Source of the DNA: Cryobacterium suzukii
Lineage (GTDB): Bacteria; Actinomycetota; Actinomycetes; Actinomycetales; Microbacteriaceae
Length of the DNA: 64,000 nt
Assembly (NCBI RefSeq): GCF_004403185.1
Contig: NZ_SOHJ01000007.1
Coordinates: 1-64,000 of the forward strand
Direction of reading: 5' to 3'
Under the pieces are notes generated by a model, which was not told the DNA's origin, ran no database searches, and worked only from the letters and a program-made list of their open reading frames with translations. Below are positions 1 to 64,000 of this stretch, piece by piece; the first letter of the stretch is position 1; every line of letters starts with the position of its first letter. A program made the translations under genes and the position numbers.

Positions 1-1259
1 ATCGTCCTTCCGGTGGTAATGACCGCGCTCCGTACCGGGGTAACTCTGATCGTCCTTCGCAGGGTGAGCGTCCCCCGTACCGGGGTAACTCCGATCGTCC
101 AGCGCAGGGCGGGGAACGCAAGCCGTGGGCTAAGGATGGCGCACGTCCCGAGCGCAGCGATCGGCCCAGCAGCGATCGACCGCGCTCCGACAACGACAGC
201 AAGCCGTGGACCCAGCGCGGCGGTTCGCCGAACCGTGCCGGCGCCCCGCGCGTGGATGCCGGCAAGAAATTGTGGACCCGCGACGGCGCCCCGGCCCGTA
301 ACGACCGCGATGCCCGCGTCGTCGAAGAGGAGATGACCGAGGAGCAGCGCATGCAGCGTGAGCTGCGTTCGGTGCGGCCGCGCCACGACGACCCGGAACT
401 TCCCGACGACGTGTCGGCTAACGACCTGGACCGCATTGCCCGCAACGAGCTCAAGACCCTGACCAAGGAGAATGCCGAAACCGTCGGACGCCACCTAGCC
501 ATGGCTGCTCGCGTCATCGACGAGAACCCCCAGCTCGCCCACCTACACGTGATGAGTGCTGCCCGCCGGGCTGGGCGCATCGGTGTGGTGCGCGAAAGCC
601 TGGCGATTACCGCCTACGCCACGGGTGACTTCGCTCTGGCCTTGCGCGAACTGCGCACCTACCGTCGCATCTCGGGCTTGAACGATCAGCTCCCCCTTAT
701 GGTCGACAGCGAACGCGGCGTCGGCCGTCCCGACCGTGCCCTCGAGCTGGGCCGTTCGGTTGACCGCGCCACACTGTCCCCATCCGTCCAGGTGGGCCTG
801 GCCATCGCCATGTCTGGCGCACGCCTCGACCTCGGTGAAACAGATGCCGCACTCGTCGAGCTCGAAATTCCGCAGCTTAATCCCAACACGGCCTTCTCTT
901 ACAGCCCCGAACTGTTTGCCGCCTACGCAGAGGTGTTGACCGAACTCGGCAGGGAGAGCGAGGCCGATGAGTGGCTCGAACGCGCTTCGCGCGCCGATGC
1001 TGCCCTCGGAGCCTCCGGTGACGATGACGAAACCATCGAAATCGAAGAAATGGAAGAGGATGACGATGCTGCCCTCGCGTACTTCGCCGCTGACGCCGGG
1101 GATGACGACGATGCTGATGACGCCGTTACCGAAACTATGGACACCGCAGACGCAGAGGCCGACGTTGAGATCAACGTGACCGACGCCGAGGCCGACACCG
1201 CGGCAACCGCTACGCAAGACGATGAAACGGAGCCGGATGCTGCATCGCCGAAAGCCTGA
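1..1259 (+). CDS. Tetratricopeptide-like protein with disordered Arg/Pro/Ser-rich N-terminus (5' end outside window)
   Basis: The reading frame is open from the first full codon (base 3), so the start lies upstream of the window. The visible N-terminal ~100 residues are a low-complexity, Arg/Pro/Ser/Asp-rich segment with two copies of a 15-residue unit (YRGNSDRP core). A helical domain of about 220 residues follows, with TPR-like pairs such as ALALRELRTYRRISG and a nearby GRPDRALELGRSV. The tail is very acidic (runs of D/E, residues after about 1020 in base position). Actinobacteria carry such a protein just upstream of the HAD phosphatase and tlyA; its function is not established. The acidic tail and basic head suggest a disordered scaffold or RNA-binding role, which is inference. 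The stop overlaps the next gene by 38 bases. Confidence 0.8.
   Translation, partial: RPSGGNDRAPYRGNSDRPSQGERPPYRGNSDRPAQGGERKPWAKDGARPERSDRPSSDRPRSDNDSKPWTQRGGSPNRAGAPRVDAGKKLWTRDGAPARNDRDARVVEEEMTEEQRMQRELRSVRPRHDDPELPDDVSANDLDRIARNELKTLTKENAETVGRHLAMAARVIDENPQLAHLHVMSAARRAGRIGVVRESLAITAYATGDFALALRELRTYRRISGLNDQLPLMVDSERGVGRPDRALELGRSVDRATLSPSVQVGLAIAMSGARLDLGETDAALVELEIPQLNPNTAFSYSPELFAAYAEVLTELGRESEADEWLERASRADAALGASGDDDETIEIEEMEEDDDAALAYFAADAGDDDDADDAVTETMDTADAEADVEINVTDAEADTAATATQDDETEPDAASPKA
33..122 (+). repeat. Two tandem 45-bp in-frame coding repeats
   Basis: Two 45-bp units (33-77 and 78-122) encode the 15-residue unit YRGNSDRPxQGxxxx. They differ at a few bases and lie in the disordered head of the TPR-like protein. 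More copies may lie upstream of the window, because the RPSGGNDRAP stretch before them looks like a partial unit. Confidence 0.7.
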
Positions 1260-2265
1260 GTCGGCGACGCCGCTGGCCGGTGTAGACGTACTTCTGGCAG
1301 ACCTTGACGGTGTGGTGTACGCCGGCCCGGCGGCGATTCCCCTCGCCGTCGAGAGCCTGAACCGTGCCGCCGAGACCATCCGCGTGGGCTACATCACCAA
1401 TAACGCCGCGCGCACCGACCAGTCGGTTGCCGACCACCTCACCCAGCTCGGGTTGAGCGTGGCGGCAGCGGATGTTGTCACGTCGCCCCAGGCGGCTGTG
1501 CGGCTACTGGCCGAGCAGGTGGAACCCGGCGCGAGCATCCTCGTCATTGGTGGTGACGGGCTCGTCGACGAGGTTCTCAAGGCCGGATTCGTCGTCACTC
1601 GGTCGGCCGACGACAAGCCCGCCGCCGTGATTCAGGGCTTCGCGCCAGAGCTCGGCTGGGTGCACCTCGCCGAGGCGGCTTTCGCGCTCAACGCCGACGG
1701 TGTCGGCACGGGCATTCCGTGGATCGCCACCAACACCGACTGGACCATTCCGGTCGCCCGCGGTATCGCCCCCGGCAACGGCACGCTCGTTTCCGCCGTG
1801 CATGCCGCCGTCGGTCGACTTCCACTCGTAGCTGGGAAACCCGAAGCGGCTATCTTTCTGGAGGCCACGCGGCGCTTCAGCGCGCAGAATGCGCTCTTCA
1901 TCGGTGACCGACTCGACACGGATATTCTGGGCGCCAATCGGGCCGGAATCCCCGCCGTGCTTGTGCTCACCGGCATCGACCGGGCCAAACAGGCCCTCGC
2001 CGCCGACAAAGACTCCCGGCCGACGTTCATCATCGAAAACCTGCAACAGTTGCACGAGCCGTACCCGGAGACTGTGTTCTCCAAGGACGGCTCGACCGCC
2101 ACGGTGAATGGAGCGAGCGTGCGCATCAACGGCAACGACGTGCAAATCGTCAAAGAGGGCGACGGCGGAATCAACCTGCTGCGCGCCGCGTGCGCCGCGA
2201 TCTACCGATCCGGGCGCGCGATCTACGGGCTCAACGTTCCGGAGCGACTGTATCTCGCGCAGTAG
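1222..2265 (+). CDS. HAD-superfamily subfamily IIA phosphatase (NagD-like)
   Basis: This 347-residue protein is a NagD/phosphoglycolate-phosphatase-like sugar phosphatase. The HAD nucleophile motif DLDGVVY is at about residues 27-33, the threonine motif region is YITNNAARTD (about 56), GKPEAAIF is in the middle and the Mg2+-binding motif FIGDRLDTDI is at about 225. The C2-type cap between motifs marks subfamily IIA. About 70 extra residues at the C-terminus are typical of actinobacterial members. The start chosen is the ATG inside the end of the upstream gene; it implies translational coupling. The exact substrate cannot be read from the sequence. Confidence 0.9.
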   Translation: MKRSRMLHRRKPESATPLAGVDVLLADLDGVVYAGPAAIPLAVESLNRAAETIRVGYITNNAARTDQSVADHLTQLGLSVAAADVVTSPQAAVRLLAEQVEPGASILVIGGDGLVDEVLKAGFVVTRSADDKPAAVIQGFAPELGWVHLAEAAFALNADGVGTGIPWIATNTDWTIPVARGIAPGNGTLVSAVHAAVGRLPLVAGKPEAAIFLEATRRFSAQNALFIGDRLDTDILGANRAGIPAVLVLTGIDRAKQALAADKDSRPTFIIENLQQLHEPYPETVFSKDGSTATVNGASVRINGNDVQIVKEGDGGINLLRAACAAIYRSGRAIYGLNVPERLYLAQ

Positions 2266-2275
2266 CCTAGACAGT

Positions 2276-2446
2276 GTGAACCCCGAGCCTGTCATGCCCG
2301 AAGAAGAATCGCTTGATCTCGCGCCGCAGCTGGCCGACATCGAGACCCGGCCGCTCGAGATGCGCGCCGAAGCGTTCAAAGCGCTGCATGAGCAGCTGCG
2401 CGAACAGCTCGAGGACGCTGATATTGACGCGGCAGGCCGGGCATGA
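2276..2446 (+). CDS. Small conserved acidic protein (56 aa)
   Basis: A GTG start at 2276 gives a 56-residue protein beginning MNPEPVMPEEESLDLAPQ. It is largely one predicted helix (residues 18-50) rich in E, L and A, with the core AFKALHEQLREQLEDAD. The stop overlaps the tlyA start by four bases (ATGA), and the gene begins 10 bases after the HAD stop, so it fits tightly into the operon. Small proteins of this kind are common between the HAD gene and tlyA in Micrococcales. The function is unknown. Confidence 0.7.
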   Translation: MNPEPVMPEEESLDLAPQLADIETRPLEMRAEAFKALHEQLREQLEDADIDAAGRA

Positions 2447-3354
2447 CCGGCGCTGATACCCCCCACGACCATGAAACAGACACACCCATGCCTGAGTACC
2501 ACGCTGATTCTGAACTGAACGACGCCGACCCGCTTGACGGGCTTCCAGAACGGATGCCCGACTCCCGTCTCGACGCCGCCCTGGCCGATCGTGGGCTGGT
2601 TCGCTCCCGCACCGCAGCGGCCAAACTCATCGCCGACGGCCTCGTCACGGTGAACGGTGTCCCGGTCGTGAAGGCCAGCACCAAAGTCTCAGCGGACGCC
2701 GTTCTCGAGGTGGCCGCGACCGACCACTACGTCAGCCGGGGCGCCCACAAACTCAACGCCGCGCTCGATGCCTTCAACCTCAGCGTCACCGGCCGTACGG
2801 CGCTCGACGCTGGGGCGAGTACCGGCGGTTTCAGCCAGGTACTGCTCGAACGTGGCGCCGCTCAGGTCATTGCTGCCGATGTCGGCCACGGCCAGCTTGC
2901 CGCGCAACTGCAGACCGAGCCGCGGCTGAAGCTGGTCGAGGGGTACAACATCCGCTATGCCACCCCGGAAACCCTCGCCGGAGCATCCGGAATCGACACC
3001 AGACCCGACCTCGTCGTGGCCGACCTGTCGTTCATCTCACTCACCACCGTCTTGCCGGCCCTCGTAGCCACGGCCGCACCGGGCGCCGACTTCGTGCTTT
3101 TGATCAAACCGCAGTTCGAGGTAGGCCGCGGTGGTATTCGTGAGGGCATCGTGCACGACAAGGGCCTCCGAAGCGACTCCGTGGCCGGTGTACTCTGGGC
3201 CGGCTGGGACCTCGGCCTGAAAACCTGCGGAGTCATCGCCTCGCCCATCATCGGGGCGGCCGGAAATCACGAGTACCTGTGCTGGATGAACGCCACGACC
3301 GGCACAAATCCGACAGAATGGATGGACCGGATCGAAACCATGGTGGGGGCGTGA
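2443..3354 (+). CDS. tlyA: TlyA-family rRNA 2'-O-methyltransferase
   Basis: TlyA methylates the 2'-O of specific cytidines in 16S and 23S rRNA, the modification needed for capreomycin sensitivity in mycobacteria. An S4 RNA-binding domain (SRLDAALADRGLVRSR onward, about residues 40-105) is followed by YVSRGAHKL and an FtsJ-like SAM domain with the motif LDAGASTGGFSQVLL (about 125) and DLVVADLSFISL (about 190). The length of 303 residues is a little above the mycobacterial protein because of an acidic N-terminal extension; an internal ATG at 2488 would remove part of it. The four-base overlap with the small gene upstream indicates coupling. Confidence 0.92.
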   Translation: MTGADTPHDHETDTPMPEYHADSELNDADPLDGLPERMPDSRLDAALADRGLVRSRTAAAKLIADGLVTVNGVPVVKASTKVSADAVLEVAATDHYVSRGAHKLNAALDAFNLSVTGRTALDAGASTGGFSQVLLERGAAQVIAADVGHGQLAAQLQTEPRLKLVEGYNIRYATPETLAGASGIDTRPDLVVADLSFISLTTVLPALVATAAPGADFVLLIKPQFEVGRGGIREGIVHDKGLRSDSVAGVLWAGWDLGLKTCGVIASPIIGAAGNHEYLCWMNATTGTNPTEWMDRIETMVGA

Positions 3355-3358
3355 CGAA

Positions 3359-4279
3359 GTGAGCGAGACCCCGCGGTACTTTCTTATCGTCGCCCACACC
3401 GGCCGCGCCGACTCTGTCGAAGCCGCCTCGACGGTGTGTAAGCAGCTTCTGGCCTCCGGGACCGTGCCGGTGCTCGCCAGCGATGAACGTGCTGACCTTC
3501 TGGCCGCCTGTCCGGAGTTGAATGGTCATATCGCGATTCTCGGTGAGACGGTGCAAACTTCCGAGCTTGAGCTTGTCATCGTGCTCGGCGGAGACGGCAC
3601 CATTCTGCGTTCGGCCGAACTCGTGCGTGGTTGCTCGGCCCCGCTGCTCGGAATCAATCTCGGTCACGTCGGTTTTCTCGCCGAGAGTGAGCGGGACGAC
3701 CTCGGCGAGGCCGTGCGCCGCGCCCTCAAGGGCGACTATGAGGTCGAAGAACGACTCGCCCTGTCGGTGCGGGTCAAGGTGGCCGACGAGGTCGTCTACG
3801 AGACCTGGGCGTTGAACGAGGTCACCGTTGAGAAAGCCAGTCGCGAACGCATGATCGAGGTCGTCGTCGAGGTTGATGGACGCCCGCTTTCGTCGTTTGG
3901 CTGCGACGGTGTCGTACTCTCTACCCCGACCGGCTCGACCGCGTACTCGTTCTCGGCCGGCGGCCCCATTGTCTGGCCCGGCGTCGAAGCGCTGCTGCTG
4001 GTTCCGCTCAGCGCGCACGCACTGTTTGCGAGGCCACTCGTGGTCGGTCCGGACTCGTCACTGGCTGTCGAGGTGCTGTCCCGCACCGGCGCCCGTGCAG
4101 TGCTCTGCGCCGATGGTCGTCGTACTCAGGACCTGCCAACCGGCGCCCGTGTGATCGTGCGCCGCTCGGGCGTTCCGGTGCGATTGGCCCGCCTGCACAT
4201 CGGCCCCTTCACCGACCGACTGGTCAACAAGTTCAACCTGCCGGTCACCGGCTGGCGCGGCCCGGTCGGCCGCGAGTGA
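3359..4279 (+). CDS. nadK: NAD kinase
   Basis: NAD kinase phosphorylates NAD+ to NADP+ in the cytoplasm. The family motif GGDGTILR is at about residue 77, followed by GINLGHVGFLAE and the nucleotide-binding STPTGSTAYSFSAGGP (about 180-195). The 306-residue length is normal. The start is a GTG four bases after the tlyA stop. The gene ends in a three-base overlap with the recN start, the usual actinobacterial order nadK-recN. Confidence 0.95.
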   Translation: MSETPRYFLIVAHTGRADSVEAASTVCKQLLASGTVPVLASDERADLLAACPELNGHIAILGETVQTSELELVIVLGGDGTILRSAELVRGCSAPLLGINLGHVGFLAESERDDLGEAVRRALKGDYEVEERLALSVRVKVADEVVYETWALNEVTVEKASRERMIEVVVEVDGRPLSSFGCDGVVLSTPTGSTAYSFSAGGPIVWPGVEALLLVPLSAHALFARPLVVGPDSSLAVEVLSRTGARAVLCADGRRTQDLPTGARVIVRRSGVPVRLARLHIGPFTDRLVNKFNLPVTGWRGPVGRE

Positions 4280-5988
4280 TCGACGAGCTGTTTATTCGCG
4301 ACCTCGGCGTCATCGCCGAGGCGACGCTGCCGCTCGGCCCCGGTTTCACCGCCGTGACCGGGGAAACCGGCGCCGGCAAGACCATGGTGGTCACCGCGCT
4401 CGGACTCCTGCTCGGCGATCGAGCGGATGCTGGCACCGTGCGCCAGGGCCAGCCGCAGAGTTTCGTGCAGGGGCGTTGGGTGATCGACCCCGCCAGCGCG
4501 GTCGCCGACCGGGTGCGTGACGCCGGGGGAGACCTCGACGGACCCGAACTCATCCTCGGACGCTCCGTCTCGAGCGAGGGACGCAGCCGCGCGATGGTCG
4601 GGGGACGCGGAGCTCCGGCGAGCGTGCTCGGTGATCTACGCAACGACCTCGTTGTCGTGCACGGCCAGAGTGACCAGGTGCGTCTGCGCTCCGCCGCCGC
4701 CCAGCGTGACGCCCTCGACCGTTTCGCCGGACCCGAACTCGCCGCCGTGCTCGGCGACTACCAGCATGCCTTCCACCGCTGGCAGGCCAACCAGGTCGAT
4801 CTCGACCGGCTCGTCACCGAACGAGACCTGCGAGCCCGCGAGGCCGACGAACTGCGCAGCGCGCTGACCGAGATTGAAACGGTTGCCCCACAACCCGGCG
4901 AGGACGCCGAGTTGGGTGAACGCGCCGAACGCCTCGGCAACCTCGAAGAACTACGCCTGGCCGGAGAGCAGGCCCGCCAGCTCATCTCCGCCGAAGACAA
5001 CCCCGATGACGTGCCAGACGTCGTGGCCCTGCTCGAAGCCGCCAGGCGCGCCCTCGACCGGGTCGCCGCCCACGACGTGGCCCTGCCGCCGCTCGTCGCC
5101 GCCATCTCCAACGCGGGTTTCGTCGTTGCCGACATCGCTGCCGAACTCTCGAGCTACCTCGCCGGCCTCGATGCCGATGGTGCCCGCGAACTCGAAATCG
5201 TGCAGGAGCGGCGGGCCGAACTCGGCATTCTCGCCCGCAAGTACCCGGGCGGCCTCGAGGAAGCCATTGGGTTCCTCGACACCGGCAGCGCCCGCCTGCT
5301 CGAGCTCGATTCCGACTCTGACCGCATCGAGCAGCTCAGCGCCGAAGCGGATGCCGACCAAGAGCTCGTCACCGATCTCGCCGCTGCCCTCACGGCGTTA
5401 CGCCTGGCGGCCGCGGTGCAACTCGGTGTTCGGGTGACCGCCGAACTCGGCGCGCTGGCGATGCCGGACGCCGTGCTGCTCGTGCAAATTGAAGCAGGCC
5501 CGGAGTTCACCGTCACTGGTATCGACCTCGTGCGCCTGCTCTTACAGCCGCACGCTGGCGCCGAGCCAAGAGCCCTGGCGCGCGGGGCATCCGGCGGCGA
5601 ACTTTCTCGGGTGATGCTCGCCATCGAGGTCGTCATCAACGCGACCGACCCGGTTCCCACCTTTGTCTTTGACGAGATCGATGCCGGTGTGGGCGGAGCC
5701 GCCGCGATCGAAATTGGCCGCAGACTCGCGCGACTGGCCGAAACCGCCCAGGTTATCGTGGTCACCCATCTCGCCCAGGTCGCAGCGTTTGCCGGTAACC
5801 ACCTCAGCGTCGTCAAAGACAGCGATGGATCCGTCACTGCCTCGAGCGTGCGCCAGCTTCGCGGCGACGACCGTGCTGCTGAAATGGCCCGCTTGCTTTC
5901 TGGCCTGCCCGACTCGAAGAGCGGTCTCGAACATGCCAGGGAACTTCTCGACCTTGCACAGCCCAACTCTCGTCCCCCTAAAAAGTAA
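4276..5988 (+). CDS. recN: DNA repair protein RecN
   Basis: RecN is an SMC-like ATPase acting in double-strand-break repair. The Walker A motif GETGAGKT is at about residues 29-36, the ABC signature region SGGELSRVMLAIE at about 438 and the Walker B/D-loop DEIDAGVGG at about 466. The middle (about 150-370) is coiled-coil rich in Glu, Arg and Ala. The length of 570 is typical. GTG start overlapping the nadK stop. Confidence 0.95.
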   Translation: MIDELFIRDLGVIAEATLPLGPGFTAVTGETGAGKTMVVTALGLLLGDRADAGTVRQGQPQSFVQGRWVIDPASAVADRVRDAGGDLDGPELILGRSVSSEGRSRAMVGGRGAPASVLGDLRNDLVVVHGQSDQVRLRSAAAQRDALDRFAGPELAAVLGDYQHAFHRWQANQVDLDRLVTERDLRAREADELRSALTEIETVAPQPGEDAELGERAERLGNLEELRLAGEQARQLISAEDNPDDVPDVVALLEAARRALDRVAAHDVALPPLVAAISNAGFVVADIAAELSSYLAGLDADGARELEIVQERRAELGILARKYPGGLEEAIGFLDTGSARLLELDSDSDRIEQLSAEADADQELVTDLAAALTALRLAAAVQLGVRVTAELGALAMPDAVLLVQIEAGPEFTVTGIDLVRLLLQPHAGAEPRALARGASGGELSRVMLAIEVVINATDPVPTFVFDEIDAGVGGAAAIEIGRRLARLAETAQVIVVTHLAQVAAFAGNHLSVVKDSDGSVTASSVRQLRGDDRAAEMARLLSGLPDSKSGLEHARELLDLAQPNSRPPKK

Positions 5989-6003
5989 GCGACAAATTTT
6001 CTG

Positions 6004-7719
6004 GTGATAGCATTGAAGCCCGTGGTGGAAAATATACTTACGGACAGATCAGACGGCACGACCAAGCACATCTTCGTGACCGGGGGCGTGGTTTCCTCGC
6101 TCGGTAAGGGCTTGACGGCGGCCAGTCTCGGTAATCTACTCACGGCACGCGGCCTGCGAGTCGTCATGCAGAAGCTCGACCCCTATCTCAACGTCGACCC
6201 GGGAACGATGAACCCGTTCCAGCACGGCGAGGTCTTCGTCACCGACGACGGCGCCGAAACCGACCTCGACATCGGGCACTACGAACGCTTTCTCGACATC
6301 AACCTCGGCCAGTCGGCCAACGTGACGACCGGGCAGATTTACTCGCAGGTCATTGCCAAGGAACGTCGCGGCGAGTACCTCGGCGACACCGTTCAGGTTA
6401 TTCCCCACATCACCGACGAGATCAAGCGTCGCATGCGCCTGCAGGCCAGCGATGAGGTGCGCCCCGACGTCATCATCACCGAGGTCGGCGGCACGGTCGG
6501 AGACATCGAGAGCCAGCCGTTCCTCGAGGCCGCCCGCCAGGTGCGCCACGAACTCGGCCGCGGCAACGTCTTCTTCGTGCACGTGTCGCTCGTGCCGTTC
6601 CTCGGCGCAGCCGGCGAGCAAAAGACCAAGCCCACCCAGCACTCCGTCGCCACTCTGCGCTCGATCGGAATCCAGCCCGACGCCCTCGTGCTGCGCAGCG
6701 ACCGGCCGGTGTCCGAGTCGAACAAGCGCAAAATCGCGCTCATGTGCGACGTCGACGAAGACGCTGTCGTGAACGCCGTCGACGTCGCCTCGATCTACGA
6801 GATCCCGACCATGCTGCACGACCAGGGCCTCGACAAGTACATCGTCACCGCCCTCGGCCTCACCGCGGACACGGTCGACTGGACCGGCTGGGAGAACCTG
6901 CTCGAAGCCGTGCGCCACCCCAAGCACGAGGTCACCATCGGCCTGGTCGGCAAGTACATCGACCTGCCGGATGCCTACCTCTCGGTCACCGAGGCGCTGC
7001 GAGCCGGCGGCTTCGCCAACCAGAGCAAGGTCAAAATCGTCTGGATCGGCTCGGACGATTGCGAAACCGACGAGGGAGCTGCCCGGCTGCTTGGTGAACT
7101 CGACGGCATTTGTGTACCCGGTGGGTTCGGAATTCGCGGAATCGAGGGCAAGCTCGGCGCCCTCAAATTCGCCCGCGAGAACGGCATCCCTGTGCTCGGC
7201 CTGTGCCTCGGTTTGCAGTGCATGGTCATCGAATACGCCCGGAACAAGGCCAGCCTGCCCGGAGCATCCTCGAGCGAATTCGATCCGGAAACCGAATTTC
7301 CGGTCATCGCGACCATGGAAGAGCAGGTCGAGATCATCGCCGGCGGAGACCTCGGCGGAACCATGCGCCTCGGCCTCTACCCGGCCACCCTCGCCGAAGG
7401 CTCTCTTGTCGCCGAACTGTACGGCGCCAATGAGGCCTCCGAACGTCACCGCCACCGCTATGAGGTCAACAACGCTTTCCGCGACCAGATCGCCCTGGCC
7501 GGCCTGTGGTTCTCCGGCACCAGCCCCGACCGCCACCTGGTCGAGTACGTCGAGCTCAAGCGCGAGGAGCACCCGTTCTACGTTGGAACCCAGGCCCACC
7601 CGGAGCTGCGGTCACGGCCGAACCACGCCCATCCGTTGTTTCGCGGTCTGATCAAGGCCGCGCTCGACCGCCAGGAGGCCAGCCGCTTGTTCGAGGTGAA
7701 AGAAGAGCTCAGTGCCTGA
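6004..7719 (+). CDS. pyrG: CTP synthase
   Basis: CTP synthase converts UTP to CTP with glutamine. The N-terminal synthetase domain starts [16 protein letters not shown] (about residues 21-36). The C-terminal class I glutaminase has the nucleophile Cys in GLCLGLQCM (about 399-407) and the His/Glu pair in AHPELRSRP (about 530). The length of 571 is slightly long. GTG at 6004 is used here, but GTGGTG at 6022 would give a start closer to the family norm and cannot be excluded. No clear Shine-Dalgarno sequence decides. Confidence 0.95.
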
Positions 7720-8362
7720 AGATCTGCTGCAGGATGACGTTGTACCGGTTCAGGTAACCGCGAGCGAGGTCGTCTTTGACGGCGCCATCTGGAACGTGCG
7801 CCGCGACTCGTTCGCTTACAATGCCGCGAGCATCACCCGCGAGTACATCGATCACCCCGGCGCGGTCGCTGTGCTGGCCCTCGACGAACAGGACCGCGTG
7901 CTCTTGATCAAGCAGTACCGGCACCCGACCGGCCTGCGCGGCTGGGAACTGCCGGCCGGGCTGCTGGATATTGCCGGTGAGAACGCCGTCGTCGGCGCCC
8001 AGCGCGAGCTGGCTGAAGAAGCGGATGTCGTCGCCACCGAGTGGGCGCTGCTGACCGAGTTCTATACCTCGCCGGGTGGCAGCAACGAAGCCATTCGGGT
8101 TTACCTCGCGCGGGGAGTCTCGGCGATCGCCGCATTCGAACGCACCCACGAAGAAGCCGATATCGAAACGCGCTGGGTATCGCTCGACGAGTGCGTCGAC
8201 GCAGTGATGGCCAGGCGCGTCTCCAACCCGATTATGATCGTGGGCATTCTGGCCGCCCAGGTGGCTCGGTCACGCGGCTGGAGCGCGCTTGCACCCGCGG
8301 ATTCGCCGTGGCCGCGCCATCCGCGCAGCACTCAGTCGCCCGGCCTGCACATCACGGTCTGA
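7712..8362 (+). CDS. Nudix hydrolase, ADP-ribose pyrophosphatase type
   Basis: This 216-residue protein hydrolyses nucleoside diphosphate-linked substrates, most likely ADP-ribose. The Nudix box reads [18 protein letters not shown] followed by AEEADVV, with the RE and EE metal-binding residues present; Asp stands where the box normally has Gly after EEA. Its place between pyrG and xerD is the same as for the mycobacterial ADP-ribose pyrophosphatase. The GTG start overlaps the pyrG stop by eight bases. Confidence 0.88.
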
Positions 8363-8364
8363 GC

Positions 8365-9300
8365 ATGACGACCGTCGGGACGGCGGTGGACTCCTACCTG
8401 CGGCACGTGGCGGTCGAACGCGGCCTCGCCGTGAACACCGTCGCGGCCTACCGCCGCGATCTCGGGCTGTACACGGCGTGGCTGGCGGTTGATTCTCCAG
8501 ACGATCCACCCAGACCGATCACCGACCTGCGGTCGGTCACTCGGCGTCACATCTCATCGTTTGTGCAGCATCTCGGCCTGCGCGCGGAAGCCCCGCTGAC
8601 GGCGGCGTCGATCGCCCGTGTCCTCTCGACCGTGCGCGGATTCCACCGCTTTCTGCTCGATGAGGGCCTCGTCGAAGCCGATGTCGCGCACGACACCAAA
8701 CCCCCCAAACTCGCCCTGCGCCTACCCAAGGCGATTTCGATCGAACAGGTCAGCGCGCTGCTGGCGGCGACCGACGGCGACGACGTTCAGCGGCTGCGCG
8801 ATAAGGCCCTGCTCGAACTGCTCTACGCCACCGGCGCCCGGGTGAGCGAGGTGGTCAACCTCAACGTCGATGATGTGCTCGTGGAGGTGTTTGACTCGGT
8901 GCGCCTCACCGGAAAGGGCGACAAACAGCGCATCGTGCCGGTCGGCAGCTTCGCGCGCGCCGCCGTCTCGGACTACCTCGTGCGGGCCCGGCCGATGCTG
9001 TCGGCGCGCGGACGCTCGACGCCGGCCCTGTTCCTCGGCCTGCGCGGACAACGGGTCAGCCGACAGAACGCCTGGCTGATCATTCGCGCCGCCGCCGAGC
9101 GCGCCGGGCTCACGGTGCCAGTGTCGCCGCACACCCTGCGACACTCGTTTGCGACGCACCTGCTCGCCGGCGGCGCCGACGTGCGTGTCGTGCAGGAACT
9201 TCTCGGTCATTCCTCGGTCGCCACCACCCAGATCTACACCCTGGTCACCATCGACACCCTGCGTGACATGTACACGACGGCCCACCCGCGGGCGCGGTAG
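8365..9300 (+). CDS. xerD: Site-specific tyrosine recombinase XerD
   Basis: XerD resolves chromosome dimers with XerC at the dif site. The 311-residue protein has the N-terminal SAM-like domain (residues 1-95) and the catalytic residues Arg in TGARVSEV (about 157), HTLRHSF (about 255), a further His in LGHSSVATTQIYT and Tyr in TQIYT (about 288). ATG at 8365, three bases after the Nudix stop, is preferred; the frame is open further upstream but has no better start. The order pyrG-Nudix-xerD is conserved. Confidence 0.93.
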   Translation: MTTVGTAVDSYLRHVAVERGLAVNTVAAYRRDLGLYTAWLAVDSPDDPPRPITDLRSVTRRHISSFVQHLGLRAEAPLTAASIARVLSTVRGFHRFLLDEGLVEADVAHDTKPPKLALRLPKAISIEQVSALLAATDGDDVQRLRDKALLELLYATGARVSEVVNLNVDDVLVEVFDSVRLTGKGDKQRIVPVGSFARAAVSDYLVRARPMLSARGRSTPALFLGLRGQRVSRQNAWLIIRAAAERAGLTVPVSPHTLRHSFATHLLAGGADVRVVQELLGHSSVATTQIYTLVTIDTLRDMYTTAHPRAR

Positions 9301-9311
9301 CCACCTCGGGG

Positions 9312-9764
9312 CTACTTCAGTTGGCCGCGAATTTCGCCGCCAGGGAACGTGGGTGTGTGCACGTTGATGTAGTAAGCGCGGGGGTTGGCGCTGATGGCCT
9401 GGAGCAGGGCGGGGTCGGCGGTCGCGCAACTCTGCACCGTCCAGCTGGTGCCGGAGCCGACAATAAGGGGGATGACGACCGGGCCGGCGACCGTACGGGG
9501 CGCCAGGTGTACGTGGCCCGCCACAGCAGGCACCGACAGGTTTCGCGCCGTCATGGTGTAGCACAGTTGGTCACCGCTGATGGAATAGCTAAAGGAACCA
9601 CTCGCCCCAGTGTCTGCCCCAGTCGTTTCCTGACCGTTGTTCAGCGGGATCGCGGGTCCGCCATCCGGTCTGGCCACGGCGACACCGGTGTTGGCCGCGG
9701 TCAGAGCCGCCACGGCCGCCACGATCGCGAGTGCCTGCAGACCGCCAAATTTCTTCGTGCTCAT
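9312..9764 (-). CDS. Secreted CHRD-domain protein
   Basis: This 150-residue protein starts with a signal peptide (MSTKKFGGLQ then a hydrophobic stretch to about residue 31, ending VAVARPDG). It then carries a CHRD domain, recognised by the GHVHLAP core and the C-terminal NVHTPTFPGGEIRGQL. CHRD domains occur in extracellular proteins of unknown biochemical role. Cysteines in LCYTM and QSCATA could form a disulfide. It lies on the opposite strand, convergent with xerD (11 bases apart), and interrupts an otherwise one-directional core block, so it may be a lineage-specific insertion. Confidence 0.85.
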   Translation of the reverse strand: MSTKKFGGLQALAIVAAVAALTAANTGVAVARPDGGPAIPLNNGQETTGADTGASGSFSYSISGDQLCYTMTARNLSVPAVAGHVHLAPRTVAGPVVIPLIVGSGTSWTVQSCATADPALLQAISANPRAYYINVHTPTFPGGEIRGQLK

Positions 9765-10022
9765 GATTCGTCCTCTGGTCGATGAAAGTTCTCAGTGCCG
9801 TCACGCTACCCGCGGTTAGCGCGGTGCGCAACGCGTGGTCGTGTCCCGGCGGTGCCCGGGAAACATCACCGTGAAAAGCAGCCTCGGCGGGTTCGCGTCT
9901 CGAAACGTATCGCTCAAATAGTCGCGGGTGCGCTCCAGCCACAACGGCGACGGATGCTGCCGGCTGAGTCGCCGAGACGGGGCTACGCGGCGATCCTTGC
10001 GGCGACCAGCCGTTGCACTCGC

Positions 10023-10028
10023 TACAAT
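10023..10028 (+). promoter_or_regulatory. Candidate -10 box for the parA-scpAB operon
   Basis: TACAAT lies eight bases before GTG 10036 and eleven before ATG 10039. This spacing suggests leaderless or nearly leaderless transcription. No convincing -35 box is seen at 17-18 bases upstream. The 259 bases between the CHRD gene and this site show no other gene. Confidence 0.4.
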
Positions 10029-10038
10029 CGACCAAGTG

Positions 10039-10956
10039 ATGGGTGCAGGACAAATCAAGGACGGGCCAGTGACGCGTAAGTTGAGCGAGCGAATTTCGCT
10101 ACCCGGTTTCGACGACGCTCCGGTAGGTCCGACGGGACGTGAAAAACACGAATTCACCGAACCGGTGCCGCTGAAGAGCCACGGTCCCGCTCGCATCATC
10201 TCCCTCTGCAACCAAAAAGGTGGCGTCGGTAAGACCACGACGACCATCAACCTCGGCGCAGCTTTGGCCAGCTACGGCCGTCGCGTGCTCGCCGTCGACT
10301 TCGACCCGCAGGGCGCACTCTCAGCCGGTCTCGGCGTGCCCACCCACGACGTCACCACCATCTACGACCTGCTGCTCGATGGCAAGGTCGACCCGAGAGA
10401 CGCAATCCAGCCGACTTCGGTCGAGGGACTCGACGTCATCCCGGCCAACATCGATTTGTCCGCCGCCGAGGTGCACCTGGTCAACGAGGTCGCCCGCGAG
10501 CAGATCCTGGCGCGGGTGCTGCGCAAGGTCTCGGGCGACTACGACGTCATCCTCATCGACTGCCAGCCGTCGCTCGGCATCCTCACGGTGAACGCGCTTA
10601 CCGCCAGCCACGGCGTGCTGATTCCGCTCGAGTGCGAATTCTTCGCGCTGCGCGGCGTCGCGCTGCTCATCGAGACCATCGATAAGGTGCGCGACCGGCT
10701 CAACCCCGCCATCGAACTCGACGGCATTCTCGCCACCATGTACGACTCCCGCACCCTGCACTCCCGCGAGGTGCTCGAGCGCGTCGTCGACGCCTTCGGC
10801 CACAGCGTGCTGGAGACCGTCATCGGCCGCACCGTGAAATTTCCCGACGCGAGCGTGGCCGGGGTGCCCATCACCGACTTCGCGCCCGAGCACGCTGCTG
10901 CCAAAGCCTACCTGCAGGTGGCCCGCGAACTGATCCACCGTGGCGCAGTCGCCTAG
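10039..10956 (+). CDS. ParA/Soj-family ATPase
   Basis: This ParA-type MinD/Mrp-like ATPase has the deviant Walker A motif KGGVGKTTT (about residue 57), DFDPQGALS (about 80) and the Walker B-like DVILIDCQPSLG. No parB follows; instead scpA and scpB do, the same arrangement as in mycobacteria, where this is an orphan ParA homologue distinct from the oriC-proximal parA. The start is uncertain: ATG 10039 (or GTG 10036) fits a leaderless transcript, while GTG 10069 has AAGGA seven bases upstream and would shorten the protein by ten residues. Confidence 0.88.
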   Translation: MGAGQIKDGPVTRKLSERISLPGFDDAPVGPTGREKHEFTEPVPLKSHGPARIISLCNQKGGVGKTTTTINLGAALASYGRRVLAVDFDPQGALSAGLGVPTHDVTTIYDLLLDGKVDPRDAIQPTSVEGLDVIPANIDLSAAEVHLVNEVAREQILARVLRKVSGDYDVILIDCQPSLGILTVNALTASHGVLIPLECEFFALRGVALLIETIDKVRDRLNPAIELDGILATMYDSRTLHSREVLERVVDAFGHSVLETVIGRTVKFPDASVAGVPITDFAPEHAAAKAYLQVARELIHRGAVA

Positions 10957-11764
10957 CGCGGCCGAGAAGCCCGCGTTTTCGGTCGCCCTCGGCAACTTCG
11001 AGGGCCCGTTCGACCTGCTGTTGAAACTCATCACCCGGCACGAACTCGACATCACCGAGATTTCGCTCAGCCAGGTGACCGACGAGTTCATCTCGTACCT
11101 GCGCGGCCTCGACGCGGCCGAGGAACTTGACCAGGCAACCGAATTTCTGGTCGTTGCCGCGACGCTTCTCGATCTCAAGGTGGCCGGCCTGCTGCCACAG
11201 GGTGAACTGGTTGATGCCGAAGACGTGGCCCTGCTCGAAGCACGTGACCTGCTGTTCGCTCGCCTGCTGCAGTACCGCGCCTTCAAAGAAGCCGCGACCT
11301 GGTTCACCGGCCAGCTCGACATCGAGACCCACCGTCACGTGCGGTCGGTGCGGCTCGAGGAGAAGTACCGTCAGAAGACCCCAGAGCTGGTCTGGACGCT
11401 CTCGCTCGCCGACTTTGCCGCGCTGGCCGCCGTAGCCCTTGCACCACGCGAGCTGCCCGTTGTGGGCTTGGAGCACCTGCACGCGCCGCTGGTCAGTATC
11501 CGCGAGCAGGCCGCCTACGTCGTCGCCATGCTGCAGCCGGGGGAGCCGGTCTCGTTCCGGGCGCTCATCGCTGGCGTTGACCTGAAGGGTGTCATCATCG
11601 CCCGCTTTCTCGCGGTGCTCGAGCTGTATCGCCATGGTGCCCTTTCTTTTGACCAAATCGAGCCCCTCGGCGAGCTCATCCTGCGCTTGAGCGGCCGGTC
11701 GCTCGACGGGCGCGAGTGGTCCGACGAAAATCTCGCTTCGCTCGGAGCTGACTATGACAACTGA
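10940..11764 (+). CDS. scpA: Segregation and condensation protein A
   Basis: ScpA is the kleisin subunit of the bacterial SMC condensin. The 274-residue protein has the N-terminal signature NFEGPFDLLLKLI (about residues 17-29), DITEISLSQVTDEFI, and the C-terminal winged-helix end. GTG start overlapping the ParA gene by 17 bases, and scpB overlapping its end by 11, indicate a coupled operon. Confidence 0.93.
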   Translation: MAQSPSAAEKPAFSVALGNFEGPFDLLLKLITRHELDITEISLSQVTDEFISYLRGLDAAEELDQATEFLVVAATLLDLKVAGLLPQGELVDAEDVALLEARDLLFARLLQYRAFKEAATWFTGQLDIETHRHVRSVRLEEKYRQKTPELVWTLSLADFAALAAVALAPRELPVVGLEHLHAPLVSIREQAAYVVAMLQPGEPVSFRALIAGVDLKGVIIARFLAVLELYRHGALSFDQIEPLGELILRLSGRSLDGREWSDENLASLGADYDN

Positions 11765-12413
11765 GTTCAGAAATAATGCAAACCAGGCCGCGGACGCCCG
11801 GTCGCGCACCGGGCAAACGGATGCCGCAGCATCCGTTTCGCACCAATCCCACGCCCTCGACCGCCAGCTCGAAGCCGTCTTCATGATCGCCGACGAGCCC
11901 CAGGGCCTGGTGCACCTCGCGACCGCAGTGGGGCGGCCGATCACGGAGGTGGCGCAAGCCGTTGCCCGCCTGGTCGCCGATTTCGATGGCGTTAAGGCAC
12001 CGGACGGTACGTCGACGGTGCGCCGCGGTTTTGAATTGCGCGAGGTGGCCGGCGGCTGGCGCATGTACGTGCGCGCCACGCACGACGAGCTCGTGACCGA
12101 CTTTGTGCTGACCCAGAATCCCAGCCGGCTCAGCCAGGCAGCGCTCGAAACCCTCGCCGTGATTGCGTACAAGCAGCCGATCAATCGTGGGCAGGTCGCG
12201 AGCATTCGCGCCGTCAGTGTCGACTCCGTCGTGCGCACCCTGCTCGGTCGCGGCCTCATCACCGAGGCCTTCACCGACAGTGAAACCGGCGCGATCAACT
12301 ACGCCACCACAGACTTGCTGCTCACCCAGCTCGGAATCAACTCGCTTGACGAGTTACCCCACCTATCGCCGTTACTCGACGGCGGCACCGACGGATTCGA
12401 GGATCTACTTTGA
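11754..12413 (+). CDS. scpB: Segregation and condensation protein B
   Basis: ScpB dimers bind ScpA in condensin. The 219-residue protein carries two winged-helix domains; the conserved LAVIAYKQPINRGQVASIR is at about residues 135-153, followed by VDSVVRTLLGRGLI. A 40-residue polar N-terminal extension (RNNANQAADARS) precedes the conserved part at LDRQLEAVFMIAD. The 3' end overlaps the next gene by four bases. Confidence 0.93.
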   Translation: MTTEFRNNANQAADARSRTGQTDAAASVSHQSHALDRQLEAVFMIADEPQGLVHLATAVGRPITEVAQAVARLVADFDGVKAPDGTSTVRRGFELREVAGGWRMYVRATHDELVTDFVLTQNPSRLSQAALETLAVIAYKQPINRGQVASIRAVSVDSVVRTLLGRGLITEAFTDSETGAINYATTDLLLTQLGINSLDELPHLSPLLDGGTDGFEDLL

Positions 12414-13249
12414 CCCAGGACAACACGCCCAGCGCCAATCCGACCAATGACGGTGCGCCCCGCGACCCCAACTTCAATCCAGAGGCAGCAGCCGACGGTG
12501 TGCGGCTGCAGAAGGTGCTCGCCTCGGCCGGAGTCGCCAGCCGCCGCGTCTCCGAAGACCTGATCACCTCGGGCCGCGTGCGCGTGAACGGCAAGGTCGT
12601 CACCGAGCTCGGCCGCCGCGTGCATCCTGAGACCGACCAGGTCGCCGTCGACAATGTGGCGGTGCAGCTCGACACCACCCGTCGCTACCTCATGCTCAAC
12701 AAGCCGGTCGGCGTCGTCTCCTCGATGCAGGACGAAAGCGGACGACCCGACCTGCGCGAATTTACCGACCAGTTCGACGAACGTCTGTTCAACGTGGGCC
12801 GGCTCGACGCCCAGACCAGCGGCCTGCTCATTCTTACCAACGACGGTGACCTCGCGCACGTGCTCGCGCATCCGTCCTTCGGCGTCTCCAAGACCTATAT
12901 CGCCAAGGTCGAGGGCCGTGTCTCGCCGCAGACCATCGGTCAGCTGCAAAGCGGCATCGAGCTCGACGACGGCCCCATCCACGCCGACAAGGCCCGCATC
13001 CTCACGAGCCCTCCCGGCGGTGGGCACAGCATGGTCGAGCTCACCCTGCATTCCGGCCGCAACCGTATCGTGCGACGGATGCTCGACGCCGTCGGTCATC
13101 CCGTGGTCGACCTCGTGCGTCGCCAATTCGGACCGTTGAACCTCGGCACCCTGCAGCAGGGTGCCGTGCGTGAACTCACCCGCGAAGAACTCGGCCAGCT
13201 GCTCACCGTGTCCCGTCAGGCGCCGAGCGCGCGCCCTGACGCGAACTAA
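12410..13249 (+). CDS. Pseudouridine synthase (RluB/RsuA family)
   Basis: This enzyme isomerises uridine to pseudouridine in rRNA. An S4 domain (RLQKVLASAGVASRRVSE, about residues 30-75) is followed by the catalytic-Asp motif GRLDAQTSGLLILTNDG (about 130-146) and the family end GRNRIVRRMLDAVGHPV. Length 279 residues. The start is TTG at 12410 in a four-base overlap with the scpB stop. It is placed as rluB by context, the usual scpA-scpB-rluB order, but RsuA/RluE substrates cannot be excluded. Confidence 0.9.
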   Translation: MTQDNTPSANPTNDGAPRDPNFNPEAAADGVRLQKVLASAGVASRRVSEDLITSGRVRVNGKVVTELGRRVHPETDQVAVDNVAVQLDTTRRYLMLNKPVGVVSSMQDESGRPDLREFTDQFDERLFNVGRLDAQTSGLLILTNDGDLAHVLAHPSFGVSKTYIAKVEGRVSPQTIGQLQSGIELDDGPIHADKARILTSPPGGGHSMVELTLHSGRNRIVRRMLDAVGHPVVDLVRRQFGPLNLGTLQQGAVRELTREELGQLLTVSRQAPSARPDAN

Positions 13250-13273
13250 CGACAGCGACGGGAGGACATAACC

Positions 13274-14356
13274 ATGGCTGAAAGCCGCCTCGTCGGCCCG
13301 GTGCGCATCGTCGGCGTCGGCCTGCTCGGAACCAGCGTGGGCCTCGGCTTGCGGGGTCGCAAGATCGAGACGATTCTTGCCGACGCGTCCCCGACCAACC
13401 TGCGCATCGCCATCGACTATGGCGCCGGCCGCGCCGCGCAGCCGGGCGACCAACCGCAACTGATCGTGGTGTGCGTGCCCCCCGATGTCACCGCCGAAAT
13501 CGTCGCCCGCGAGCTCGAGGCTTACCCGGGCGCGATCGTGACGGATGTCGCGAGTGTCAAGCTCGCGCCGCTCGCCGAGCTGCGCGAGCGCGGAGCCGAT
13601 ATCAGCCGTTACATCGGGTCGCATCCGCTCGCCGGTCGGGAGAAGGGCGGCCCCCTCTCCGGCCGCGCTGATCTGTTCATCGGCCGCCCCTGGGTTGTGG
13701 CCGCGCACGACGCGATCAGTTACCAGCAGGCCGGTGCGCTCGACGACCTCATCCTCGACCTCGGCGCGATCCTGGTCGAGATGACGCCGGAAGAGCACGA
13801 CCTCGGCGTTGCGTTGGTTTCGCACGTGCCGCAGGTCATTTCCAGTCTGATGGCCCGCCGCCTTACCGGAGCGGCACATTCTTCGCTCAACCTGGCCGGC
13901 CAGGGCCTGCGCGACGTGACCCGGGTCGCCGCGAGCGACCCCGATCTGTGGGTGCAGATTCTCGGCGCTAACGCCGGCCCGGTGCGTGATGTGCTGCTGG
14001 CCTACCGTGATGACCTCGACCGGTTCATCGACGCCCTCGAAGATCCGGCCGCGCCCGGATCTCAGCGCCAGGTCGCCGAAGAACTCGCCGGCGGAAACGC
14101 CGGGGTGGCCCGTTTGCCCGGTAAACACGGGCAGGACCGCCGGTTCTCCTCGATGGTCGTCATGGTCAACGACCAGCCCGGCCAGATCGCTCGCCTGCTT
14201 AACGACATCGGAGAACTCGATGTTAACCTCGAAGACTTACGCTTGGAACACTCGCCGGGCGCCCAGATCGGTCTCGCCGAAATCTCTGTCCTGCCCGGCG
14301 CCGTCGCTCGCCTCGCCGAAGAGCTGGCCGCGCGCGGCTGGCGGATTGCTGGTTAA
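13274..14356 (+). CDS. tyrA: Prephenate dehydrogenase with C-terminal ACT domain
   Basis: TyrA oxidises prephenate (or arogenate) to the tyrosine precursor. The NAD-binding motif [16 protein letters not shown] is at about residues 13-28, and [12 protein letters not shown] (about 116) is the substrate-binding signature. The last 75 residues ([20 protein letters not shown]) form an ACT domain expected to give tyrosine feedback. GGGAGG at 13260-13265 lies upstream of the ATG at good spacing. Confidence 0.92.
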
Positions 14357-14361
14357 CCTAC

Positions 14362-15054
14362 ATGGCACGTCACACCCTCCCCACCCTCGTCGCCATCGAT
14401 GGGCCGGCCGGCAGCGGCAAGTCGAGCGTGAGCCGTGCCGCCGCACGCCGCCTCGGTTTCGCCTACCTCGACACCGGCGCCGCCTACCGCGCGCTGGCCT
14501 GGTTGGCGCTTGAGCGCAAGACAGACAACACCCAAGCGGATGCCATCACCGCGCTCCTCAAAGACTTCGATTATTCGATCGGTACCGACCCAGACGAATA
14601 CTTCGTCACGGTGGGGCAGACCGACGTGACCGACGCCATCCGCTCACCGGAGGTCAGTGCAGCGGTCAGCGCTGTCGCCCGCGTTCCCGCGGTGCGGGGC
14701 GCGCTCACCGAACTGTTTCGCAGCATCGCCGAGAACGTGGATCGGCCCGGCGTCATCATCGAAGGACGCGACATCACGACCATCGTCGCCCCGGAGGCGG
14801 AGGTGCGCATTCTACTCACGGCTACCGAAGAGGCTAGAATGACTAGACGCTCTGCGGAAATAACGACCCAATCGGCTGAAACCGTGGCAGAACAGCTACG
14901 ATCACGCGATCGCGCTGACTCACAGGTTGTCGATTTCATGAGCGCTGCAGACGGTGTCATAACCGTCGACTCCACCCATCTCGACTTCGAGCAGACCATT
15001 GAAGCGGTCATCGACGTCTACCACACATGCACGAAGCGGGCTTTGAATGAGTAA
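14362..15054 (+). CDS. cmk: Cytidylate kinase
   Basis: Cmk phosphorylates CMP and dCMP. The P-loop [11 protein letters not shown] is at about residues 14-24, followed by [12 protein letters not shown] (CMP site) and [13 protein letters not shown] in the later part, with the Arg-rich lid TRRSAEIT. The length of 230 is typical. The gene starts five bases after tyrA and its stop lies inside der, the conserved cmk-der pair. Confidence 0.94.
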
Positions 15055-16558
15055 CGAATACGACGACACGAGCACAGCGCTCGACACCGAGCTGGCCGAA
15101 CGACTCGCCAACCTCGATGAGGAACTGGCCACCCGGCGTTCCGCCGCGCTGCGCACGGACCTCGACAACTACGACCTCGACGAGGAAGACCTCGACGTAC
15201 TGCAGGCCGTCACCGACGACCCCGACGCGATCCAGTACCTGCCTGCCGTTCCGGTGATCGCCATTGTCGGTCGTCCGAACGTGGGCAAGTCGGCGTTGGT
15301 CAACCGTATTCTCGGCCGTCGTGAGGCCGTCGTCGAGGACACACCCGGCGTGACGCGTGACCGCGTCGCGTACAAGGGAGACTGGAACGAACGCAAGTTC
15401 AGCCTGGTCGATACCGGTGGCTGGGAGCCGGACGCCAAGGGCATCGACGCGTCCGTCGCAGCCCAAGCCGAGATCGCCATTGACCTGTCCGACCTGGTCA
15501 TGTTTGTCGTCGACTCCAACGTGGGCCCAACTTCGACCGACGAGGCCGTCGTACGCATGCTGCGCAAGAGTGGCAAGCCGGTCTTTTTGGTTGCCAACAA
15601 GGTCGACGACGTGCGCCAGGAGCCCGAAGCGGCCAGTCTGTGGTCGCTCGGCCTCGGCCAGCCGTGGCCGGTCTCCGCCCTGCACGGTCGTGGTGTTGCC
15701 GACCTGCTCGACGCGATTCTGCTTGTGCTGCCCGAAATTTCCAATGTCGCCAAGCAGGAGGTCGGCGGCCCGCGCCGCGTGGCCATCCTCGGCCGCCCGA
15801 ACGTCGGCAAGTCCAGCTTGCTCAACAAGGTTGTGGGGGAGGAGCGGGTTGTCGTCAACGAGCTCGCCGGCACGACCCGCGACCCGGTTGACGAGCAGGT
15901 TGAACTCGGCGGTAAAGTCTGGCGTTTCGTCGACACCGCCGGCATTCGCCGTCGTGTGCATCTCTCGCAGGGCGCTGACTTCTACGCCTCCCTGCGCACC
16001 AGCGCCGCTCTCGAAAAGGCCGAGGTTGCCGTTGTTCTGCTCGACGTGACCGAGGTCATCAGCGAGCAGGATATTCGCGTCATTGACCTCGTCATCGAGT
16101 CGGGCCGCGCACTCGTGCTCGCCTTCAACAAGTGGGACCAGATCGACGACGACCGCCGCCGCTACCTTGAGCGAGAGATCGAGCAGGACTTGGCGCACGT
16201 GGCCTGGGCCCCGCGTGTGAACATCTCGGCCAAAACCGGTCGCCACATGGAAAAGCTGGTTCCAGCGCTCGAGCTCGCGCTCGAATCGTGGGACACTCGC
16301 ATCGCCACGGGCAAGTTCAACGCCTTCCTGGCCGAGCTCGCTGCCGCCCATCCGCACCCCGTGCGCAGCGGCAAGCAGCCTCGAATTTTGTTCGGCACCC
16401 AGGCCTCGAGCCGCCCGCCGACGTTTGTGGTGTTCACCACCGGATTCCTCGACCCGGGCTACCGCCGCTACATCCAGCGACGCCTGCGCGAGATCTACGG
16501 CTTCGAAGGCAGCCCGATCAACCTCAGCATGCGCGTACGCGAGAAGCGCAAACGCTAG
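15047..16558 (+). CDS. der: Ribosome-biogenesis GTPase Der (EngA)
   Basis: Der is a double GTPase needed for 50S assembly. The two G1 loops are [11 protein letters not shown] (about residue 75) and [11 protein letters not shown] (about 248), with the G3 motif DTGGW and DTAGI and the G4 motifs ANKVD and FNKWD. A KH-like domain ends the protein ([16 protein letters not shown]). The first 65 residues are an acidic actinobacterial extension. ATG overlaps the cmk stop by eight bases. Confidence 0.95.
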
Positions 16559-16572
16559 ATTCCCAGATTCCA

Positions 16573-16611
16573 AGCGGCCGGCCCTGTTAACGCAGGTCCG
16601 GCCGCTTTTTT
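16573..16611 (+). terminator. Intrinsic terminator of the core operon
   Basis: AGCGGCCGGCC pairs with GTCCGGCCGCT around a loop containing GTTAAC, followed at once by a run of six T. It starts 14 bases after the der stop. It is the only textbook rho-independent terminator of the core block. Confidence 0.92.
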
Positions 16612-16766
16612 GAGCGCGGAGTGCCCGTCGCGGCTGCGAAACGAGTTCAGTCGATTTGCGTGCGCACCCTAAGTGGGTAATGCTCATTGGGTACATTTGG
16701 CCCCCTACGGCCGATCACCTGCACGCCCCCGACGTGTGCGCGACAGAGAATATACGTAAATAAACA

Positions 16767-18143
16767 ATGGCCTTGAGAAATACCCGCACACCGCTATCGA
16801 ATAAAAATTCAACTCGTACCACCCGGGCTGTCTTTAACCGCACGCCGCGCACGGCCCCACGGAAGGCCGCTCTTTCGGCTTTGGCGGTTTCCGTCGTCGC
16901 CCTTTCAGGCCTCGCCGTGAGTCCGGCTTACGCTGGTTCCAGCAGCGCCGACACGCTGAGCGCCTCGATCGTGATTCCAGAGCGCGAAAAAGTCACCACC
17001 GACTTGGGCACAGTGCCGTCGGGCCTGAAGTCCGTCGAAATAGAGTTCTTCACCTCTGAGGTCGCAGCCCGAACTCAGGTAAAAATTGCAGTTGGTCCCA
17101 AGGGCTCGAAAACGTACTCGTTTACCGCGCCGGCTGGTACCAGCAAAACCAAGACCATATCGGTTCCAGTGACTCCGGAGATGGACGGCACGGTCACCGC
17201 TGTCAGTAGCGTCGCCGACGTCAAGCTCAACCTTTCGGTCGACGGTTTTGAGCGCGCCGAAAGCAGTCCTGCGCCGACACCGGAGCCCGCACCAGTGGCG
17301 GCACCTGCGCCGACACTGACACTGACACCAGCACCGGCTCCCACCCCGGAGCCCGCTCCAGTGACGAGTGGGACGCCCGGCGCCTCCAACACGGGAGTTC
17401 CATCCGGAACTGCTTTGACCGTGCACAACGGTGACATCAACGTGACCAAGCCGGGCACCGTGCTGAGTGGCCTCGATGTTCGCGGCCTGATCAAGATCAG
17501 CGCCCCCGATGTAACCATCAAGAATTCCATCATTCGGGGTCGCACCATGAACGGTCCAGGAGCGCTAATCAATAACCTCGGCGGGCACCGGAACTTGGTC
17601 GTTACCGACACCGAACTGTCCCCGAGCTCCGCTTCGCCCGACGCCAATGGGATCTACGGCTATAACTTCACGGCAACGCGCTTGGACATCAATAACGTCA
17701 TCGATGGCATTCACATCACGGGAAGTAATGTGAGCCTGCAGGACTCCTGGATCCACGACCACATGCATTACCTCAATGACCCGAATCAGGGCGGTTCGCC
17801 CAGTCACGACGATGGCATACAGATTCAAGCTGGAAACAACGTGACCGTAACCGGCAACCGACTCACCGATTCACACAGCGCTGCCGTGCAGATCACGCAG
17901 GACCGGGGACCGGTTTCCAACTTCACTTTCAGCGACAATTTCGCTAATGGTGGAGCCTGCACCGTGAACATCGCGGAAAAGTCCTACGGCCCGATCATGG
18001 GAGCGGCCATTACCGACAACAGTTTTGGTCGTGATTCTCGCCTCGCCAACTGCGCAGTGATCGCCCCGACGACCACGAAGATTGACTTTGCGAGCAACTA
18101 CTACGTACCCGACGACACTCTCGTCACGATCAAAAAGGGGTAG
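16767..18143 (+). CDS. Secreted right-handed beta-helix protein with Pro-rich linker
   Basis: The 458-residue protein begins with a long basic signal region (MALRNTRTPLSNKNSTRTTR) and a hydrophobic stretch ending SPAYAGSS (about residue 57). A beta-sandwich-like domain (60-165) and a Pro/Ala/Thr-rich linker with PTPEPAP units (168-210) follow. The C-terminal 240 residues have the repetitive pattern of a parallel beta-helix (VTIKNSIIRG, LVVTDTELS, VSLQDSWIHDH, VTVTGNRLTDSHSAAVQI). Such folds bind or cleave polysaccharides. No catalytic signature of a known lyase family is recognised. Its A+T content is higher than that of the core genes, and it sits after the core terminator, so it may be acquired. 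Confidence 0.8.
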   Translation: MALRNTRTPLSNKNSTRTTRAVFNRTPRTAPRKAALSALAVSVVALSGLAVSPAYAGSSSADTLSASIVIPEREKVTTDLGTVPSGLKSVEIEFFTSEVAARTQVKIAVGPKGSKTYSFTAPAGTSKTKTISVPVTPEMDGTVTAVSSVADVKLNLSVDGFERAESSPAPTPEPAPVAAPAPTLTLTPAPAPTPEPAPVTSGTPGASNTGVPSGTALTVHNGDINVTKPGTVLSGLDVRGLIKISAPDVTIKNSIIRGRTMNGPGALINNLGGHRNLVVTDTELSPSSASPDANGIYGYNFTATRLDINNVIDGIHITGSNVSLQDSWIHDHMHYLNDPNQGGSPSHDDGIQIQAGNNVTVTGNRLTDSHSAAVQITQDRGPVSNFTFSDNFANGGACTVNIAEKSYGPIMGAAITDNSFGRDSRLANCAVIAPTTTKIDFASNYYVPDDTLVTIKKG

Positions 18144-18221
18144 TCCTGATCGCTGTCATGGCGATGGATCCGTGTCAGCTACAGCGTTGTGATGCTTGAA
18201 CTCGAAATCCCTCAAATGGAT

Positions 18222-18253
18222 GCGGCTGGGCCTGCTATCGCAGGTCCGGCCGC
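18222..18253 (+). terminator. Terminator-like hairpin, partial copy of the der terminator
   Basis: GCGGCTGGGCCTG pairs imperfectly with CAGGTCCGGCCGC around CTATCG. The 3' arm (CGCAGGTCCGGCCGC) is identical to that of the terminator after der at 16591-16605. It is followed by TATTTGT instead of a clean T run. It probably terminates the beta-helix gene, 79 bases upstream. Confidence 0.6.
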
Positions 18254-18482
18254 TATTTGTACCGATTTCGAGCGTGTCATCTATCCCTGAACGAGGGGTG
18301 GACCTGAGAAAGACGGCGGACTTGCTCTGAGGTACTTGGCCTCTGAGCTGCTGCGGATATTTTGGACAGTGTGCTCGGCCGCTCACTACCCGGCCTGAGG
18401 AGATCCTTGGACAAGAGTAGGTCCTCGCGAATGATGGTGTTTTTTGGCCGCCGGCTCTGCTGGCGCCGTAGGGATGCTTAGC
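18254..18482. other. Gene-free stretch
   Basis: No supported gene, repeat or operator is seen here. Short open frames have no family resemblance. Together with 18144-18221 it separates the beta-helix gene from the convergent GAF-ANTAR gene. Confidence 0.6.
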
Positions 18483-19232
18483 CTAGATCAGTACGAGATT
18501 GTTGATGACGTCAGCGGCACTTCTGTGCATGGGCTCTTGACGCGAACGGGCGTGCGCGCGGAGACGTTTAAAAGCCTCATCCATATTGATGTTGTTGCGT
18601 GCCGCAATGACACCTTTTGCCTGCTCGATAAAAACTCGGCTGTTCAGTGCGTGCTGAAGTTGAGCATTCACCGTCGCGTTTTTTCGAGCTGTGCGTTCGT
18701 GCAGGAGAGTGATGGTTGCCACGTCGGCCAGCGCCTGCCCGATGACAGCATCCTCATCACTCAAGGCGCCTTTCCGATTTCGAAACAGATTCAGTGCGCC
18801 GATTGTATTTGGACGAAAGCGCATCGGAATGGCATGTACGGATAGAAAACCTTGGGCCAGTGCCGCCGCCTGAAAATCGGGATAGTCGTTACCGTCCGCT
18901 GCAATATCGCTCAGCGTGACTACCGTGCCGGATCGATAGGCGTCAACGCACGGACCGGCTCCGGCCTGGTGTTGCAGGACTTCGACTCGGCGACTTTCTT
19001 CGCTCGTGGAGGCGATGACCTGAAGAATGCCATGTTGGTCCGCCAGTAGGAGGCCCGCTGCTGTGGCGTCGAGCAATACAACACACTGATCGACCAAAGT
19101 ACGCAGGAGATCAGCGGAATCGTACTCTCCCACCAGAGCATCAGCCAGTTGCACAAATGCGCCGCTTACCAGCGAGGCGCGAGACAAGTTCGTCATGCCT
19201 GCCATTCTGGACTTCATCCGATACTTGGTCAC
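18483..19232 (-). CDS. GAF and ANTAR domain antiterminator/sensor
   Basis: ANTAR proteins bind paired hexaloop RNA hairpins and prevent termination; the GAF domain senses a small ligand. The GAF domain spans about residues 35-170 (ADLLRTLVDQCVVLLDATAA to GALNLFRNRKGALS). The ANTAR three-helix domain is at about 190-245 (LNSRVFIEQAKGVIAAR, with the conserved Ala/Arg pattern). Length 249 if the first ATG is used; ATGs at residues 6, 11 and 13 (bases 19217, 19202 and 19196) are equally possible. It is a single gene, with no visible twin-hairpin target nearby, so its target may be elsewhere. Confidence 0.88.
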   Translation of the reverse strand: MTKYRMKSRMAGMTNLSRASLVSGAFVQLADALVGEYDSADLLRTLVDQCVVLLDATAAGLLLADQHGILQVIASTSEESRRVEVLQHQAGAGPCVDAYRSGTVVTLSDIAADGNDYPDFQAAALAQGFLSVHAIPMRFRPNTIGALNLFRNRKGALSDEDAVIGQALADVATITLLHERTARKNATVNAQLQHALNSRVFIEQAKGVIAARNNINMDEAFKRLRAHARSRQEPMHRSAADVINNLVLI

Positions 19233-19283
19233 GGGCTCCGCCCGAATCTCAGTGTTTTGGAAGGTAGGCGACTGTCGCGGCTG

Positions 19284-20258
19284 CTAATTGCTTGTTCCCG
19301 TAGCGGCAGGCAGTAAATTGCGACGCTCCTGCACAGCGTGCGCGAGGTCGGCGATGGAGAGGTCGCCGTGTACCGCGGCGCCCGCCATAACCCCTGAGGC
19401 GGCTGAGCTGGCGATCATCCCGGATAGGTCCGTAGCGTTCCCAGCGGCCCAGACGCCGGGTACGGCCGTTGTACCGCGCGCATCAGCTGTGATCTGCTCG
19501 CCGTATGGTGTCGTCGTTAGCGCGCCCCCAAGCGCTTCATACAGTGCGGTTTGCGCGACGAATCGCGGCGCGACGACGACGGCGTCCATGTCGAATGATC
19601 GCCCGCCCGTGATTTCAACGGCTCGAACTTGTGTGCCATTAACAACCAGGCGCTCAACTCGCGGAGTCACGACACATACTCCCAGCGCCGCGAGCTGTTC
19701 CCATTGCTCGTCGGTTGGTTCTGGAGCGTCGTGCAGGAAGAGCGTGACGTTGTCACTGAGCTGGCGAAACAGCATGACCTGGTGCAACGCGTTCTCGTTG
19801 CGGCCGAGAACGGCGATGCGTTGGTCGCGCACCTCCCAACCGTGGCAAAACGGGCAGTGCAGCACGCTGTGGCCCCACGCTTCGGCAATGCCCGGCACGG
19901 CGGGCAAGTCGTCCTTGAGCCCGGTGGCAAGGATCACCCGACGCGCGCGGACGCAAACGGCTCCGCTGTCCACTTCGATGGTGAAGTCGTCGACCATGCC
20001 GGAGGCACCGGTCGCTTTTCCAGGCACGATCCGAACGCCGTAGGCCTGGGCCTCAGAGCGCCCGCGCGCGAGCAACTCCAAGGGGGCGACGCCTTCCTGG
20101 CCGAGGACATTATGTGCGCCATCGGCTGGGGCGTTGCGTGGCGTGCCGGCGTCTACGACGATGACGTCACGGCGAGAGCGGGCGAGGGCGATGGCGGATG
20201 CCAGACCAGCGGGGCCGGCCCCGACGACTACCACGTCGGCCTGCAGCGCGGCGGTCAT
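19284..20258 (-). CDS. FAD-dependent NAD(P)-disulfide oxidoreductase, thioredoxin-reductase-like
   Basis: The 324-residue flavoprotein has the FAD motif VVVGAGPAGLASAIALARS (about residues 10-28), a redox-active CPFCHG site (about 137) and an ATG-like FAD-binding WAAGNATDLSG near the end (about 273). The length and the CxxC position match thioredoxin-reductase-like proteins of Actinobacteria that often lack a dedicated thioredoxin. It overlaps the methyltransferase gene by four bases, so the two are co-translated and divergent from an XRE-cupin regulator, a frequent trio in this phylum. The natural substrate is unknown. Confidence 0.88.
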   Translation of the reverse strand: MTAALQADVVVVGAGPAGLASAIALARSRRDVIVVDAGTPRNAPADGAHNVLGQEGVAPLELLARGRSEAQAYGVRIVPGKATGASGMVDDFTIEVDSGAVCVRARRVILATGLKDDLPAVPGIAEAWGHSVLHCPFCHGWEVRDQRIAVLGRNENALHQVMLFRQLSDNVTLFLHDAPEPTDEQWEQLAALGVCVVTPRVERLVVNGTQVRAVEITGGRSFDMDAVVVAPRFVAQTALYEALGGALTTTPYGEQITADARGTTAVPGVWAAGNATDLSGMIASSAASGVMAGAAVHGDLSIADLAHAVQERRNLLPAATGTSN

Positions 20259-21205
20259 CGCCGCGCCTCGGTCTCGGTCTCCCGCTGCTTGTCCTCGATG
20301 GCGTTGGTGCTGTCCGTCGCGGCAGCGGCCAGTGGGTCGACATTGTCTGGCCGGACTGCCGACCAGAACGCTCGACCAGATGCGACTCGAACGTAAGACG
20401 TTCCCGCTTTCAGCGCTGCAGTCGCAGCGTCGAGCGCCGCGAGGTCATCGCCGTCCAGGTCTTCCCGGAGGAACTCCCGATTCCGTGTCAGATTCAACTC
20501 GAGGTAGCGCGCACCATCCGAAGTCTGCGCCGATGCGGTGAGTGCGGCGGCAGTGCGTTGGACCGGGGCAAAACCAGCGGCGGTGAGGGCGGTCATCCAC
20601 TCAGCAGTGACGGGATATCCGTGCGCGGCAAGTGCGCTGACGACACGGTCGCCGAGGCCATCGCGCCCCGTTCCGAGGTCTGCGGGGTCGTAGGTCGTCA
20701 CGTCGGTGAATTCGGTAACGATCAGTACTCCGCCGGGACGCAGTACGTCGAATACCTGCCGCAGCACCCGGGCGGGATCTGTGACGTGGTGGAGCGACAG
20801 GGCAGCCCAGGCGAGGTCCACGCCGCGGGGTACGACATCGGGCCAGTCACCGTCGAGGTCGACGAGATGCGTCTCCACCCGATCGGCGACTCCTGTCGTC
20901 GCCGCCGTGACAGCAAGTCGTTCCAACATCTGGACCGAGGCATCGAGGCTATGAACCCGTGCGTCAGGGAAGCGAGTCGCCAGTGCGATAGATCCAGTTC
21001 CCGTTCCGGCGCCAAGATCGACGATGCTGCGGGGTGCGGCGTTGAGCGCTGTGTAAGCGGCGTCGAGCGCCGCGGCCAGGACGGGGGCGCCCAGCGCCGC
21101 ATCGAGATCGAGCAACTCCGGCAGGACGGAATCGTTCTCCGGGGCGGGGCCGTGGCCGGGCCGGTCGTGGTGAGAAAAATTCTGGGCACTGTGAGTATGC
21201 GTCAT
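20255..21205 (-). CDS. Class I SAM-dependent methyltransferase
   Basis: The 316-residue protein has the SAM-binding motif IVDLGAGTGTGSIAL (about residues 62-76), HSLDASVQML as motif II region and WAALSLHHVTDPARVL as post-motif. The start at 21205 (MTHTHSAQN) is preferred over a farther upstream GTG-type start because the latter would run into the divergent regulator. A His-rich head (HTHSAQNFSHHDRPGHG) could bind metal, which is inference. It is the first gene of a two-gene operon with the flavin oxidoreductase. Confidence 0.85.
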   Translation of the reverse strand: MTHTHSAQNFSHHDRPGHGPAPENDSVLPELLDLDAALGAPVLAAALDAAYTALNAAPRSIVDLGAGTGTGSIALATRFPDARVHSLDASVQMLERLAVTAATTGVADRVETHLVDLDGDWPDVVPRGVDLAWAALSLHHVTDPARVLRQVFDVLRPGGVLIVTEFTDVTTYDPADLGTGRDGLGDRVVSALAAHGYPVTAEWMTALTAAGFAPVQRTAAALTASAQTSDGARYLELNLTRNREFLREDLDGDDLAALDAATAALKAGTSYVRVASGRAFWSAVRPDNVDPLAAAATDSTNAIEDKQRETETEARR

Positions 21206-21246
21206 AGGGACAACCCTACGTGCAAAATGCATTAATAGCATAAGCT

Positions 21247-21263
21247 CTTGCGTATGACGCAAG
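21247..21263. promoter_or_regulatory. Palindrome centred on the regulator's start codon
   Basis: CTTGCGT and ACGCAAG are perfect inverted repeats around the ATG start codon of the XRE-cupin gene. A dimeric regulator bound here would cover its own start codon. It also lies 42 bases from the divergent methyltransferase start, so one site could control both. Autoregulation is inferred. Confidence 0.5.
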
Positions 21264-21829
21264 AAGTGATCGATGACGTGGTTCGGCAACGTATCCGAAG
21301 CCTGCGCCTCGCGCGGGGCTGGACGCTCGACACTCTGGCTACCCGCTGCTATCTATCTCCGTCGACCCTGAGTCGCATTGAGACGGGGCATCGACGCATT
21401 GCCCTGGACCAACTCGTGCCCATAGCTCAGGCGTTGGGCACGACCCTGGATCAGCTCGTCGAGCCAGCGGGTGACGATGACGTCGTCATTCGCCCCGAGC
21501 CCGAGATGGGCATCGGCTCGACGGTGTGGCTGCTCTCACGCGAACGCGACCGGCGCGGCGTCACGATCGCCAAGATGCGATACACGTCTGACCGCGTAGT
21601 GAGTGAGTCGCAGATACACCCAGGGTACGAGTGGTTCACGGTGCTCAGCGGTACCGTCCAGCTACGACTGGGGGAGCGAACGATCCTCGTTCGGGAGGGG
21701 CAGGCAGCCGAGTTCTCCACGATGACCCCGCACGCCATCGAGGCGTACGAGGGACCCGTGGAACTACTCACGATCTTTGATCACGACGGGGAGCGAGCCC
21801 ACCTGCCCGGCCACCGACATCCCAAATAA
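21254..21829 (+). CDS. XRE-family regulator with C-terminal cupin domain
   Basis: The 191-residue protein has an N-terminal helix-turn-helix (RLARGWTLDTLATRCYLSPS, TLSRIETGHRRIALDQL, about residues 13-60) and a C-terminal cupin (HPGYEWFTVLSGTVQLRLGE, then VREGQAAEFSTMTPHAIEAY). HTH-cupin regulators usually bind a small ligand in the cupin. ATG 21254 is used because a TTG six bases earlier has no advantage. Divergent from the methyltransferase/oxidoreductase pair, which it probably controls. Confidence 0.88.
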   Translation: MTQEVIDDVVRQRIRSLRLARGWTLDTLATRCYLSPSTLSRIETGHRRIALDQLVPIAQALGTTLDQLVEPAGDDDVVIRPEPEMGIGSTVWLLSRERDRRGVTIAKMRYTSDRVVSESQIHPGYEWFTVLSGTVQLRLGERTILVREGQAAEFSTMTPHAIEAYEGPVELLTIFDHDGERAHLPGHRHPK

Positions 21830-22051
21830 AGGTGACGGTGCGCTTTGGCAGCGAATCGGGCATGCGCAGGTGGGTCCAATCTCAAGTGGTCGTCTGGCGA
21901 TAGCGGCTGAAACCGTCGAGATAAGGTCGGATTGACCCTATGACTATGCAGGCAGCTAGTGGTGCTGTCGATAAAATCATCAACTCTGATCATCGTTTGT
22001 CAGAATGCGCGTGCTCCCCGGACGCCTATGCGTGCCATGTCATGGGACTCC
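21830..22051. other. Gene-free stretch with a short direct repeat
   Basis: No gene is supported. CGGACGCCTAT occurs at about 22019 and again at about 22060, with ACTCCGTGTCA following or preceding; the second region merges into the TGACAC half-site cluster upstream of the acyl-CoA ligase. Confidence 0.5.
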
Positions 22052-22178
22052 GTGTCAAACGGACGCCTATCGGGATGACTGTCCGAGGAAGAGGCTTGAC
22101 ACACGGCGCGAGAACTCGGAAACTGAATGCTGGCACCTGACACTCCGTGTCACGCATCAAAGAGCCATTCCATGACAC
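22052..22178. promoter_or_regulatory. Cluster of TGACAC/GTGTCA half-sites before the acyl-CoA ligase gene
   Basis: Five hexamers occur within 127 bases: GTGTCA 22052, TGACAC 22097, the perfect palindrome TGACAC-TCC-GTGTCA at 22138-22152, and TGACAC 22173. The 22096-22101 copy also reads TTGACA and may be a -35 box. The cluster lies 19-145 bases upstream of the ligase start and looks like a multi-site operator. The regulator is unknown; a MarR gene once existed just downstream of the ligase (see 23793). Confidence 0.5.
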
Positions 22179-22196
22179 AACAAAGGAGTTGCAGCC

Positions 22197-23771
22197 ATGT
22201 CATCGACCGCATCGAACCACGCGACGATCTCCGTCGCCACTATCGTCTCTGAGTCCGCACGCCGCCAGGGCGGCAAGATCGCTCTGATCGTCGGCGACGA
22301 GAAGGTGAGCTATGCCGAGCTGTGGGACCAGATTCGCGCCTACGCGGGAGGGCTTCGATCGCAGGGCGTCGGCCGGGGCGATCGGGTGGCTATTCTTATC
22401 CCCAACGTTGCCGACTTTCCCCGCGCCTACTACGCCATCCTCGCCATCGGTGCGACAGTCGTACCGATCCACGCGCTCCTCAGCGCCGACGAGATCGAGT
22501 ACGTGCTGAGGGACAGCGGTGCTCATACCATTGTCATCCACGCGGGACTTCTCGCTGCGGGCGCTCGCGGCGCAGCCCAGGCCGGTGTTCCCGTGCTATC
22601 GGTCGCTGAGGCGAAAGGCAACGGGACCCAGCTTCGGCTCGAAGACGTCGCGGCAGAGGCGAGTCCCATCGACGGTGTCACCCCGACTGACCCGGGCGAC
22701 ACCGCAACCATCCTCTACACGAGCGGGACTACCGGCACGCCCAAAGGAGCGGAAGGTAGCCATTTCTCGCTCGTCGAACAGGTCAACGCGCTCCTCGTCT
22801 CAACCTTTGACCTGCGCGCGGGCGACACCATCCTTGGCACTCTGCCTCTTTTCCACACGTTCGGACAGACCTGCGTTCTGAACGCGGGTTTGCGAACCGG
22901 CGCCACCATCGTGCTCGTGCCAAAGTTCGACGGAGACACGGCACTCGCACTCCTGAATAAGCACGAGATCGACGTATTCTTCGGCGTACCGACCATGTAC
23001 ATCGCCCTGCTCGATGCGGCGACGCGCAACCAGGAGCGTCCGCGACGGATGCGCTATGCCGTCTCCGGGGGTGCATCCATTCCGCAAGCAATCATCGAAC
23101 GTTTCAAGGACGTCTTCGACGTCGACATCCACGAGGGATACGGACTCACCGAGACGTCACCGGTCGCGACCTTCAACCACGTTGGCACCGCGCCGCATCC
23201 GGGGTCGATCGGAACGCCGATCTGGGGCGTCGACGTTGAGATCGCACGCTCGGACTTGGAAGAGGCCATCGAGCTACTGCCTCGCGGCGAGCTCGGCGAA
23301 CTCGTTATTCGCGGGCACAACATCATGAAGGGCTACCTCAATCGCCCTGAGGCGACGGATGCCGCAATTGTCGACGGATGGTTTCGGACCGGCGATCTCG
23401 GAATCAAGGATCACGACGACTACATCCGGATCCTGGATCGAAAAAAGGATTTGATTATCCGCAATGGATACAACGTGTACCCGCGGGAGGTCGAAGAAGT
23501 ACTCTCCCGGCATCCTGAGATCGTGGCCGTCGCGGTCTTCGGGATTCCCGACGAGATCCACGGTCAGGAAGTGGCGGCAGTTGTCATCCGCGTGCACGGT
23601 GCTACCGTCACCGCCGAGGACATCATCGAGTATGCCAAAGAGCGCATCGCACTCTACAAGTACCCAAGGTCGGTCGAGTTCGTCGACGCGTTCCCGTTGA
23701 ACGCCAGCGGCAAGGTTCTGAAGCGAGAACTCTCCGCTCGGTTCGCGGAAGGGCTGCCCCTGAACGCCTGA
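22197..23771 (+). CDS. Long-chain-fatty-acid-like acyl-CoA ligase
   Basis: The 524-residue adenylate-forming enzyme activates a carboxylic acid to its CoA ester via an acyl-AMP. Motifs: TSGTTGTPKGAEGSH (AMP-binding P-loop, about residue 175), HEGYGLTETSP (about 310), the hinge GWFRTGDLG and DRKKDLIIRNGYNVYPREVEE (about 415), and the catalytic Lys region NASGKVLKREL near the end. AAAGGAG at 22182-22188, eight bases before the ATG, fixes the start. The gene is not in an operon; a MarR fragment lies immediately behind on the other strand. The acid chain length is not predictable. Confidence 0.9.
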   Translation: MSSTASNHATISVATIVSESARRQGGKIALIVGDEKVSYAELWDQIRAYAGGLRSQGVGRGDRVAILIPNVADFPRAYYAILAIGATVVPIHALLSADEIEYVLRDSGAHTIVIHAGLLAAGARGAAQAGVPVLSVAEAKGNGTQLRLEDVAAEASPIDGVTPTDPGDTATILYTSGTTGTPKGAEGSHFSLVEQVNALLVSTFDLRAGDTILGTLPLFHTFGQTCVLNAGLRTGATIVLVPKFDGDTALALLNKHEIDVFFGVPTMYIALLDAATRNQERPRRMRYAVSGGASIPQAIIERFKDVFDVDIHEGYGLTETSPVATFNHVGTAPHPGSIGTPIWGVDVEIARSDLEEAIELLPRGELGELVIRGHNIMKGYLNRPEATDAAIVDGWFRTGDLGIKDHDDYIRILDRKKDLIIRNGYNVYPREVEEVLSRHPEIVAVAVFGIPDEIHGQEVAAVVIRVHGATVTAEDIIEYAKERIALYKYPRSVEFVDAFPLNASGKVLKRELSARFAEGLPLNA

Positions 23772-23792
23772 TATTTTCTCCGTCGTAGCCGA

Positions 23793-23905
23793 CTAACCGA
23801 TGCCGCTCGGAGAAGCCGGAGCGGGTTCTTGCTTTTCGCGCTTGAGATAGCCGCGGGACTCCATTCTCGTCAGCAGGTGGGAGAGTCGCGTCAAAAATGG
23901 GATGA
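23793..23905 (-). pseudogene. Fragment of a MarR-family regulator gene
   Basis: Reading leftward from about 23905, the frame encodes LTRLSHLLTRMESRGYLKRE followed by KQEPAPASPSGIG and a stop at 23793-23795. The SRLSHLL-TRMESRGYLKRE pattern is the recognition helix and wing of MarR regulators. The upstream half of the domain is missing. It lies 22 bases after the acyl-CoA ligase, a common partner of MarR genes. Confidence 0.5.
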
Positions 23906-23918
23906 GCAGCGACGGTCG

Positions 23919-25754
23919 TCACTCGGAGAGTGGTACGCCTTCCCCGGACACAATGTTGCGGATGACGGCGATCGGTAGTTTGGGCTGCCGGTTCGCGTCG
24001 GTCAGCCCGTTGGTCTCCTGCATTGTGTCCGTCAGCTGGGTGTAGCAAAAGCCGGAGAGCAATGGGTTGTCCCGAAGGCTGCCCACGAGACCTGACACTC
24101 GACTTTCGAAGTCCTCATGGCTCGTTGCTGTTGTATAACCCCAGGAGTCACCGGCAGCGTCGGGCGCGAAGCTGACCCCGCCGAATTCGGTGACCATAAT
24201 CGACTGACCATCGACCTCCCGGGGGATGAGCTGTAGGCGGCGGCCGGCTGGGCCAATTCCCGCAACGAGGGCACGGATGGCGTCGATGTCCCTGTAGCTG
24301 GCATCGAGCTGTTCGGCCGTACCGGCGTAGTCATGGATCGTGAGGATGTCAGAAGTGGCGTGTTCCCAGCCGTCATTGGAGATGACGGGACGGCTCGGAT
24401 CGAGCGATCGAGTCAGGTGGTAGAGCGACTGGGCGAAGTTCATCTGCGCGTCGTCGTGAGCGATCTGTTGAACGCCCCAACTCTCATTGAGGGGAACCCA
24501 CGTGACTATGGACGGATGCGATCGGTCACGGCGCACGACATCCGTCCATTCGCGGGTGACTCGCGACACTGCCTCTGAAGAGAATTCGTAGGTGCTCCCC
24601 ATTTCACCCCAAATGAGGAGTCCGAGCCGATCCGCCCAATAAAGAAATCGGGGATCCTCGACCTTTTCGTGAATTCGTGCTGCGTTGAACCCGAGGGCCT
24701 TGATGAGCTCCACCTCGGCGCGCAGGGCTTCGGCTGAAGGGGCAGCGAGGTGCGATTGTGGCCAGTAGCCCTGCTCGAGCACCGATCGCACAAAATAGGG
24801 TCGGTCGTTGAGTAGGAACCTACCGCCCGCGACGCTGACGCTGCGTAACCCAAAATACGAATAAGAATCGTCGAGAACGCTCCCGTCGTCGGCAATGATT
24901 GAGACATGCGCGTCGATAAGCCGCGGGTTTTCCGGCGACCACAACAGAGTCTCGAAGGCCTGACCGTTCGACTGTCGCGCAATCTGAATGGTTGCCAGAG
25001 ATCGCGGTTCCAGGGTCAAGAAGGACTGCCTGGCAAGGATTTCGCCGGCGATGGACAATTCAACCTGCACCGTTACGCCGGTCGCCGGTCGCCGGGTCAG
25101 GTCCACCTCGATCTCAACGTTCCCCGCCTGCGCATTCGGGGTCCAATTCAGTGCCGCGATGCGCTGATCTGGCACGGACTCGAGCCAGACCGGTTGCCAA
25201 ATGCCGGTCGTACGGTGGTACCAAATCACGTGCGGTTCTTCAAGCCAATCCTGTTTGCCGCGCGGCTGAGCGACATCGTGGGGGTCGTCCTCGGCACGAA
25301 CCACGAGCACGCAGTCCGTGTGGAGCGTCAGTGCTTCGGTAACGTCAAACGAGAACGGCGTCTGGCCGCCCTCGTGTGACCCAATGAACTGGCCATCGAT
25401 CCAGACAGATGCGCGGTAGTCGACCGCTCCAAAATGCAATATCACCCGGTCACGTTCTAAAGATCGACCGCTCGCGGCCACGTCTTCTGAGCTGATGACG
25501 CGTGAGTACCAGACGACCGGGTGAAAGCCGGGGTCGCTGATTCCCGACATCTCCGACTCGGGAGGGAACGGAACGGTGATGACCCGGCTCAGCTGCGAAG
25601 CGTTTGCGAACCAACGCTCGCTCCTGCCGGTGTCGTGGTCGTCGTGTTCAAATGCCCACTCGCCGGCGAGGTCGTGCCAATTCGGGCGGACGAGTTGGGG
25701 GCGGGGGTACACGCCACCCTGGGCACTGGCAGAAATGGAGAGAGGACGCGACAT
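23919..25754 (-). CDS. Glycoside hydrolase family 2 (beta-glucuronidase/galactosidase-like)
   Basis: The 611-residue enzyme has the N-terminal jelly-roll (WEFAFEHDD, about residues 25-190), an immunoglobulin-like domain and a C-terminal TIM barrel. The acid/base is Glu in VPLNESWGVQQ and the nucleophile is Glu in IMVTEFGGVSFAP, both typical of GH2. No signal peptide, so it acts on imported oligosaccharides. ATG 25754 (MSRPLSISAS) is preferred to a start about 25 codons upstream, which would run through the operator palindrome. Located after lacI on the same strand and preceded by its own LacI-type palindrome. The substrate sugar is not resolved between galactoside, glucuronide and arabinoside. 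Confidence 0.85.
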   Translation of the reverse strand: MSRPLSISASAQGGVYPRPQLVRPNWHDLAGEWAFEHDDHDTGRSERWFANASQLSRVITVPFPPESEMSGISDPGFHPVVWYSRVISSEDVAASGRSLERDRVILHFGAVDYRASVWIDGQFIGSHEGGQTPFSFDVTEALTLHTDCVLVVRAEDDPHDVAQPRGKQDWLEEPHVIWYHRTTGIWQPVWLESVPDQRIAALNWTPNAQAGNVEIEVDLTRRPATGVTVQVELSIAGEILARQSFLTLEPRSLATIQIARQSNGQAFETLLWSPENPRLIDAHVSIIADDGSVLDDSYSYFGLRSVSVAGGRFLLNDRPYFVRSVLEQGYWPQSHLAAPSAEALRAEVELIKALGFNAARIHEKVEDPRFLYWADRLGLLIWGEMGSTYEFSSEAVSRVTREWTDVVRRDRSHPSIVTWVPLNESWGVQQIAHDDAQMNFAQSLYHLTRSLDPSRPVISNDGWEHATSDILTIHDYAGTAEQLDASYRDIDAIRALVAGIGPAGRRLQLIPREVDGQSIMVTEFGGVSFAPDAAGDSWGYTTATSHEDFESRVSGLVGSLRDNPLLSGFCYTQLTDTMQETNGLTDANRQPKLPIAVIRNIVSGEGVPLSE

Positions 25755-25774
25755 ACCGCAATCATGCCGCCAAA

Positions 25775-25788
25775 TTACAGCGCTGTAA
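25775..25788. promoter_or_regulatory. LacI-type operator upstream of the GH2 gene
   Basis: TTACAGCGCTGTAA is a perfect 14-bp palindrome with the central CG pair typical of LacI-family operators. It lies 21 bases upstream of the GH2 start, after the lacI stop. A 12-of-14 match occurs at 26923-26936 on the other side of lacI. Confidence 0.8.
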
Positions 25789-25809
25789 AGTTTTGCGCGG
25801 TTGGAATCG

Positions 25810-26823
25810 CTAGGGAGTGCGTGGCGCACTCTCGCGCAGCTCGAGCGAATGCCCCACGATCACGTGTCGGCCGACGCCCCGGTATCCAGCAATCCGCTCC
25901 TCGAGAAGATCGAAGGCAGCCGCGACCAGTGCGGTCTTCTTCGGCGCCACCGAGGTGAGCGTCGGGGACGTGTATGCAGCCAGGAAGGTGTTGTCCCAGC
26001 CGACCACGGCTACATCTTCGGGTACCGATCGCCCGGAGTCATGCAGGGCCTTCAGCGCGCCGATCGCGAACCGGTCGTCGCGGCAGACCACGCCGTCGAA
26101 ACGCATCCCGCGTTCGATTGCTTCAGTGACTGAACGGAGGCCGGCTTCCGCCGTGAATTCCTGCGCGGTGAATACGAGCTCAGGATCCAATGGAACGTTT
26201 GCCTCCAACAGGCCCTGTTGGTAGCCAAGAAGACGCTGCTTCGTCGAACCAGTGATGTCGGCCGCGATGACTCCGAGAAAAGCGATCCGGCGGCATCCGC
26301 TCGCCAGGAGATGCCGCGTAGCATCGAGAGCGGCCGCGACGTTGTCGATCATCACGTGGTCGGTCATGACTGGCATTGCGGCCTCGCCGAGTAGAACCAG
26401 GGGAGTGCCAGCATCGAGCTTGGCAATGTCGAGCGTTTCCATGCGGACGGGGTGAAAGATCACGCCGTCAACCAGCCCGGCTTCGCGATCGCTGAGTACC
26501 GCTCGTTCCAAATCAGGATCGCTCAAAGTCTGCTCGATGATGACGCGGTATCCCCGCCGAGTCGCTTCCTCGGCCATATGACGGGAAAGCTCTGAAAAGT
26601 ACGGATGGTCGATCTCCGGGATGGCCAGGGCGATCATCCCGGTTTTTCCGGTAGCCAGACGCCGTGCCGTCAGGTTGGGGCGATATCCGAGCTGGTCGAT
26701 GGCTGCTTGCACCTTCTTGCGAAGGGCGGGGGCCACGTGGGGGTAGCTGTGGACGACGTTCGAGACGGTCTTCATGGACACGCCCGCAAGTTCTGCAACG
26801 TCAATTAGTCGAACCCGTGCCAT
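25810..26823 (-). CDS. LacI-family transcriptional regulator
   Basis: The 337-residue repressor starts MARVRLIDVAELAGVSMKTV with the HTH at residues 5-24, followed by the hinge SYPHVAPALRKKVQAAIDQL and LGYRPNLTARRLATGKT. A periplasmic-binding-protein-like ligand domain fills residues 60-335 (VGWDNTFLAAYTSPTLTSV near the end). ATG 26823 is chosen because the HTH begins directly after it. It is divergent from the ABC operon and upstream of the GH2 gene; matching palindromes on both sides support control of both. Confidence 0.92.
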   Translation of the reverse strand: MARVRLIDVAELAGVSMKTVSNVVHSYPHVAPALRKKVQAAIDQLGYRPNLTARRLATGKTGMIALAIPEIDHPYFSELSRHMAEEATRRGYRVIIEQTLSDPDLERAVLSDREAGLVDGVIFHPVRMETLDIAKLDAGTPLVLLGEAAMPVMTDHVMIDNVAAALDATRHLLASGCRRIAFLGVIAADITGSTKQRLLGYQQGLLEANVPLDPELVFTAQEFTAEAGLRSVTEAIERGMRFDGVVCRDDRFAIGALKALHDSGRSVPEDVAVVGWDNTFLAAYTSPTLTSVAPKKTALVAAAFDLLEERIAGYRGVGRHVIVGHSLELRESAPRTP

Positions 26824-26909
26824 GTCTATTCCGTCCAGTTCGGTCCGGTCCATCCTAGGGCGACTGCGGCTGGCGCTGGAAACGCCCTATACGTGGGATT
26901 TGCCAGGTG

Positions 26910-26939
26910 TAGACAAATCTCTTTCCAGCGCTGTACATT
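26910..26939 (+). promoter_or_regulatory. Promoter of the sugar ABC operon with LacI operator in its spacer
   Basis: TAGACA (26910-26915) and TACATT (26934-26939), separated by 18 bases, form a plausible sigma-70-type promoter for the rightward operon. TTCCAGCGCTGTAC (26923-26936), a 12-of-14 match to the palindrome at 25775, covers the spacer and the -10 box, so LacI binding would block RNA polymerase. Confidence 0.6.
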
Positions 26940-27042
26940 ATCGGAAGGCACTCGTTTGCCGCACCGTTACGTGCGGGAAGAATGTGGCCGGCTTTGCGCA
27001 CGGGTCGCGGAGCGATGTTTTCGATGAGGAGGACGAACGATC

Positions 27043-28350
27043 ATGAAGCAGAAAGACTTCTTGGGGCGGCGAGCGATTACAGCCACCGCACTTGGTGCCG
27101 CATTCATGCTGGTACTTGCCGGATGCTCTGCGGGTGAGACCGGGCAGACGGTGAGTGCGCCCTTCACCGGTGAATACACCGGACCCGAAGTCGAGCTGTC
27201 CTACTGGAACGGATTCACCGGCGGTGATGGCCCGTTCATGGAGACGATGGTCTCCGAGTTCAACGCGGAGCACGACAACATCAAGGTTGTCTCAAACACG
27301 ATGCAATGGGTTGACTTCTACCAGCGCCTTCCCGCCGCGGTGACCGCGGGAGAGGGCCCGGACGTCGGCGTGATGCACCTGGACCAACTAGCGACCAATG
27401 CCGCGCGAAACGTCATAGTACCCATCGACGATCTCGCCGAGGAGTTGGGTCTGACGTCGGATGACTTCACCGAGGAAGTGTGGGATGCCGGCGTCTATAA
27501 GGATGCCCGATACGGCATCCCGCTCGACGTGCATTCCCTCGCCATGTACTACAACACCGAACATTTCGCCGCTGCGGGGATCACGGAGGCCCCGACCGAC
27601 GCGGCTTCCTTCCAAGATGCGCTCGACAAGCTCCAGGCAGCTGGCTTTGAAACTCCCTTCTGGATGCCGACGCGGTGGCCAAGCCACCTCATGAATCTCT
27701 CCTTGCTCTGGCAGAACGGCGGTGAACCGTATGGCGACGACGGAGCAACGTTTGATTCAGCGGCCGGGGTTGAGGCACTTGAATGGCAGCGCTCTATGGT
27801 GGACGACGGCTATAGCCCGAGTGACGTCGCCATCGACTCTCAATACGTCGCTTTCAAGAACGGTGAGACCTCGATTACCTGGGACGGCATCTGGCAGATC
27901 AACGATCTCGCCCAGTCCGGTCTTCCGTACGCGGTCGCCCCGATTCCCACAATCGGCGAAACAGACGCTGTTTGGGCCAACTCCCACAACTTCTTCCTCC
28001 CGCGCCAAAGCACAGCCGACCAGAACAAGGTTGACGCGTCGAAGGTATTCATCGCCTGGATGAGCGAGCAGTCGGCTGAGTGGGCAGGCTCGGGCATGAT
28101 CCCCGCTCGTCAGTCAGTGCGCGATGCGGGCGCCCTCGAGGGGCTCCCGCAGGAAGTAATCGCGGGGACGATCGATTCGATGCGTTTTTTGCCGCCCATT
28201 CCTGGGATCGGCGGAGTGCAGGCTGAGACCCTCGAAATCGCCGTCGCCGACGGGGTTCAGGGAGCGACAACGCCGAGTGAGGCGCTCAAAAAAGCCGCCG
28301 ACTCTGCGACGCAACTCATGGACGACAACAAAGCCTCGTTCGGGGGCTGA
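27043..28350 (+). CDS. Sugar ABC transporter substrate-binding lipoprotein
   Basis: The 435-residue lipoprotein has a signal peptide with lipobox LAGCSAGE (Cys at about 28) and a family 1 extracellular sugar-binding fold (VELSYWNGFTGGDGPFMETM, TSITWDGIWQINDL). GAGGAGG lies about ten bases before the ATG. First gene of the LacI-controlled operon; it captures an oligosaccharide for the two permeases that follow. No ATPase gene is present in the operon, so a shared MsiK-type ATPase encoded elsewhere is expected, as is usual for actinobacterial CUT1 systems. Confidence 0.9.
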   Translation: MKQKDFLGRRAITATALGAAFMLVLAGCSAGETGQTVSAPFTGEYTGPEVELSYWNGFTGGDGPFMETMVSEFNAEHDNIKVVSNTMQWVDFYQRLPAAVTAGEGPDVGVMHLDQLATNAARNVIVPIDDLAEELGLTSDDFTEEVWDAGVYKDARYGIPLDVHSLAMYYNTEHFAAAGITEAPTDAASFQDALDKLQAAGFETPFWMPTRWPSHLMNLSLLWQNGGEPYGDDGATFDSAAGVEALEWQRSMVDDGYSPSDVAIDSQYVAFKNGETSITWDGIWQINDLAQSGLPYAVAPIPTIGETDAVWANSHNFFLPRQSTADQNKVDASKVFIAWMSEQSAEWAGSGMIPARQSVRDAGALEGLPQEVIAGTIDSMRFLPPIPGIGGVQAETLEIAVADGVQGATTPSEALKKAADSATQLMDDNKASFGG

Positions 28351-28353
28351 CGA

Positions 28354-29367
28354 ATGTCGACGAAGGTAGGTGAGCGCGCACTTCCTGCGGGGAGGGCGCG
28401 CCGCCCCTCGGCTTCTCAACCGGAGTCGCAGAAAAATCGTGGGGTGCGAGCGGGCAATCGGCAACAGGGGATAGCAACGCCCTGGCTTTTTCTCGCGCCC
28501 TATCTGCTGCTGTTTGGCAGCTTCGTCGTCCTTCCGGCAGTTCTCGGGGTGTGGATCAGTCTTCATTCCTGGGACTACACGCTGCCGAACAAACCCTTTG
28601 TCGGCCTCGACAACTACGCCGCCTTGTTCTCGCCCGGATCGACGGTTTCTGGCCCGTTCTGGGGATCTATGCGGGCCACCGCAATCTTCACGGTACTCAG
28701 CGTGCCGCTGCTCCTGATCGTCCCACTCGCCGTTGCGTTGCTCATGAGCAAGAAGTTTCCCGGACGAGACTTTCTCCGAGCCATCTACTTCGCCCCCTAC
28801 GTGCTCGGCGTCGCCGTCATCTCGGTACTCTGGCGATACCTGCTCGATAACAATATTGGACTCGTGAACCACTATCTGGGACTTCTCGGACTCCCGGACG
28901 ACACGGCGTGGACAACAACGACGCCCGCGGCCTGGGTCGCGCTCGTGGGAGTGACTGTCTGGTGGACGCTCGGATTCAATGCCGTCATCTACCTGGCCGG
29001 CCTTCAGGACATCCCGGTCGAGCTCTATGAAGCCGCGCGCGTTGATGGGGCCGGACCGTGGATGCAGTTTCTGCACGTGACGATTCCGGGGCTCAGGCCC
29101 ATCCTGTCGTTTATTACGATCATCACCCTCCTCGCGTCCGCCAACATGTTTGGTCAGTCATATCTCATGACCCAGGGCGGCCCCGGGCGTGAAACGCGCA
29201 CGGCCATTTATCAGATCGCCGACACAGGCCTGCGCAACTTTCAGATGGGCAGCGCAGCAGCGATGAGTTACGTGCTCACCGTCTTCCTCATGGCGATCAG
29301 TGCCTTTGTCTTCTATATTTTTCGCGAGAAACAGCCCAGGAAGCTCGAGAAGGAGGTGCGCTCGTGA
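28354..29367 (+). CDS. Sugar ABC transporter permease (MalF type)
   Basis: The 337-residue permease begins with a long basic N-terminal tail (RARRPSASQPESQKNRG), then six predicted transmembrane segments from about residue 45 (FLAPYLLLFGSFVVLPAVLG). The EAA loop that contacts the ATPase is YEAARVDGAGPWMQFLHVTI (about 228). It starts three bases after the binding-protein stop and its end overlaps the second permease by four bases. Confidence 0.9.
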   Translation: MSTKVGERALPAGRARRPSASQPESQKNRGVRAGNRQQGIATPWLFLAPYLLLFGSFVVLPAVLGVWISLHSWDYTLPNKPFVGLDNYAALFSPGSTVSGPFWGSMRATAIFTVLSVPLLLIVPLAVALLMSKKFPGRDFLRAIYFAPYVLGVAVISVLWRYLLDNNIGLVNHYLGLLGLPDDTAWTTTTPAAWVALVGVTVWWTLGFNAVIYLAGLQDIPVELYEAARVDGAGPWMQFLHVTIPGLRPILSFITIITLLASANMFGQSYLMTQGGPGRETRTAIYQIADTGLRNFQMGSAAAMSYVLTVFLMAISAFVFYIFREKQPRKLEKEVRS

Positions 29368-30242
29368 GCGGTTTCACGACGACGGTCCGTGCGGGATCCC
29401 GAACACGCCGTGCACGCCAGCGGAGTGGCAGTATCGCTCGAGTCGTCGTTCTCGGCGCAATCGCAATCGCGTTCATCAGCCCGATCGTCTTCATGATCGT
29501 GACCAGCCTCAAGACCCGGGCCGACGCGACTGCTATTCCACCGTCGTGGATCCCCAATCCGATTTCTCTGCAAGCGTTCGCGTCTATCCTGGCTCCCGGG
29601 ACCGCGACTCCGGTGCTGCAATGGTTCGCAAACAGTATGGTTGCAGCCGCCCTGAATGCCACGCTGGTCGTCATCACAGCGTCACTCGCGGCGTATCCGC
29701 TCGCGCGTATGCAATTTCGCGGCAAGAATTTCGTCTTCGTTATCATCGTCGCGACTTTGCTGGTGCCGCCGGTGATTCTGGTGATTCCCAATTACCTCAT
29801 CGTGAGTGAACTGGGGTGGCTCAACTCCCTCGTCGCGATCATCATCCCAACGGCTGCATCCGCTTTTGGAGTGTTCTTCATGCGACAGTTCTTCGTGGGT
29901 CTGCCCGTGGAGTTGGAGGAGGCTGCCCGGCTCGATGGGGCGAACCGATTCGTGATCTTCACGCAAGTAGTTCTGCCGCTCGCCAAACCAGCTCTCGCAA
30001 CACTCGCGTTGCTCGCCTTCCTCGGCAACTGGAATGACTTTCTCTGGCCCGTCTACGTCTTGTTCAGCCCGGAGGTACAAACCCTGCCCGCTGGCCTGTC
30101 CACGCTTCAATCCGCAAATGCCGTGCGCTATGACCTGCTGATGGCCGGCGCGGTCGTCGCGAGCGTGCCGGTGCTCGCGCTGTTCATCTTTCTCCAGCGC
30201 TTCATCATTGAGGGCGTTTCTCGCTCCGGCGTTAAGGGATAG
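29364..30242 (+). CDS. Sugar ABC transporter permease (MalG type)
   Basis: The 292-residue permease has six predicted transmembrane segments (VVLGAIAIAFISPIVFMIVT onward), the MalG-type EAA loop ELEEAARLDGANRFVIFTQV (about 192) and the C-terminal FLQRFIIEGVSRSGVKG. GTG start in the four-base overlap with the first permease. It pairs with that subunit in the inner-membrane channel. Confidence 0.9.
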   Translation: MSGFTTTVRAGSRTRRARQRSGSIARVVVLGAIAIAFISPIVFMIVTSLKTRADATAIPPSWIPNPISLQAFASILAPGTATPVLQWFANSMVAAALNATLVVITASLAAYPLARMQFRGKNFVFVIIVATLLVPPVILVIPNYLIVSELGWLNSLVAIIIPTAASAFGVFFMRQFFVGLPVELEEAARLDGANRFVIFTQVVLPLAKPALATLALLAFLGNWNDFLWPVYVLFSPEVQTLPAGLSTLQSANAVRYDLLMAGAVVASVPVLALFIFLQRFIIEGVSRSGVKG

Positions 30243-30248
30243 CACCCG

Positions 30249-31253
30249 ATGAAGTCGGCTCGCCGCGCAGCGTTTGCCTCGGTGTCGGCAGCAATGATGA
30301 CCGCCCTCGTGGTGACCGGCTGCACGGCGGCCGCAGAGCAATCGGCGCCCACGGCGCTCGCCGCAGAAGCAGGTGCCCCAGTTCTCAACGTGAATTTTGC
30401 TGACCCCGACGTGATGAAGGTGGACGGCACGTACTTTGCGTATGCCACCAACGACAACAACCGCAACGTGCAGGTCGCTTCCTCCACCGATCTTCTCGAT
30501 TGGGAGGTCCTTCCCGACGCGTTGCCGGAGCTGCCGAGCTGGATCATTCCGGGGAAGACCTGGGCACCCGAAGTAACGAGGCTCACCGACAATTCCTTCG
30601 TTATGTACTTCACGGCGACGAATTTTGCGCCAACACTGCAGTGCATCGGGGTTGCTACTGCCACCGAACCGGCCGGACCGTTCACCGTTCAGGGCGACGC
30701 CATGATCGTGTGTTCCGAAGACCAGGGCGGTGCAATCGATGCGAGCACCGTCGTCATCGACGACGTCCTGTACCTCGTCTGGAAAAATGACGGGAACTGT
30801 TGCGAACTCGATACTTGGATTCAGGCGGCTACGCTCTCGCCCGACGGACGCAGCATCACGGGGGACCCCATCAGGATCCTCAGGCAAACCGAAGATTGGG
30901 AGGGCGCCCTTATCGAAGCTCCGACCATTGTGGCTCGAGGGTCAGGACTTGTGATGCTCTACTCCGCGAATTCCTACGGAGGTGACCAATACGCCGTCGG
31001 TGCGGCAACGGCTGCCTCAATCGACGGCCCGTGGACGAAGGAAGTTGGTCCGATCCTCTCGACCGACACTTCGGGCGGTCTATATCGCGGGCCCGGTGGC
31101 CAAGACTTGGTCATGGATGTGGGTGGCAAGGACTACATCGTTTTCCATGCGTGGGACAAGGACTACACATATCGCGCATTGCACGTTGCTGAGGCAGATT
31201 GGGATGCCGACATTCCCCGGATCGTGATCCCCAACCAAGCAATCCAACGCTAA
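30249..31253 (+). CDS. Glycoside hydrolase family 43 lipoprotein
   Basis: The 334-residue protein has a signal peptide with lipobox VTGCTAAA (Cys at about 24) and the five-bladed propeller of GH43. The catalytic base region is NFADPDVMKVDGTYFAYAT (Asp at about 54), followed by a possible pKa modulator near SSTVVIDD and the acid Glu in LIEAPTIVARG (about 225). GH43 members remove arabinose or xylose side chains or cleave arabinan. A surface lipoprotein suggests action on substrates outside the membrane before import by the neighbouring ABC system. Confidence 0.82.
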   Translation: MKSARRAAFASVSAAMMTALVVTGCTAAAEQSAPTALAAEAGAPVLNVNFADPDVMKVDGTYFAYATNDNNRNVQVASSTDLLDWEVLPDALPELPSWIIPGKTWAPEVTRLTDNSFVMYFTATNFAPTLQCIGVATATEPAGPFTVQGDAMIVCSEDQGGAIDASTVVIDDVLYLVWKNDGNCCELDTWIQAATLSPDGRSITGDPIRILRQTEDWEGALIEAPTIVARGSGLVMLYSANSYGGDQYAVGAATAASIDGPWTKEVGPILSTDTSGGLYRGPGGQDLVMDVGGKDYIVFHAWDKDYTYRALHVAEADWDADIPRIVIPNQAIQR

Positions 31254-31267
31254 CTGAATGGCGCCCC

Positions 31268-32209
31268 ATGGAAAACTCTGTATCGCTCAGGCCGCTGTCG
31301 GGAACACAATTCGTTCTCGAAGCTAACGGATACACCGCCTCGATCGCGAGCATCGGGGCGAGCATTCGATCGCTCCAGTACCACGGGCGGAACCTCATCG
31401 TGCCGTTCGATGCCGACCAAGTGCGACCGTTCTTTCGCGGCGCAGTGCTGGCACCGTGGCCGAACCGAGTCGTTGATGGAAGGTACTCATTCGGTGGCGT
31501 TGAGCAACAGCTGAGCATTACCGAACCGCTGAGGGGACACGCTCTCCATGGACTCGTGGCATGGCTGGACTTTGCTGTGGTGAGGCAGACGACCCGTCGG
31601 CTGGTTCTCGGAGCAGCTATCGAAGCGCAACCTGGATACTCTCACCGGGTGACACTAGAGGTAGCTTTTGCGCTTGACGCCGGAGGCCTTCGAACGACAG
31701 TGACGGCAGCGAATGCCGGCCCAACTGCTGCCCCGTTTGGTATCGCTCCGCACCCCTACCTTGTCGCGGGCGACGGCCGTGTCAACGACTGGACGCTCGA
31801 ACTCCCCGCCAGGCAAATACTGACCGTGACTCCCGACCGTCTCATTCCCCTTCACCTTCGCGACGTCAACGAAAATGATCTCGCCGCCTTTGATTTTCGC
31901 GCGCCACGAACTATCAATGACACCTTCATCGACCATGCCTTCACTAGCTTGGACCGGGACGAGGAAGGTAACGCCACAGTTCGAGTCACGACGAGCGCGG
32001 GCAGTGGAGTGGCGCTGAGCTGGGATGGCGAATGTCCCTGGGTTCAAGTGCACACCGCTGACCAACCCACACCCGCCATTGACAGAATCGGACTAGCCGT
32101 CGAACCAATGACCTGTCCGCCGGATGCCTTCAACTCCGGGGTGAACCTGAACGTCCTTGAGCCAGGCGGCTCGGCAGGCGCCTCCTGGACAATTCGAGCC
32201 ATCGACTAG
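31268..32209 (+). CDS. Aldose 1-epimerase-like mutarotase
   Basis: The 313-residue protein is in the galactose mutarotase superfamily. The conserved His pair is in RGHALHGLVAW (about 92) and the second His in IAPHPYLVAG (about 161); the Glu of LAVEPMTCPPDAFNSG (about 280) is the general base. ATG 31268 is chosen because homologous sequence begins there. It is the last gene of the LacI locus and converts the released sugar between anomers. Confidence 0.85.
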   Translation: MENSVSLRPLSGTQFVLEANGYTASIASIGASIRSLQYHGRNLIVPFDADQVRPFFRGAVLAPWPNRVVDGRYSFGGVEQQLSITEPLRGHALHGLVAWLDFAVVRQTTRRLVLGAAIEAQPGYSHRVTLEVAFALDAGGLRTTVTAANAGPTAAPFGIAPHPYLVAGDGRVNDWTLELPARQILTVTPDRLIPLHLRDVNENDLAAFDFRAPRTINDTFIDHAFTSLDRDEEGNATVRVTTSAGSGVALSWDGECPWVQVHTADQPTPAIDRIGLAVEPMTCPPDAFNSGVNLNVLEPGGSAGASWTIRAID

Positions 32210-32335
32210 TTGGCTGACGCCGGGTCGACGATCTCGTCCGTAAGAGGGTGCGAAAGCAGTTCCTGACTCGGCAGAAACGCACCGTGGCATTGTGGTCGAG
32301 TGACGGGCAGGAGGACTCCCGGCTCCGCCCCAAAA

Positions 32336-33112
32336 TCAGACGGTGGGAATGATGCCGCCGTCCACTCGGAACTCTGCTCCGGTGATCCACTTCGCTCGAT
32401 CGGATGCGAGGAACGCGACCAGCTCGGCCGCGTCGCCGGCGGATCCGGGCTTCGCCATGGGGACCTTCAGAGCAAGGGCGAGCTCGCGCTGCATCTGCTC
32501 GAGGGAGATGCCTCGTTCGGCGGCCATCGTGCTGTGGTGCGCGATGGCGCCGGCCGTGGCGATGAATCCGGGCAAGACGTTGACCACCCGTACGCCCTTT
32601 GGCCCGACTTCGGCGGCGAGAGTGCGGCTGTAGGAGTTCATTGCCGCTTTGGACGCGGAGTACGACGACTGCTGTGGCTGGGGATAGTGGCTCGCGATCG
32701 AAGAAATGTGCACGACAACCCCTCGGCCGCGGGCGACCATGCCGGGAACGATTTCCCGGTCGAGGCGCACCGCTGCGAGCAGGTTCAACTCCAGGTCTTT
32801 CGACCACGCCTCGTCGGGGGTGTCTAAGGTGTCGCGAGCGCTGGATGCCGCACCGGCGTTGTCGACCAAAAGGTCAACCTCGATCTCGCTATCCGCAAGC
32901 CGCCGGGCGAGTGCGGAGACTCCTTCTGCGGTGCCGAGATCGGCCGCGAGCCAACGCACCCCGACCTCGGATTCGTTCGGAGCGGTCCGGGAGGCGATCC
33001 AGACGTCGGCGCCGCCGGCAGCGAGCCGAGACGCGATCGCGGCTCCCAGACCGCGCGAACCGCCTGTCACGAGGGTTGTGCGGCCGGAAAATTCGGTGGG
33101 GTCGATGCTCAT
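32336..33112 (-). CDS. Short-chain dehydrogenase/reductase
   Basis: The 258-residue SDR has the cofactor motif VTGGSRGLGAAIA (about residue 16), DNAGAASS (about 85) and the catalytic YxxxK in SSYSASKAAMNSYSR (about 155). Classical size. Divergent from an ArsR gene across a 31-bp perfect palindrome, which suggests repression by that ArsR protein. The substrate is unknown. Confidence 0.87.
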   Translation of the reverse strand: MSIDPTEFSGRTTLVTGGSRGLGAAIASRLAAGGADVWIASRTAPNESEVGVRWLAADLGTAEGVSALARRLADSEIEVDLLVDNAGAASSARDTLDTPDEAWSKDLELNLLAAVRLDREIVPGMVARGRGVVVHISSIASHYPQPQQSSYSASKAAMNSYSRTLAAEVGPKGVRVVNVLPGFIATAGAIAHHSTMAAERGISLEQMQRELALALKVPMAKPGSAGDAAELVAFLASDRAKWITGAEFRVDGGIIPTV

Positions 33113-33120
33113 AAGCGTCC

Positions 33121-33151
33121 AATGATTGATGTTCGTCGAACATCAATCATT
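33121..33151. promoter_or_regulatory. Perfect 31-bp operator palindrome between the SDR and ArsR genes
   Basis: AATGATTGATGTTCG and its exact reverse complement flank a single central T. It lies 9 bases upstream of the SDR start and 14 upstream of the ArsR start, and abuts the extended -10 box TGCTAGAAT for ArsR. ArsR/SmtB operators are usually such imperfect 12-2-12 repeats; this one is perfect. Confidence 0.75.
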
Positions 33152-33159
33152 GCTAGAAT
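33151..33159 (+). promoter_or_regulatory. Extended -10 promoter of the ArsR gene
   Basis: TGCTAGAAT is an extended -10 element, with TAGAAT at 33154-33159 six bases before the ATG, so the transcript is probably leaderless. The operator palindrome overlaps its upstream part. Confidence 0.55.
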
Positions 33160-33165
33160 CGGAGA

Positions 33166-33471
33166 ATGCGTCAAATCGTTCACCCCGAATTAGACACGGT
33201 GTCCCTTGAGAGCGCGCTGTCCGCCCTGGGTGATCCGGTGCGCCTCAGCGTCGTCAGAGTCCTCGCCGATCGGGAGGAACATCTTCAGGCGGATTTCGAC
33301 GTCCCAGTATCGGCTTCGACGTTGAGCCACCACATGAAAACCCTCCGTGAGGCAGGCATTGTCCAGAGCCGACCCGCCGGCACTCGCTGCTATGTGTCCC
33401 TACGGCCGGACTTCGAAAACTGCTTTCCAGGTCTGCTCGAGACGGTCCTACGTCTTCGTAACGACCGGTAG
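33166..33471 (+). CDS. ArsR/SmtB-family winged-helix regulator
   Basis: The 101-residue protein has the ArsR winged helix: SALGDPVRLSVVRVLADRE (residues 19-37) and the recognition helix SASTLSHHMKTLREAGIVQ (about 49-67), wing RPAGTRCYVSLR. It lacks the Cys pairs of metal-sensing ArsR, so it more likely senses an organic molecule or redox state. It faces the SDR gene across a perfect palindrome. Confidence 0.87.
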   Translation: MRQIVHPELDTVSLESALSALGDPVRLSVVRVLADREEHLQADFDVPVSASTLSHHMKTLREAGIVQSRPAGTRCYVSLRPDFENCFPGLLETVLRLRNDR

Positions 33472-33726
33472 TCGTTCCCCCGAGCACTGGGTACGTGCTT
33501 GATCGGTGAGGCACCGGGGAGCCGCCAAGCGAAGCCACCGAACCCCCAGCGTCCAATGAGACCGCCGGAACTCGCCGGAGATCCGTGGACGCCGTTCGCG
33601 CGGGCGCGGCCCTCCTCCACCAAAGACATCTTGTCGAAAGTCCATCCGGGCAGCAATCCGACAGGGTAGAACGGTGCGAGATCAGCTCGCATGAAATCCC
33701 CGCGCTCCTGCCGGACATGCGTCAGT

Positions 33727-34314
33727 ATGAGAGTTGTGACGGACACAGCGCGCGAGAAACGGATGCGCGACCTCGTCGTGCTCATCGCCGACCCGGTGCG
33801 CCGCTACCTGCACCGCCGCACCGACCCCGCGACGGCCGACGATGTAATCGGCGACACCCTGCTGGTGTGCTGGCGCCGCCTCGACGAGGTGCCCGACGAC
33901 GCACTCCCGTGGGCGATCGTCGTCGCTCGACAGTGCCTCAGCAACGCCCGCCGCGCCGAGCGTCGCCGCACCCGGCTCATCGGCCGCATTATTGCCATCG
34001 ATCCGCCGTCGGCCACTGCGGACGAGAACCCCGCGGCATCCACCGTCGATGGCGCCGTCGATGGCACCGCCGAAGCGGACCGAGTGACCACCGCCCTGGC
34101 CGGCCTGCGTCGAAACGACGCCGAGATCCTGCGGCTGTGGGCGTGGGACGAGTTGACGAGCCCGCAGCTTGCCGTTGTGCTCGGCATCAGCGCGAACGCA
34201 GCGGCGATCCGCCTGCACCGTGCGAAGGCGCGCCTCAAGCAGGAGCTACTGAAATTCGGCAGCCCGACCGGACATATGACTTATGACGAAGGGAGCGAAG
34301 ATGCACGACGATGA
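33727..34314 (+). CDS. ECF-like RNA polymerase sigma factor
   Basis: The 195-residue protein has region 2 (ATADDVIGDTLLVCWRRLDEV, about residues 33-53) and region 4 with helix-turn-helix (SPQLAVVLGISANAAAIRLH). The region 2/4 linker is short, as in ECF factors. The ATG at 33727 is used; GTG 33736 is an alternative. Its end overlaps the next gene by 14 bases, a typical sigma/anti-sigma arrangement. No target promoter motif is apparent. Confidence 0.85.
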   Translation: MRVVTDTAREKRMRDLVVLIADPVRRYLHRRTDPATADDVIGDTLLVCWRRLDEVPDDALPWAIVVARQCLSNARRAERRRTRLIGRIIAIDPPSATADENPAASTVDGAVDGTAEADRVTTALAGLRRNDAEILRLWAWDELTSPQLAVVLGISANAAAIRLHRAKARLKQELLKFGSPTGHMTYDEGSEDARR

Positions 34315-34909
34315 CCGTGCGCTGCGCGACCAGCTGCGCGCCGCCGATCCGGCCCGCGCGCTGCCCCCTGCCTCGCCGACGTGGCTCGACCACAGAATGG
34401 AGCAGATCATGACCGACCAGACCGCTACCACCACATCCGTCACCCCCCAGGCGCCGCGACGCGCGTTCCGGCGGTGGATGCCGGTGGTCGGCGTTGCCGC
34501 CGGCCTCGCTATCGCCGCTGTGATCGTCGTGCCCCTCGTTCTCGGTGGCCCGGAACCCACTGTCGAGTCGCTGCAGCCTTCCATGGGCGGAGGCCTCGCG
34601 AGTGGCAGTTGCCTCGTGCTCGAGCCGGCGACCGTCGCGGCGCAGGAGCAGGCGTTCGCCGCGACGGTGCTGCAGATCCAGGGCGACACCGTTTTGCTGG
34701 AGGTCACGGAGCGCTTCGTCGGCGACGTCGCCGACCGCGTGGAGGTGGCGCAGGTCGACGCGACGTCCTCCGACTTCTCGGGCGTTCCCTTCGAGGTCGG
34801 CCAGACCTACCTCGTCGCCGCCGTCGAGGGAACGATCACCGGTTGCGGCGTGACCGGGGCCGACAGTGCCGAACTTCGCGCGGTGTACGACGCAGCGTTC
34901 CCGGGCTGA
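34301..34909 (+). CDS. Membrane protein coupled to the sigma factor (candidate anti-sigma partner)
   Basis: The 202-residue protein has a cytoplasmic head (about 60 residues, including DHRMEQIMTDQ), one transmembrane segment at about residues 62-85 (WMPVVGVAAGLAIAAVIVVPL) and an extracytoplasmic domain of about 115 residues with Cys in SGSCLVLE and TGCGVTG. No zinc-binding HxxxCxxC of ZAS anti-sigma factors is seen. The ATG at 34301 has GGGAG eight bases upstream. Anti-sigma function is inferred from the overlap with the sigma gene. Confidence 0.7.
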   Translation: MHDDDRALRDQLRAADPARALPPASPTWLDHRMEQIMTDQTATTTSVTPQAPRRAFRRWMPVVGVAAGLAIAAVIVVPLVLGGPEPTVESLQPSMGGGLASGSCLVLEPATVAAQEQAFAATVLQIQGDTVLLEVTERFVGDVADRVEVAQVDATSSDFSGVPFEVGQTYLVAAVEGTITGCGVTGADSAELRAVYDAAFPG

Positions 34910-35271
34910 TCCGGGGCTGCGAGAGCGGTCGGGAACGGTGCGTGGAATCGTCCCATCGGCGTCAGACGGTGGGGAGAGGCTCACACAGCATCCGGTTGAA
35001 CGAGAAATCGCTCCGGGTCGATTCAGGTGGGTACATGATGGGCGTTTGCTTGATCCTGAACAGCAACCATGGCCATAACTTCTTGTCGCGAGCGTCGCCC
35101 GCCACAGCGAGAATCACCTGGTGCATAATTTTTCAGGTTCAGGCTGCCTCTGCACCAATAAGCGCGGTCTACCCACCCGACATCGTTTTACGCCGACCAT
35201 CGCGAGTTCTGGCACTACATGGACCTCGTCGTCGATCTTGTCTTTATGTGCCCGATGAAGGTTAGCTCCTC
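34910..35271. other. Gene-free stretch, probably decayed
   Basis: No gene is supported here. One frame at about 35170-35260 reads FYADHREFWHYMDLVVDLVF, which looks protein-like but matches no family I recognise. The stretch leads directly into fragments of valine-catabolism genes. Confidence 0.5.
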
Positions 35272-35640
35272 GTCGAACAACAGTTCCTGCTGTTCACCCT
35301 CGCCGACATGGAGACCGAGCTGCAAGCGGCGAGAGGACTGCTTCGACGCGCGGCCTGGCGTCGGCGGCGGACTTTGCGATCGCCGAACCAATTCTTGCCA
35401 CGATGGGGGCGCGCATCGTGCACTGCGGCGACCCGAGCGCCGGACAAGCCGCAAAGATCTGCAACAACATGATCCTCGGCATCTCGATGATCGCCGTCAG
35501 CGAAGCATTCGTGCTCGGTGAAAAACTGGGCCTCACCCACCAAGCGCTCTTCGATGTCGCGTCCACGGCATCCGGTCAATGCTGGGCACTGACCACCAAC
35601 TGCCCCGTTCCCGGCCCGGTACCCACCAGGCCAAGCCCGG
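35272..35640 (+). pseudogene. Fused fragments of an acyl-CoA dehydrogenase and 3-hydroxyisobutyrate dehydrogenase (mmsB)
   Basis: From 35272 one frame reads EQQFLLFTLADMETELQAAR, the alpha-helical core of an acyl-CoA dehydrogenase; it ends about 35358. Then, in another frame, ADFAIAEPILATMGARIVHC (from about 35370) and AGQAAKICNNMILGISMIAV followed by SGQCWALTTNCPVPGPVPT match the middle and C-terminal part of 3-hydroxyisobutyrate dehydrogenase. The rest of both genes is absent. In intact valine-degradation operons these genes are neighbours, so a deletion probably joined the two. Confidence 0.75.
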
Positions 35641-35738
35641 ACGCAGCGGAGCGGCTTACCAATCCACGGCTCGTCACTCACGGGAGCTCACATCGCGGGT
35701 ATCGGAATTTCTCGGACAGCATGGCCCTTGTACCAGCT

Positions 35739-36404
35739 ATGACTACTATCGCAATCATCGGAGCTGGCTCAGGACTCGGGGCCGCCGTCGCGCGGCGATT
35801 CGGGGCCGAAGGCTTCACCGTCGCGCTCATCGCCCGCCACCAGGGACGCGTAGATGCCCTCGCCGCCGAACTGCTGGCCGAGGGCATCACAGCACACGGC
35901 TTCGTCGCCGACGTGCGCGATCCGGCCTCCATCACCCGCACTCTCGAACAGGTCGCAGAAACTCTCGGCCCGATCGAGGTACTGCAATACAGCCCGTTGC
36001 CGCAGAAGGACTTCATGCGCCCGGTTCTGGAGACCACTCCCGCCGACCTCGTTGGCCCAATCGAGTTCTCCATCTACGGACCCGTCGCCGCTGTGCATCA
36101 GGTCCTCCCCGGCATGCGTTTCCTCGGCGCTAACCGCGGCACCATCCTCTTCGTCAACGGCGGATCCGCCGTGACCCCGGGCCGCAATGTCACCGGCACG
36201 TCAATCGCATTCGCTGGACAGGCCGCCTACGCGCAGCTGCTCAACGAGGCCCTCGGAGAAGAAGGAATCCAGGTCTCCCAGCTCATCATCGGCGGCCGCA
36301 TCATCGCCGGCGACCCCGAGAAGGACCCGTCAGTGCTCGCTGAGCACCTCTGGAACCTCCACAGCCGTCGCGATCGCTTCCGCCACCAGATCAGCGCTGA
36401 CTAG
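35739..36404 (+). CDS. SDR-fold oxidoreductase lacking the catalytic lysine
   Basis: The 221-residue protein starts MTTIAIIGAGSGLGAAVARRF, an atypical glycine motif (GAGSGLG) of the SDR superfamily. The usual NAG motif is not evident. The catalytic position reads QAAYAQLLNEAL, in which Tyr is followed by Leu four residues on, not the Lys of YxxxK. It is therefore probably not a classical dehydrogenase. The start is preceded by an ATG at 35721, which would add six residues. It lies in frame just behind the mmsB fragment. Confidence 0.7.
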   Translation: MTTIAIIGAGSGLGAAVARRFGAEGFTVALIARHQGRVDALAAELLAEGITAHGFVADVRDPASITRTLEQVAETLGPIEVLQYSPLPQKDFMRPVLETTPADLVGPIEFSIYGPVAAVHQVLPGMRFLGANRGTILFVNGGSAVTPGRNVTGTSIAFAGQAAYAQLLNEALGEEGIQVSQLIIGGRIIAGDPEKDPSVLAEHLWNLHSRRDRFRHQISAD

Positions 36405-36705
36405 AAAGCGTCGTTCACTGTCAGGACCCGCCAGAGCCGGCACAGGTAGCCGATACGTCGATCGGTTCGGGCGGTCGCAGAATCAGATTGCAGGCGACCT
36501 CACCGGTGCCGTTCCAGGCGATCCTGCCACCACGATCGGGGTCACCGCACAAGACGTCGGTGGCGTGCAGGGCACGCGGCCGGGCCAGACCGTCAAACGC
36601 GGAGTTGATGCTGAGCTCCGCGACGACACAGCCGACCAGCCCGGTTGGTTATAAGTTCAGGACGCGAATTTTCCGGTACCAGGCGGTTGCGTATACTCGT
36701 TTTCA
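36405..36705. other. Gene-free stretch with an ambiguous coding remnant
   Basis: Between about 36418 and 36640 the minus strand has an open frame containing ELSINSAFDGLARPRALHA and GRIAWNGTGEVACNLILR, with GC-rich third positions. It is bounded by stops, has no start and no family I recognise. It may be a gene remnant; the plus strand is nearly as open, so this is uncertain. Confidence 0.4.
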
Positions 36706-36791
36706 GCGACACGGGGTGCCGACTGCATGACGGTCGGCTGAGATGACACCCGTTGAACCTGATCTAGTTCGAACTAGCGAAGGGATGTCAC
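36706..36791 (+). ncRNA. TPP riboswitch (THI element)
   Basis: The conserved parts are in order: ACGGGGTGCC, CTGAGATGACACCCG (CTGAGA at 36738-36743), GAACCTGATC at 36755-36764, GTTCGAAC and AGCGAAGGGATGTC. These are the P2 to P5 elements that bind thiamine pyrophosphate. The following leader contains CCTT (36836-36839) able to pair with AAGG (36844-36847) of the SDR Shine-Dalgarno region, which suggests translational control. Confidence 0.92.
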
Positions 36792-36858
36792 GGAGAATTA
36801 CGTGCACTGCTTTGGTGCCGGATCTCGTCCTTTCGCCTTACCCAAGGTGAAGAAAATC

Positions 36859-37623
36859 ATGCAAATAGCAGAACAGATTGTCTTGGTCACTGGCGGCGCA
36901 CGCGGCCTGGGTGAAAGCATCGTGCACGCTTTCGCGGCTCAGGGCGCTCGGGTGGTCATCAACTATCGCAACAGCGCCGCAGCAGCGGAAACCTTGGCTT
37001 CCGGCTATGGGCCTGAACACGCTCTTGCCGTACAGGCCGACGTCACCGACCCGACCCAGGTCGCCGCAATACTCACGCAGGCGCAGGCACATTTCGGCTC
37101 CAGCGTGACAACGGTGGTCAATAACGCGTTGGTCGATTTCAGCTTCAACGGCGACGCCCGCTCCGGCGCTGCCGACATCGGCTGGGACGAATTCCAGGCG
37201 CAATTCTCGGGCAGCGTCCGTGGCGCCCTGAACACAACCCAGCAGGCGCTGGCAGGCATGCGCGAGGTCGGGTTTGGCCGCATCATCAACATCGGTACCA
37301 ACCTGTTTCAGAACCCGGTGGTGCCCTACCACGACTACACGGCCGCCAAGGCCGCCCTGCTCTCCCTGACCCGCACCCTCGCCTCAGACCTCGGCCCGCA
37401 CAACATCGCCGTAAACATGGTCTCCGGCGGGCTGCTGCGCACCACGGATGCCAGCGCGGCTACCCCCGAGGACGTGTTCGACTTCATCGCCGCCTCCACC
37501 CCGCTACGCAGAGTGACAACCCCGGCCGAATTTGCGGATGCGGTACTCTTTTTTGCCTCCCCCTGGGCGCGGTCGGTCACCGGGCAGAACCTGGTCGTCG
37601 ACGGCGGCCTGGTAATGAACTAG
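36859..37623 (+). CDS. SDR oxidoreductase under TPP riboswitch control
   Basis: The 254-residue classical SDR has the motifs VTGGARGLGESIV (about residue 9), NNALVDFSFNG (NNA in place of NNAG, about 86) and the catalytic YxxxK in YHDYTAAKAALLSLTR (about 158). The AAGGTGA at 36844-36850 sits eight bases before ATG 36859; a start at 36802 would put the riboswitch end inside coding sequence and is unlikely. It is regulated by TPP, so a role in thiamine salvage or synthesis is inferred. Confidence 0.88.
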   Translation: MQIAEQIVLVTGGARGLGESIVHAFAAQGARVVINYRNSAAAAETLASGYGPEHALAVQADVTDPTQVAAILTQAQAHFGSSVTTVVNNALVDFSFNGDARSGAADIGWDEFQAQFSGSVRGALNTTQQALAGMREVGFGRIINIGTNLFQNPVVPYHDYTAAKAALLSLTRTLASDLGPHNIAVNMVSGGLLRTTDASAATPEDVFDFIAASTPLRRVTTPAEFADAVLFFASPWARSVTGQNLVVDGGLVMN

Positions 37624-38230
37624 GGCAGCGCCGGCCAGGCCTGGTGCACCCACACCAGTTCCCGCCGGTGCCCGGTTCGCGGTCCCACCCGGACCGTTCG
37701 ACAGCGATCTCGTTGCCAGTGGCGTGGCCCATGTGCTCGCGGGGGCATTCGACGCGCCGGCTGCACCCTTCGCAACGTCCTTCGATGCTGACCACACCTC
37801 GTCAAACTCTGTCGGCGGCGGGTACTCAACCCCCGGGGGAGTGACCGACTTGCTAATGGTGAGACCGGGGCGGCGACGGCCGGAAGTCTGCGAGGTTGAC
37901 CGCGATCCTGATGCGCGGGCTGGCGGGCTGGCTGGCTGGTGGGCGGGTGACGTGGTGACGAGCAGCCTCCCGGCGAGCCAGGATACACTCCTCGACACAT
38001 GGAACTGAATATCGATGGCGCACCAGCACGATGCGCTCCGGTTACCGTGTGAGCACGTGGATCTCCGCTGAGACAGCGTTCCTGACGATCTTGTGCCGAC
38101 CTGGATAACGGCCATGGCGACCGCAATTGCTGTCGTCGCCGCCAGCTTGTGTACCTATCGGTAGATTCGGTTTACATCTCGCCAAATGCGTGAAGCTGCG
38201 ACCACCGTTCCATTACTGGCCAGACCCCGG
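37624..38230. other. Gene-free stretch with a possible coding remnant
   Basis: No gene can be supported. A plus-strand frame from about 37680 to 38008 reads protein-like at first (FAVPPGPFDSDLVASGVAHV) but degrades into a repetitive GGCTGGCGGGCTGGCTGGCT tract at about 37918-37940. No start and no recognised family. The rest shows nothing. Confidence 0.5.
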
Positions 38231-39202
38231 TTAGGCGCGGGCGGTAACCGGCAAGGATTCGGAAACCTCATCGGACGGTAGATCCTTACGCGCCCAGTAG
38301 CTGGCGAGCACCGAACCCGATACGTTATGCCAGACCGAGAAAATTGCCGCTGGCAGCGCGGCTACCGGGTTGAAATGCGCCACGGCTAGGGCGGCAGCCA
38401 GGCCGGAGTTCTGCATGCCCACCTCGAAGCTGAGAGCTCGGCGACTGGCGACCGGAAGCCCGAACAGACGCCCAATGTAGTACCCAAGCGTCAGTCCGAG
38501 GGAGTTGTGCAGGATCACGGCGACGACCACGAGCACGCCAATCGACAACAGCGTGGAGGCACTCGCGGCGATGACGGCCGCAACCACGACGGTGATGCCG
38601 GCTACCGACAGCAGAGGCAAAACATCGAGAAAACGCTCCACCAGGCGCGGCACGATCATGCGCAGCACGAGCCCGATCACTACCGGAACCAGCACGATCT
38701 GCACAATCGACACGAACAAAGCGCCAGCATTAACGGGCAGGGACTCTCCGACGAGCACCAGCACGAGCAGCGGCGTCAGCACGGGGGCCAGCAAAGTCGA
38801 GACGGACGTCATCGCCACAGACAACGCGGTATCGCCCTTAGAGAGGTAGACCATCACGTTGGACGCTGTACCTCCGGGCACAGAACCAACCAAAATCATG
38901 CCGGCCGTCAGCATGGGCGAAAGCCCCAGCGCGACGGCAATCCCGAAGCCGAGCAACGGCATCACGAAGAACTGGGCCGCAACGCCCAGCAGAAGCGCCC
39001 ACGGCCGCCTGGCAATAATCGCGAAGTCAACCGGGCGCAGCGTCATACCCATTCCCAGCATGATCACGGCAAGTAGCCATGGGATCGCCACGGTCAGGCC
39101 GGAAAATGCGTCGGGGACAGCAAGCGCCAACGCTCCCGCAGCCAAAACAATAACGGCGAACCAACGCCCGACGAATGCGCTGACAGTTCTGATGCGGTCC
39201 AT
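38231..39202 (-). CDS. Bile acid:sodium symporter family transporter
   Basis: This BASS-family carrier of 323 residues has about ten predicted transmembrane segments, with the signature GSVPGGTASNVMVYLSKGD (about 118-136) and FEVGMQNSGLAAALA (about 260) that form the sodium/substrate sites. ATG 39202 (MDRIRT) has a TATTGT seven bases upstream, consistent with a leaderless transcript. The same frame is open for another 159 codons upstream, see 39290-39679. BASS proteins move bile acids, pyruvate, pantoate and other organic anions; the substrate is not resolved. The nearby TPP riboswitch is on the other strand. Confidence 0.85.
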   Translation of the reverse strand: MDRIRTVSAFVGRWFAVIVLAAGALALAVPDAFSGLTVAIPWLLAVIMLGMGMTLRPVDFAIIARRPWALLLGVAAQFFVMPLLGFGIAVALGLSPMLTAGMILVGSVPGGTASNVMVYLSKGDTALSVAMTSVSTLLAPVLTPLLVLVLVGESLPVNAGALFVSIVQIVLVPVVIGLVLRMIVPRLVERFLDVLPLLSVAGITVVVAAVIAASASTLLSIGVLVVVAVILHNSLGLTLGYYIGRLFGLPVASRRALSFEVGMQNSGLAAALAVAHFNPVAALPAAIFSVWHNVSGSVLASYWARKDLPSDEVSESLPVTARA

Positions 39203-39289
39203 GATGAAACAATACCCACAATGGGCAGAAACCTCATGGCCGGCAGGTGCGATGGTAAACAGGAACGCGCGAACAGTTTGCCCACGATT

Positions 39290-39679
39290 CTGACCGGTTT
39301 CAAGACGACAAAGATGCCCCCTGCGCAACCTCACGCCGGCCTGGTTCGGGTACACGCCGAGCGAGACTAGGTGTGTGCTCCCGTTCGAGGTGGTCAGCTC
39401 CACACATAGATAGTGCTCTTCCGGCGTGATTCCCTCTCGCACAGCGTTAGCGAAGGCGTTGCTGTCGAGCTGTTCCTCGATCGAGACGACCGGGTCGAGG
39501 TTGATCCAGACGTCGTCGGTCGTGGCATGCACGTAGGGACGGAGCCGGGAGTCATCGCGAGCGGAAAAGTCATTCAGGGCTGCTTGGGCGGCGCGTTCGG
39601 CCCGCCTTGCGGCGCGGTGCACGGCGATAGCTGCATACCCTGCTGCGGGTGTGTGCACATCGAGTGAACAGTAGGCCAA
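39290..39679 (-). pseudogene. Unknown protein-coding remnant in frame with the BASS gene
   Basis: The minus strand has an open frame with strongly GC-rich third positions between about 39679 and 39320 (peptides DDVWINLDPVVSIEEQLDSN and AFANAVREGITPEEHYLCVE). Codon use drops to random between about 39300 and the BASS ATG at 39202, so the two are probably not one protein. No family is recognised. It may be a truncated gene that ends by running into the BASS gene. Confidence 0.4.
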
Positions 39680-39802
39680 ATTTGTGTCATAACGATAGGG
39701 TCGAGTGAGTCCCCGCCGTAGCGTGGTGATGTCAATGTCGAATCACAGGTTTGGCTCGGGGGCGACTTTTTGGTTGTACCGGGCTCAGAAAAGGACAACC
39801 AA

Positions 39803-40870
39803 TTGAATAAGCGCACCATCACCGCGAGCTCCTTCGCGCTCGCCCTGTTGAGCACCGTGGTATTGACCTCGTGCAGTGCCGAGACCGATACTGCCGCTTC
39901 CGGCGACGCTACTGGAACGCTCATCGTGTACACGAACTCCAACTCTGATGGGCGTGGCGAGTGGATCACGGAGCAGGCCTCCGCTGCCGGCCTCGACATC
40001 GAGATCGTGGGCCTCGGCGGCGCCGACCTCGCAAACCGGATCGTGGCCGAGAAGAATAACCCCGTGGGCGACGTGGTCTTCGGGTTAAACAACATGTTCT
40101 TCGAAACGCTCAAGGCCGAGGAGGCTGTCTCCGCGTACACACCGGCCTGGTCCGGCGAAGTCGACAGCACCGCCGGCGACGCGGAGGACGGCGTATTCTG
40201 GCCGTTGGTTGAACAGGCCATCGTCATGGCCTACGACACCAACACGGTCAGCGCAGCCGATGCCCCCACCGAGATCGCCGACCTCTGGGACGGCGACCAG
40301 TACACCGGTAACTACGAAGTGAACACTGCCCTCGGCCAGGCGACACCACAGCTGGTGCTCGCGGGCCTTCTCGCTCCCTACGCGGACGAGGACGGCGACC
40401 TGGGTATATCCGACGATGGCTGGGACCAGGTGCAGGCATACTTCGGGCACGGTTCGCCTGCTGTCGAGGGCACCGACCTGTATGCCCGGTTGATCCGCGG
40501 TGAGGTCGATTTCGGCGTGATTCCGAGCAGCGGTATCACGAGTCGTGATACCGAGTACGGCACGGTCACCGGAGTCATCAGCCCCGAAGACGGTGTTCCG
40601 TACGTCACAGAGCAGATCGCCGTAATTAACGGCACTCCGCGCCAGGAGCAGGCCGAAGAGTTCATTGACTGGTTCGGCAGCTCCGACGTGCAGGGCCAGT
40701 TTGCGGCCAAATTCGCCGCTTACCCCGTGAACACCGAGGCCCGCGCTCAGGCGCTCCCCGCGGTCGTCGAGCTGATCGAATCACTGCCCAAGCAAGACAT
40801 TGACTGGGCACTGACCCGGGAGCACATCGGCGAGTGGGTCGAGAAGACCGAGCTCGAGTACCTGCCCTAA
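39803..40870 (+). CDS. ABC transporter substrate-binding lipoprotein (Fe(III)/thiamine/phosphonate class)
   Basis: The 355-residue lipoprotein has signal and lipobox in VLTSCSAE (Cys at about 23). The mature part (GTLIVYTNSNSDGRGEWITE onward, GDVVFGLNNMFFETL) is in the Fe-binding/thiamine/2-aminoethylphosphonate binding-protein class. The TTG at 39803 is chosen because AAAGGAC lies six bases upstream. It is followed by an ATPase and a fused permease. Which of the three substrates it binds cannot be decided from the sequence. Confidence 0.85.
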   Translation: MNKRTITASSFALALLSTVVLTSCSAETDTAASGDATGTLIVYTNSNSDGRGEWITEQASAAGLDIEIVGLGGADLANRIVAEKNNPVGDVVFGLNNMFFETLKAEEAVSAYTPAWSGEVDSTAGDAEDGVFWPLVEQAIVMAYDTNTVSAADAPTEIADLWDGDQYTGNYEVNTALGQATPQLVLAGLLAPYADEDGDLGISDDGWDQVQAYFGHGSPAVEGTDLYARLIRGEVDFGVIPSSGITSRDTEYGTVTGVISPEDGVPYVTEQIAVINGTPRQEQAEEFIDWFGSSDVQGQFAAKFAAYPVNTEARAQALPAVVELIESLPKQDIDWALTREHIGEWVEKTELEYLP

Positions 40871-40919
40871 CGGTCATCCGCGCCGACGAGCGCCGACCTC
40901 CATCACCCGCCACAAGTCG

Positions 40920-40951
40920 CCGGGTGCGGCTTCGTCAACAGCCGCACCCGG
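40920..40951 (+). promoter_or_regulatory. Intergenic hairpin between the binding-protein and ATPase genes
   Basis: CCGGGTGCGGC pairs perfectly with GCCGCACCCGG over 11 bp with a ten-base loop. There is no T run. Such hairpins after binding-protein genes usually stabilise the upstream mRNA and give more binding protein than membrane subunits. Confidence 0.7.
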
Positions 40952-40962
40952 TGGGAGTTCAC

Positions 40963-41976
40963 ATGATTAGATTTGACCACATCGAAGTGCGTTTCGGCGA
41001 ACACACCGCCATTCCCGAACTCAATTTGGAGGTGAAGCAGGGTGAGTTCTTCACCCTGCTCGGGCCGTCCGGATGCGGGAAAACCACCGCGCTGCGCACC
41101 CTCGCCGGCTTCATCGAACCGACGAAAGGCGAGATCTATATCGATGGCCAGGCCGCGACGAAGCTTCCGAGCGAGAAGCGCAGCGTGGGAATGGTGTTTC
41201 AGAACTACGCCCTGTTCCCGAGTATGAGCGTGTGGGAAAACATCGCCTTCGGCCTGAAGGTGCGCAAGACAAAGAAGATGCAGACGGGTGCCCTCGTCGC
41301 GGAAATAGCCGGGCAGGTGGAGCTTACATCGGAGCAGCTCAGCAAGAACGTCTCCGAACTCTCCGGCGGCCAGCAGCAGCGCGTGGCCATCGCGCGCGCG
41401 CTCGTGCTCAAGCCGCGCATCCTGCTGCTCGACGAACCTCTCTCCAACCTCGATGCGAAGTTGCGGGTGCAGCTGCGCGAACAGCTCAAAAACCTGCAGC
41501 GCGAGCTCGGCATCACGACGGTCTACGTGACCCACGACCAGGAGGAAGCCCTGACGATGAGCGATCGCATCGCCGTGTTCAATCATGGCGTGGTGGAACA
41601 GGTGGGAACTCCGGAGGAGATCTACAACCGCTCGAGCACAGAGTTTGTGTGCACGTTCGTGGGTGCCATGAATAAGTTGTCGGGCGAGGTGGTGCAGCGG
41701 CTGCAGCGTGGTGGCGGCACCGCTCTGCACCCAAACAAGGCGTCATACCTGAGGCTCGAGAAGGTGTCGCTGCAGCCTCCTGCAAACGCGGCCGACAGCA
41801 TCCGTCTTGAGGGAACCGTCGCTGAACGCGCGTACCACGGCGCGCACAGCACCTACACGATCGACTGTTCCGGCAGCATGATTCGCGCGCTCGTACCCGA
41901 GGGCGGCGCGGCGCCGCTTGCGCCCGGTTCGCGAGCCGAGCTACACATTGACCCCTCGTCGATCCTGCAGTATTAG
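40963..41976 (+). CDS. ABC transporter ATP-binding protein
   Basis: The 337-residue ATPase has Walker A GPSGCGKTTALR (about residue 34), the Q-loop, the signature ELSGGQQQRVAIA (about 137) and Walker B ILLLDEPLSNLD (about 157), with the D-loop and His switch intact. A C-terminal TOBE-like domain (after about 235) is typical of Fe(III)/phosphonate-class importers. ATG at 40963 has GTGGGAG six bases upstream. Confidence 0.9.
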   Translation: MIRFDHIEVRFGEHTAIPELNLEVKQGEFFTLLGPSGCGKTTALRTLAGFIEPTKGEIYIDGQAATKLPSEKRSVGMVFQNYALFPSMSVWENIAFGLKVRKTKKMQTGALVAEIAGQVELTSEQLSKNVSELSGGQQQRVAIARALVLKPRILLLDEPLSNLDAKLRVQLREQLKNLQRELGITTVYVTHDQEEALTMSDRIAVFNHGVVEQVGTPEEIYNRSSTEFVCTFVGAMNKLSGEVVQRLQRGGGTALHPNKASYLRLEKVSLQPPANAADSIRLEGTVAERAYHGAHSTYTIDCSGSMIRALVPEGGAAPLAPGSRAELHIDPSSILQY

Positions 41977-41977
41977 C

Positions 41978-43714
41978 ATGCGCACCTCCTCTTGGCGTTC
42001 CATGCTGCGGTCGCCCCTCGTGCTGATCGTGGCCCTGGTGACGGTGTGGTTCATCGCCACGTTCCTGATCTTTCCCAACGCCACCCTCCTGATCGGCACG
42101 TTCTTCCCCGACGGCCAGCTCAGCTTTCGCGCGTTCGAGAAACTGGTCAGCTCAGAGCGGGCCATGAACAGCCTGTGGCACAGCTTTCTGCTGGCCGGCA
42201 CGCTCGCCGTGACGGTGAACGTGGTGGGTATTTTCATCGTGCTCGTCACCGATTATTTCGCCATTCGGGGTGCCCGGATACTGTGGCTCGGCTACGCGAC
42301 AACCCTCATTTACGGCGGCATCGTGCTCGCCGCCGGGTACAACTTCATCTACGGTCGTTACGGCTTCGTCACGAACGCGGTGGGCAACTGGTTTCCCGAC
42401 ATCGACCGTGACTGGTTTTCCGGATATTTCGCCGTCGTGGTCGTGATGACTCTCGCAACGACCACCAACCACATGCTTTTTCTTGGTTCGTCACTCGCCA
42501 AGATCGATTACCAGACGATCGAGGCGGCCCGGAATATGGGGGCGGGAACCCTGCGCATTCTGTGGCGGATCGTGCTGCCGGCCCTGCGCCCGATGATCTT
42601 CGCCGTGACGGTGCTCACGTTCCTCACTGGACTTGGTGCGCTGACCGCTCCGATCGTGCTGGGCGGTACCGACTTTCAGACGGTTGCCCCGATGATTCTG
42701 ACGTTCTCGAAGAGCAGTAGCTCACAGGATCTGGCCGCACTGCTCGCCATCATCCTGGGCCTGGCCACGATCGTGCTGCTGGCCATGATGAACCGGGCCG
42801 AGAAGTCCGGGGTGTATTTTTCTGTCGCCAAGGTGGCCACGCCGCTCCAAAAGCAGAAGATTCCCAATCGGGTCACCAACGGCGTCGTGCACGTGCTTGC
42901 CTATGCCTTGTTCGTGGTCTACGCGACGCCGGTACTGCTCATCGTACTGTTCTCATTTCTCGACTCGACCGCCATTCTGCGCGGGATGATCACCTGGGAT
43001 GCATTGACCCTCGACAATTACGCAACCGTTTTCGGCACCCCGTCGGTACTGCGCCCATTCATAGTGAGCGTCGTCTACAGCGCGCTGGCTTCGGCGATCG
43101 TGGTACTGGGCATGTTGTTCGTCGCAAGGGTGTTACAGAAATATCGCAACCCAGTGACCGGGTTGCTCGAATACCTCCTCCATATCCCGTGGATCCTGCC
43201 CACGATCCTGATCGCGCTCGCGCTGGTCATGACGTTTGACCGGCCGCAAGCGCTCGTCGGCGGCCAGGTACTCACCGGCACCACCAGCCTCCTCCTGCTG
43301 GCCTACATCATTGTGAAGATCCCGTTCACCCTACGGCTGCTGAAAGCGGCGTTCGCGTCGGTGCCAGAGTCGCTGGAAGACGCCGCGCGCATTCTCGGAG
43401 CGGGATCAATGTTCACCCTGCGCAAGGTTCTCTTTCCCCTCGTAATCCCGACCGCAGCCGCGATCACGGCGCTCAACTTCAACAGCCTGCTCGACGACTA
43501 TGACGCCGCCGTGTTCTTATACCACCCGCTATACCAACCATTGGGAATCGCGATCAAGGCCAGCACCGAGGGCGAAAACAACCTGGATTCGATGTCGATC
43601 ACCTTCGTGTACACCGTGCTCCTGATGATCATCATGGGCCTGGCGATGTACCTCGTCTACGGGCGCAGCGGAGCCGCGACGCGACGCGCCCGCCGCCGCG
43701 CAAGCCGCAACTGA
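41978..43714 (+). CDS. Fused ABC transporter permease (two FbpB-like halves)
   Basis: The 578-residue protein carries two tandem permease halves, each of about six predicted transmembrane segments. Two EAA-like loops occur: IEAARNMGAGTLRILWRIVL (about 185) and LEDAARILGAGSMFTLRKVL (about 465). This tandem build is typical of FbpB/ThiP-type systems, so a single chain forms the channel with one ATPase dimer. ATG 41978 follows the ATPase stop by one base. Confidence 0.9.
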   Translation: MRTSSWRSMLRSPLVLIVALVTVWFIATFLIFPNATLLIGTFFPDGQLSFRAFEKLVSSERAMNSLWHSFLLAGTLAVTVNVVGIFIVLVTDYFAIRGARILWLGYATTLIYGGIVLAAGYNFIYGRYGFVTNAVGNWFPDIDRDWFSGYFAVVVVMTLATTTNHMLFLGSSLAKIDYQTIEAARNMGAGTLRILWRIVLPALRPMIFAVTVLTFLTGLGALTAPIVLGGTDFQTVAPMILTFSKSSSSQDLAALLAIILGLATIVLLAMMNRAEKSGVYFSVAKVATPLQKQKIPNRVTNGVVHVLAYALFVVYATPVLLIVLFSFLDSTAILRGMITWDALTLDNYATVFGTPSVLRPFIVSVVYSALASAIVVLGMLFVARVLQKYRNPVTGLLEYLLHIPWILPTILIALALVMTFDRPQALVGGQVLTGTTSLLLLAYIIVKIPFTLRLLKAAFASVPESLEDAARILGAGSMFTLRKVLFPLVIPTAAAITALNFNSLLDDYDAAVFLYHPLYQPLGIAIKASTEGENNLDSMSITFVYTVLLMIIMGLAMYLVYGRSGAATRRARRRASRN

Positions 43715-44148
43715 TTCCTCCAACCGATACCTCGGCACGTTTCAAGTTGTGCGGCCGAGGTGGCTTGTGAATTCGTCCGACGCCACGGTCTGTAGCGTGT
43801 GATGTTCGGTAACGATCGTTCGCACGACACTCCCAGCGCGCTGCTTTAGTCGGCGCCGGGGGAGTCGGATCGAAGGGTCCGGATCCGTTGCCCGGGCGGT
43901 CGCGTGTGTTCCCTGGGATGGATGGGTGGTCGGAATCCTCACCCTGCGCGGGTGCGGTACCTTGGTATTGCTCGACACCTGGGGGAACTGTTCTCGTCGT
44001 CGCCCATAAACATCACGTTTCATCACACCACTGGACCACGTCACCCGGCGTCAGGGCATACCCTTTCGGCATGAAGCACGAACTGACCACGCTGCTGTCG
44101 CGGCTACCGCAGGAGCCGCTGCCCGCCACAGACCAGCCATTCTGACCC
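43715..44148. other. Gene-free stretch with a weak hairpin
   Basis: CCTCGGC (43730-43736) and GCCGAGG (43754-43760) could pair and may end the ABC operon, but there is no T run. A 24-codon frame (ATG 44071) ends four bases before the next gene and could couple its translation. No other feature is seen. Confidence 0.45.
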
Positions 44149-45051
44149 GTGCCAGCGAATCCGATGGATCTCGACGTCAGGTGGAATCACGGGGCGCCGC
44201 CGTTCCGGCGCTCCACGGACCCGCTCATCCAGACCCACTGGATTGACGCGAGCACCATCGTGCTCAGGCAGAGCATGGCCATCAACTACGAAGCCCCCTT
44301 CCTCTATCTGATGTTCGGCGAGGCCCGCGCGCTACTGCTCGACACAGGAGCGACGTCCGACCCTGCGTCGTTCCCCCTCCGAGAGCTGGTCGACCGGCTG
44401 TGCAATGAATGGCTTGCCCAGCATCCACACGATGACTACGAACTAGTGGTTGCACACAGTCACTCCCATGGCGACCACATCGCCGCCGATGGGCAGTTCG
44501 CAGATCGACCACGTACCGTCCTAGTTGGGCACGCGCCGAGCGACGTCGCCGAGTTCTTCGGACTCATCGACTGGCCCGCTGGGGAGGCGCATTTCGAACT
44601 CGGTGAGAGGCGGCTGGCGGTCCTTGCCATCCCCGGTCACGAAGCCTCGTCGATCGCGATCTGGGACCCCACCACCGAACTACTCTTCACGGGTGACACG
44701 GTCTACCCCGGCCGGCTCTACGTGCACGACATCGCCGCATTCCAGGACAGCGTCGCCCGGCTCCTCACCTTCTCAAAGCTCCACCCAGTGAGTCGAGTCA
44801 TGGGAGCCCACATCGAAATGTCGAACCGCCCTGGCCGCGACTATGCACGCAGCGTCGCCTACCATCCCCACGAAGCGCCGCTCCCGATGACCGTCGACCA
44901 GCTACGAGCGGTGGTCACTGCCACCCGCACGGTGGCCACCCGTCCCGGCGCGCATCGCTTCGACGACTTCGCGATCTTCAACGGGCCGTGCGAATCCGAA
45001 ATGGCACGACAGGAGCTGCGCGCCAGGATCCGAAGGCTCTGGCCATTCTGA
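44149..45051 (+). CDS. Metallo-beta-lactamase-fold hydrolase
   Basis: The 300-residue protein has the metal motif VVAHSHSHGDHIAADGQF (HxHxDH in the form HSHSHGDH, about residues 104-112), a second His in IPGHEASSIAIWD (about 162), Asp in LLFTGDTVYPGRLYV (about 183) and a final His in VMGAHIEMS. It is a binuclear zinc or iron hydrolase of undetermined substrate. A GTG start is used. Confidence 0.87.
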   Translation: MPANPMDLDVRWNHGAPPFRRSTDPLIQTHWIDASTIVLRQSMAINYEAPFLYLMFGEARALLLDTGATSDPASFPLRELVDRLCNEWLAQHPHDDYELVVAHSHSHGDHIAADGQFADRPRTVLVGHAPSDVAEFFGLIDWPAGEAHFELGERRLAVLAIPGHEASSIAIWDPTTELLFTGDTVYPGRLYVHDIAAFQDSVARLLTFSKLHPVSRVMGAHIEMSNRPGRDYARSVAYHPHEAPLPMTVDQLRAVVTATRTVATRPGAHRFDDFAIFNGPCESEMARQELRARIRRLWPF

Positions 45052-45293
45052 CCCCGGCGCGCTGCGAAATGTGCGCACCCGGGCCACTCAGTACAGGCAC
45101 CCCAAATACGGTTCTGATGGCCTTCTTTAGGTCGCTGTGGGCGTCGAAGATGACGAGCCTGACACCGTCCAGGCCGCGGAATTTCAATGAGCGCACTACG
45201 TTGACAATCCAACGAATTAAACCCCGGAAATTACACCACCCAGGGGACGCAACCGTGCGTTGGCGCGTCCCGCCCGCTGGTGGGGCCGCGTGG

Positions 45294-46043
45294 TCAGCGC
45301 GCCGAGTACCCGCCATCGACGAGGTGGTAGCTGCCGGTGATGAAACTCGCGTTTTCTGACAGCAGGAATATGACCAGGTCGGCGACCTCATCCGCCGTTC
45401 CCAGTCGGCCGATGGGGTGCAGGCCTACCAGCCCGTCGTACGTTTCTTTGGGCAGGGTGCTGAGCAGTGGAGTGTCGATATAACCGGGGCCAACGGCGTT
45501 GATGCGGATGCCCTTGGTCGCGTACTCGAGGGCGGCCGCCTTCGTCAGTCCGACGACGGCATGTTTTGCTGCGACGTACGATGAGGCGTTGAGTTCACCG
45601 TTGGTGCCGAGGACGGACGACACGTTCACGATGGAGCCACCGCCCGATTTCTCGATGGCGGGGATTTCGTAGCGAAGGCTGTAGAGGACGCCGTTCAGAT
45701 TGACGTTGATGACCTTGTCCCAATCGGAAAGGTCGAGTTCGCCGACGGGGGCTGGGGCCGGGGCGATTCCCGCGTTGTTCACCGCGAGGTGAAGTGCGCC
45801 GTAGGTGTCGATCGCGAACTGTACGGCAGCATCCGCTTGCGCCGGAACGGTCGTGTTCTGCTCGACTGCTGCGGCGGAGTGCCCGGCGGCCGTGATGTCT
45901 TCGGCTACCTTCAGCGCGGCGTCGAGCCTGAGGTCACTGACCACGACCGACGCGCCTGCCGAGGCCAGCTTTCGTGAGATGGCCGCCCCGATGCCGGAAC
46001 CGCCGCCCGTGACGAGTGCCACTTTTCCCTGAAAATCAGTCAT
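45294..46043 (-). CDS. Short-chain dehydrogenase/reductase
   Basis: The 249-residue classical SDR has the motifs VTGGGSGIGAAI (about residue 13), NNAGIAPAPAP (about 92) and YxxxK in SSYVAAKHAVVGLTK (about 158). AAGGAGA lies eight bases before ATG 46043. It follows the GMC oxidoreductase on the same strand, separated by a 27-bp inverted repeat that may carry its own operator. Confidence 0.88.
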   Translation of the reverse strand: MTDFQGKVALVTGGGSGIGAAISRKLASAGASVVVSDLRLDAALKVAEDITAAGHSAAAVEQNTTVPAQADAAVQFAIDTYGALHLAVNNAGIAPAPAPVGELDLSDWDKVINVNLNGVLYSLRYEIPAIEKSGGGSIVNVSSVLGTNGELNASSYVAAKHAVVGLTKAAALEYATKGIRINAVGPGYIDTPLLSTLPKETYDGLVGLHPIGRLGTADEVADLVIFLLSENASFITGSYHLVDGGYSAR

Positions 46044-46221
46044 CGTGTTGTCTCCTTGTTGCTTGTCTGAGCTATGCATTCGCCACCCTACTCGGGCCAG
46101 CTCACCGAGGGCTCCGAGGCGCACGGCCACTGAGCGGCTGCAGAGCGGCGTCGCCGGCGCCTGAAAACCAGCGGCGATCACACGGGCCTGCCGTGCAAGA
46201 CCCTTAGGAACACAGTCGGCC

Positions 46222-46248
46222 AGTTATCGGAGAGGGTCTCCGATAACT
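46222..46248. promoter_or_regulatory. Inverted repeat between the GMC and SDR genes
   Basis: AGTTATCGGAGA and TCTCCGATAACT are perfect 12-bp arms around GGG. It lies 179 bases upstream of the SDR start and 97 bases after the GMC stop, with no T run, so an operator is more likely than a terminator. Confidence 0.55.
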
Positions 46249-46344
46249 AACCGACTCGACCGTGAGCCGGTAGCCGCAGACCTGCCGGGGTCACCCCGCA
46301 AAACCCGATCGAACTAGGCCGCTACCACGGCGCAGGGGAGTTGC

Positions 46345-47946
46345 TCACGAGTTATCTTCGAGGATAAGTTGTGCCGCGTGCCAGGCGAGAGCCTGAGTCG
46401 GGGCATTGTTGTTGCCCGATGGCATGTGTGGGAAGACGGACGCGTCAACGACTCGGAGTCCTTCCACCCCGCGAACACGAAGCCGTGCGTCGACGACGTC
46501 GTCGTCATTGGGTCCCATCGCGCACGTGCCCAGCGTGTGGTAACCGGTTCCGCCGCGGTTAAGTGCGTTTTCGAGTATCTGCTCATCCGTTGTGTAATCA
46601 GTGCCAGGGAGGGTTTCCTCTCGCACGAGTCGACTGATCGGACTCTGGGCCATGATTTCGCGCCCCTTCCGTGCCCCGAGAACGACCAGGCGGCGGTCGT
46701 GCTCGGTTTCGAGGAAATTCGCGATAACCGTCGGCTTGTTCGACGGCAAGTTGCCGGTGATGTGGATGGAGCCGGTGCTCGTCGGGCGAAGCGGATACGT
46801 CAGGAACATCATTCCCGGGTTTTTGTCGACCTTGACTTTGCCCGAGGTCAACGATGCCGCCGCAGTGGAGATGGGTGTGAAGAATCCCTGCGTGTCCGGC
46901 CGGTCGGATTTCGGATCCGACTTGTAGTACATCAATACGTTATAGCCACCGAACGACATGACGCCGTCACGTTGCATCAGATACTTCGTGCCGGTGAGCA
47001 CCTGCCGAGATACGTTGGAGAGCTGCTTGTTGTACCCGTCTGCGCCCTGCATCGAGAATTGAAAGCTGGTGCCGTGATGCTCGTGCAACCGTTCTCCGAC
47101 GTTGGGGCTGTCCACGACTACTTTCACCCCGGCGGAACGTAGCTGATCTGGATCTCCGATGCCGGAGCGTTCGAGGAGAAGCGGAGTGTCGAGCGAACCG
47201 CCGGCCAGGAGCACTTCTTTACGGGCGGAGTAGTCGACCGTCACGCCCTTGCGCTCAACGCGCACGCCGGTGGCACGCTTCCCATCGAAGAGGACATATC
47301 CAACCTCCGAATGGCTTAGCACCGTCAAGTTGGGGCGCTGCCGAACCGGATGTAGATAGGCTTCCGCAGCGCTGACACGCAAGCCGTTCGCGATGTTCGA
47401 CGATACGTATCCGACGCGCTCATTGTCGCTCCCGTTCAGGTCGTCTTCCCGGTTCATCCCGAGCTTCCCTGCGGCGTCCATGAAGGCCTCACTGACTTCC
47501 TCGGGCGGCGAAGCCACGGAAATCCCCACGGGACCGCCGACGCCTCGAGTATTCGACGCGCCAAGTGCGTGGTCTTCAATGCTCTTGTAGGCACCCACAA
47601 AGGTGTCCCACCCCCAACCAGGATTTCCCGCCGCTTCGATCGAGTCGTAATCGGGCTTCCATCCACGATTCCAGACCATGCCGTTCACCCCGGTGGAACC
47701 GCCGATCATGCGACCGCGCGACCACTGCTCTACGGAACCGGTTCCAAACGGTTGAGTGGCGAACTTCTTCGTATATTTCGGGTCCGTCATCGTGAAATAG
47801 AACCCCTTCGGCACGAGAATCACCGGACTACGATCGGAGCCTCCAGCCTCAAGCAGCAACACCTGATTCGCGGGGTCCTCGCTCAACCGATTGGCCAGGA
47901 CACATCCCGCTGCTCCAGCGCCGACGATAATGTAGTCAAAATTCAT
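46345..47946 (-). CDS. GMC-family FAD alcohol oxidoreductase (choline-dehydrogenase-like)
   Basis: The 533-residue flavoprotein has the FAD motif IIVGAGAAGCVLANRLSED (about residues 6-24), GRMIGGSTGVNGMVWNRG (about 80), the catalytic-His region TGYHTLGTCAMG (about 467) and the second signature MPSGNNNAPTQALAWHA near the end. It oxidises a primary or secondary alcohol, identity unknown. Divergent from the TetR gene and transcribed with the SDR. Confidence 0.88.
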   Translation of the reverse strand: MNFDYIIVGAGAAGCVLANRLSEDPANQVLLLEAGGSDRSPVILVPKGFYFTMTDPKYTKKFATQPFGTGSVEQWSRGRMIGGSTGVNGMVWNRGWKPDYDSIEAAGNPGWGWDTFVGAYKSIEDHALGASNTRGVGGPVGISVASPPEEVSEAFMDAAGKLGMNREDDLNGSDNERVGYVSSNIANGLRVSAAEAYLHPVRQRPNLTVLSHSEVGYVLFDGKRATGVRVERKGVTVDYSARKEVLLAGGSLDTPLLLERSGIGDPDQLRSAGVKVVVDSPNVGERLHEHHGTSFQFSMQGADGYNKQLSNVSRQVLTGTKYLMQRDGVMSFGGYNVLMYYKSDPKSDRPDTQGFFTPISTAAASLTSGKVKVDKNPGMMFLTYPLRPTSTGSIHITGNLPSNKPTVIANFLETEHDRRLVVLGARKGREIMAQSPISRLVREETLPGTDYTTDEQILENALNRGGTGYHTLGTCAMGPNDDDVVDARLRVRGVEGLRVVDASVFPHMPSGNNNAPTQALAWHAAQLILEDNS

Positions 47947-48017
47947 GCTGAACTTCCTCTTCTTTGTGGATGATCAACGGACGCACCGATTCATGCGTCG
48001 AAGACACTTCATTAATT

Positions 48018-48028
48018 ACACTCAGTGT
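48018..48028. promoter_or_regulatory. Candidate TetR operator upstream of the GMC gene
   Basis: ACACT-C-AGTGT is a perfect 5-1-5 inverted repeat, extended imperfectly by TTA and TAAT on both sides. It lies between the divergent GMC and TetR genes. Confidence 0.5.
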
Positions 48029-48065
48029 TCTAATTCAAGTATTGCCAGAGAGTAGGGTCGAGTCA

Positions 48066-48692
48066 ATGGCTACCCCCGACATCGCAGAGAGTCGAGGGCG
48101 AGGACGCCCCCCGACAGTGTCAGTGGATGCCGTCGCCGAGATCGGTCTTGGCCTATTTTTAGCAAACGGCTTCGACGAGACAACGATGACCAACATCGCC
48201 AGCGCCGCTGGCATCGGACGCAAAACCTTGTTCAACTACTTTCCGAACAAAGCCGACATCGTCTGGAACCGTTTCAACCGGCAGCTTGAAGACCTCACCA
48301 ATGCGCTGGAGCATGCTCCCATCGACATCGTCAGCACCGATGCGGTCGTAGCAGCCGTACTCTCCGGCCTGCACACCCATCCCGCTGTTCTGCCCATCAT
48401 GCGCGCCGAAGTCACCCTCATCCAGGCAGTTCCGTCCCTACAAAGTTACGCGTACATGCAGGGTCGACCCTGGCGGGATGCCATCACCCGCTTCATCGCT
48501 GACCGAGAGGGACTCGACCCAGATGACACGTTGCCGGAAGTTCTCGGCCACGGCTACTGGCACGCCATGTTCGTCGGTTTCCGCAAGTGGCTCCACTCAG
48601 GGCAATCGTCCCCCTTGCCATATGTGGAAACCGCCCTCCGGGACTACTCCAGAGCCCTACAAGCCGCATTCGCACACGAAAAGACTCAATAA
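48066..48692 (+). CDS. TetR-family transcriptional regulator
   Basis: The 208-residue regulator has an N-terminal Arg/Pro tract (SRGRGRPPTV) and the TetR HTH (FDETTMTNIASAAGIGRKTL then FNYFPNKADI, about residues 37-65). The C-terminal ligand domain (VLPIMRAEVTLIQAVPSLQ) resembles the MftR-like group. It is divergent from the GMC oxidoreductase, which it probably controls. Confidence 0.87.
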   Translation: MATPDIAESRGRGRPPTVSVDAVAEIGLGLFLANGFDETTMTNIASAAGIGRKTLFNYFPNKADIVWNRFNRQLEDLTNALEHAPIDIVSTDAVVAAVLSGLHTHPAVLPIMRAEVTLIQAVPSLQSYAYMQGRPWRDAITRFIADREGLDPDDTLPEVLGHGYWHAMFVGFRKWLHSGQSSPLPYVETALRDYSRALQAAFAHEKTQ

Positions 48693-48819
48693 AGCTGTTG
48701 CATCTTTCGGGAGGCGGCCAGTTGCCCGCGGCTCGAGCTGGCTCACCGCCGATCGGTGGCACTCGGCTGCCCCGTGCCGGCGGTGGGCCATGGAGCCGCA
48801 CCACCGCCGAACACAGATT

Positions 48820-50130
48820 TTAGGCGTCTTTCAGGTCGATGCCCTTCGTTTCCTTCATGATGAAACAGGCGATCCCCGTGCACGCGCAGAGAACAATGAT
48901 GTACACGCTGGAGAGCCAGCCAACATCCAGCGAGTTTAGGAGGGCATTTAAGTAGGGAGCGGTGCCGCCGAACACAGCCGCTGAAATGGAATAGGCGAAA
49001 CCGATGGCCCTGGTGCGAATTCTGGTCGGAAAATTCTCAGAGAGGATGGCCGAAAGCAAAGCACCGGGTATGGCGACGATCACTAGAGCGATCGCCGAGG
49101 CGAGCAGGAGCGTCCACCCCGCCGAACCGATCATGGCAGTCAGGGGGAGGGAAAGCGCCATCATGAGAACGGCGAAGATCAGCATCATCGGGCGCCGACC
49201 GACTCGGTCGGAAACCCAGCCCCAGAGCGGCAGAGTTGCCAGGGCGATCAACTGGGCCGTCAGAGTCATCCAGAAGGCGGTGCCCGAGTCCATGCCTTTC
49301 TGGGTGATCGCGTACGTGGAGGCGTACGAGGTCCAGGTGTAATGAGCCGCTGTCACCCCAGACGTCATGGCGATCATCAGCACAATTGTTCGGGCAACCT
49401 GAGCTTTCGGGAGCGGGGCCGGCTTTTCGGTGCCGGCCGTGTGGTCGTCGAAGACCTCACTCTCGCCCATGTTGCGTCGCATGTAGAGAGCTGCAAGGGC
49501 GAGGAAAGCGCCGAGGATGAACGGGATACGCCATCCCCAGGCCGCCACACTGTCGTCGGGCATGATGCTGGTCACACCGCCAGCGACACCGTAGGCCAAT
49601 ACAGACCCGCCGAAGATGGCGATGAAGACGGCGCTGCCCCAGAGTCCGCGATGGCGCCGCGGCGCAATTTCGGCCACGTAGGTATAAGCGGTAGCGGTTT
49701 CTCCGCCGTGCGCAAACCCTTGAATGACCCTGACCGCGAGCAGCAGGAATGACGCCCAGGCGCCGGCATTCTGATACGTCGGCATTACAGCCATGGCCAG
49801 GCTTCCACCGGCCATCATGAGCATTGTTGTGACCAAGACGAATTTGCGCCCGCGCCGGTCGGCGACCAGGCCGAAGACGATGCCGCCAAGCGGTCGCATC
49901 AAGAAGCCGACGGCAAATACTCCCAGAGTGGAGAGGAGTCCGGAGATGGGATCTTCGGGGTTGAACATGGCAGCGGCGATGAACGGCGCAAAGACCGCGT
50001 AGGCGCTCCACTCATACCATTCGAGAACGTTGCCGAGAGTGCTGGCGATCAGGTCCCGCCGTTTCGACCGTTCGGCGACGCCGGTGGTTCCTCTGGCCGT
50101 GTCGTTGTCGGTCTCGTCAATCTGGGTCAT
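48820..50130 (-). CDS. MFS transporter, metabolite:proton symporter (MHS) type
   Basis: The 436-residue transporter has about 12 predicted transmembrane segments. The family signatures are GNVLEWYEWSAYAVFAPF (TM1), RPLGGIVFGLVADRRGRK (loop 2-3, about 75-95) and WGWRIPFILGAFLALAA (TM6 region). MHS members import organic acids, proline or betaine with protons. Last gene of the ligase-SDR-ACAD-kinase operon, after a 114-base gap. AAAGGAGC nine bases upstream of the ATG. Organic-acid import for that pathway is inferred. Confidence 0.88.
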   Translation of the reverse strand: MTQIDETDNDTARGTTGVAERSKRRDLIASTLGNVLEWYEWSAYAVFAPFIAAAMFNPEDPISGLLSTLGVFAVGFLMRPLGGIVFGLVADRRGRKFVLVTTMLMMAGGSLAMAVMPTYQNAGAWASFLLLAVRVIQGFAHGGETATAYTYVAEIAPRRHRGLWGSAVFIAIFGGSVLAYGVAGGVTSIMPDDSVAAWGWRIPFILGAFLALAALYMRRNMGESEVFDDHTAGTEKPAPLPKAQVARTIVLMIAMTSGVTAAHYTWTSYASTYAITQKGMDSGTAFWMTLTAQLIALATLPLWGWVSDRVGRRPMMLIFAVLMMALSLPLTAMIGSAGWTLLLASAIALVIVAIPGALLSAILSENFPTRIRTRAIGFAYSISAAVFGGTAPYLNALLNSLDVGWLSSVYIIVLCACTGIACFIMKETKGIDLKDA

Positions 50131-50244
50131 CAGAAAAGGCTCCTTTGCCTCAAGGTATTCACGTCAGTGCACCCCAAGCGGGATGTCGATGGATCGCAAG
50201 CCGGACGACTTTGTCGTGCGGGTAGATCCCGCAGGGGAATGGGT

Positions 50245-51345
50245 TCAGGATGCGACGGTTGAGCTGACGCCGGCAAAGTGCCGGGCACCGTCCAGTAGCC
50301 TCGGGACGCCTTCTTCCAGCGAGGGGCCGAAGCCGGTGTCGCCCGGTCGTTCACCCTTGAGCCAGCGGGTGTAAATGGCTTCGCAGAAGATGGATGCCTT
50401 CCACAGTGCCAGCGTCTGGTACCAGGGCAGCGCATCCAAATCCACATGCATCCGCTCGCGGTACCGCGAAATGAGCTGATCGCGGGTGAGATATCCAGGT
50501 TCGCGGGTCACGCTGGTCAATTCGAGCGGCGTAGGAAAACTTCCGGGTTCCGAGTAGGTTGCCGTGAGATAGCCAAGATCCGCCAACGGGTCACCCACCG
50601 TGGCCATTTCCCAGTCCAGAATGGCCATCACGCGTGCCGGGGACGACGGTTCGAACATCAGGTTGCCGGCCCGGAAGTCGCCGTGGATCACTGTGGCGGC
50701 CTGGCTGGTGGGAATATTGCGTTCCAGCCAGCCGCCGATGCTGACGACCGCGGGCAGATTCCGGGTGGTGTTCACCTCCCACAGGGCAGAAAAGCGCTGG
50801 ACCTGTCGCTTTAGGTAGCCTTCCGGGCGCCCGAACGCGGCCAGTTCTCCGGCGGAAACATCCACCTGATGTAGCTGCACCAGCGTGTCAACAACGGCGG
50901 CGCTGGTCGCCTCGCGCTGTGCCATGGTGCCGAGGTAGCCGGGGATTCGATCGGTGATAACGGTGCCGCCCAGGAAAGACATGATGTAAAAGGGAACACC
51001 GAGCAGCGACTCGTCTTCACAAATGGCGAGAATTTCGGGAACCGGCACCCCCTGTTTTCTAACCAGCTGTTGGATCCGAGCCTCACGAACCATGTCATGG
51101 GTGGATCGCGGCAGGGGCGGACGGGGGCCGCGGCGCAACACAAACACCTCGATGCCGCGCTGGAGACGATAGGTGACATTGGACTGGCCGTCACCAATCC
51201 GACACCAGGACAGCGGCCCGAAACCGAGCCCGTTGGCATCCATGAACTTTTCGACTGCGTCAAGGATGAGAAGCGGCGGCAAGCCCAGCCGCGCTGCGTC
51301 GGCGTGGTTGGCGACGACTTCGACGCCGTCGGGAGCGGTGTGCAT
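50245..51345 (-). CDS. APH-family kinase (LvaA/ACAD10-11-type phosphotransferase)
   Basis: The 366-residue protein has the aminoglycoside-phosphotransferase fold: the ATP-binding region ESNVTYRLQRG (GDGQSNVTYRL, about residue 55), VLRRGP, the catalytic HGDFRAGNLMF (about 222) and the metal-binding ILDWEMATVGDPLADLGY (about 245). APH kinases next to an acyl-CoA dehydrogenase phosphorylate 4-hydroxyacyl-CoA in levulinate and ACAD10/11 pathways. ATG 51345 is preferred over TTG 51348. Its start overlaps the dehydrogenase stop by one base. Confidence 0.85.
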   Translation of the reverse strand: MHTAPDGVEVVANHADAARLGLPPLLILDAVEKFMDANGLGFGPLSWCRIGDGQSNVTYRLQRGIEVFVLRRGPRPPLPRSTHDMVREARIQQLVRKQGVPVPEILAICEDESLLGVPFYIMSFLGGTVITDRIPGYLGTMAQREATSAAVVDTLVQLHQVDVSAGELAAFGRPEGYLKRQVQRFSALWEVNTTRNLPAVVSIGGWLERNIPTSQAATVIHGDFRAGNLMFEPSSPARVMAILDWEMATVGDPLADLGYLTATYSEPGSFPTPLELTSVTREPGYLTRDQLISRYRERMHVDLDALPWYQTLALWKASIFCEAIYTRWLKGERPGDTGFGPSLEEGVPRLLDGARHFAGVSSTVAS

Positions 51346-52613
51346 CAACGGATTCCTGCCAGCTCAGTGTTGAGATCAGCGCCGTGCAGATCGGAGCCGT
51401 GCACGTCGGCCAGGTACGGCTCGCCCGCATCGACAGCCCGCTTGCGCGCCGCCGAGGCGCGTCGGGAGATGGCCCATTTATGGGTTTCGTTGGCGCCGTC
51501 GTAGATCCGGAACGGGCGCACCTCGTTTAGGTAGGAGGCCAGGGGGAGCCCGTCTGAAACACCGTCGCCGCCGCAGAGCTGGATGGCGCGGTCGACCACC
51601 CGGAAGATCGCTTCCGAGCAGTGCACCTTTGCGATAGATGACATCGCGGATCCGGCCCGTGGATCCGTTGCGAGCAGCGCGGCGGTCTTCTCGATGATGG
51701 CATCGGAGGTTTCGATGTCGATCACGGACTGGGCGATCAGTTCCTGGGCAAGGCCCAGGTTCTTCATTGGGGAGCCGAACATTTCGCGGCGCTCGATTCG
51801 GTCCAGCGCAATGTCCAGCGAGCGCCGGGCCAGTCCGAGCCAGCGCATGCAGTGTGTGAGACGGGCTGGGCCAAGGCGCACTTGGGCATATTTGAAGCCG
51901 AGTCCGACGGCACCCAGTACCGCATCATCCGCCACAAAGCAGTCGTCGAGATAAATGTGGGGATGACCGCCAGCGATGGCACGGTCCATGGTGTGGATGC
52001 TTTCGCCGAGCCGGATGCCTGTGTTGTCGAGATCAACCAGGAACATGGTGGCACCGGTCGGAGCGTCTCCGACAGCCTCGGTGCGGGCCATCACGATGCA
52101 AAAGGCTGCGCCGTCGGCGCCACTTGTGAATCGTTTGTGACCATTTATGGACCATCCGCCGTCGACCTTTGTCGCCTCGGTGAGCAGGGCGGCCGGATCT
52201 GAACCGGCGCCAGGGTGCGGCTCGGTCATTCCGAAGCAGGACCGCGACGTGCCGGCGGCCAGGGGCACAAGGTAGCGCTGCTTCTGTGCCTCCGTGGCGA
52301 TCAGATTTAGCATGTGCATATTGCCTTCGTCGGGCGCCATGCAGTTGAGCGCGGACGCGCCGATCGGGGAATATCCGGCCTCTTGAAGGATCGCGGACCA
52401 GTGCTGAATGGGGACGCCCTGGCCGCCGAATTCCTTAGGGACGTGTGGGGCAAAGACATTGGCGGCCTTTGCTGCTGCTTGGAGTCGGTCCCGGGTGGAC
52501 TGGCCCAGGCGCTCGCCCGGCCTCGGCTCGGCGGGAATGACCGTGCTGCGGATGAATTCGCGGGTACGGATTCGCAAATCTTCGATATCGGCGGGCAGTG
52601 ACTCGGTGCTCAT
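51345..52613 (-). CDS. Acyl-CoA dehydrogenase (LvaC/ACAD11-like)
   Basis: The 422-residue flavoenzyme has the ACAD signatures CFGMTEPHPGAGSDPAALLT (about 140, FAD/substrate) and INGHKRFTSGADGAAFCIV. At the position of the catalytic Glu of medium-chain dehydrogenases (YEGT) it has Asp in FRIYDGANETHKW (about 380). The residue identity in the homologous LvaC/ACAD11 enzymes should be checked by alignment. The APH kinase follows with a one-base overlap, mirroring the kinase-dehydrogenase fusion of ACAD10/11. AAAGGAAA nine bases before the ATG. Confidence 0.88.
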   Translation of the reverse strand: MSTESLPADIEDLRIRTREFIRSTVIPAEPRPGERLGQSTRDRLQAAAKAANVFAPHVPKEFGGQGVPIQHWSAILQEAGYSPIGASALNCMAPDEGNMHMLNLIATEAQKQRYLVPLAAGTSRSCFGMTEPHPGAGSDPAALLTEATKVDGGWSINGHKRFTSGADGAAFCIVMARTEAVGDAPTGATMFLVDLDNTGIRLGESIHTMDRAIAGGHPHIYLDDCFVADDAVLGAVGLGFKYAQVRLGPARLTHCMRWLGLARRSLDIALDRIERREMFGSPMKNLGLAQELIAQSVIDIETSDAIIEKTAALLATDPRAGSAMSSIAKVHCSEAIFRVVDRAIQLCGGDGVSDGLPLASYLNEVRPFRIYDGANETHKWAISRRASAARKRAVDAGEPYLADVHGSDLHGADLNTELAGIR

Positions 52614-52655
52614 TGTTCTATTTCCTTTCGCGGCCGGGGCCGATGAGTGGGGGTG

Positions 52656-53438
52656 TTAAGCGGTGCCGCCGGCCGCGAGCAGGCCGCCATCAAGGTTGAT
52701 GACCTGACCGGTGATCCAGGCCGAATCTGAGGACGCGAGAAAGGCAACGGTGGCGGCAATATCCTCCGGGTTGCCAAGGCGTCCCAGAGGATATCTCGCG
52801 GCCACTTCCGCCTCCTTGCCTTCGTAGAGGGCCTGAGCGAATTGCGTCTTGACCACCGCCGGTGCAACCGCGTTCACTCGTATCTTCGGTCCCATTTCGA
52901 CGGCGAGGGTGCGGGTCAGATGCGCTATTGCGGCCTTGGTCACGCCATAGAAACCGATGCCCGGTGCCGGTGTCTGCCCGGTGACCGAAGACACGTTAAT
53001 GACGGTACCGCCGCGGCCGGCGAAATCCAGCGCGACGTGGCGGTAAGTATCCTGGATCCAGGCCAGGGTGCCGAAGACGTTCACCTCGGTGATCTTGCGC
53101 GCGGCGGACAGATCTAGATCCATAACCGAGCCGTAGACGGGGTTGATGCCCGCATTGTTGACGAGGACGTCCAGCTGGCCGAATGTTTCGGCGACGGCGT
53201 TGAGCACCTCGACGCGGTGGTCCGGATCGTGGGCTTTGCCGGCGAGGGGGATCACAGATCCTTTCGGAAACTGGGCGGCCGCATCGTTTAACGCCTCGGC
53301 GTTACGGGCGGTGATACAGACCCGGGCGCCCTCCGCCACCAGCCGCAAGGCGATGGCCAGTCCGATACCGCGACTGGCGCCCGTGACGATGGCCGTCTTG
53401 CCCTCAAGGCGGTGCGCTTGGATGGGTTGTTCGCTCAT
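52656..53438 (-). CDS. SDR oxidoreductase (LvaD-like)
   Basis: The 260-residue classical SDR has TGASRGIGLAIALRL (about residue 17), NNAGINPVYGSV (about 93) and YxxxK in GFYGVTKAAIAHLTR (about 165). It overlaps the ligase gene by four bases. In the lva pathway this member reduces a 4-oxoacyl-CoA to a 4-hydroxyacyl-CoA; that role here is inferred from the operon. Confidence 0.85.
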   Translation of the reverse strand: MSEQPIQAHRLEGKTAIVTGASRGIGLAIALRLVAEGARVCITARNAEALNDAAAQFPKGSVIPLAGKAHDPDHRVEVLNAVAETFGQLDVLVNNAGINPVYGSVMDLDLSAARKITEVNVFGTLAWIQDTYRHVALDFAGRGGTVINVSSVTGQTPAPGIGFYGVTKAAIAHLTRTLAVEMGPKIRVNAVAPAVVKTQFAQALYEGKEAEVAARYPLGRLGNPEDIAATVAFLASSDSAWITGQVINLDGGLLAAGGTA

Positions 53439-55186
53439 AATTTGTCTTTCTGGGACGGTACGCCCTGGGCTGCCGTGTTTTCATCACGGAGCTCCTGGCG
53501 GCGAATTTTTCCGGTCTGTGTCTTGGGTAGGTCGTCGATGATGTGGACGATGCGGGGGTACTTGTAAGCTGCGAGGCGCTCTTTGGTGAATGCGATGAGC
53601 TCGGTTGGAGTGGCCGATAGACCTGATTTCAGGGACACGAAAGCGACGACGGTTTCGCCGCGGTAGTCATCCGCCTGGCCAATCACAGCGGCCTCATGGA
53701 CTGCGGGATGTTCATACAGCGCGTCCTCGACCTCGCGGGGCCAGACCTTATACCCGGAGACGTTGATCTGGTCTTTGAGCCGGTCCACTAGATAAATCCA
53801 GCCTTGTGCGTCGATGATGGCCACGTCGCCGGTGCGGAACCTGCCTCCGGGCATTGCGTGGGAGGTGGCATCCGGATTATTCCAGTAACCCGGGATAATT
53901 TGGGGACCAGATAATTCCAGCTCACCCTGGGTGCCCGGGGGAACGGATTGACCATTCTGGTCGATGACTCTGGCTACAACGAGCGGTAACGAAATGCCGA
54001 TAGACAGCGTGCCGCTGGAGGCGTCGACCGGCGCTTCGGCACCCGGAGGAACGGCAATTACACCGGACGTGCTTTCGGTTAATCCATAGGCATTGTGGAT
54101 GTAGACGCCGAAGCGCGTTTTGAAGCGTTCCACGGTGGCCGGCGGGATTGGCGCCCCGCCGGAATACAAAGTCTTGACGGCGGCAAAATGGCTGGCATTG
54201 GCATGCGGAAGCGCCAAAATCGCGTTAAACACGGTAATCGAGCCGATGGTATAGCTGACCCTATGCTCGGCGAAGGCCTCCAACACGACATCGGGGTCAA
54301 AGCGGCCCGTAAAAACCAGGGTTGTGTCGGTGAATAGAGAGATCGCAGCGTTAATTACGGCGCCAGTGATATGAAACAGTGGGGCCACGGCCATGACGAC
54401 GTCACCGGGGACCAGCCGTGCAAATCGGGCAAACGTCGTGGCGACGGCCAGGACGTTTTCGTGGGTGTTCATGGCGCCCTTTGGCGGCCCGGTCGTACCA
54501 GAGGTATAGGTCAACAGCGCCACGTCGTCGCGGGTCAGATCAATGTCAGCGGGTCGCAAGCCGTCGAATTCGCGAATGAGAGCCGCGACGTCCCCATCAA
54601 CCGAAGCCACCGGACGCGCCGTCATGTCACAGCTACGCGGATCGTTTCGGGTTTGAAAGTCACGTGCAGAGGTGCTGATGAGCCAGCGAGCCGTGCCTCC
54701 GGCAAGCGTTTGACGAGTTTCCGACACAGCGGTATCGGCACAAATAATACCGATTGCACCCGAGTCGTCAACGAGGCGACGCAGTTCTCGGCGTTTGTAC
54801 ATGGGGTTCAGCAGCAGTGCGGTCGCCCCCAGTTTCCAGAGGGCCAGCAGGGCAAGCGCGTAGTGGGGGGTGTTCTGGAGGTAGATGCCCACCCGTGCAC
54901 CGCGAATTGTGCCGCGGGCCACGAGCGCTACAGCGAGAGCGTCGGAGGCACGGTCGACTTCGGCGGCAGTCATCCTGCCATCGAAATAGCGTAATGCGAC
55001 GCGCTCCGGATTGGCGGCGACGCGGGCCTTCCACGCCTCTACGGTCGACTCGTACCGCAATCCTGCGTGTACTTTCCTGCTCAGCAGGTCTGGTGCGGTC
55101 TGAGAATTCTCTCCGGTGTTGATCCCAGAACGACTCTGTACGGACGAGCCGATCTCACAACGGTTGGTCACAGATGAACGAGCCAC
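53435..55186 (-). CDS. Acyl-CoA ligase (LvaE-like)
   Basis: The 583-residue adenylate-forming enzyme has TSGTTGPPKGAMNTHENV (about 235), NAYGLTESTSG (about 355), RFRTGDVAIIDAQGW (about 445), the hinge DRLKDQINVSGYKVWPREVE and the catalytic Lys in TQTGKIRRQEL near the end. The first 45 residues are a polar extension. First gene of the five-gene operon, activating the imported acid. Divergent from TetR across a 38-bp palindrome. Confidence 0.88.
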   Translation of the reverse strand: MARSSVTNRCEIGSSVQSRSGINTGENSQTAPDLLSRKVHAGLRYESTVEAWKARVAANPERVALRYFDGRMTAAEVDRASDALAVALVARGTIRGARVGIYLQNTPHYALALLALWKLGATALLLNPMYKRRELRRLVDDSGAIGIICADTAVSETRQTLAGGTARWLISTSARDFQTRNDPRSCDMTARPVASVDGDVAALIREFDGLRPADIDLTRDDVALLTYTSGTTGPPKGAMNTHENVLAVATTFARFARLVPGDVVMAVAPLFHITGAVINAAISLFTDTTLVFTGRFDPDVVLEAFAEHRVSYTIGSITVFNAILALPHANASHFAAVKTLYSGGAPIPPATVERFKTRFGVYIHNAYGLTESTSGVIAVPPGAEAPVDASSGTLSIGISLPLVVARVIDQNGQSVPPGTQGELELSGPQIIPGYWNNPDATSHAMPGGRFRTGDVAIIDAQGWIYLVDRLKDQINVSGYKVWPREVEDALYEHPAVHEAAVIGQADDYRGETVVAFVSLKSGLSATPTELIAFTKERLAAYKYPRIVHIIDDLPKTQTGKIRRQELRDENTAAQGVPSQKDKL

Positions 55187-55227
55187 GGCAGCCGCCCCCC
55201 TCCGGCATCGTCGCCGGAATTGACTTT

Positions 55228-55265
55228 ACTAACTCCTACCGAGCGATCGCTCGGTAGGAGTTAGT
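55228..55265. promoter_or_regulatory. Perfect 38-bp TetR operator palindrome
   Basis: Two exact 19-bp arms meet between 55246 and 55247; the core is CCGAGCGATCGCTCGG and the outer ends are ACTAACTCC and GGAGTTAGT. It lies 42 bases upstream of the ligase start and 69 upstream of the TetR start. It resembles known TetR operators controlling CoA-dependent catabolism, such as PaaR-type sites with ACCGnnCGnnCGGT. Confidence 0.85.
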
Positions 55266-55334
55266 CTGGAGTAGACGTCATCATCTGTCAAGACAGACAA
55301 TGGCAATCTGGCATTAACAGGTGAAGGAGTATTC

Positions 55335-56039
55335 GTGAAAGTTGAGACTGCGAAAAAAGTCGAGGATGCGGCCGCGTGGCGCAAATACTCCGAAAACGTG
55401 CTGCCACCCCTGCTGCAAGCGGCTCTCGATAGCTTTGTGGAGCACGGATATCACGGCACGACAATTCGCACAGTGGCCGCTCGGGCCAAGCTCTCCGTAC
55501 CGGGCCTGTATCACCACTACGCCTCCAAGCAGGCACTGCTCGTGGCGATCGTTCAGTTTGCGATGACGGATTTATTGGTTAGGAGCGAAGATGCCGTAGC
55601 GGAGGCAGGTTCTTCGGTGGAGGAACAGTTTCGACTTCTCATCGAATGTCTGGCGCTCTTTCACGCTCATCGCAGTGAGCTCGCCTTCATTGCGGCAAGT
55701 GAGATCCGAAGTTTGGAAGGCGAGTCGCGAACGGCGCACATCAAATCCCGCGATAAACAGCAGCAAATGGTGGACGACATCATCAATCAGGGTATGCGGG
55801 AGGGGGTCTTTGACGCGGAGCATCCCAAGGACACCAGTCGAGCCATCGTTACTATGTGTACCGGTATTGCGCAGTGGTACCGCCGTGACGGTGAGCTTTC
55901 GCCCGAAGAGCTGGCCGTCAGGTACGCCAACATCGCCCGGATGACTTTGGGTGTTGGCCCAGGCTCTCGAAGAGAGAGTGTGCTCACTGCGCCCACGCCT
56001 GTGCTAACCGATGCGCGAGGCAGGCCAGACCGCGGCTGA
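55335..56039 (+). CDS. TetR-family transcriptional regulator
   Basis: The 234-residue regulator has the TetR HTH (GYHGTTIRTVAARAKLSVPG then LYHHYASKQALL, about residues 36-68) and a large C-terminal domain with HAHRSELAFIAASEIRSLEG, a sub-family seen for acyl-CoA-sensing repressors. GAAGGAG lies five bases before the GTG. It is divergent from the CoA-ligase operon and probably represses it; the inducer may be a CoA ester (inference). Confidence 0.87.
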   Translation: MKVETAKKVEDAAAWRKYSENVLPPLLQAALDSFVEHGYHGTTIRTVAARAKLSVPGLYHHYASKQALLVAIVQFAMTDLLVRSEDAVAEAGSSVEEQFRLLIECLALFHAHRSELAFIAASEIRSLEGESRTAHIKSRDKQQQMVDDIINQGMREGVFDAEHPKDTSRAIVTMCTGIAQWYRRDGELSPEELAVRYANIARMTLGVGPGSRRESVLTAPTPVLTDARGRPDRG

Positions 56040-56462
56040 TCCAAGTACGGGTGGGCCTCACGGATCCGCGATTCGCGCCTGTCCTTGCGTCGCTCACTGA
56101 TCGCGCCCGAGCGAATCACCGCCCCGCGTAAGTCCGCCTACTCTGCGAGGGAACCCGTAGCGTATCGAGCGCTTACAGTGCTTTATGTCGGGGCGGCCGA
56201 CGCTGACAGAATTACAACACTGAGCGCAGCCCTTACCGTGAAGGCTGGTTACAGCGACATTCTTGCCACCCGAGGGGATCGTCGAATGGTTCGCGCGAGC
56301 TCCGCACCTCATCGGTACGCCGGACCTCGTCGCGGAGGTCGAGGCCGTCGTCGCCTCGCGCGGCTCGATTCTGTTAATCCTCTCACTCGGGCTCGACTTC
56401 GAGTTCTCTGGCGGTGTGCCGAAGGTGCCGCCTGTCCCGGCCGGTGCCGTCGCGGAAGCCCC
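56040..56462. other. Decayed stretch with a coding remnant
   Basis: From about 56263 to 56460 a plus-strand frame reads GIVEWFARAPHLIGTPDLVA and EVEAVVASRGSILLILSLGL, with strongly GC-rich third positions as in real genes. No complete gene or family is recognised. The remainder shows nothing. Confidence 0.5.
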
Positions 56463-56798
56463 TTACTGCAGGAAAATGCCGCGCCTCATCCAGAGGAGGG
56501 GGCATTTTTCGTGGTTTGGCACCGCGCTGAAAGTTAGAGCCTTGCCAACAATTCCGCCTTTTTTTGGGCTGAACTCTTCGTCGGTGAGAACACCCGCTGT
56601 TCTCAAGTCGACCAGCTTGGAAAGCTGCACTGTCACGTCGGCTTGGGGTGCTGCTGCTCGGGCAGGAGCAACTGCTGCCAAGTCCTGCGCCGTTTTTGAC
56701 GGGTGCGTGCCCAGTATTAACTTAGTTAGGACGCTCTTGACCTGCGCCGCCTCGGCATGGGAATCACAGAGGTCGACGGTATTTCCTGAAGTAATCAC
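56463..56798 (-). CDS. SHOCT-domain protein, 3' end possibly altered
   Basis: The 111-residue protein contains a SHOCT-like motif LSKLVDLRTAGVLTDEEFSP (about residues 60-79). In typical proteins SHOCT is at the very C-terminus, but here about 30 residues follow, running through a terminator-like hairpin (56473-56509). This suggests that the 3' end was altered. The region is flanked by decayed sequence. Function unknown. Confidence 0.5.
   Translation of the reverse strand: MITSGNTVDLCDSHAEAAQVKSVLTKLILGTHPSKTAQDLAAVAPARAAAPQADVTVQLSKLVDLRTAGVLTDEEFSPKKGGIVGKALTFSAVPNHEKCPLLWMRRGIFLQ
56473..56509. terminator. Bidirectional terminator-like hairpin
   Basis: AAAATGCC pairs with GGCATTTT at the outside and CCTC with GAGG inside, giving T-runs in both directions. 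It overlaps the end of the SHOCT frame, and may be its original terminator. Confidence 0.5.
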
Positions 56799-56900
56799 TG
56801 ATACTTTCGTGTTTATAAACCCATCTAACGACGTTGTGACGCCTCACAGGCTCTTGACGGGGATCATTTCCGTGCCACTGTTGCCGTTCTTGAAACCCGC

Positions 56901-57098
56901 GTGTGCTTCGCATTTGGAAGGGCTACAGGTCGCCATAGCGGTAAACGTAAACTGCCTGAGGAGCAGAAGGAAAAGCTCCTGGACGAAGTCCCCCAGCGCG
57001 GCGAACGCGCCGCCGCGCAGATCGCTGCACTCGTCAGCGTCACCAGATTCACGGTATACCGAGCAATCCAACGAGCCGTCGACGGCGCAGAAGCATAG
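56901..57098 (+). pseudogene. C-terminal fragment of a recombinase/resolvase-like protein
   Basis: The frame reads GRHSGKRKLPEEQKEKLLDE then ERAAAQIAALVSVTRFTVYR and AIQRAVDG, the helix-turn-helix tail of serine recombinases. The catalytic domain is missing. It suggests a past mobile element next to the mannan locus. Confidence 0.5.
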
Positions 57099-57227
57099 GC
57101 AAAAGTCGATCTCAACATTTCATAGTTCTATATCTTAAATTAATGATGAAATCATTGACCTCGGTCGTGAAAGGGACCAAAGTTAGGTCGATTGAGTCTC
57201 ACTGACGAGACTCGGAGATTGGGAACC

Positions 57228-58244
57228 ATGACTCGAAACAGAGTTCACGCCCGCCGCGCTGCGCTAGGTATGGCCGTTTGCGTTAGCGCGTTGCTCGCGC
57301 AGGTGGTGGCACCGTCGCCGGACTTAGCGCAAGCATTCCAGCCGTCGACCAAGGCTGCCGTCGTGCAGTACCTGCAATCCATCACGGGTACGGGCATCGT
57401 CTCTGGACAGCACAACAAAGAGCCAGCGAGCGCCCCGGGGCAGTACACCCAGCAGGTGAAGGACATCACAGGCCAGTATCCCGGTCTTTGGGGTGGCGAT
57501 CTATTCTTCACCGCGCCCGATGCGGCTAATCGGCAGCTGGTCGTCGACCAGGCTAAGAGGGAGTGGGCCAATGGATCCCTCGTGACTCTCGCGTGGCACG
57601 CCTGCTCACCAACGGGACCGAGCACGTGCAATTTTGAGGGGGGAGTGAAGACTTCCATCTCCGATGCGCAGTACCTGCAGATCGTTACGGGAGGGACCGC
57701 GCTGAACGCCACTTGGCGGCAGCGGATGGCCGAGGTGGTGCCGTACCTGCGACAGCTCAAGGACGATGGCGTTCCTGTTCTGTTTCGGCCGTTTCACGAG
57801 ATGAACGAGACCTGGAATTGGTGGGGTGGTCGGCCCGGTGTGAATGGCAGCTCGAAGATCTATCAGCAGATGAAGGATTACTTCGATTCGCAGGGACTTA
57901 CCAACCTGATTTGGGTCTGGAACGTTCAGGACAATCCGCAGGGCGGTTGGTCGAACTACTATCCAGGCAATTCGTATGTGGATGTTGCTTCTCTCGACGT
58001 CTGGTACAAGAACTACCCGAGCTCGAGCGATTACCAGCAGATGCAGTCAATTGCCGGATCAAAGCCAATAGCGGTCGCGGAGATGGGGAAGGTTCCGGAC
58101 AGCGCCTTGCTGGAGAGTCAGACACGCTGGTCCTACTTCATGATCTGGTCCGAGCAACTTCGCGGAAATAACACGAATGCGGAGATACAGAGCACCTACT
58201 TTCACCCGCGTGTTCTAAACCAGGGTGAGCTGACACTTCCATAA
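57228..58244 (+). CDS. Secreted GH26 beta-mannanase
   Basis: The 338-residue protein has a signal peptide ending near LAQAFQ (about residue 37). Its GH26 catalytic acid is Glu in FRPFHEMNETWNWWGG (about 191) and the nucleophile is Glu in PIAVAEMGKVPD (about 282). It cleaves beta-1,4-mannan outside the cell. ATG 57228 is chosen since GGAG lies 10 bases upstream. It opens the mannan locus, whose other genes face it on the opposite strand. Confidence 0.88.
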   Translation: MTRNRVHARRAALGMAVCVSALLAQVVAPSPDLAQAFQPSTKAAVVQYLQSITGTGIVSGQHNKEPASAPGQYTQQVKDITGQYPGLWGGDLFFTAPDAANRQLVVDQAKREWANGSLVTLAWHACSPTGPSTCNFEGGVKTSISDAQYLQIVTGGTALNATWRQRMAEVVPYLRQLKDDGVPVLFRPFHEMNETWNWWGGRPGVNGSSKIYQQMKDYFDSQGLTNLIWVWNVQDNPQGGWSNYYPGNSYVDVASLDVWYKNYPSSSDYQQMQSIAGSKPIAVAEMGKVPDSALLESQTRWSYFMIWSEQLRGNNTNAEIQSTYFHPRVLNQGELTLP

Positions 58245-58291
58245 CGTGTTGACTGGGCGAGGCCCCAGACCTAACCGGTGGCGCTCGCAAG

Positions 58292-58322
58292 CAGGGAGGT
58301 CACCAGGCCGGTGCCCTCCCTG
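58292..58322. terminator. Hairpin between the convergent GH26 and ROK genes
   Basis: CAGGGAGG pairs with CCTCCCTG and inner CACC with GGTG, a strong stem, but without a T run on either strand. It may end both convergent transcripts. Confidence 0.4.
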
Positions 58323-58348
58323 TCGTCCATCCAACGGGTGGCGGAGTG

Positions 58349-59305
58349 TCAACGGGTTGTAGCGAGCGTGATACTCCTTGGGTGGTGGATCAGATGTGGT
58401 CGGTGGATTAGGGCCGCCGCGCCGATCAGTGGGCCGTCGCTTGCTAGACCCGATGAGTTGATCGAGACGTCGCGGGAATAGTCGAAGATGGCATGATCAC
58501 GCGCCGAGTTGCGGACGATGTTCAGGTAAGCAGGGGAGACATTGAAGAACCCTCCGCCAATGGCGACTGCTTCGAGGTCGAGCAGTGTGGCGACGTTCGC
58601 GATGGCACGTCCCACTGCGGTGGCCGAACGATGAATTGCGGCGATCGCGGTGGCGTCGCCGGCTGCTGACGAACGCCCAAGGTCCTCACCAGTCTGTCCG
58701 GTCCATCCGTGCCTTTGGGCCCAGTCGACACTTTTGAGCCCCGAAGCGATGCCTTCTAGCGTTCCGCCGTCCGATGTCCCGTCGTCAGAGCGGTCGAGGT
58801 GGATCTGTCCGATGTGGCCGGCGTTGCCGGAGCGGCCAAAAACTATCCGGCCGTCCAGCATGATGCCGCCGCCAACACCGGTCGAAACGACGATGCTCAT
58901 GGACGATTCGGTCCCACGCGTCGCACCGATCCAGTGTTCGGCGAGTGCGAGGCAGGTTCCGTCCAAGCGGAGTTCGATAGGACGGTCGGGGATAAGGTCC
59001 TGAACGAAAGCTCGGACTTCAAAGCCGTGCAAGAGGGGTAGGTTCTTCGGGAGGATCCTTCCTGCGGCTAGATCGATCGGGCCTGCGGATCCGATCCCTA
59101 CACCGACGATCACCGCATTGCCCAACCTCGCCGTCGACGCGGCGAAGCAGACCTCCAAAGCGCAGCCGAGGTCGTGCGGAGTAATATCCCGGCCGGTCGG
59201 GAGGCGATGCCGGGTATCGGCGACTATGCATCCGTCATCGTCGACGAGGGCGGTCTCGACCTTAGTCCCGCCGATATCGATTGCTAGTGCCAGTTGGTTG
59301 AGCAT
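58349..59305 (-). CDS. ROK-family sugar kinase
   Basis: The 318-residue protein has the ROK N-terminal phosphate motif LAIDIGGTKVETALVDDDG (about residues 6-24), GIGSAGPIDLAAGRI and STGVGGGIMLDG (about 135). The zinc-binding Cys cluster found in many ROK proteins is absent. ATG 59305 has AAGGA eight bases upstream. Placed after the beta-mannosidase, it probably phosphorylates the released mannose or glucose. Confidence 0.85.
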   Translation of the reverse strand: MLNQLALAIDIGGTKVETALVDDDGCIVADTRHRLPTGRDITPHDLGCALEVCFAASTARLGNAVIVGVGIGSAGPIDLAAGRILPKNLPLLHGFEVRAFVQDLIPDRPIELRLDGTCLALAEHWIGATRGTESSMSIVVSTGVGGGIMLDGRIVFGRSGNAGHIGQIHLDRSDDGTSDGGTLEGIASGLKSVDWAQRHGWTGQTGEDLGRSSAAGDATAIAAIHRSATAVGRAIANVATLLDLEAVAIGGGFFNVSPAYLNIVRNSARDHAIFDYSRDVSINSSGLASDGPLIGAAALIHRPHLIHHPRSITLATTR

Positions 59306-59390
59306 CGGAGTTCCTTGATTTAATGACTTATCCGGGCGCGCGAGGCCTGGCGGTGGCAAGCACCTGCCAGACCTCGAGTGACGGGCTTTT

Positions 59391-61871
59391 CTAAGTCCAG
59401 TCGGCCACGAGCTGGTTGGCGGTGCGCAGCACCCGGTCGGAGACCAACTGCTGGGCGTCGATAGGGCGGTCGGTGGTGACATGGAACACGACGGACTCAC
59501 CCGGAAGCAGGGTGATGAGTTGATCGTCAACGACTGCCTCCGGGTCGACCTTGTCGACTAATAGGGAGATGTCGCGGACGAGGTTGTCCGCTTTTACCGT
59601 GACGTCCACACCTCCGTCGACGATCTCGACGGCGGTGGTCAGACGGGCGGGTTCGAGTGCGGAGTCGCGGTATTCGGCGAAGAACCAGAACGCACGCGTC
59701 GCACCGAGGTCAACGACCAGCAGTTCGTCGTTGGCGTCGCCGGGAGTCCTAGTCGCTGCATCGATCGTGACCGTCGCTGCGGAACGCGCCTCAACTCGCA
59801 CGTCCTGCCGGTTCTCTGCAAGGACGGTCCCGTCGAATTTGAGGCGCCGGATCACGTACTCGCCGTCCCAGTCCTCGGCGCTGTCGTTGACGGCGACGAC
59901 GGCGAGGGAGTCTTGGCGCGGCTGGACTGTCAGCAGTCTGTCTTCATACGCGTGTTTGAGCGCGTACAGCAGGGGCTTGGCGACACCGTAGCCGTCGACG
60001 GCGGCCCAAGAGGTGACGGGCCAGCAGTCGTTGAGCTGCCACACCACGGAGCCCATGCAGCGAGGGCTCTCCGATCGCATGTGCTCGATTGCGAGGGTGA
60101 CCGCGAGCGCTTGGTTCAGAGACATCGCCCAGTGCCAGTCTTCGGTGTCATCCGGGAGAGGCAGGTGCGCGACTAGCCCATCGGTGAGTTTGTCGTTGCC
60201 ATCCGTTGCCTTCTGGTGATGAATCATCCCGGGGGACTCCGGCGTGAGGGGGTTGTCGGAAATCGATCGCTCAATACTTGACCAAGATGCCGGGCCCTGC
60301 CAGCCAAACTCGGCCACGAACCGGGCGTGGATGTCGCGGTATGCCGGGTAGTCGACTCGGTTCCACAACTCCCACAGGTGGACGGAGCCGTGGTCGTAGT
60401 CATTTGCGAGGATCTTCGTGTCGCCCGACCAGGGGCTTCCCGGCGTGTAGGCGCGGCCCGGGTCGAGTTCTGACACGAGGCGGGGAAGGAGATCAAGATA
60501 GTAGCCCAGCCCCCAGGTTCGTCCCTGCAGGCGCTTGGCCCATCCCCATTCTTCGTATCCCCAGATGTTCTCATTGTTGCCGTTCCAGAGGGCGAGGCTC
60601 GGGTGCGGCATGATGCGCGTCACATTGTCGCGCACCTCGGCCTCAACCTCGCTCCAGAGTGGTTCCTCCTCGGCGTACGCCGCGCAGGCAAACAGGAAGT
60701 CCTGCCAGACGAGGATGCCACGTTCGTCGCACAGGTCGTAGAAGTCGTCGGACTCGAAATAGCCGCCGCCCCAGATGCGCAGCAGGTTCATGTTGGCGAA
60801 CTCGGCCTGGTCCATTCGCCGTGCCAGCCGGGCGCGGTCGACGCGCGTGATGAAGGCATCATCCGGGATCCAATTTGCCCCCCGGATCCAGACGGGTTCG
60901 CCATTCACGACGAATCGGAATGAGGTGCCCTCGTCGTCGGGATCGAGTTGGACCGCGATAGTGCGGAAGCCGACTCGAGTGGTCCAGCTGTCGACAAATG
61001 CGCCGTTGACGCTCGCGTCGACGGCCAGGTGGTAGAGCGGCTGGCCGCCGTGACCACGTGGCCACCACAGGTCGACGTCGGCGATGGTGACGTCGATGGT
61101 TGCAGTCGTGGTCCCGGCCGGGATAGTGGAAGCGAAGGTCTCTCCGGCGATAGCTGCGGTAACAACCACTGCCTCGTCACAGGCGCGGTCGATGTCAACG
61201 TTCACGCTCACGCGTCCAGTCGATCCTTCAACGCTCACCACTGGACGCACGGTGGAGAGCCGCGCCGTGCTCCAAGCGTGCAGGGAGACTGGCTTCCAGA
61301 TGCCGACCGATGCCGAATCCAGCCCCCAGTCCCACCCGAAGTTGCAAGCGGCTTTGCGGATGGCATTGAACGGGTGGGAGTAGGTGTGCGGGCGGTAGCC
61401 GAGGGCGAGGCTAGCGCGGTCGGCTTCGGCGACAGGGGAGGCGAAGAATACGGAGAGCTCGTTCTGTCCATCGATGAGGACTTCGTGGACGGGGATCCGA
61501 TAGGTGCGGTGCTGGTTGCGGGTAGTCGCGATCCGGTGCCCGTTAAGGGTGACCGTTGCGATGGTGTCCAAGCCCTCGAAGACCAGTTCATGACGGTCGT
61601 GCGCATCTGCGGACCAGGCGAACATTGTGGTGTACTCCCAGTCGCTTTCGCCGATCCAGGTCACCTTCTTCTCGTTTTGGTCTAGGTACGGGTCAGGGAT
61701 CAGGTTTGCCTTCAGGAGATCTGTGTGCACCAGTCCGGGAACGGTTGCGGGGATCGACTGGCCGTCTATGGAGGCGGGGATAGGACCGCGATGTGCGCGG
61801 ACGCTCCAGCCGTCGTGCAGGGGGCGCACAGTCGCGCCGGTGATGTTCAGATCCGGAATGGTGTTAGTCAC
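59391..61871 (-). CDS. Beta-mannosidase (GH2)
   Basis: The 826-residue GH2 enzyme has the beta-mannosidase hallmarks FGWDWGLDSASVGIWKPV, WGGGYFESDDFYDLCDERGI, the acid/base Glu in LWNGNNENIWGYEEW (about 425) and the nucleophile Glu in ARFVAEFGWQGPASW (about 520). No signal peptide, so it removes mannose from imported oligosaccharides. The GTG start overlaps the permease stop by four bases, and AGGAG is seven bases upstream. Confidence 0.92.
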   Translation of the reverse strand: MTNTIPDLNITGATVRPLHDGWSVRAHRGPIPASIDGQSIPATVPGLVHTDLLKANLIPDPYLDQNEKKVTWIGESDWEYTTMFAWSADAHDRHELVFEGLDTIATVTLNGHRIATTRNQHRTYRIPVHEVLIDGQNELSVFFASPVAEADRASLALGYRPHTYSHPFNAIRKAACNFGWDWGLDSASVGIWKPVSLHAWSTARLSTVRPVVSVEGSTGRVSVNVDIDRACDEAVVVTAAIAGETFASTIPAGTTTATIDVTIADVDLWWPRGHGGQPLYHLAVDASVNGAFVDSWTTRVGFRTIAVQLDPDDEGTSFRFVVNGEPVWIRGANWIPDDAFITRVDRARLARRMDQAEFANMNLLRIWGGGYFESDDFYDLCDERGILVWQDFLFACAAYAEEEPLWSEVEAEVRDNVTRIMPHPSLALWNGNNENIWGYEEWGWAKRLQGRTWGLGYYLDLLPRLVSELDPGRAYTPGSPWSGDTKILANDYDHGSVHLWELWNRVDYPAYRDIHARFVAEFGWQGPASWSSIERSISDNPLTPESPGMIHHQKATDGNDKLTDGLVAHLPLPDDTEDWHWAMSLNQALAVTLAIEHMRSESPRCMGSVVWQLNDCWPVTSWAAVDGYGVAKPLLYALKHAYEDRLLTVQPRQDSLAVVAVNDSAEDWDGEYVIRRLKFDGTVLAENRQDVRVEARSAATVTIDAATRTPGDANDELLVVDLGATRAFWFFAEYRDSALEPARLTTAVEIVDGGVDVTVKADNLVRDISLLVDKVDPEAVVDDQLITLLPGESVVFHVTTDRPIDAQQLVSDRVLRTANQLVADWT

Positions 61872-62797
61872 TTGGTGGCTCCTGAGGTGAGTCCGTTGTA
61901 GATGAAACGCTGGAGAAAAAGGAAGGCGATGAGGGTGGGAACGATGACGAGGATGGTTCCGGCGGCGATGACCTCCCACTGCGCCCCGAACGGGCCCATG
62001 AACCGAAAGAGAGAGGTGGAGATCACGCCGAGGTCCTGAGAAGGCATATAGAGGAAGGGGATATAAAACTCGTTGTAAACGGCAATGCCTTTGATGATCA
62101 CGACTGTCGCCACTGCGGGCTTGAGCAGCGGCAGAATGATCCGCCAGTAAACAGTGAATCGGTTGGCCCCGTCGAGCATCGCGGCTTCGTCAAGGGAGAT
62201 CGGAATCGACTGCATGAATTGCAGGAAGATGTAGATCGCCACGATGTCGGTGCCGGTGAACAGCAGGATGGCCGACCAGCGGGTGTTGAAGAGATCCAAT
62301 GCGTTAATGACTTGAAATGTCGCCACCTGAGTGGTCACGGAGGGGACGAGGGTCGCCAGTAGGAACAGTCCAGACACCAGGGAGCGGCCGCGGAATCGGA
62401 ACCGGTCGATGGCGTACGCAGCCATGGTGCCGATGAGCACGGTGCCGGTGATCGAGATGACAAGGATGATTCCCGTGTTCACGAATCCGATGATCATGTC
62501 GCCCTGGGTGAACGCGATGACGAAGTTGTCGAAGTTTAACCAGTCACTGGGCGGTACGAGTGGACCCGTCCCTCGGTATTCCTCGGACGTCTTGAAGGCG
62601 AGCATGAAGATCGTGCCGATCGGGATGAGCGCGAACAGGCAAGCCACGATGAGGGAGGCGTACTTGCCGATCGTGCCCACGGCGGCGCCCGCCGGCAGGC
62701 GCCGCCGGGAGGTCGTTATAACCGGGCTGGAAGACGCAGGAAAGTCGCCGACGGGCATACCCGTGACGTCAACTTCGCGGGGTTGGGTGCTAGTCAT
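61868..62797 (-). CDS. Sugar ABC transporter permease (MalG type)
   Basis: The 309-residue permease has six predicted transmembrane segments and the EAA loop SLDEAAMLDGANRFTVYWRI (about 200), with the C-terminal FLQRFIYNGLTSGATK. It lies between the MalF-type permease and the beta-mannosidase in a four-base-overlap operon, so mannooligosaccharide import is inferred. Confidence 0.9.
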   Translation of the reverse strand: MTSTQPREVDVTGMPVGDFPASSSPVITTSRRRLPAGAAVGTIGKYASLIVACLFALIPIGTIFMLAFKTSEEYRGTGPLVPPSDWLNFDNFVIAFTQGDMIIGFVNTGIILVISITGTVLIGTMAAYAIDRFRFRGRSLVSGLFLLATLVPSVTTQVATFQVINALDLFNTRWSAILLFTGTDIVAIYIFLQFMQSIPISLDEAAMLDGANRFTVYWRIILPLLKPAVATVVIIKGIAVYNEFYIPFLYMPSQDLGVISTSLFRFMGPFGAQWEVIAAGTILVIVPTLIAFLFLQRFIYNGLTSGATK

Positions 62798-63729
62798 TCC
62801 TGGTCCGCTTTCTCGTCGGGGAAGACGCGTCGTTGCACTGCGGTGATGATGAGGACGATCGCTAGGAGAACGACGGCCATCGCGGAGGCGAGACCGACCT
62901 TGGAATAGCGGAAGGCGGTGTCGACGGTCTGGATGACGAAAGTTTCTGAGCCGTTGGCGCCGCCAGTCATGATGTACGGCATCTCGAACGCCGACAGGGC
63001 ACCCGCGATCGCGAGGATGAACGATAGTCCCAGGATGCGCCGGATGCTCGGCACGATGATGTACCGAAACTTATGCCATGAACTTGCTCCGTCAAGGTCG
63101 GCCGCCTCGTACTGCTCTGCCGGGACCGATTGGATCGCGCCGAGGAACAACACGAAGTTCAATCCCATATACCGCCAGACCGAGGTAGCAGCCAGGGAAA
63201 CGTTGACAACGGATGGGTCGCCGAGCCACTGCGGGGTCTCCTGCACCCCGAATGCGCCGAGGACGGCGTCTAGGGTTCCGTCCGGGCGGAAGAAGTAGAG
63301 AAACATCAACCCGATCGCGACTCCATTGATGAGATAGGGGAAGAAGATGACGCCCTTGAAGAAGTTGCGGAAGCGTGTTTGGAAGCTCAACAGGGCCGCA
63401 AAAAAAAGTGCGAGGCCGAGCTGAGCGATGGCCCCCGCGAGGTAGAAGAGGCTGACGAAAAACACTCGGAAGATCTCCGGGCGGGTGAAGATCTCGATGT
63501 AGTTGTCGAGGCCGACAAGAGTCTTCTCCGGATCCAGGCCGTCCCAGTCAGTGACGCTGTACCAGAACATGTTCGCGACCGGGATGTAGGTCAAGACGAA
63601 GAGGAACGCGAGCGGCACCGCCAGGAACAGCCATGGCATGATGCGTCGGCCGGTGAGTCGCTGTTTGCGGCCGGGACGAATCGGTTTGCTGGCCCCGACC
63701 TCGAGAGGAGGGGCGTCAGTGATCGCCAT
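62794..63729 (-). CDS. Sugar ABC transporter permease (MalF type)
   Basis: The 311-residue permease has a basic tail (KPIRPGRKQRLTGRR), six predicted transmembrane segments from about residue 32 and an EAA loop YEAADLDGASSWHKFRYIIV (about 213). It precedes the MalG-type gene with a four-base overlap. Confidence 0.9.
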   Translation of the reverse strand: MAITDAPPLEVGASKPIRPGRKQRLTGRRIMPWLFLAVPLAFLFVLTYIPVANMFWYSVTDWDGLDPEKTLVGLDNYIEIFTRPEIFRVFFVSLFYLAGAIAQLGLALFFAALLSFQTRFRNFFKGVIFFPYLINGVAIGLMFLYFFRPDGTLDAVLGAFGVQETPQWLGDPSVVNVSLAATSVWRYMGLNFVLFLGAIQSVPAEQYEAADLDGASSWHKFRYIIVPSIRRILGLSFILAIAGALSAFEMPYIMTGGANGSETFVIQTVDTAFRYSKVGLASAMAVVLLAIVLIITAVQRRVFPDEKADQE

Positions 63730-63776
63730 GACGATCCTTTCGGCATCTGAGTGGATGCGGTTGAAGATGGGGGAGG

Positions 63777-63810
63777 GATGGGCGGCACACTAAAAAGCGT
63801 GCCGCCCATC
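63777..63810 (-). promoter_or_regulatory. Intergenic hairpin between the binding-protein and permease genes
   Basis: GATGGGCGGCAC pairs perfectly with GTGCCGCCCATC over 12 bp around a ten-base loop. No T run follows in the minus direction. Like the 40920 hairpin, it sits right after a binding-protein gene and probably stabilises that mRNA. Confidence 0.7.
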
Positions 63811-63816
63811 GGGTCG

Positions 63817-64000
63817 CTACTCGGAGATTGTGGCGCGGGCTGTGGCCCAACGTTCGTTCAAATCATCGAACAGGGATTGCTTGTCGCCGTCTCCGGCACC
63901 GCGGGCGGCGTCGATGATCTTCTGGCGGTACGAGTTGCCGAAGAGGTCGATTTCAGCCTCGTTTGCGATGTCCGTGATGACGGCCTCCTTGCCGACAGGG
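63817..64000 (-). CDS. Sugar-binding protein of the mannan ABC transporter (3' end only)
   Basis: Only the last 60 codons are in the window. They read EAVITDIANEAEIDLFGNSY and RQKIIDAARG, ending in NERWATARATISE, the usual C-terminus of a family 1 extracellular sugar-binding protein. The remaining part lies beyond base 64000. Confidence 0.85.
   Translation of the reverse strand, partial: PVGKEAVITDIANEAEIDLFGNSYRQKIIDAARGAGDGDKQSLFDDLNERWATARATISE

Follow-up and report, generated by a model that had tools for sequence, protein, structure and literature searches.

The 38-bp perfect palindrome between a tetR gene and a divergently oriented catabolic operon in Cryobacterium suzukii very probably holds, in its inner 18 to 22 bp, the operator of the adjacent TetR_C_24 repressor of that operon; the inner 18 bp (55238-55255) are, on comparative grounds, almost certainly an operator of the TetR_C_24 regulator. 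"The window" below is the whole 64,000-nucleotide stretch of DNA that was analysed. The features of the intergenic region are as follows:

55228..55265, no strand: 38-bp perfect palindrome ACTAACTCCTACCGAGCGATCGCTCGGTAGGAGTTAGT, shared unchanged by three close Cryobacterium relatives, a fourth having one mismatch
55228..55237, no strand: left outer arm, mirroring the right arm solely in the window's close clade
55236..55257, no strand: 22-bp stretch CTACCGAGCGATCGCTCGGTAG, in which one central base varies and the rest is invariant at ten Cryobacterium loci
55238..55255, no strand: conserved core ACCGAGCGATCGCTCGGT of the predicted operator, family consensus ACCGAnCGnnCGnTCGGT, conserved across genera
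55263..55268, minus strand: predicted -10 element CAGACT, 17-bp spacer, overlapping the right arm of the palindrome (conservation in a ten-locus alignment)
55286..55291, minus strand: -35 element TTGACA of the predicted catabolic-operon promoter, conserved across divergent loci, in invariant columns
55335..56039, plus strand: TetR family regulator (TetR_N + TetR_C_24, Pfam), GTG start with AGGTGAAGGAG upstream

The palindrome and the conservation of its core

All 38 bp (19 pairs) equal their own reverse complement, and the statement in a preliminary description that this is the longest perfect palindrome in the window is borne out, the next longest of even length having 18 bp. Such a length is far beyond chance: the longest palindrome was 14-24 bp across 100 first-order Markov simulations of the window, and 7.6e-7 perfect palindromes of at least 38 bp are expected per 64 kb from base composition. 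Its flanking genes are that of the CoA ligase (53435-55186, minus strand) and the divergent tetR (55335-56039, plus strand). It is the longest yet not the sole striking palindrome in the window, because there is also a 33-bp odd one at 33120-33152 (16-bp arms, 1-bp centre, CAATGATTGATGTTCG-T-CGAACATCAATCATTG); this sits directly upstream of an SDR gene (32336-33112, minus strand) and is another candidate regulator site. Further inverted repeats with arms of 11-12 bp occur at 40531-40553 and 46222-46248 (CGGTATCACGAGTCGTGATACCG; AGTTATCGGAGAGGGTCTCCGATAACT).

The regulator matches TetR_N with 57 bits and TetR_C_24 with 110 bits, both above the gathering cut-offs. Its relatives were drawn from 84,980 species genomes, 57 genus genomes, about 400 class genomes and about 400 order genomes; the closest are from Cryobacterium species, and the genus-level search returned the same contigs as the search of the species genomes. 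The consensus ACCGAnCGnnCGnTCGGT recurs adjoining orthologous TetR genes in many actinobacterial genera, so that a conserved palindrome accompanies the regulator gene across species, as befits a TetR operator. In its refined form this consensus has 35 exact sites in 119 kb near TetR orthologs vs 1 in 771 kb far from them, and that single far site sits in a locus deliberately lengthened to take it in. The loose pattern ACCGnnCGnnCGnnCGGT gave a site no more than 500 bp away in 34 of the 67 loci whose TetR has at least 43% identity, and over the same loci 36 sites in 107 kb near TetR vs 1 in 690 kb elsewhere; these locus counts are not fully independent, because some loci share a genome or come from close species.

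The arrangement of the genes varies around the core. In most loci it lies between the divergent tetR and operon; in three (L014, L018, L021) it is found between tetR and a downstream ACAD (acyl-CoA dehydrogenase) gene, and in L103 it flanks tetR on both sides. In genome G322 (locus L128) the exact 18-mer stands some 27 bp upstream of the ACAD gene that heads an ACAD-kinase-SDR operon; this operon is unlinked to tetR, the TetR ortholog being encoded on another contig. The exact 18-mer was found in 3 of 395 class genomes, every time at such an operon or at tetR. Eight further genomes carry forms in which the central bases differ. For seven of them the fetched stretches contained neither such an operon nor TetR; in the eighth (G182), about 7 kb separate the site from TetR.

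Among TetR relatives with 43-60% identity, roughly half show no exact site within 500 bp; in many of these an N-terminal XRE domain is fused to the TetR, and the only versions of the operator are ones with one or two mismatches lying further upstream. The XRE/HTH_3 domain is in frame on the TetR in L011, L015, L017, L020, L022, L023, L026-L032 and others, making a double-HTH regulator, and was confirmed with Pfam for L015 and L028. Two variations on the site itself were also seen: Streptomyces sennicomposti has two tandem operator cores 44 bp apart upstream of its TetR ortholog (L006:5803-5864), and at L150:5843 and L151:5839 TGCGAGCGATCGCTCGGT replaces ACCG..., one altered half-site being common to both.

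The genome of C. suzukii has a single strong site. In a genome scan, a check suggested in the preliminary description, the central 22 bp turned up once in 3.46 Mb, also when three mismatches were tolerated. The analysis kept to strict matches, because a one-mismatch search with the loose motif performed no better than the control (62 matches vs 66). The second-best match in this genome, C10:112647, is located within a 319-aa reading frame and was put down to chance. Neither the core sequence nor a matching operator for this TetR group appeared in the open-access papers searched, a search that most subscription papers lie outside.

The predicted operon promoter, the outer arms and the number of dimers

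In 21 of 26 divergent loci the operon strand has an exact TTGACA upstream of the core, at a distance of 26-41 bp and mostly of 29-31 bp; L155, with an exact TTGACA 55 bp from the core, was excluded from this count. With the -10 element given above, transcription of the operon would begin near 55256 (minus strand), where the operator core has its edge, so that a repressor sitting on the core would mask the start site. Under its stricter rules, a generic sigma-70 scan returned no promoter above threshold in the region, missing the operon promoter because its -10 element is weak. No convincing promoter was found for tetR. The plus-strand TTAGTCT was considered as its -10 element and rejected, since the conserved TTGACA shows it to be the reverse of the operon -10. 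Around the -35 box of the operon there is also a 14-bp near-palindrome (55284-55297, TCTGTCAAGACAGA), which is present in the close clade.

Alignment of the ten Cryobacterium loci separates the core from the arms. What stays invariant is the 22-bp CTACCGAGCGAnCGCTCGGTAG, the greater part of the -10 region, and TGTCAAG, within which the -35 element lies. The right arm is conserved because the -10 region lies in it; the left arm varies, and mirrors the right one only in the window and in four loci (L002-L005), with one mismatch in L005. As judged from this alignment, the outer arms lie outside the conserved operator. The left arm looks like a derived copy, and since its mirroring is limited to the close clade, the 38-bp symmetry would be a derived feature of one clade. 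It arose perhaps through hairpin-templated repair or copying; alternatively, selection for two like start regions would explain it. The length of a perfect palindrome can thus overstate the size of a binding site, and here conservation trims 38 bp to 18-22 bp.

How many TetR dimers the operator would hold is a question within the reading of the inner 18-22 bp as operator. A single dimer bound to the 18-bp core in the ordinary mode is a serious possibility that falls somewhat short of probable: the two-fold symmetry of the core is perfect or nearly so, and 18 bp is close to the 15-17 bp of single-dimer sites, but the centres of the ACCG and CGGT blocks are 14 bp apart, vs the 10-11 bp or so implied by a helix spacing of 31-38 A (PMC4150764). 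From the spacing arithmetic, two dimers on the 18-bp core by itself are plausible. Two overlapping 14-bp sites, each a single mismatch away from ACCGnnCGnnCGGT, can be recognised in the core at a 4-bp offset (about 137 degrees), and angles of 130-145 degrees are reported for QacR, CgmR, SlmA and CprB, four of five two-dimer complexes (PMC4150764). The overlapping-site geometry and 4-bp offset of the QacR and CprB two-dimer operators are therefore possible in the window core, a likeness in geometry alone.

A reading that goes further, in line with the two dimers suggested in the preliminary description, treats the whole 38 bp as one long operator, with two or more TetR dimers needed and the arms making essential contacts; we consider it unlikely. 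The full 19-pair symmetry in the window and three close relatives would fit it, as would the overlapping 14-bp sites and the range of 22-32 bp for dimer-of-dimer TetR sites as compared with 15-17 bp for single dimers (PMC4150764). Outside the close clade, however, no relative mirrors the arms while the 18-22 bp core is kept, the left arm is mismatched at one position in a close relative, and the conserved part fits within 18-22 bp. The argument from the 38-bp length to two dimers fails because the outer arms are not conserved in relatives.

The catabolic operon and related regulatory sites

Reading leftward on the minus strand, the operon consists of ligase, SDR, acyl-CoA dehydrogenase, APH-fold kinase and MFS symporter genes:

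53435..55186, minus strand: acyl-CoA ligase (AMP-binding), predicted LvaE-like role
52656..53438, minus strand: SDR oxidoreductase, predicted LvaD-like role
51345..52613, minus strand: atypical acyl-CoA dehydrogenase of ACAD10/11-LvaC type, catalytic Asp372, R246/H254/R257
50245..51348, minus strand: APH-fold kinase of ACAD10/11-LvaA type, HGDFRAGN catalytic loop (Asp224, Asn229)
48820..50130, minus strand: MFS metabolite:H+ symporter family, probable substrate uptake; several relatives have a homologous gene after the operon

The dehydrogenase matches one domain of ACAD11 and the kinase the other. Residues R246, H254, R257 and Asp372 of the dehydrogenase correspond to R626, H634, R637 and D753 of mouse ACAD11, the last being the catalytic Asp in place of Glu (diagnostic residues from PMC12440821), as in the ACAD10/11-LvaC type. 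In the kinase, HGDFRAGN, VREARIQ and GYLKRQV align to ACAD11, so that the HGDF...N loop (mouse D220, N225) and the two arginines thought to hold CoA are kept (PMC12440821), as in the ACAD10/11-LvaA type. These diagnostic residues are common to the window enzymes, mammalian ACAD10 and ACAD11, and the Lva operon of Pseudomonas putida (kinase LvaA, ACAD LvaC, LvaD, LvaE), in which LvaA and LvaC carry out the same two steps in levulinate breakdown (PMC12440821, PMC11342911). Ligase, SDR, kinase and ACAD stand in one operon, as in the Lva system; no LvaB-like gene was recognised in the window operon, which has a TetR regulator where the Lva operon has LvaR. Regulation through LvaR is sigma-54 dependent. 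Given the matches in residues and domains to ACAD11 and Lva, we read the operon as a 4-keto/4-hydroxy acid pathway; it probably breaks down 4-hydroxy or 4-keto acids.

Among proteins of solved structure, the nearest sequence relatives of the window TetR are PDB 3vpr (the top match), given in the source table as a TetR regulator only and which we take to be PfmR, followed by KstR2, a CoA-ester sensor, and MbdR. The last two differ from the window TetR in having other operators and other substrates; MbdR responds to 3-methylbenzoyl-CoA (PMC4424350). PfmR (TTHB023 of Thermus thermophilus), which represses genes of fatty-acid type metabolism, has a similar published site, TACCGACCGNTNGGTN (PMC7022988), with TACCGA-CG in common with the window operator, but the two regulators have low sequence similarity, the PfmR site is shorter and less symmetric, and the operon is another one.

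The window site had also been likened to PaaR-type sites, a comparison that holds for the letters of the half-sites (ACCG...CGGT) and the phased CG steps, and breaks down on spacing, which is 4 bp longer, and on the absence of a paa operon. The PaaR-type site of Burkholderia cenocepacia, ACCGACCGGTCGGT, is 14-15 bp long, and overlaps the core promoter, as predicted for the window site; the authors who reported it compare it with the QacR operator and call it a dual overlapping inverted repeat (PMC2770484). Like the regulator proposed here, PaaR is a TetR repressor of a CoA-ester pathway, and its sites have CG steps every 4 bp. The centre of the PaaR site is CG, whereas the window core has AT at its centre and, at 18 bp, departs from the 14-bp ACCGnnCGnnCGGT spacing, with one mismatch in each 14-bp sub-site. 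We conclude that the window site is of the same general kind as the PaaR and PfmR sites but longer. That it belongs to PaaR itself, with an operon degrading phenylacetate, is very improbable in spite of the half-site letters shared with the B. cenocepacia sites (PMC2770484): the spacing is off by 4 bp, none of the five genes (ligase-SDR-ACAD-kinase-MFS) is a paa gene, and the ACAD/kinase pair has ACAD10/11-LvaC/LvaA residues.

A transcription terminator or RNA hairpin is likewise very improbable. Although a perfect inverted repeat would fold once transcribed, this one lies between divergent genes with neither a loop nor a T run, another stem (55201-55218) gives the sole terminator-like match of the region, and conservation of the motif tracks TetR even where it sits between co-oriented genes.

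A model of regulation and its significance

In the reading we prefer, with the operator in the inner 18-22 bp, the leftward operon promoter would be formed by TTGACA (55286-55291) and CAGACT (55263-55268), with the start at the edge of the core. Because the core lies right downstream of this conserved promoter, TetR bound there should block initiation of the ligase-SDR-ACAD-kinase-MFS operon. A CoA thioester of the pathway, most likely a 4-keto- or 4-hydroxyacyl-CoA, would release TetR; we infer this induction by CoA esters. Judging by the position of the site, TetR probably represses its own gene as well. The earlier proposal that the site controls both divergent units is thus upheld for the catabolic operon, through its conserved promoter, while for tetR the argument is one of position. 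The label of a "ready biosensor" is premature, the site and its TetR together being a candidate sensor.

Tentatively, a wider picture may be drawn, to which we give somewhat less than even weight: an undescribed TetR_C_24 subfamily, some of its members XRE-fused, would govern split ACAD10/11-type 4-hydroxyacyl-CoA catabolism across the Actinobacteria through an extended operator with four CG steps, and one Cryobacterium clade would have extended this operator to a perfect palindrome of 38 bp through a copy of the -10 arm, so that the start region would be the same for both divergent promoters.

From its sequence conservation, we regard this as a genuine and well conserved TetR operator, ordinary in kind and useful in detail. 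It supplies a TetR group with a well supported operator consensus, a predicted promoter and a candidate pathway, and it makes this TetR a candidate sensor of levulinate or of other 4-hydroxy acids, compounds relevant to biomass conversion and to ACAD10/11 biology.
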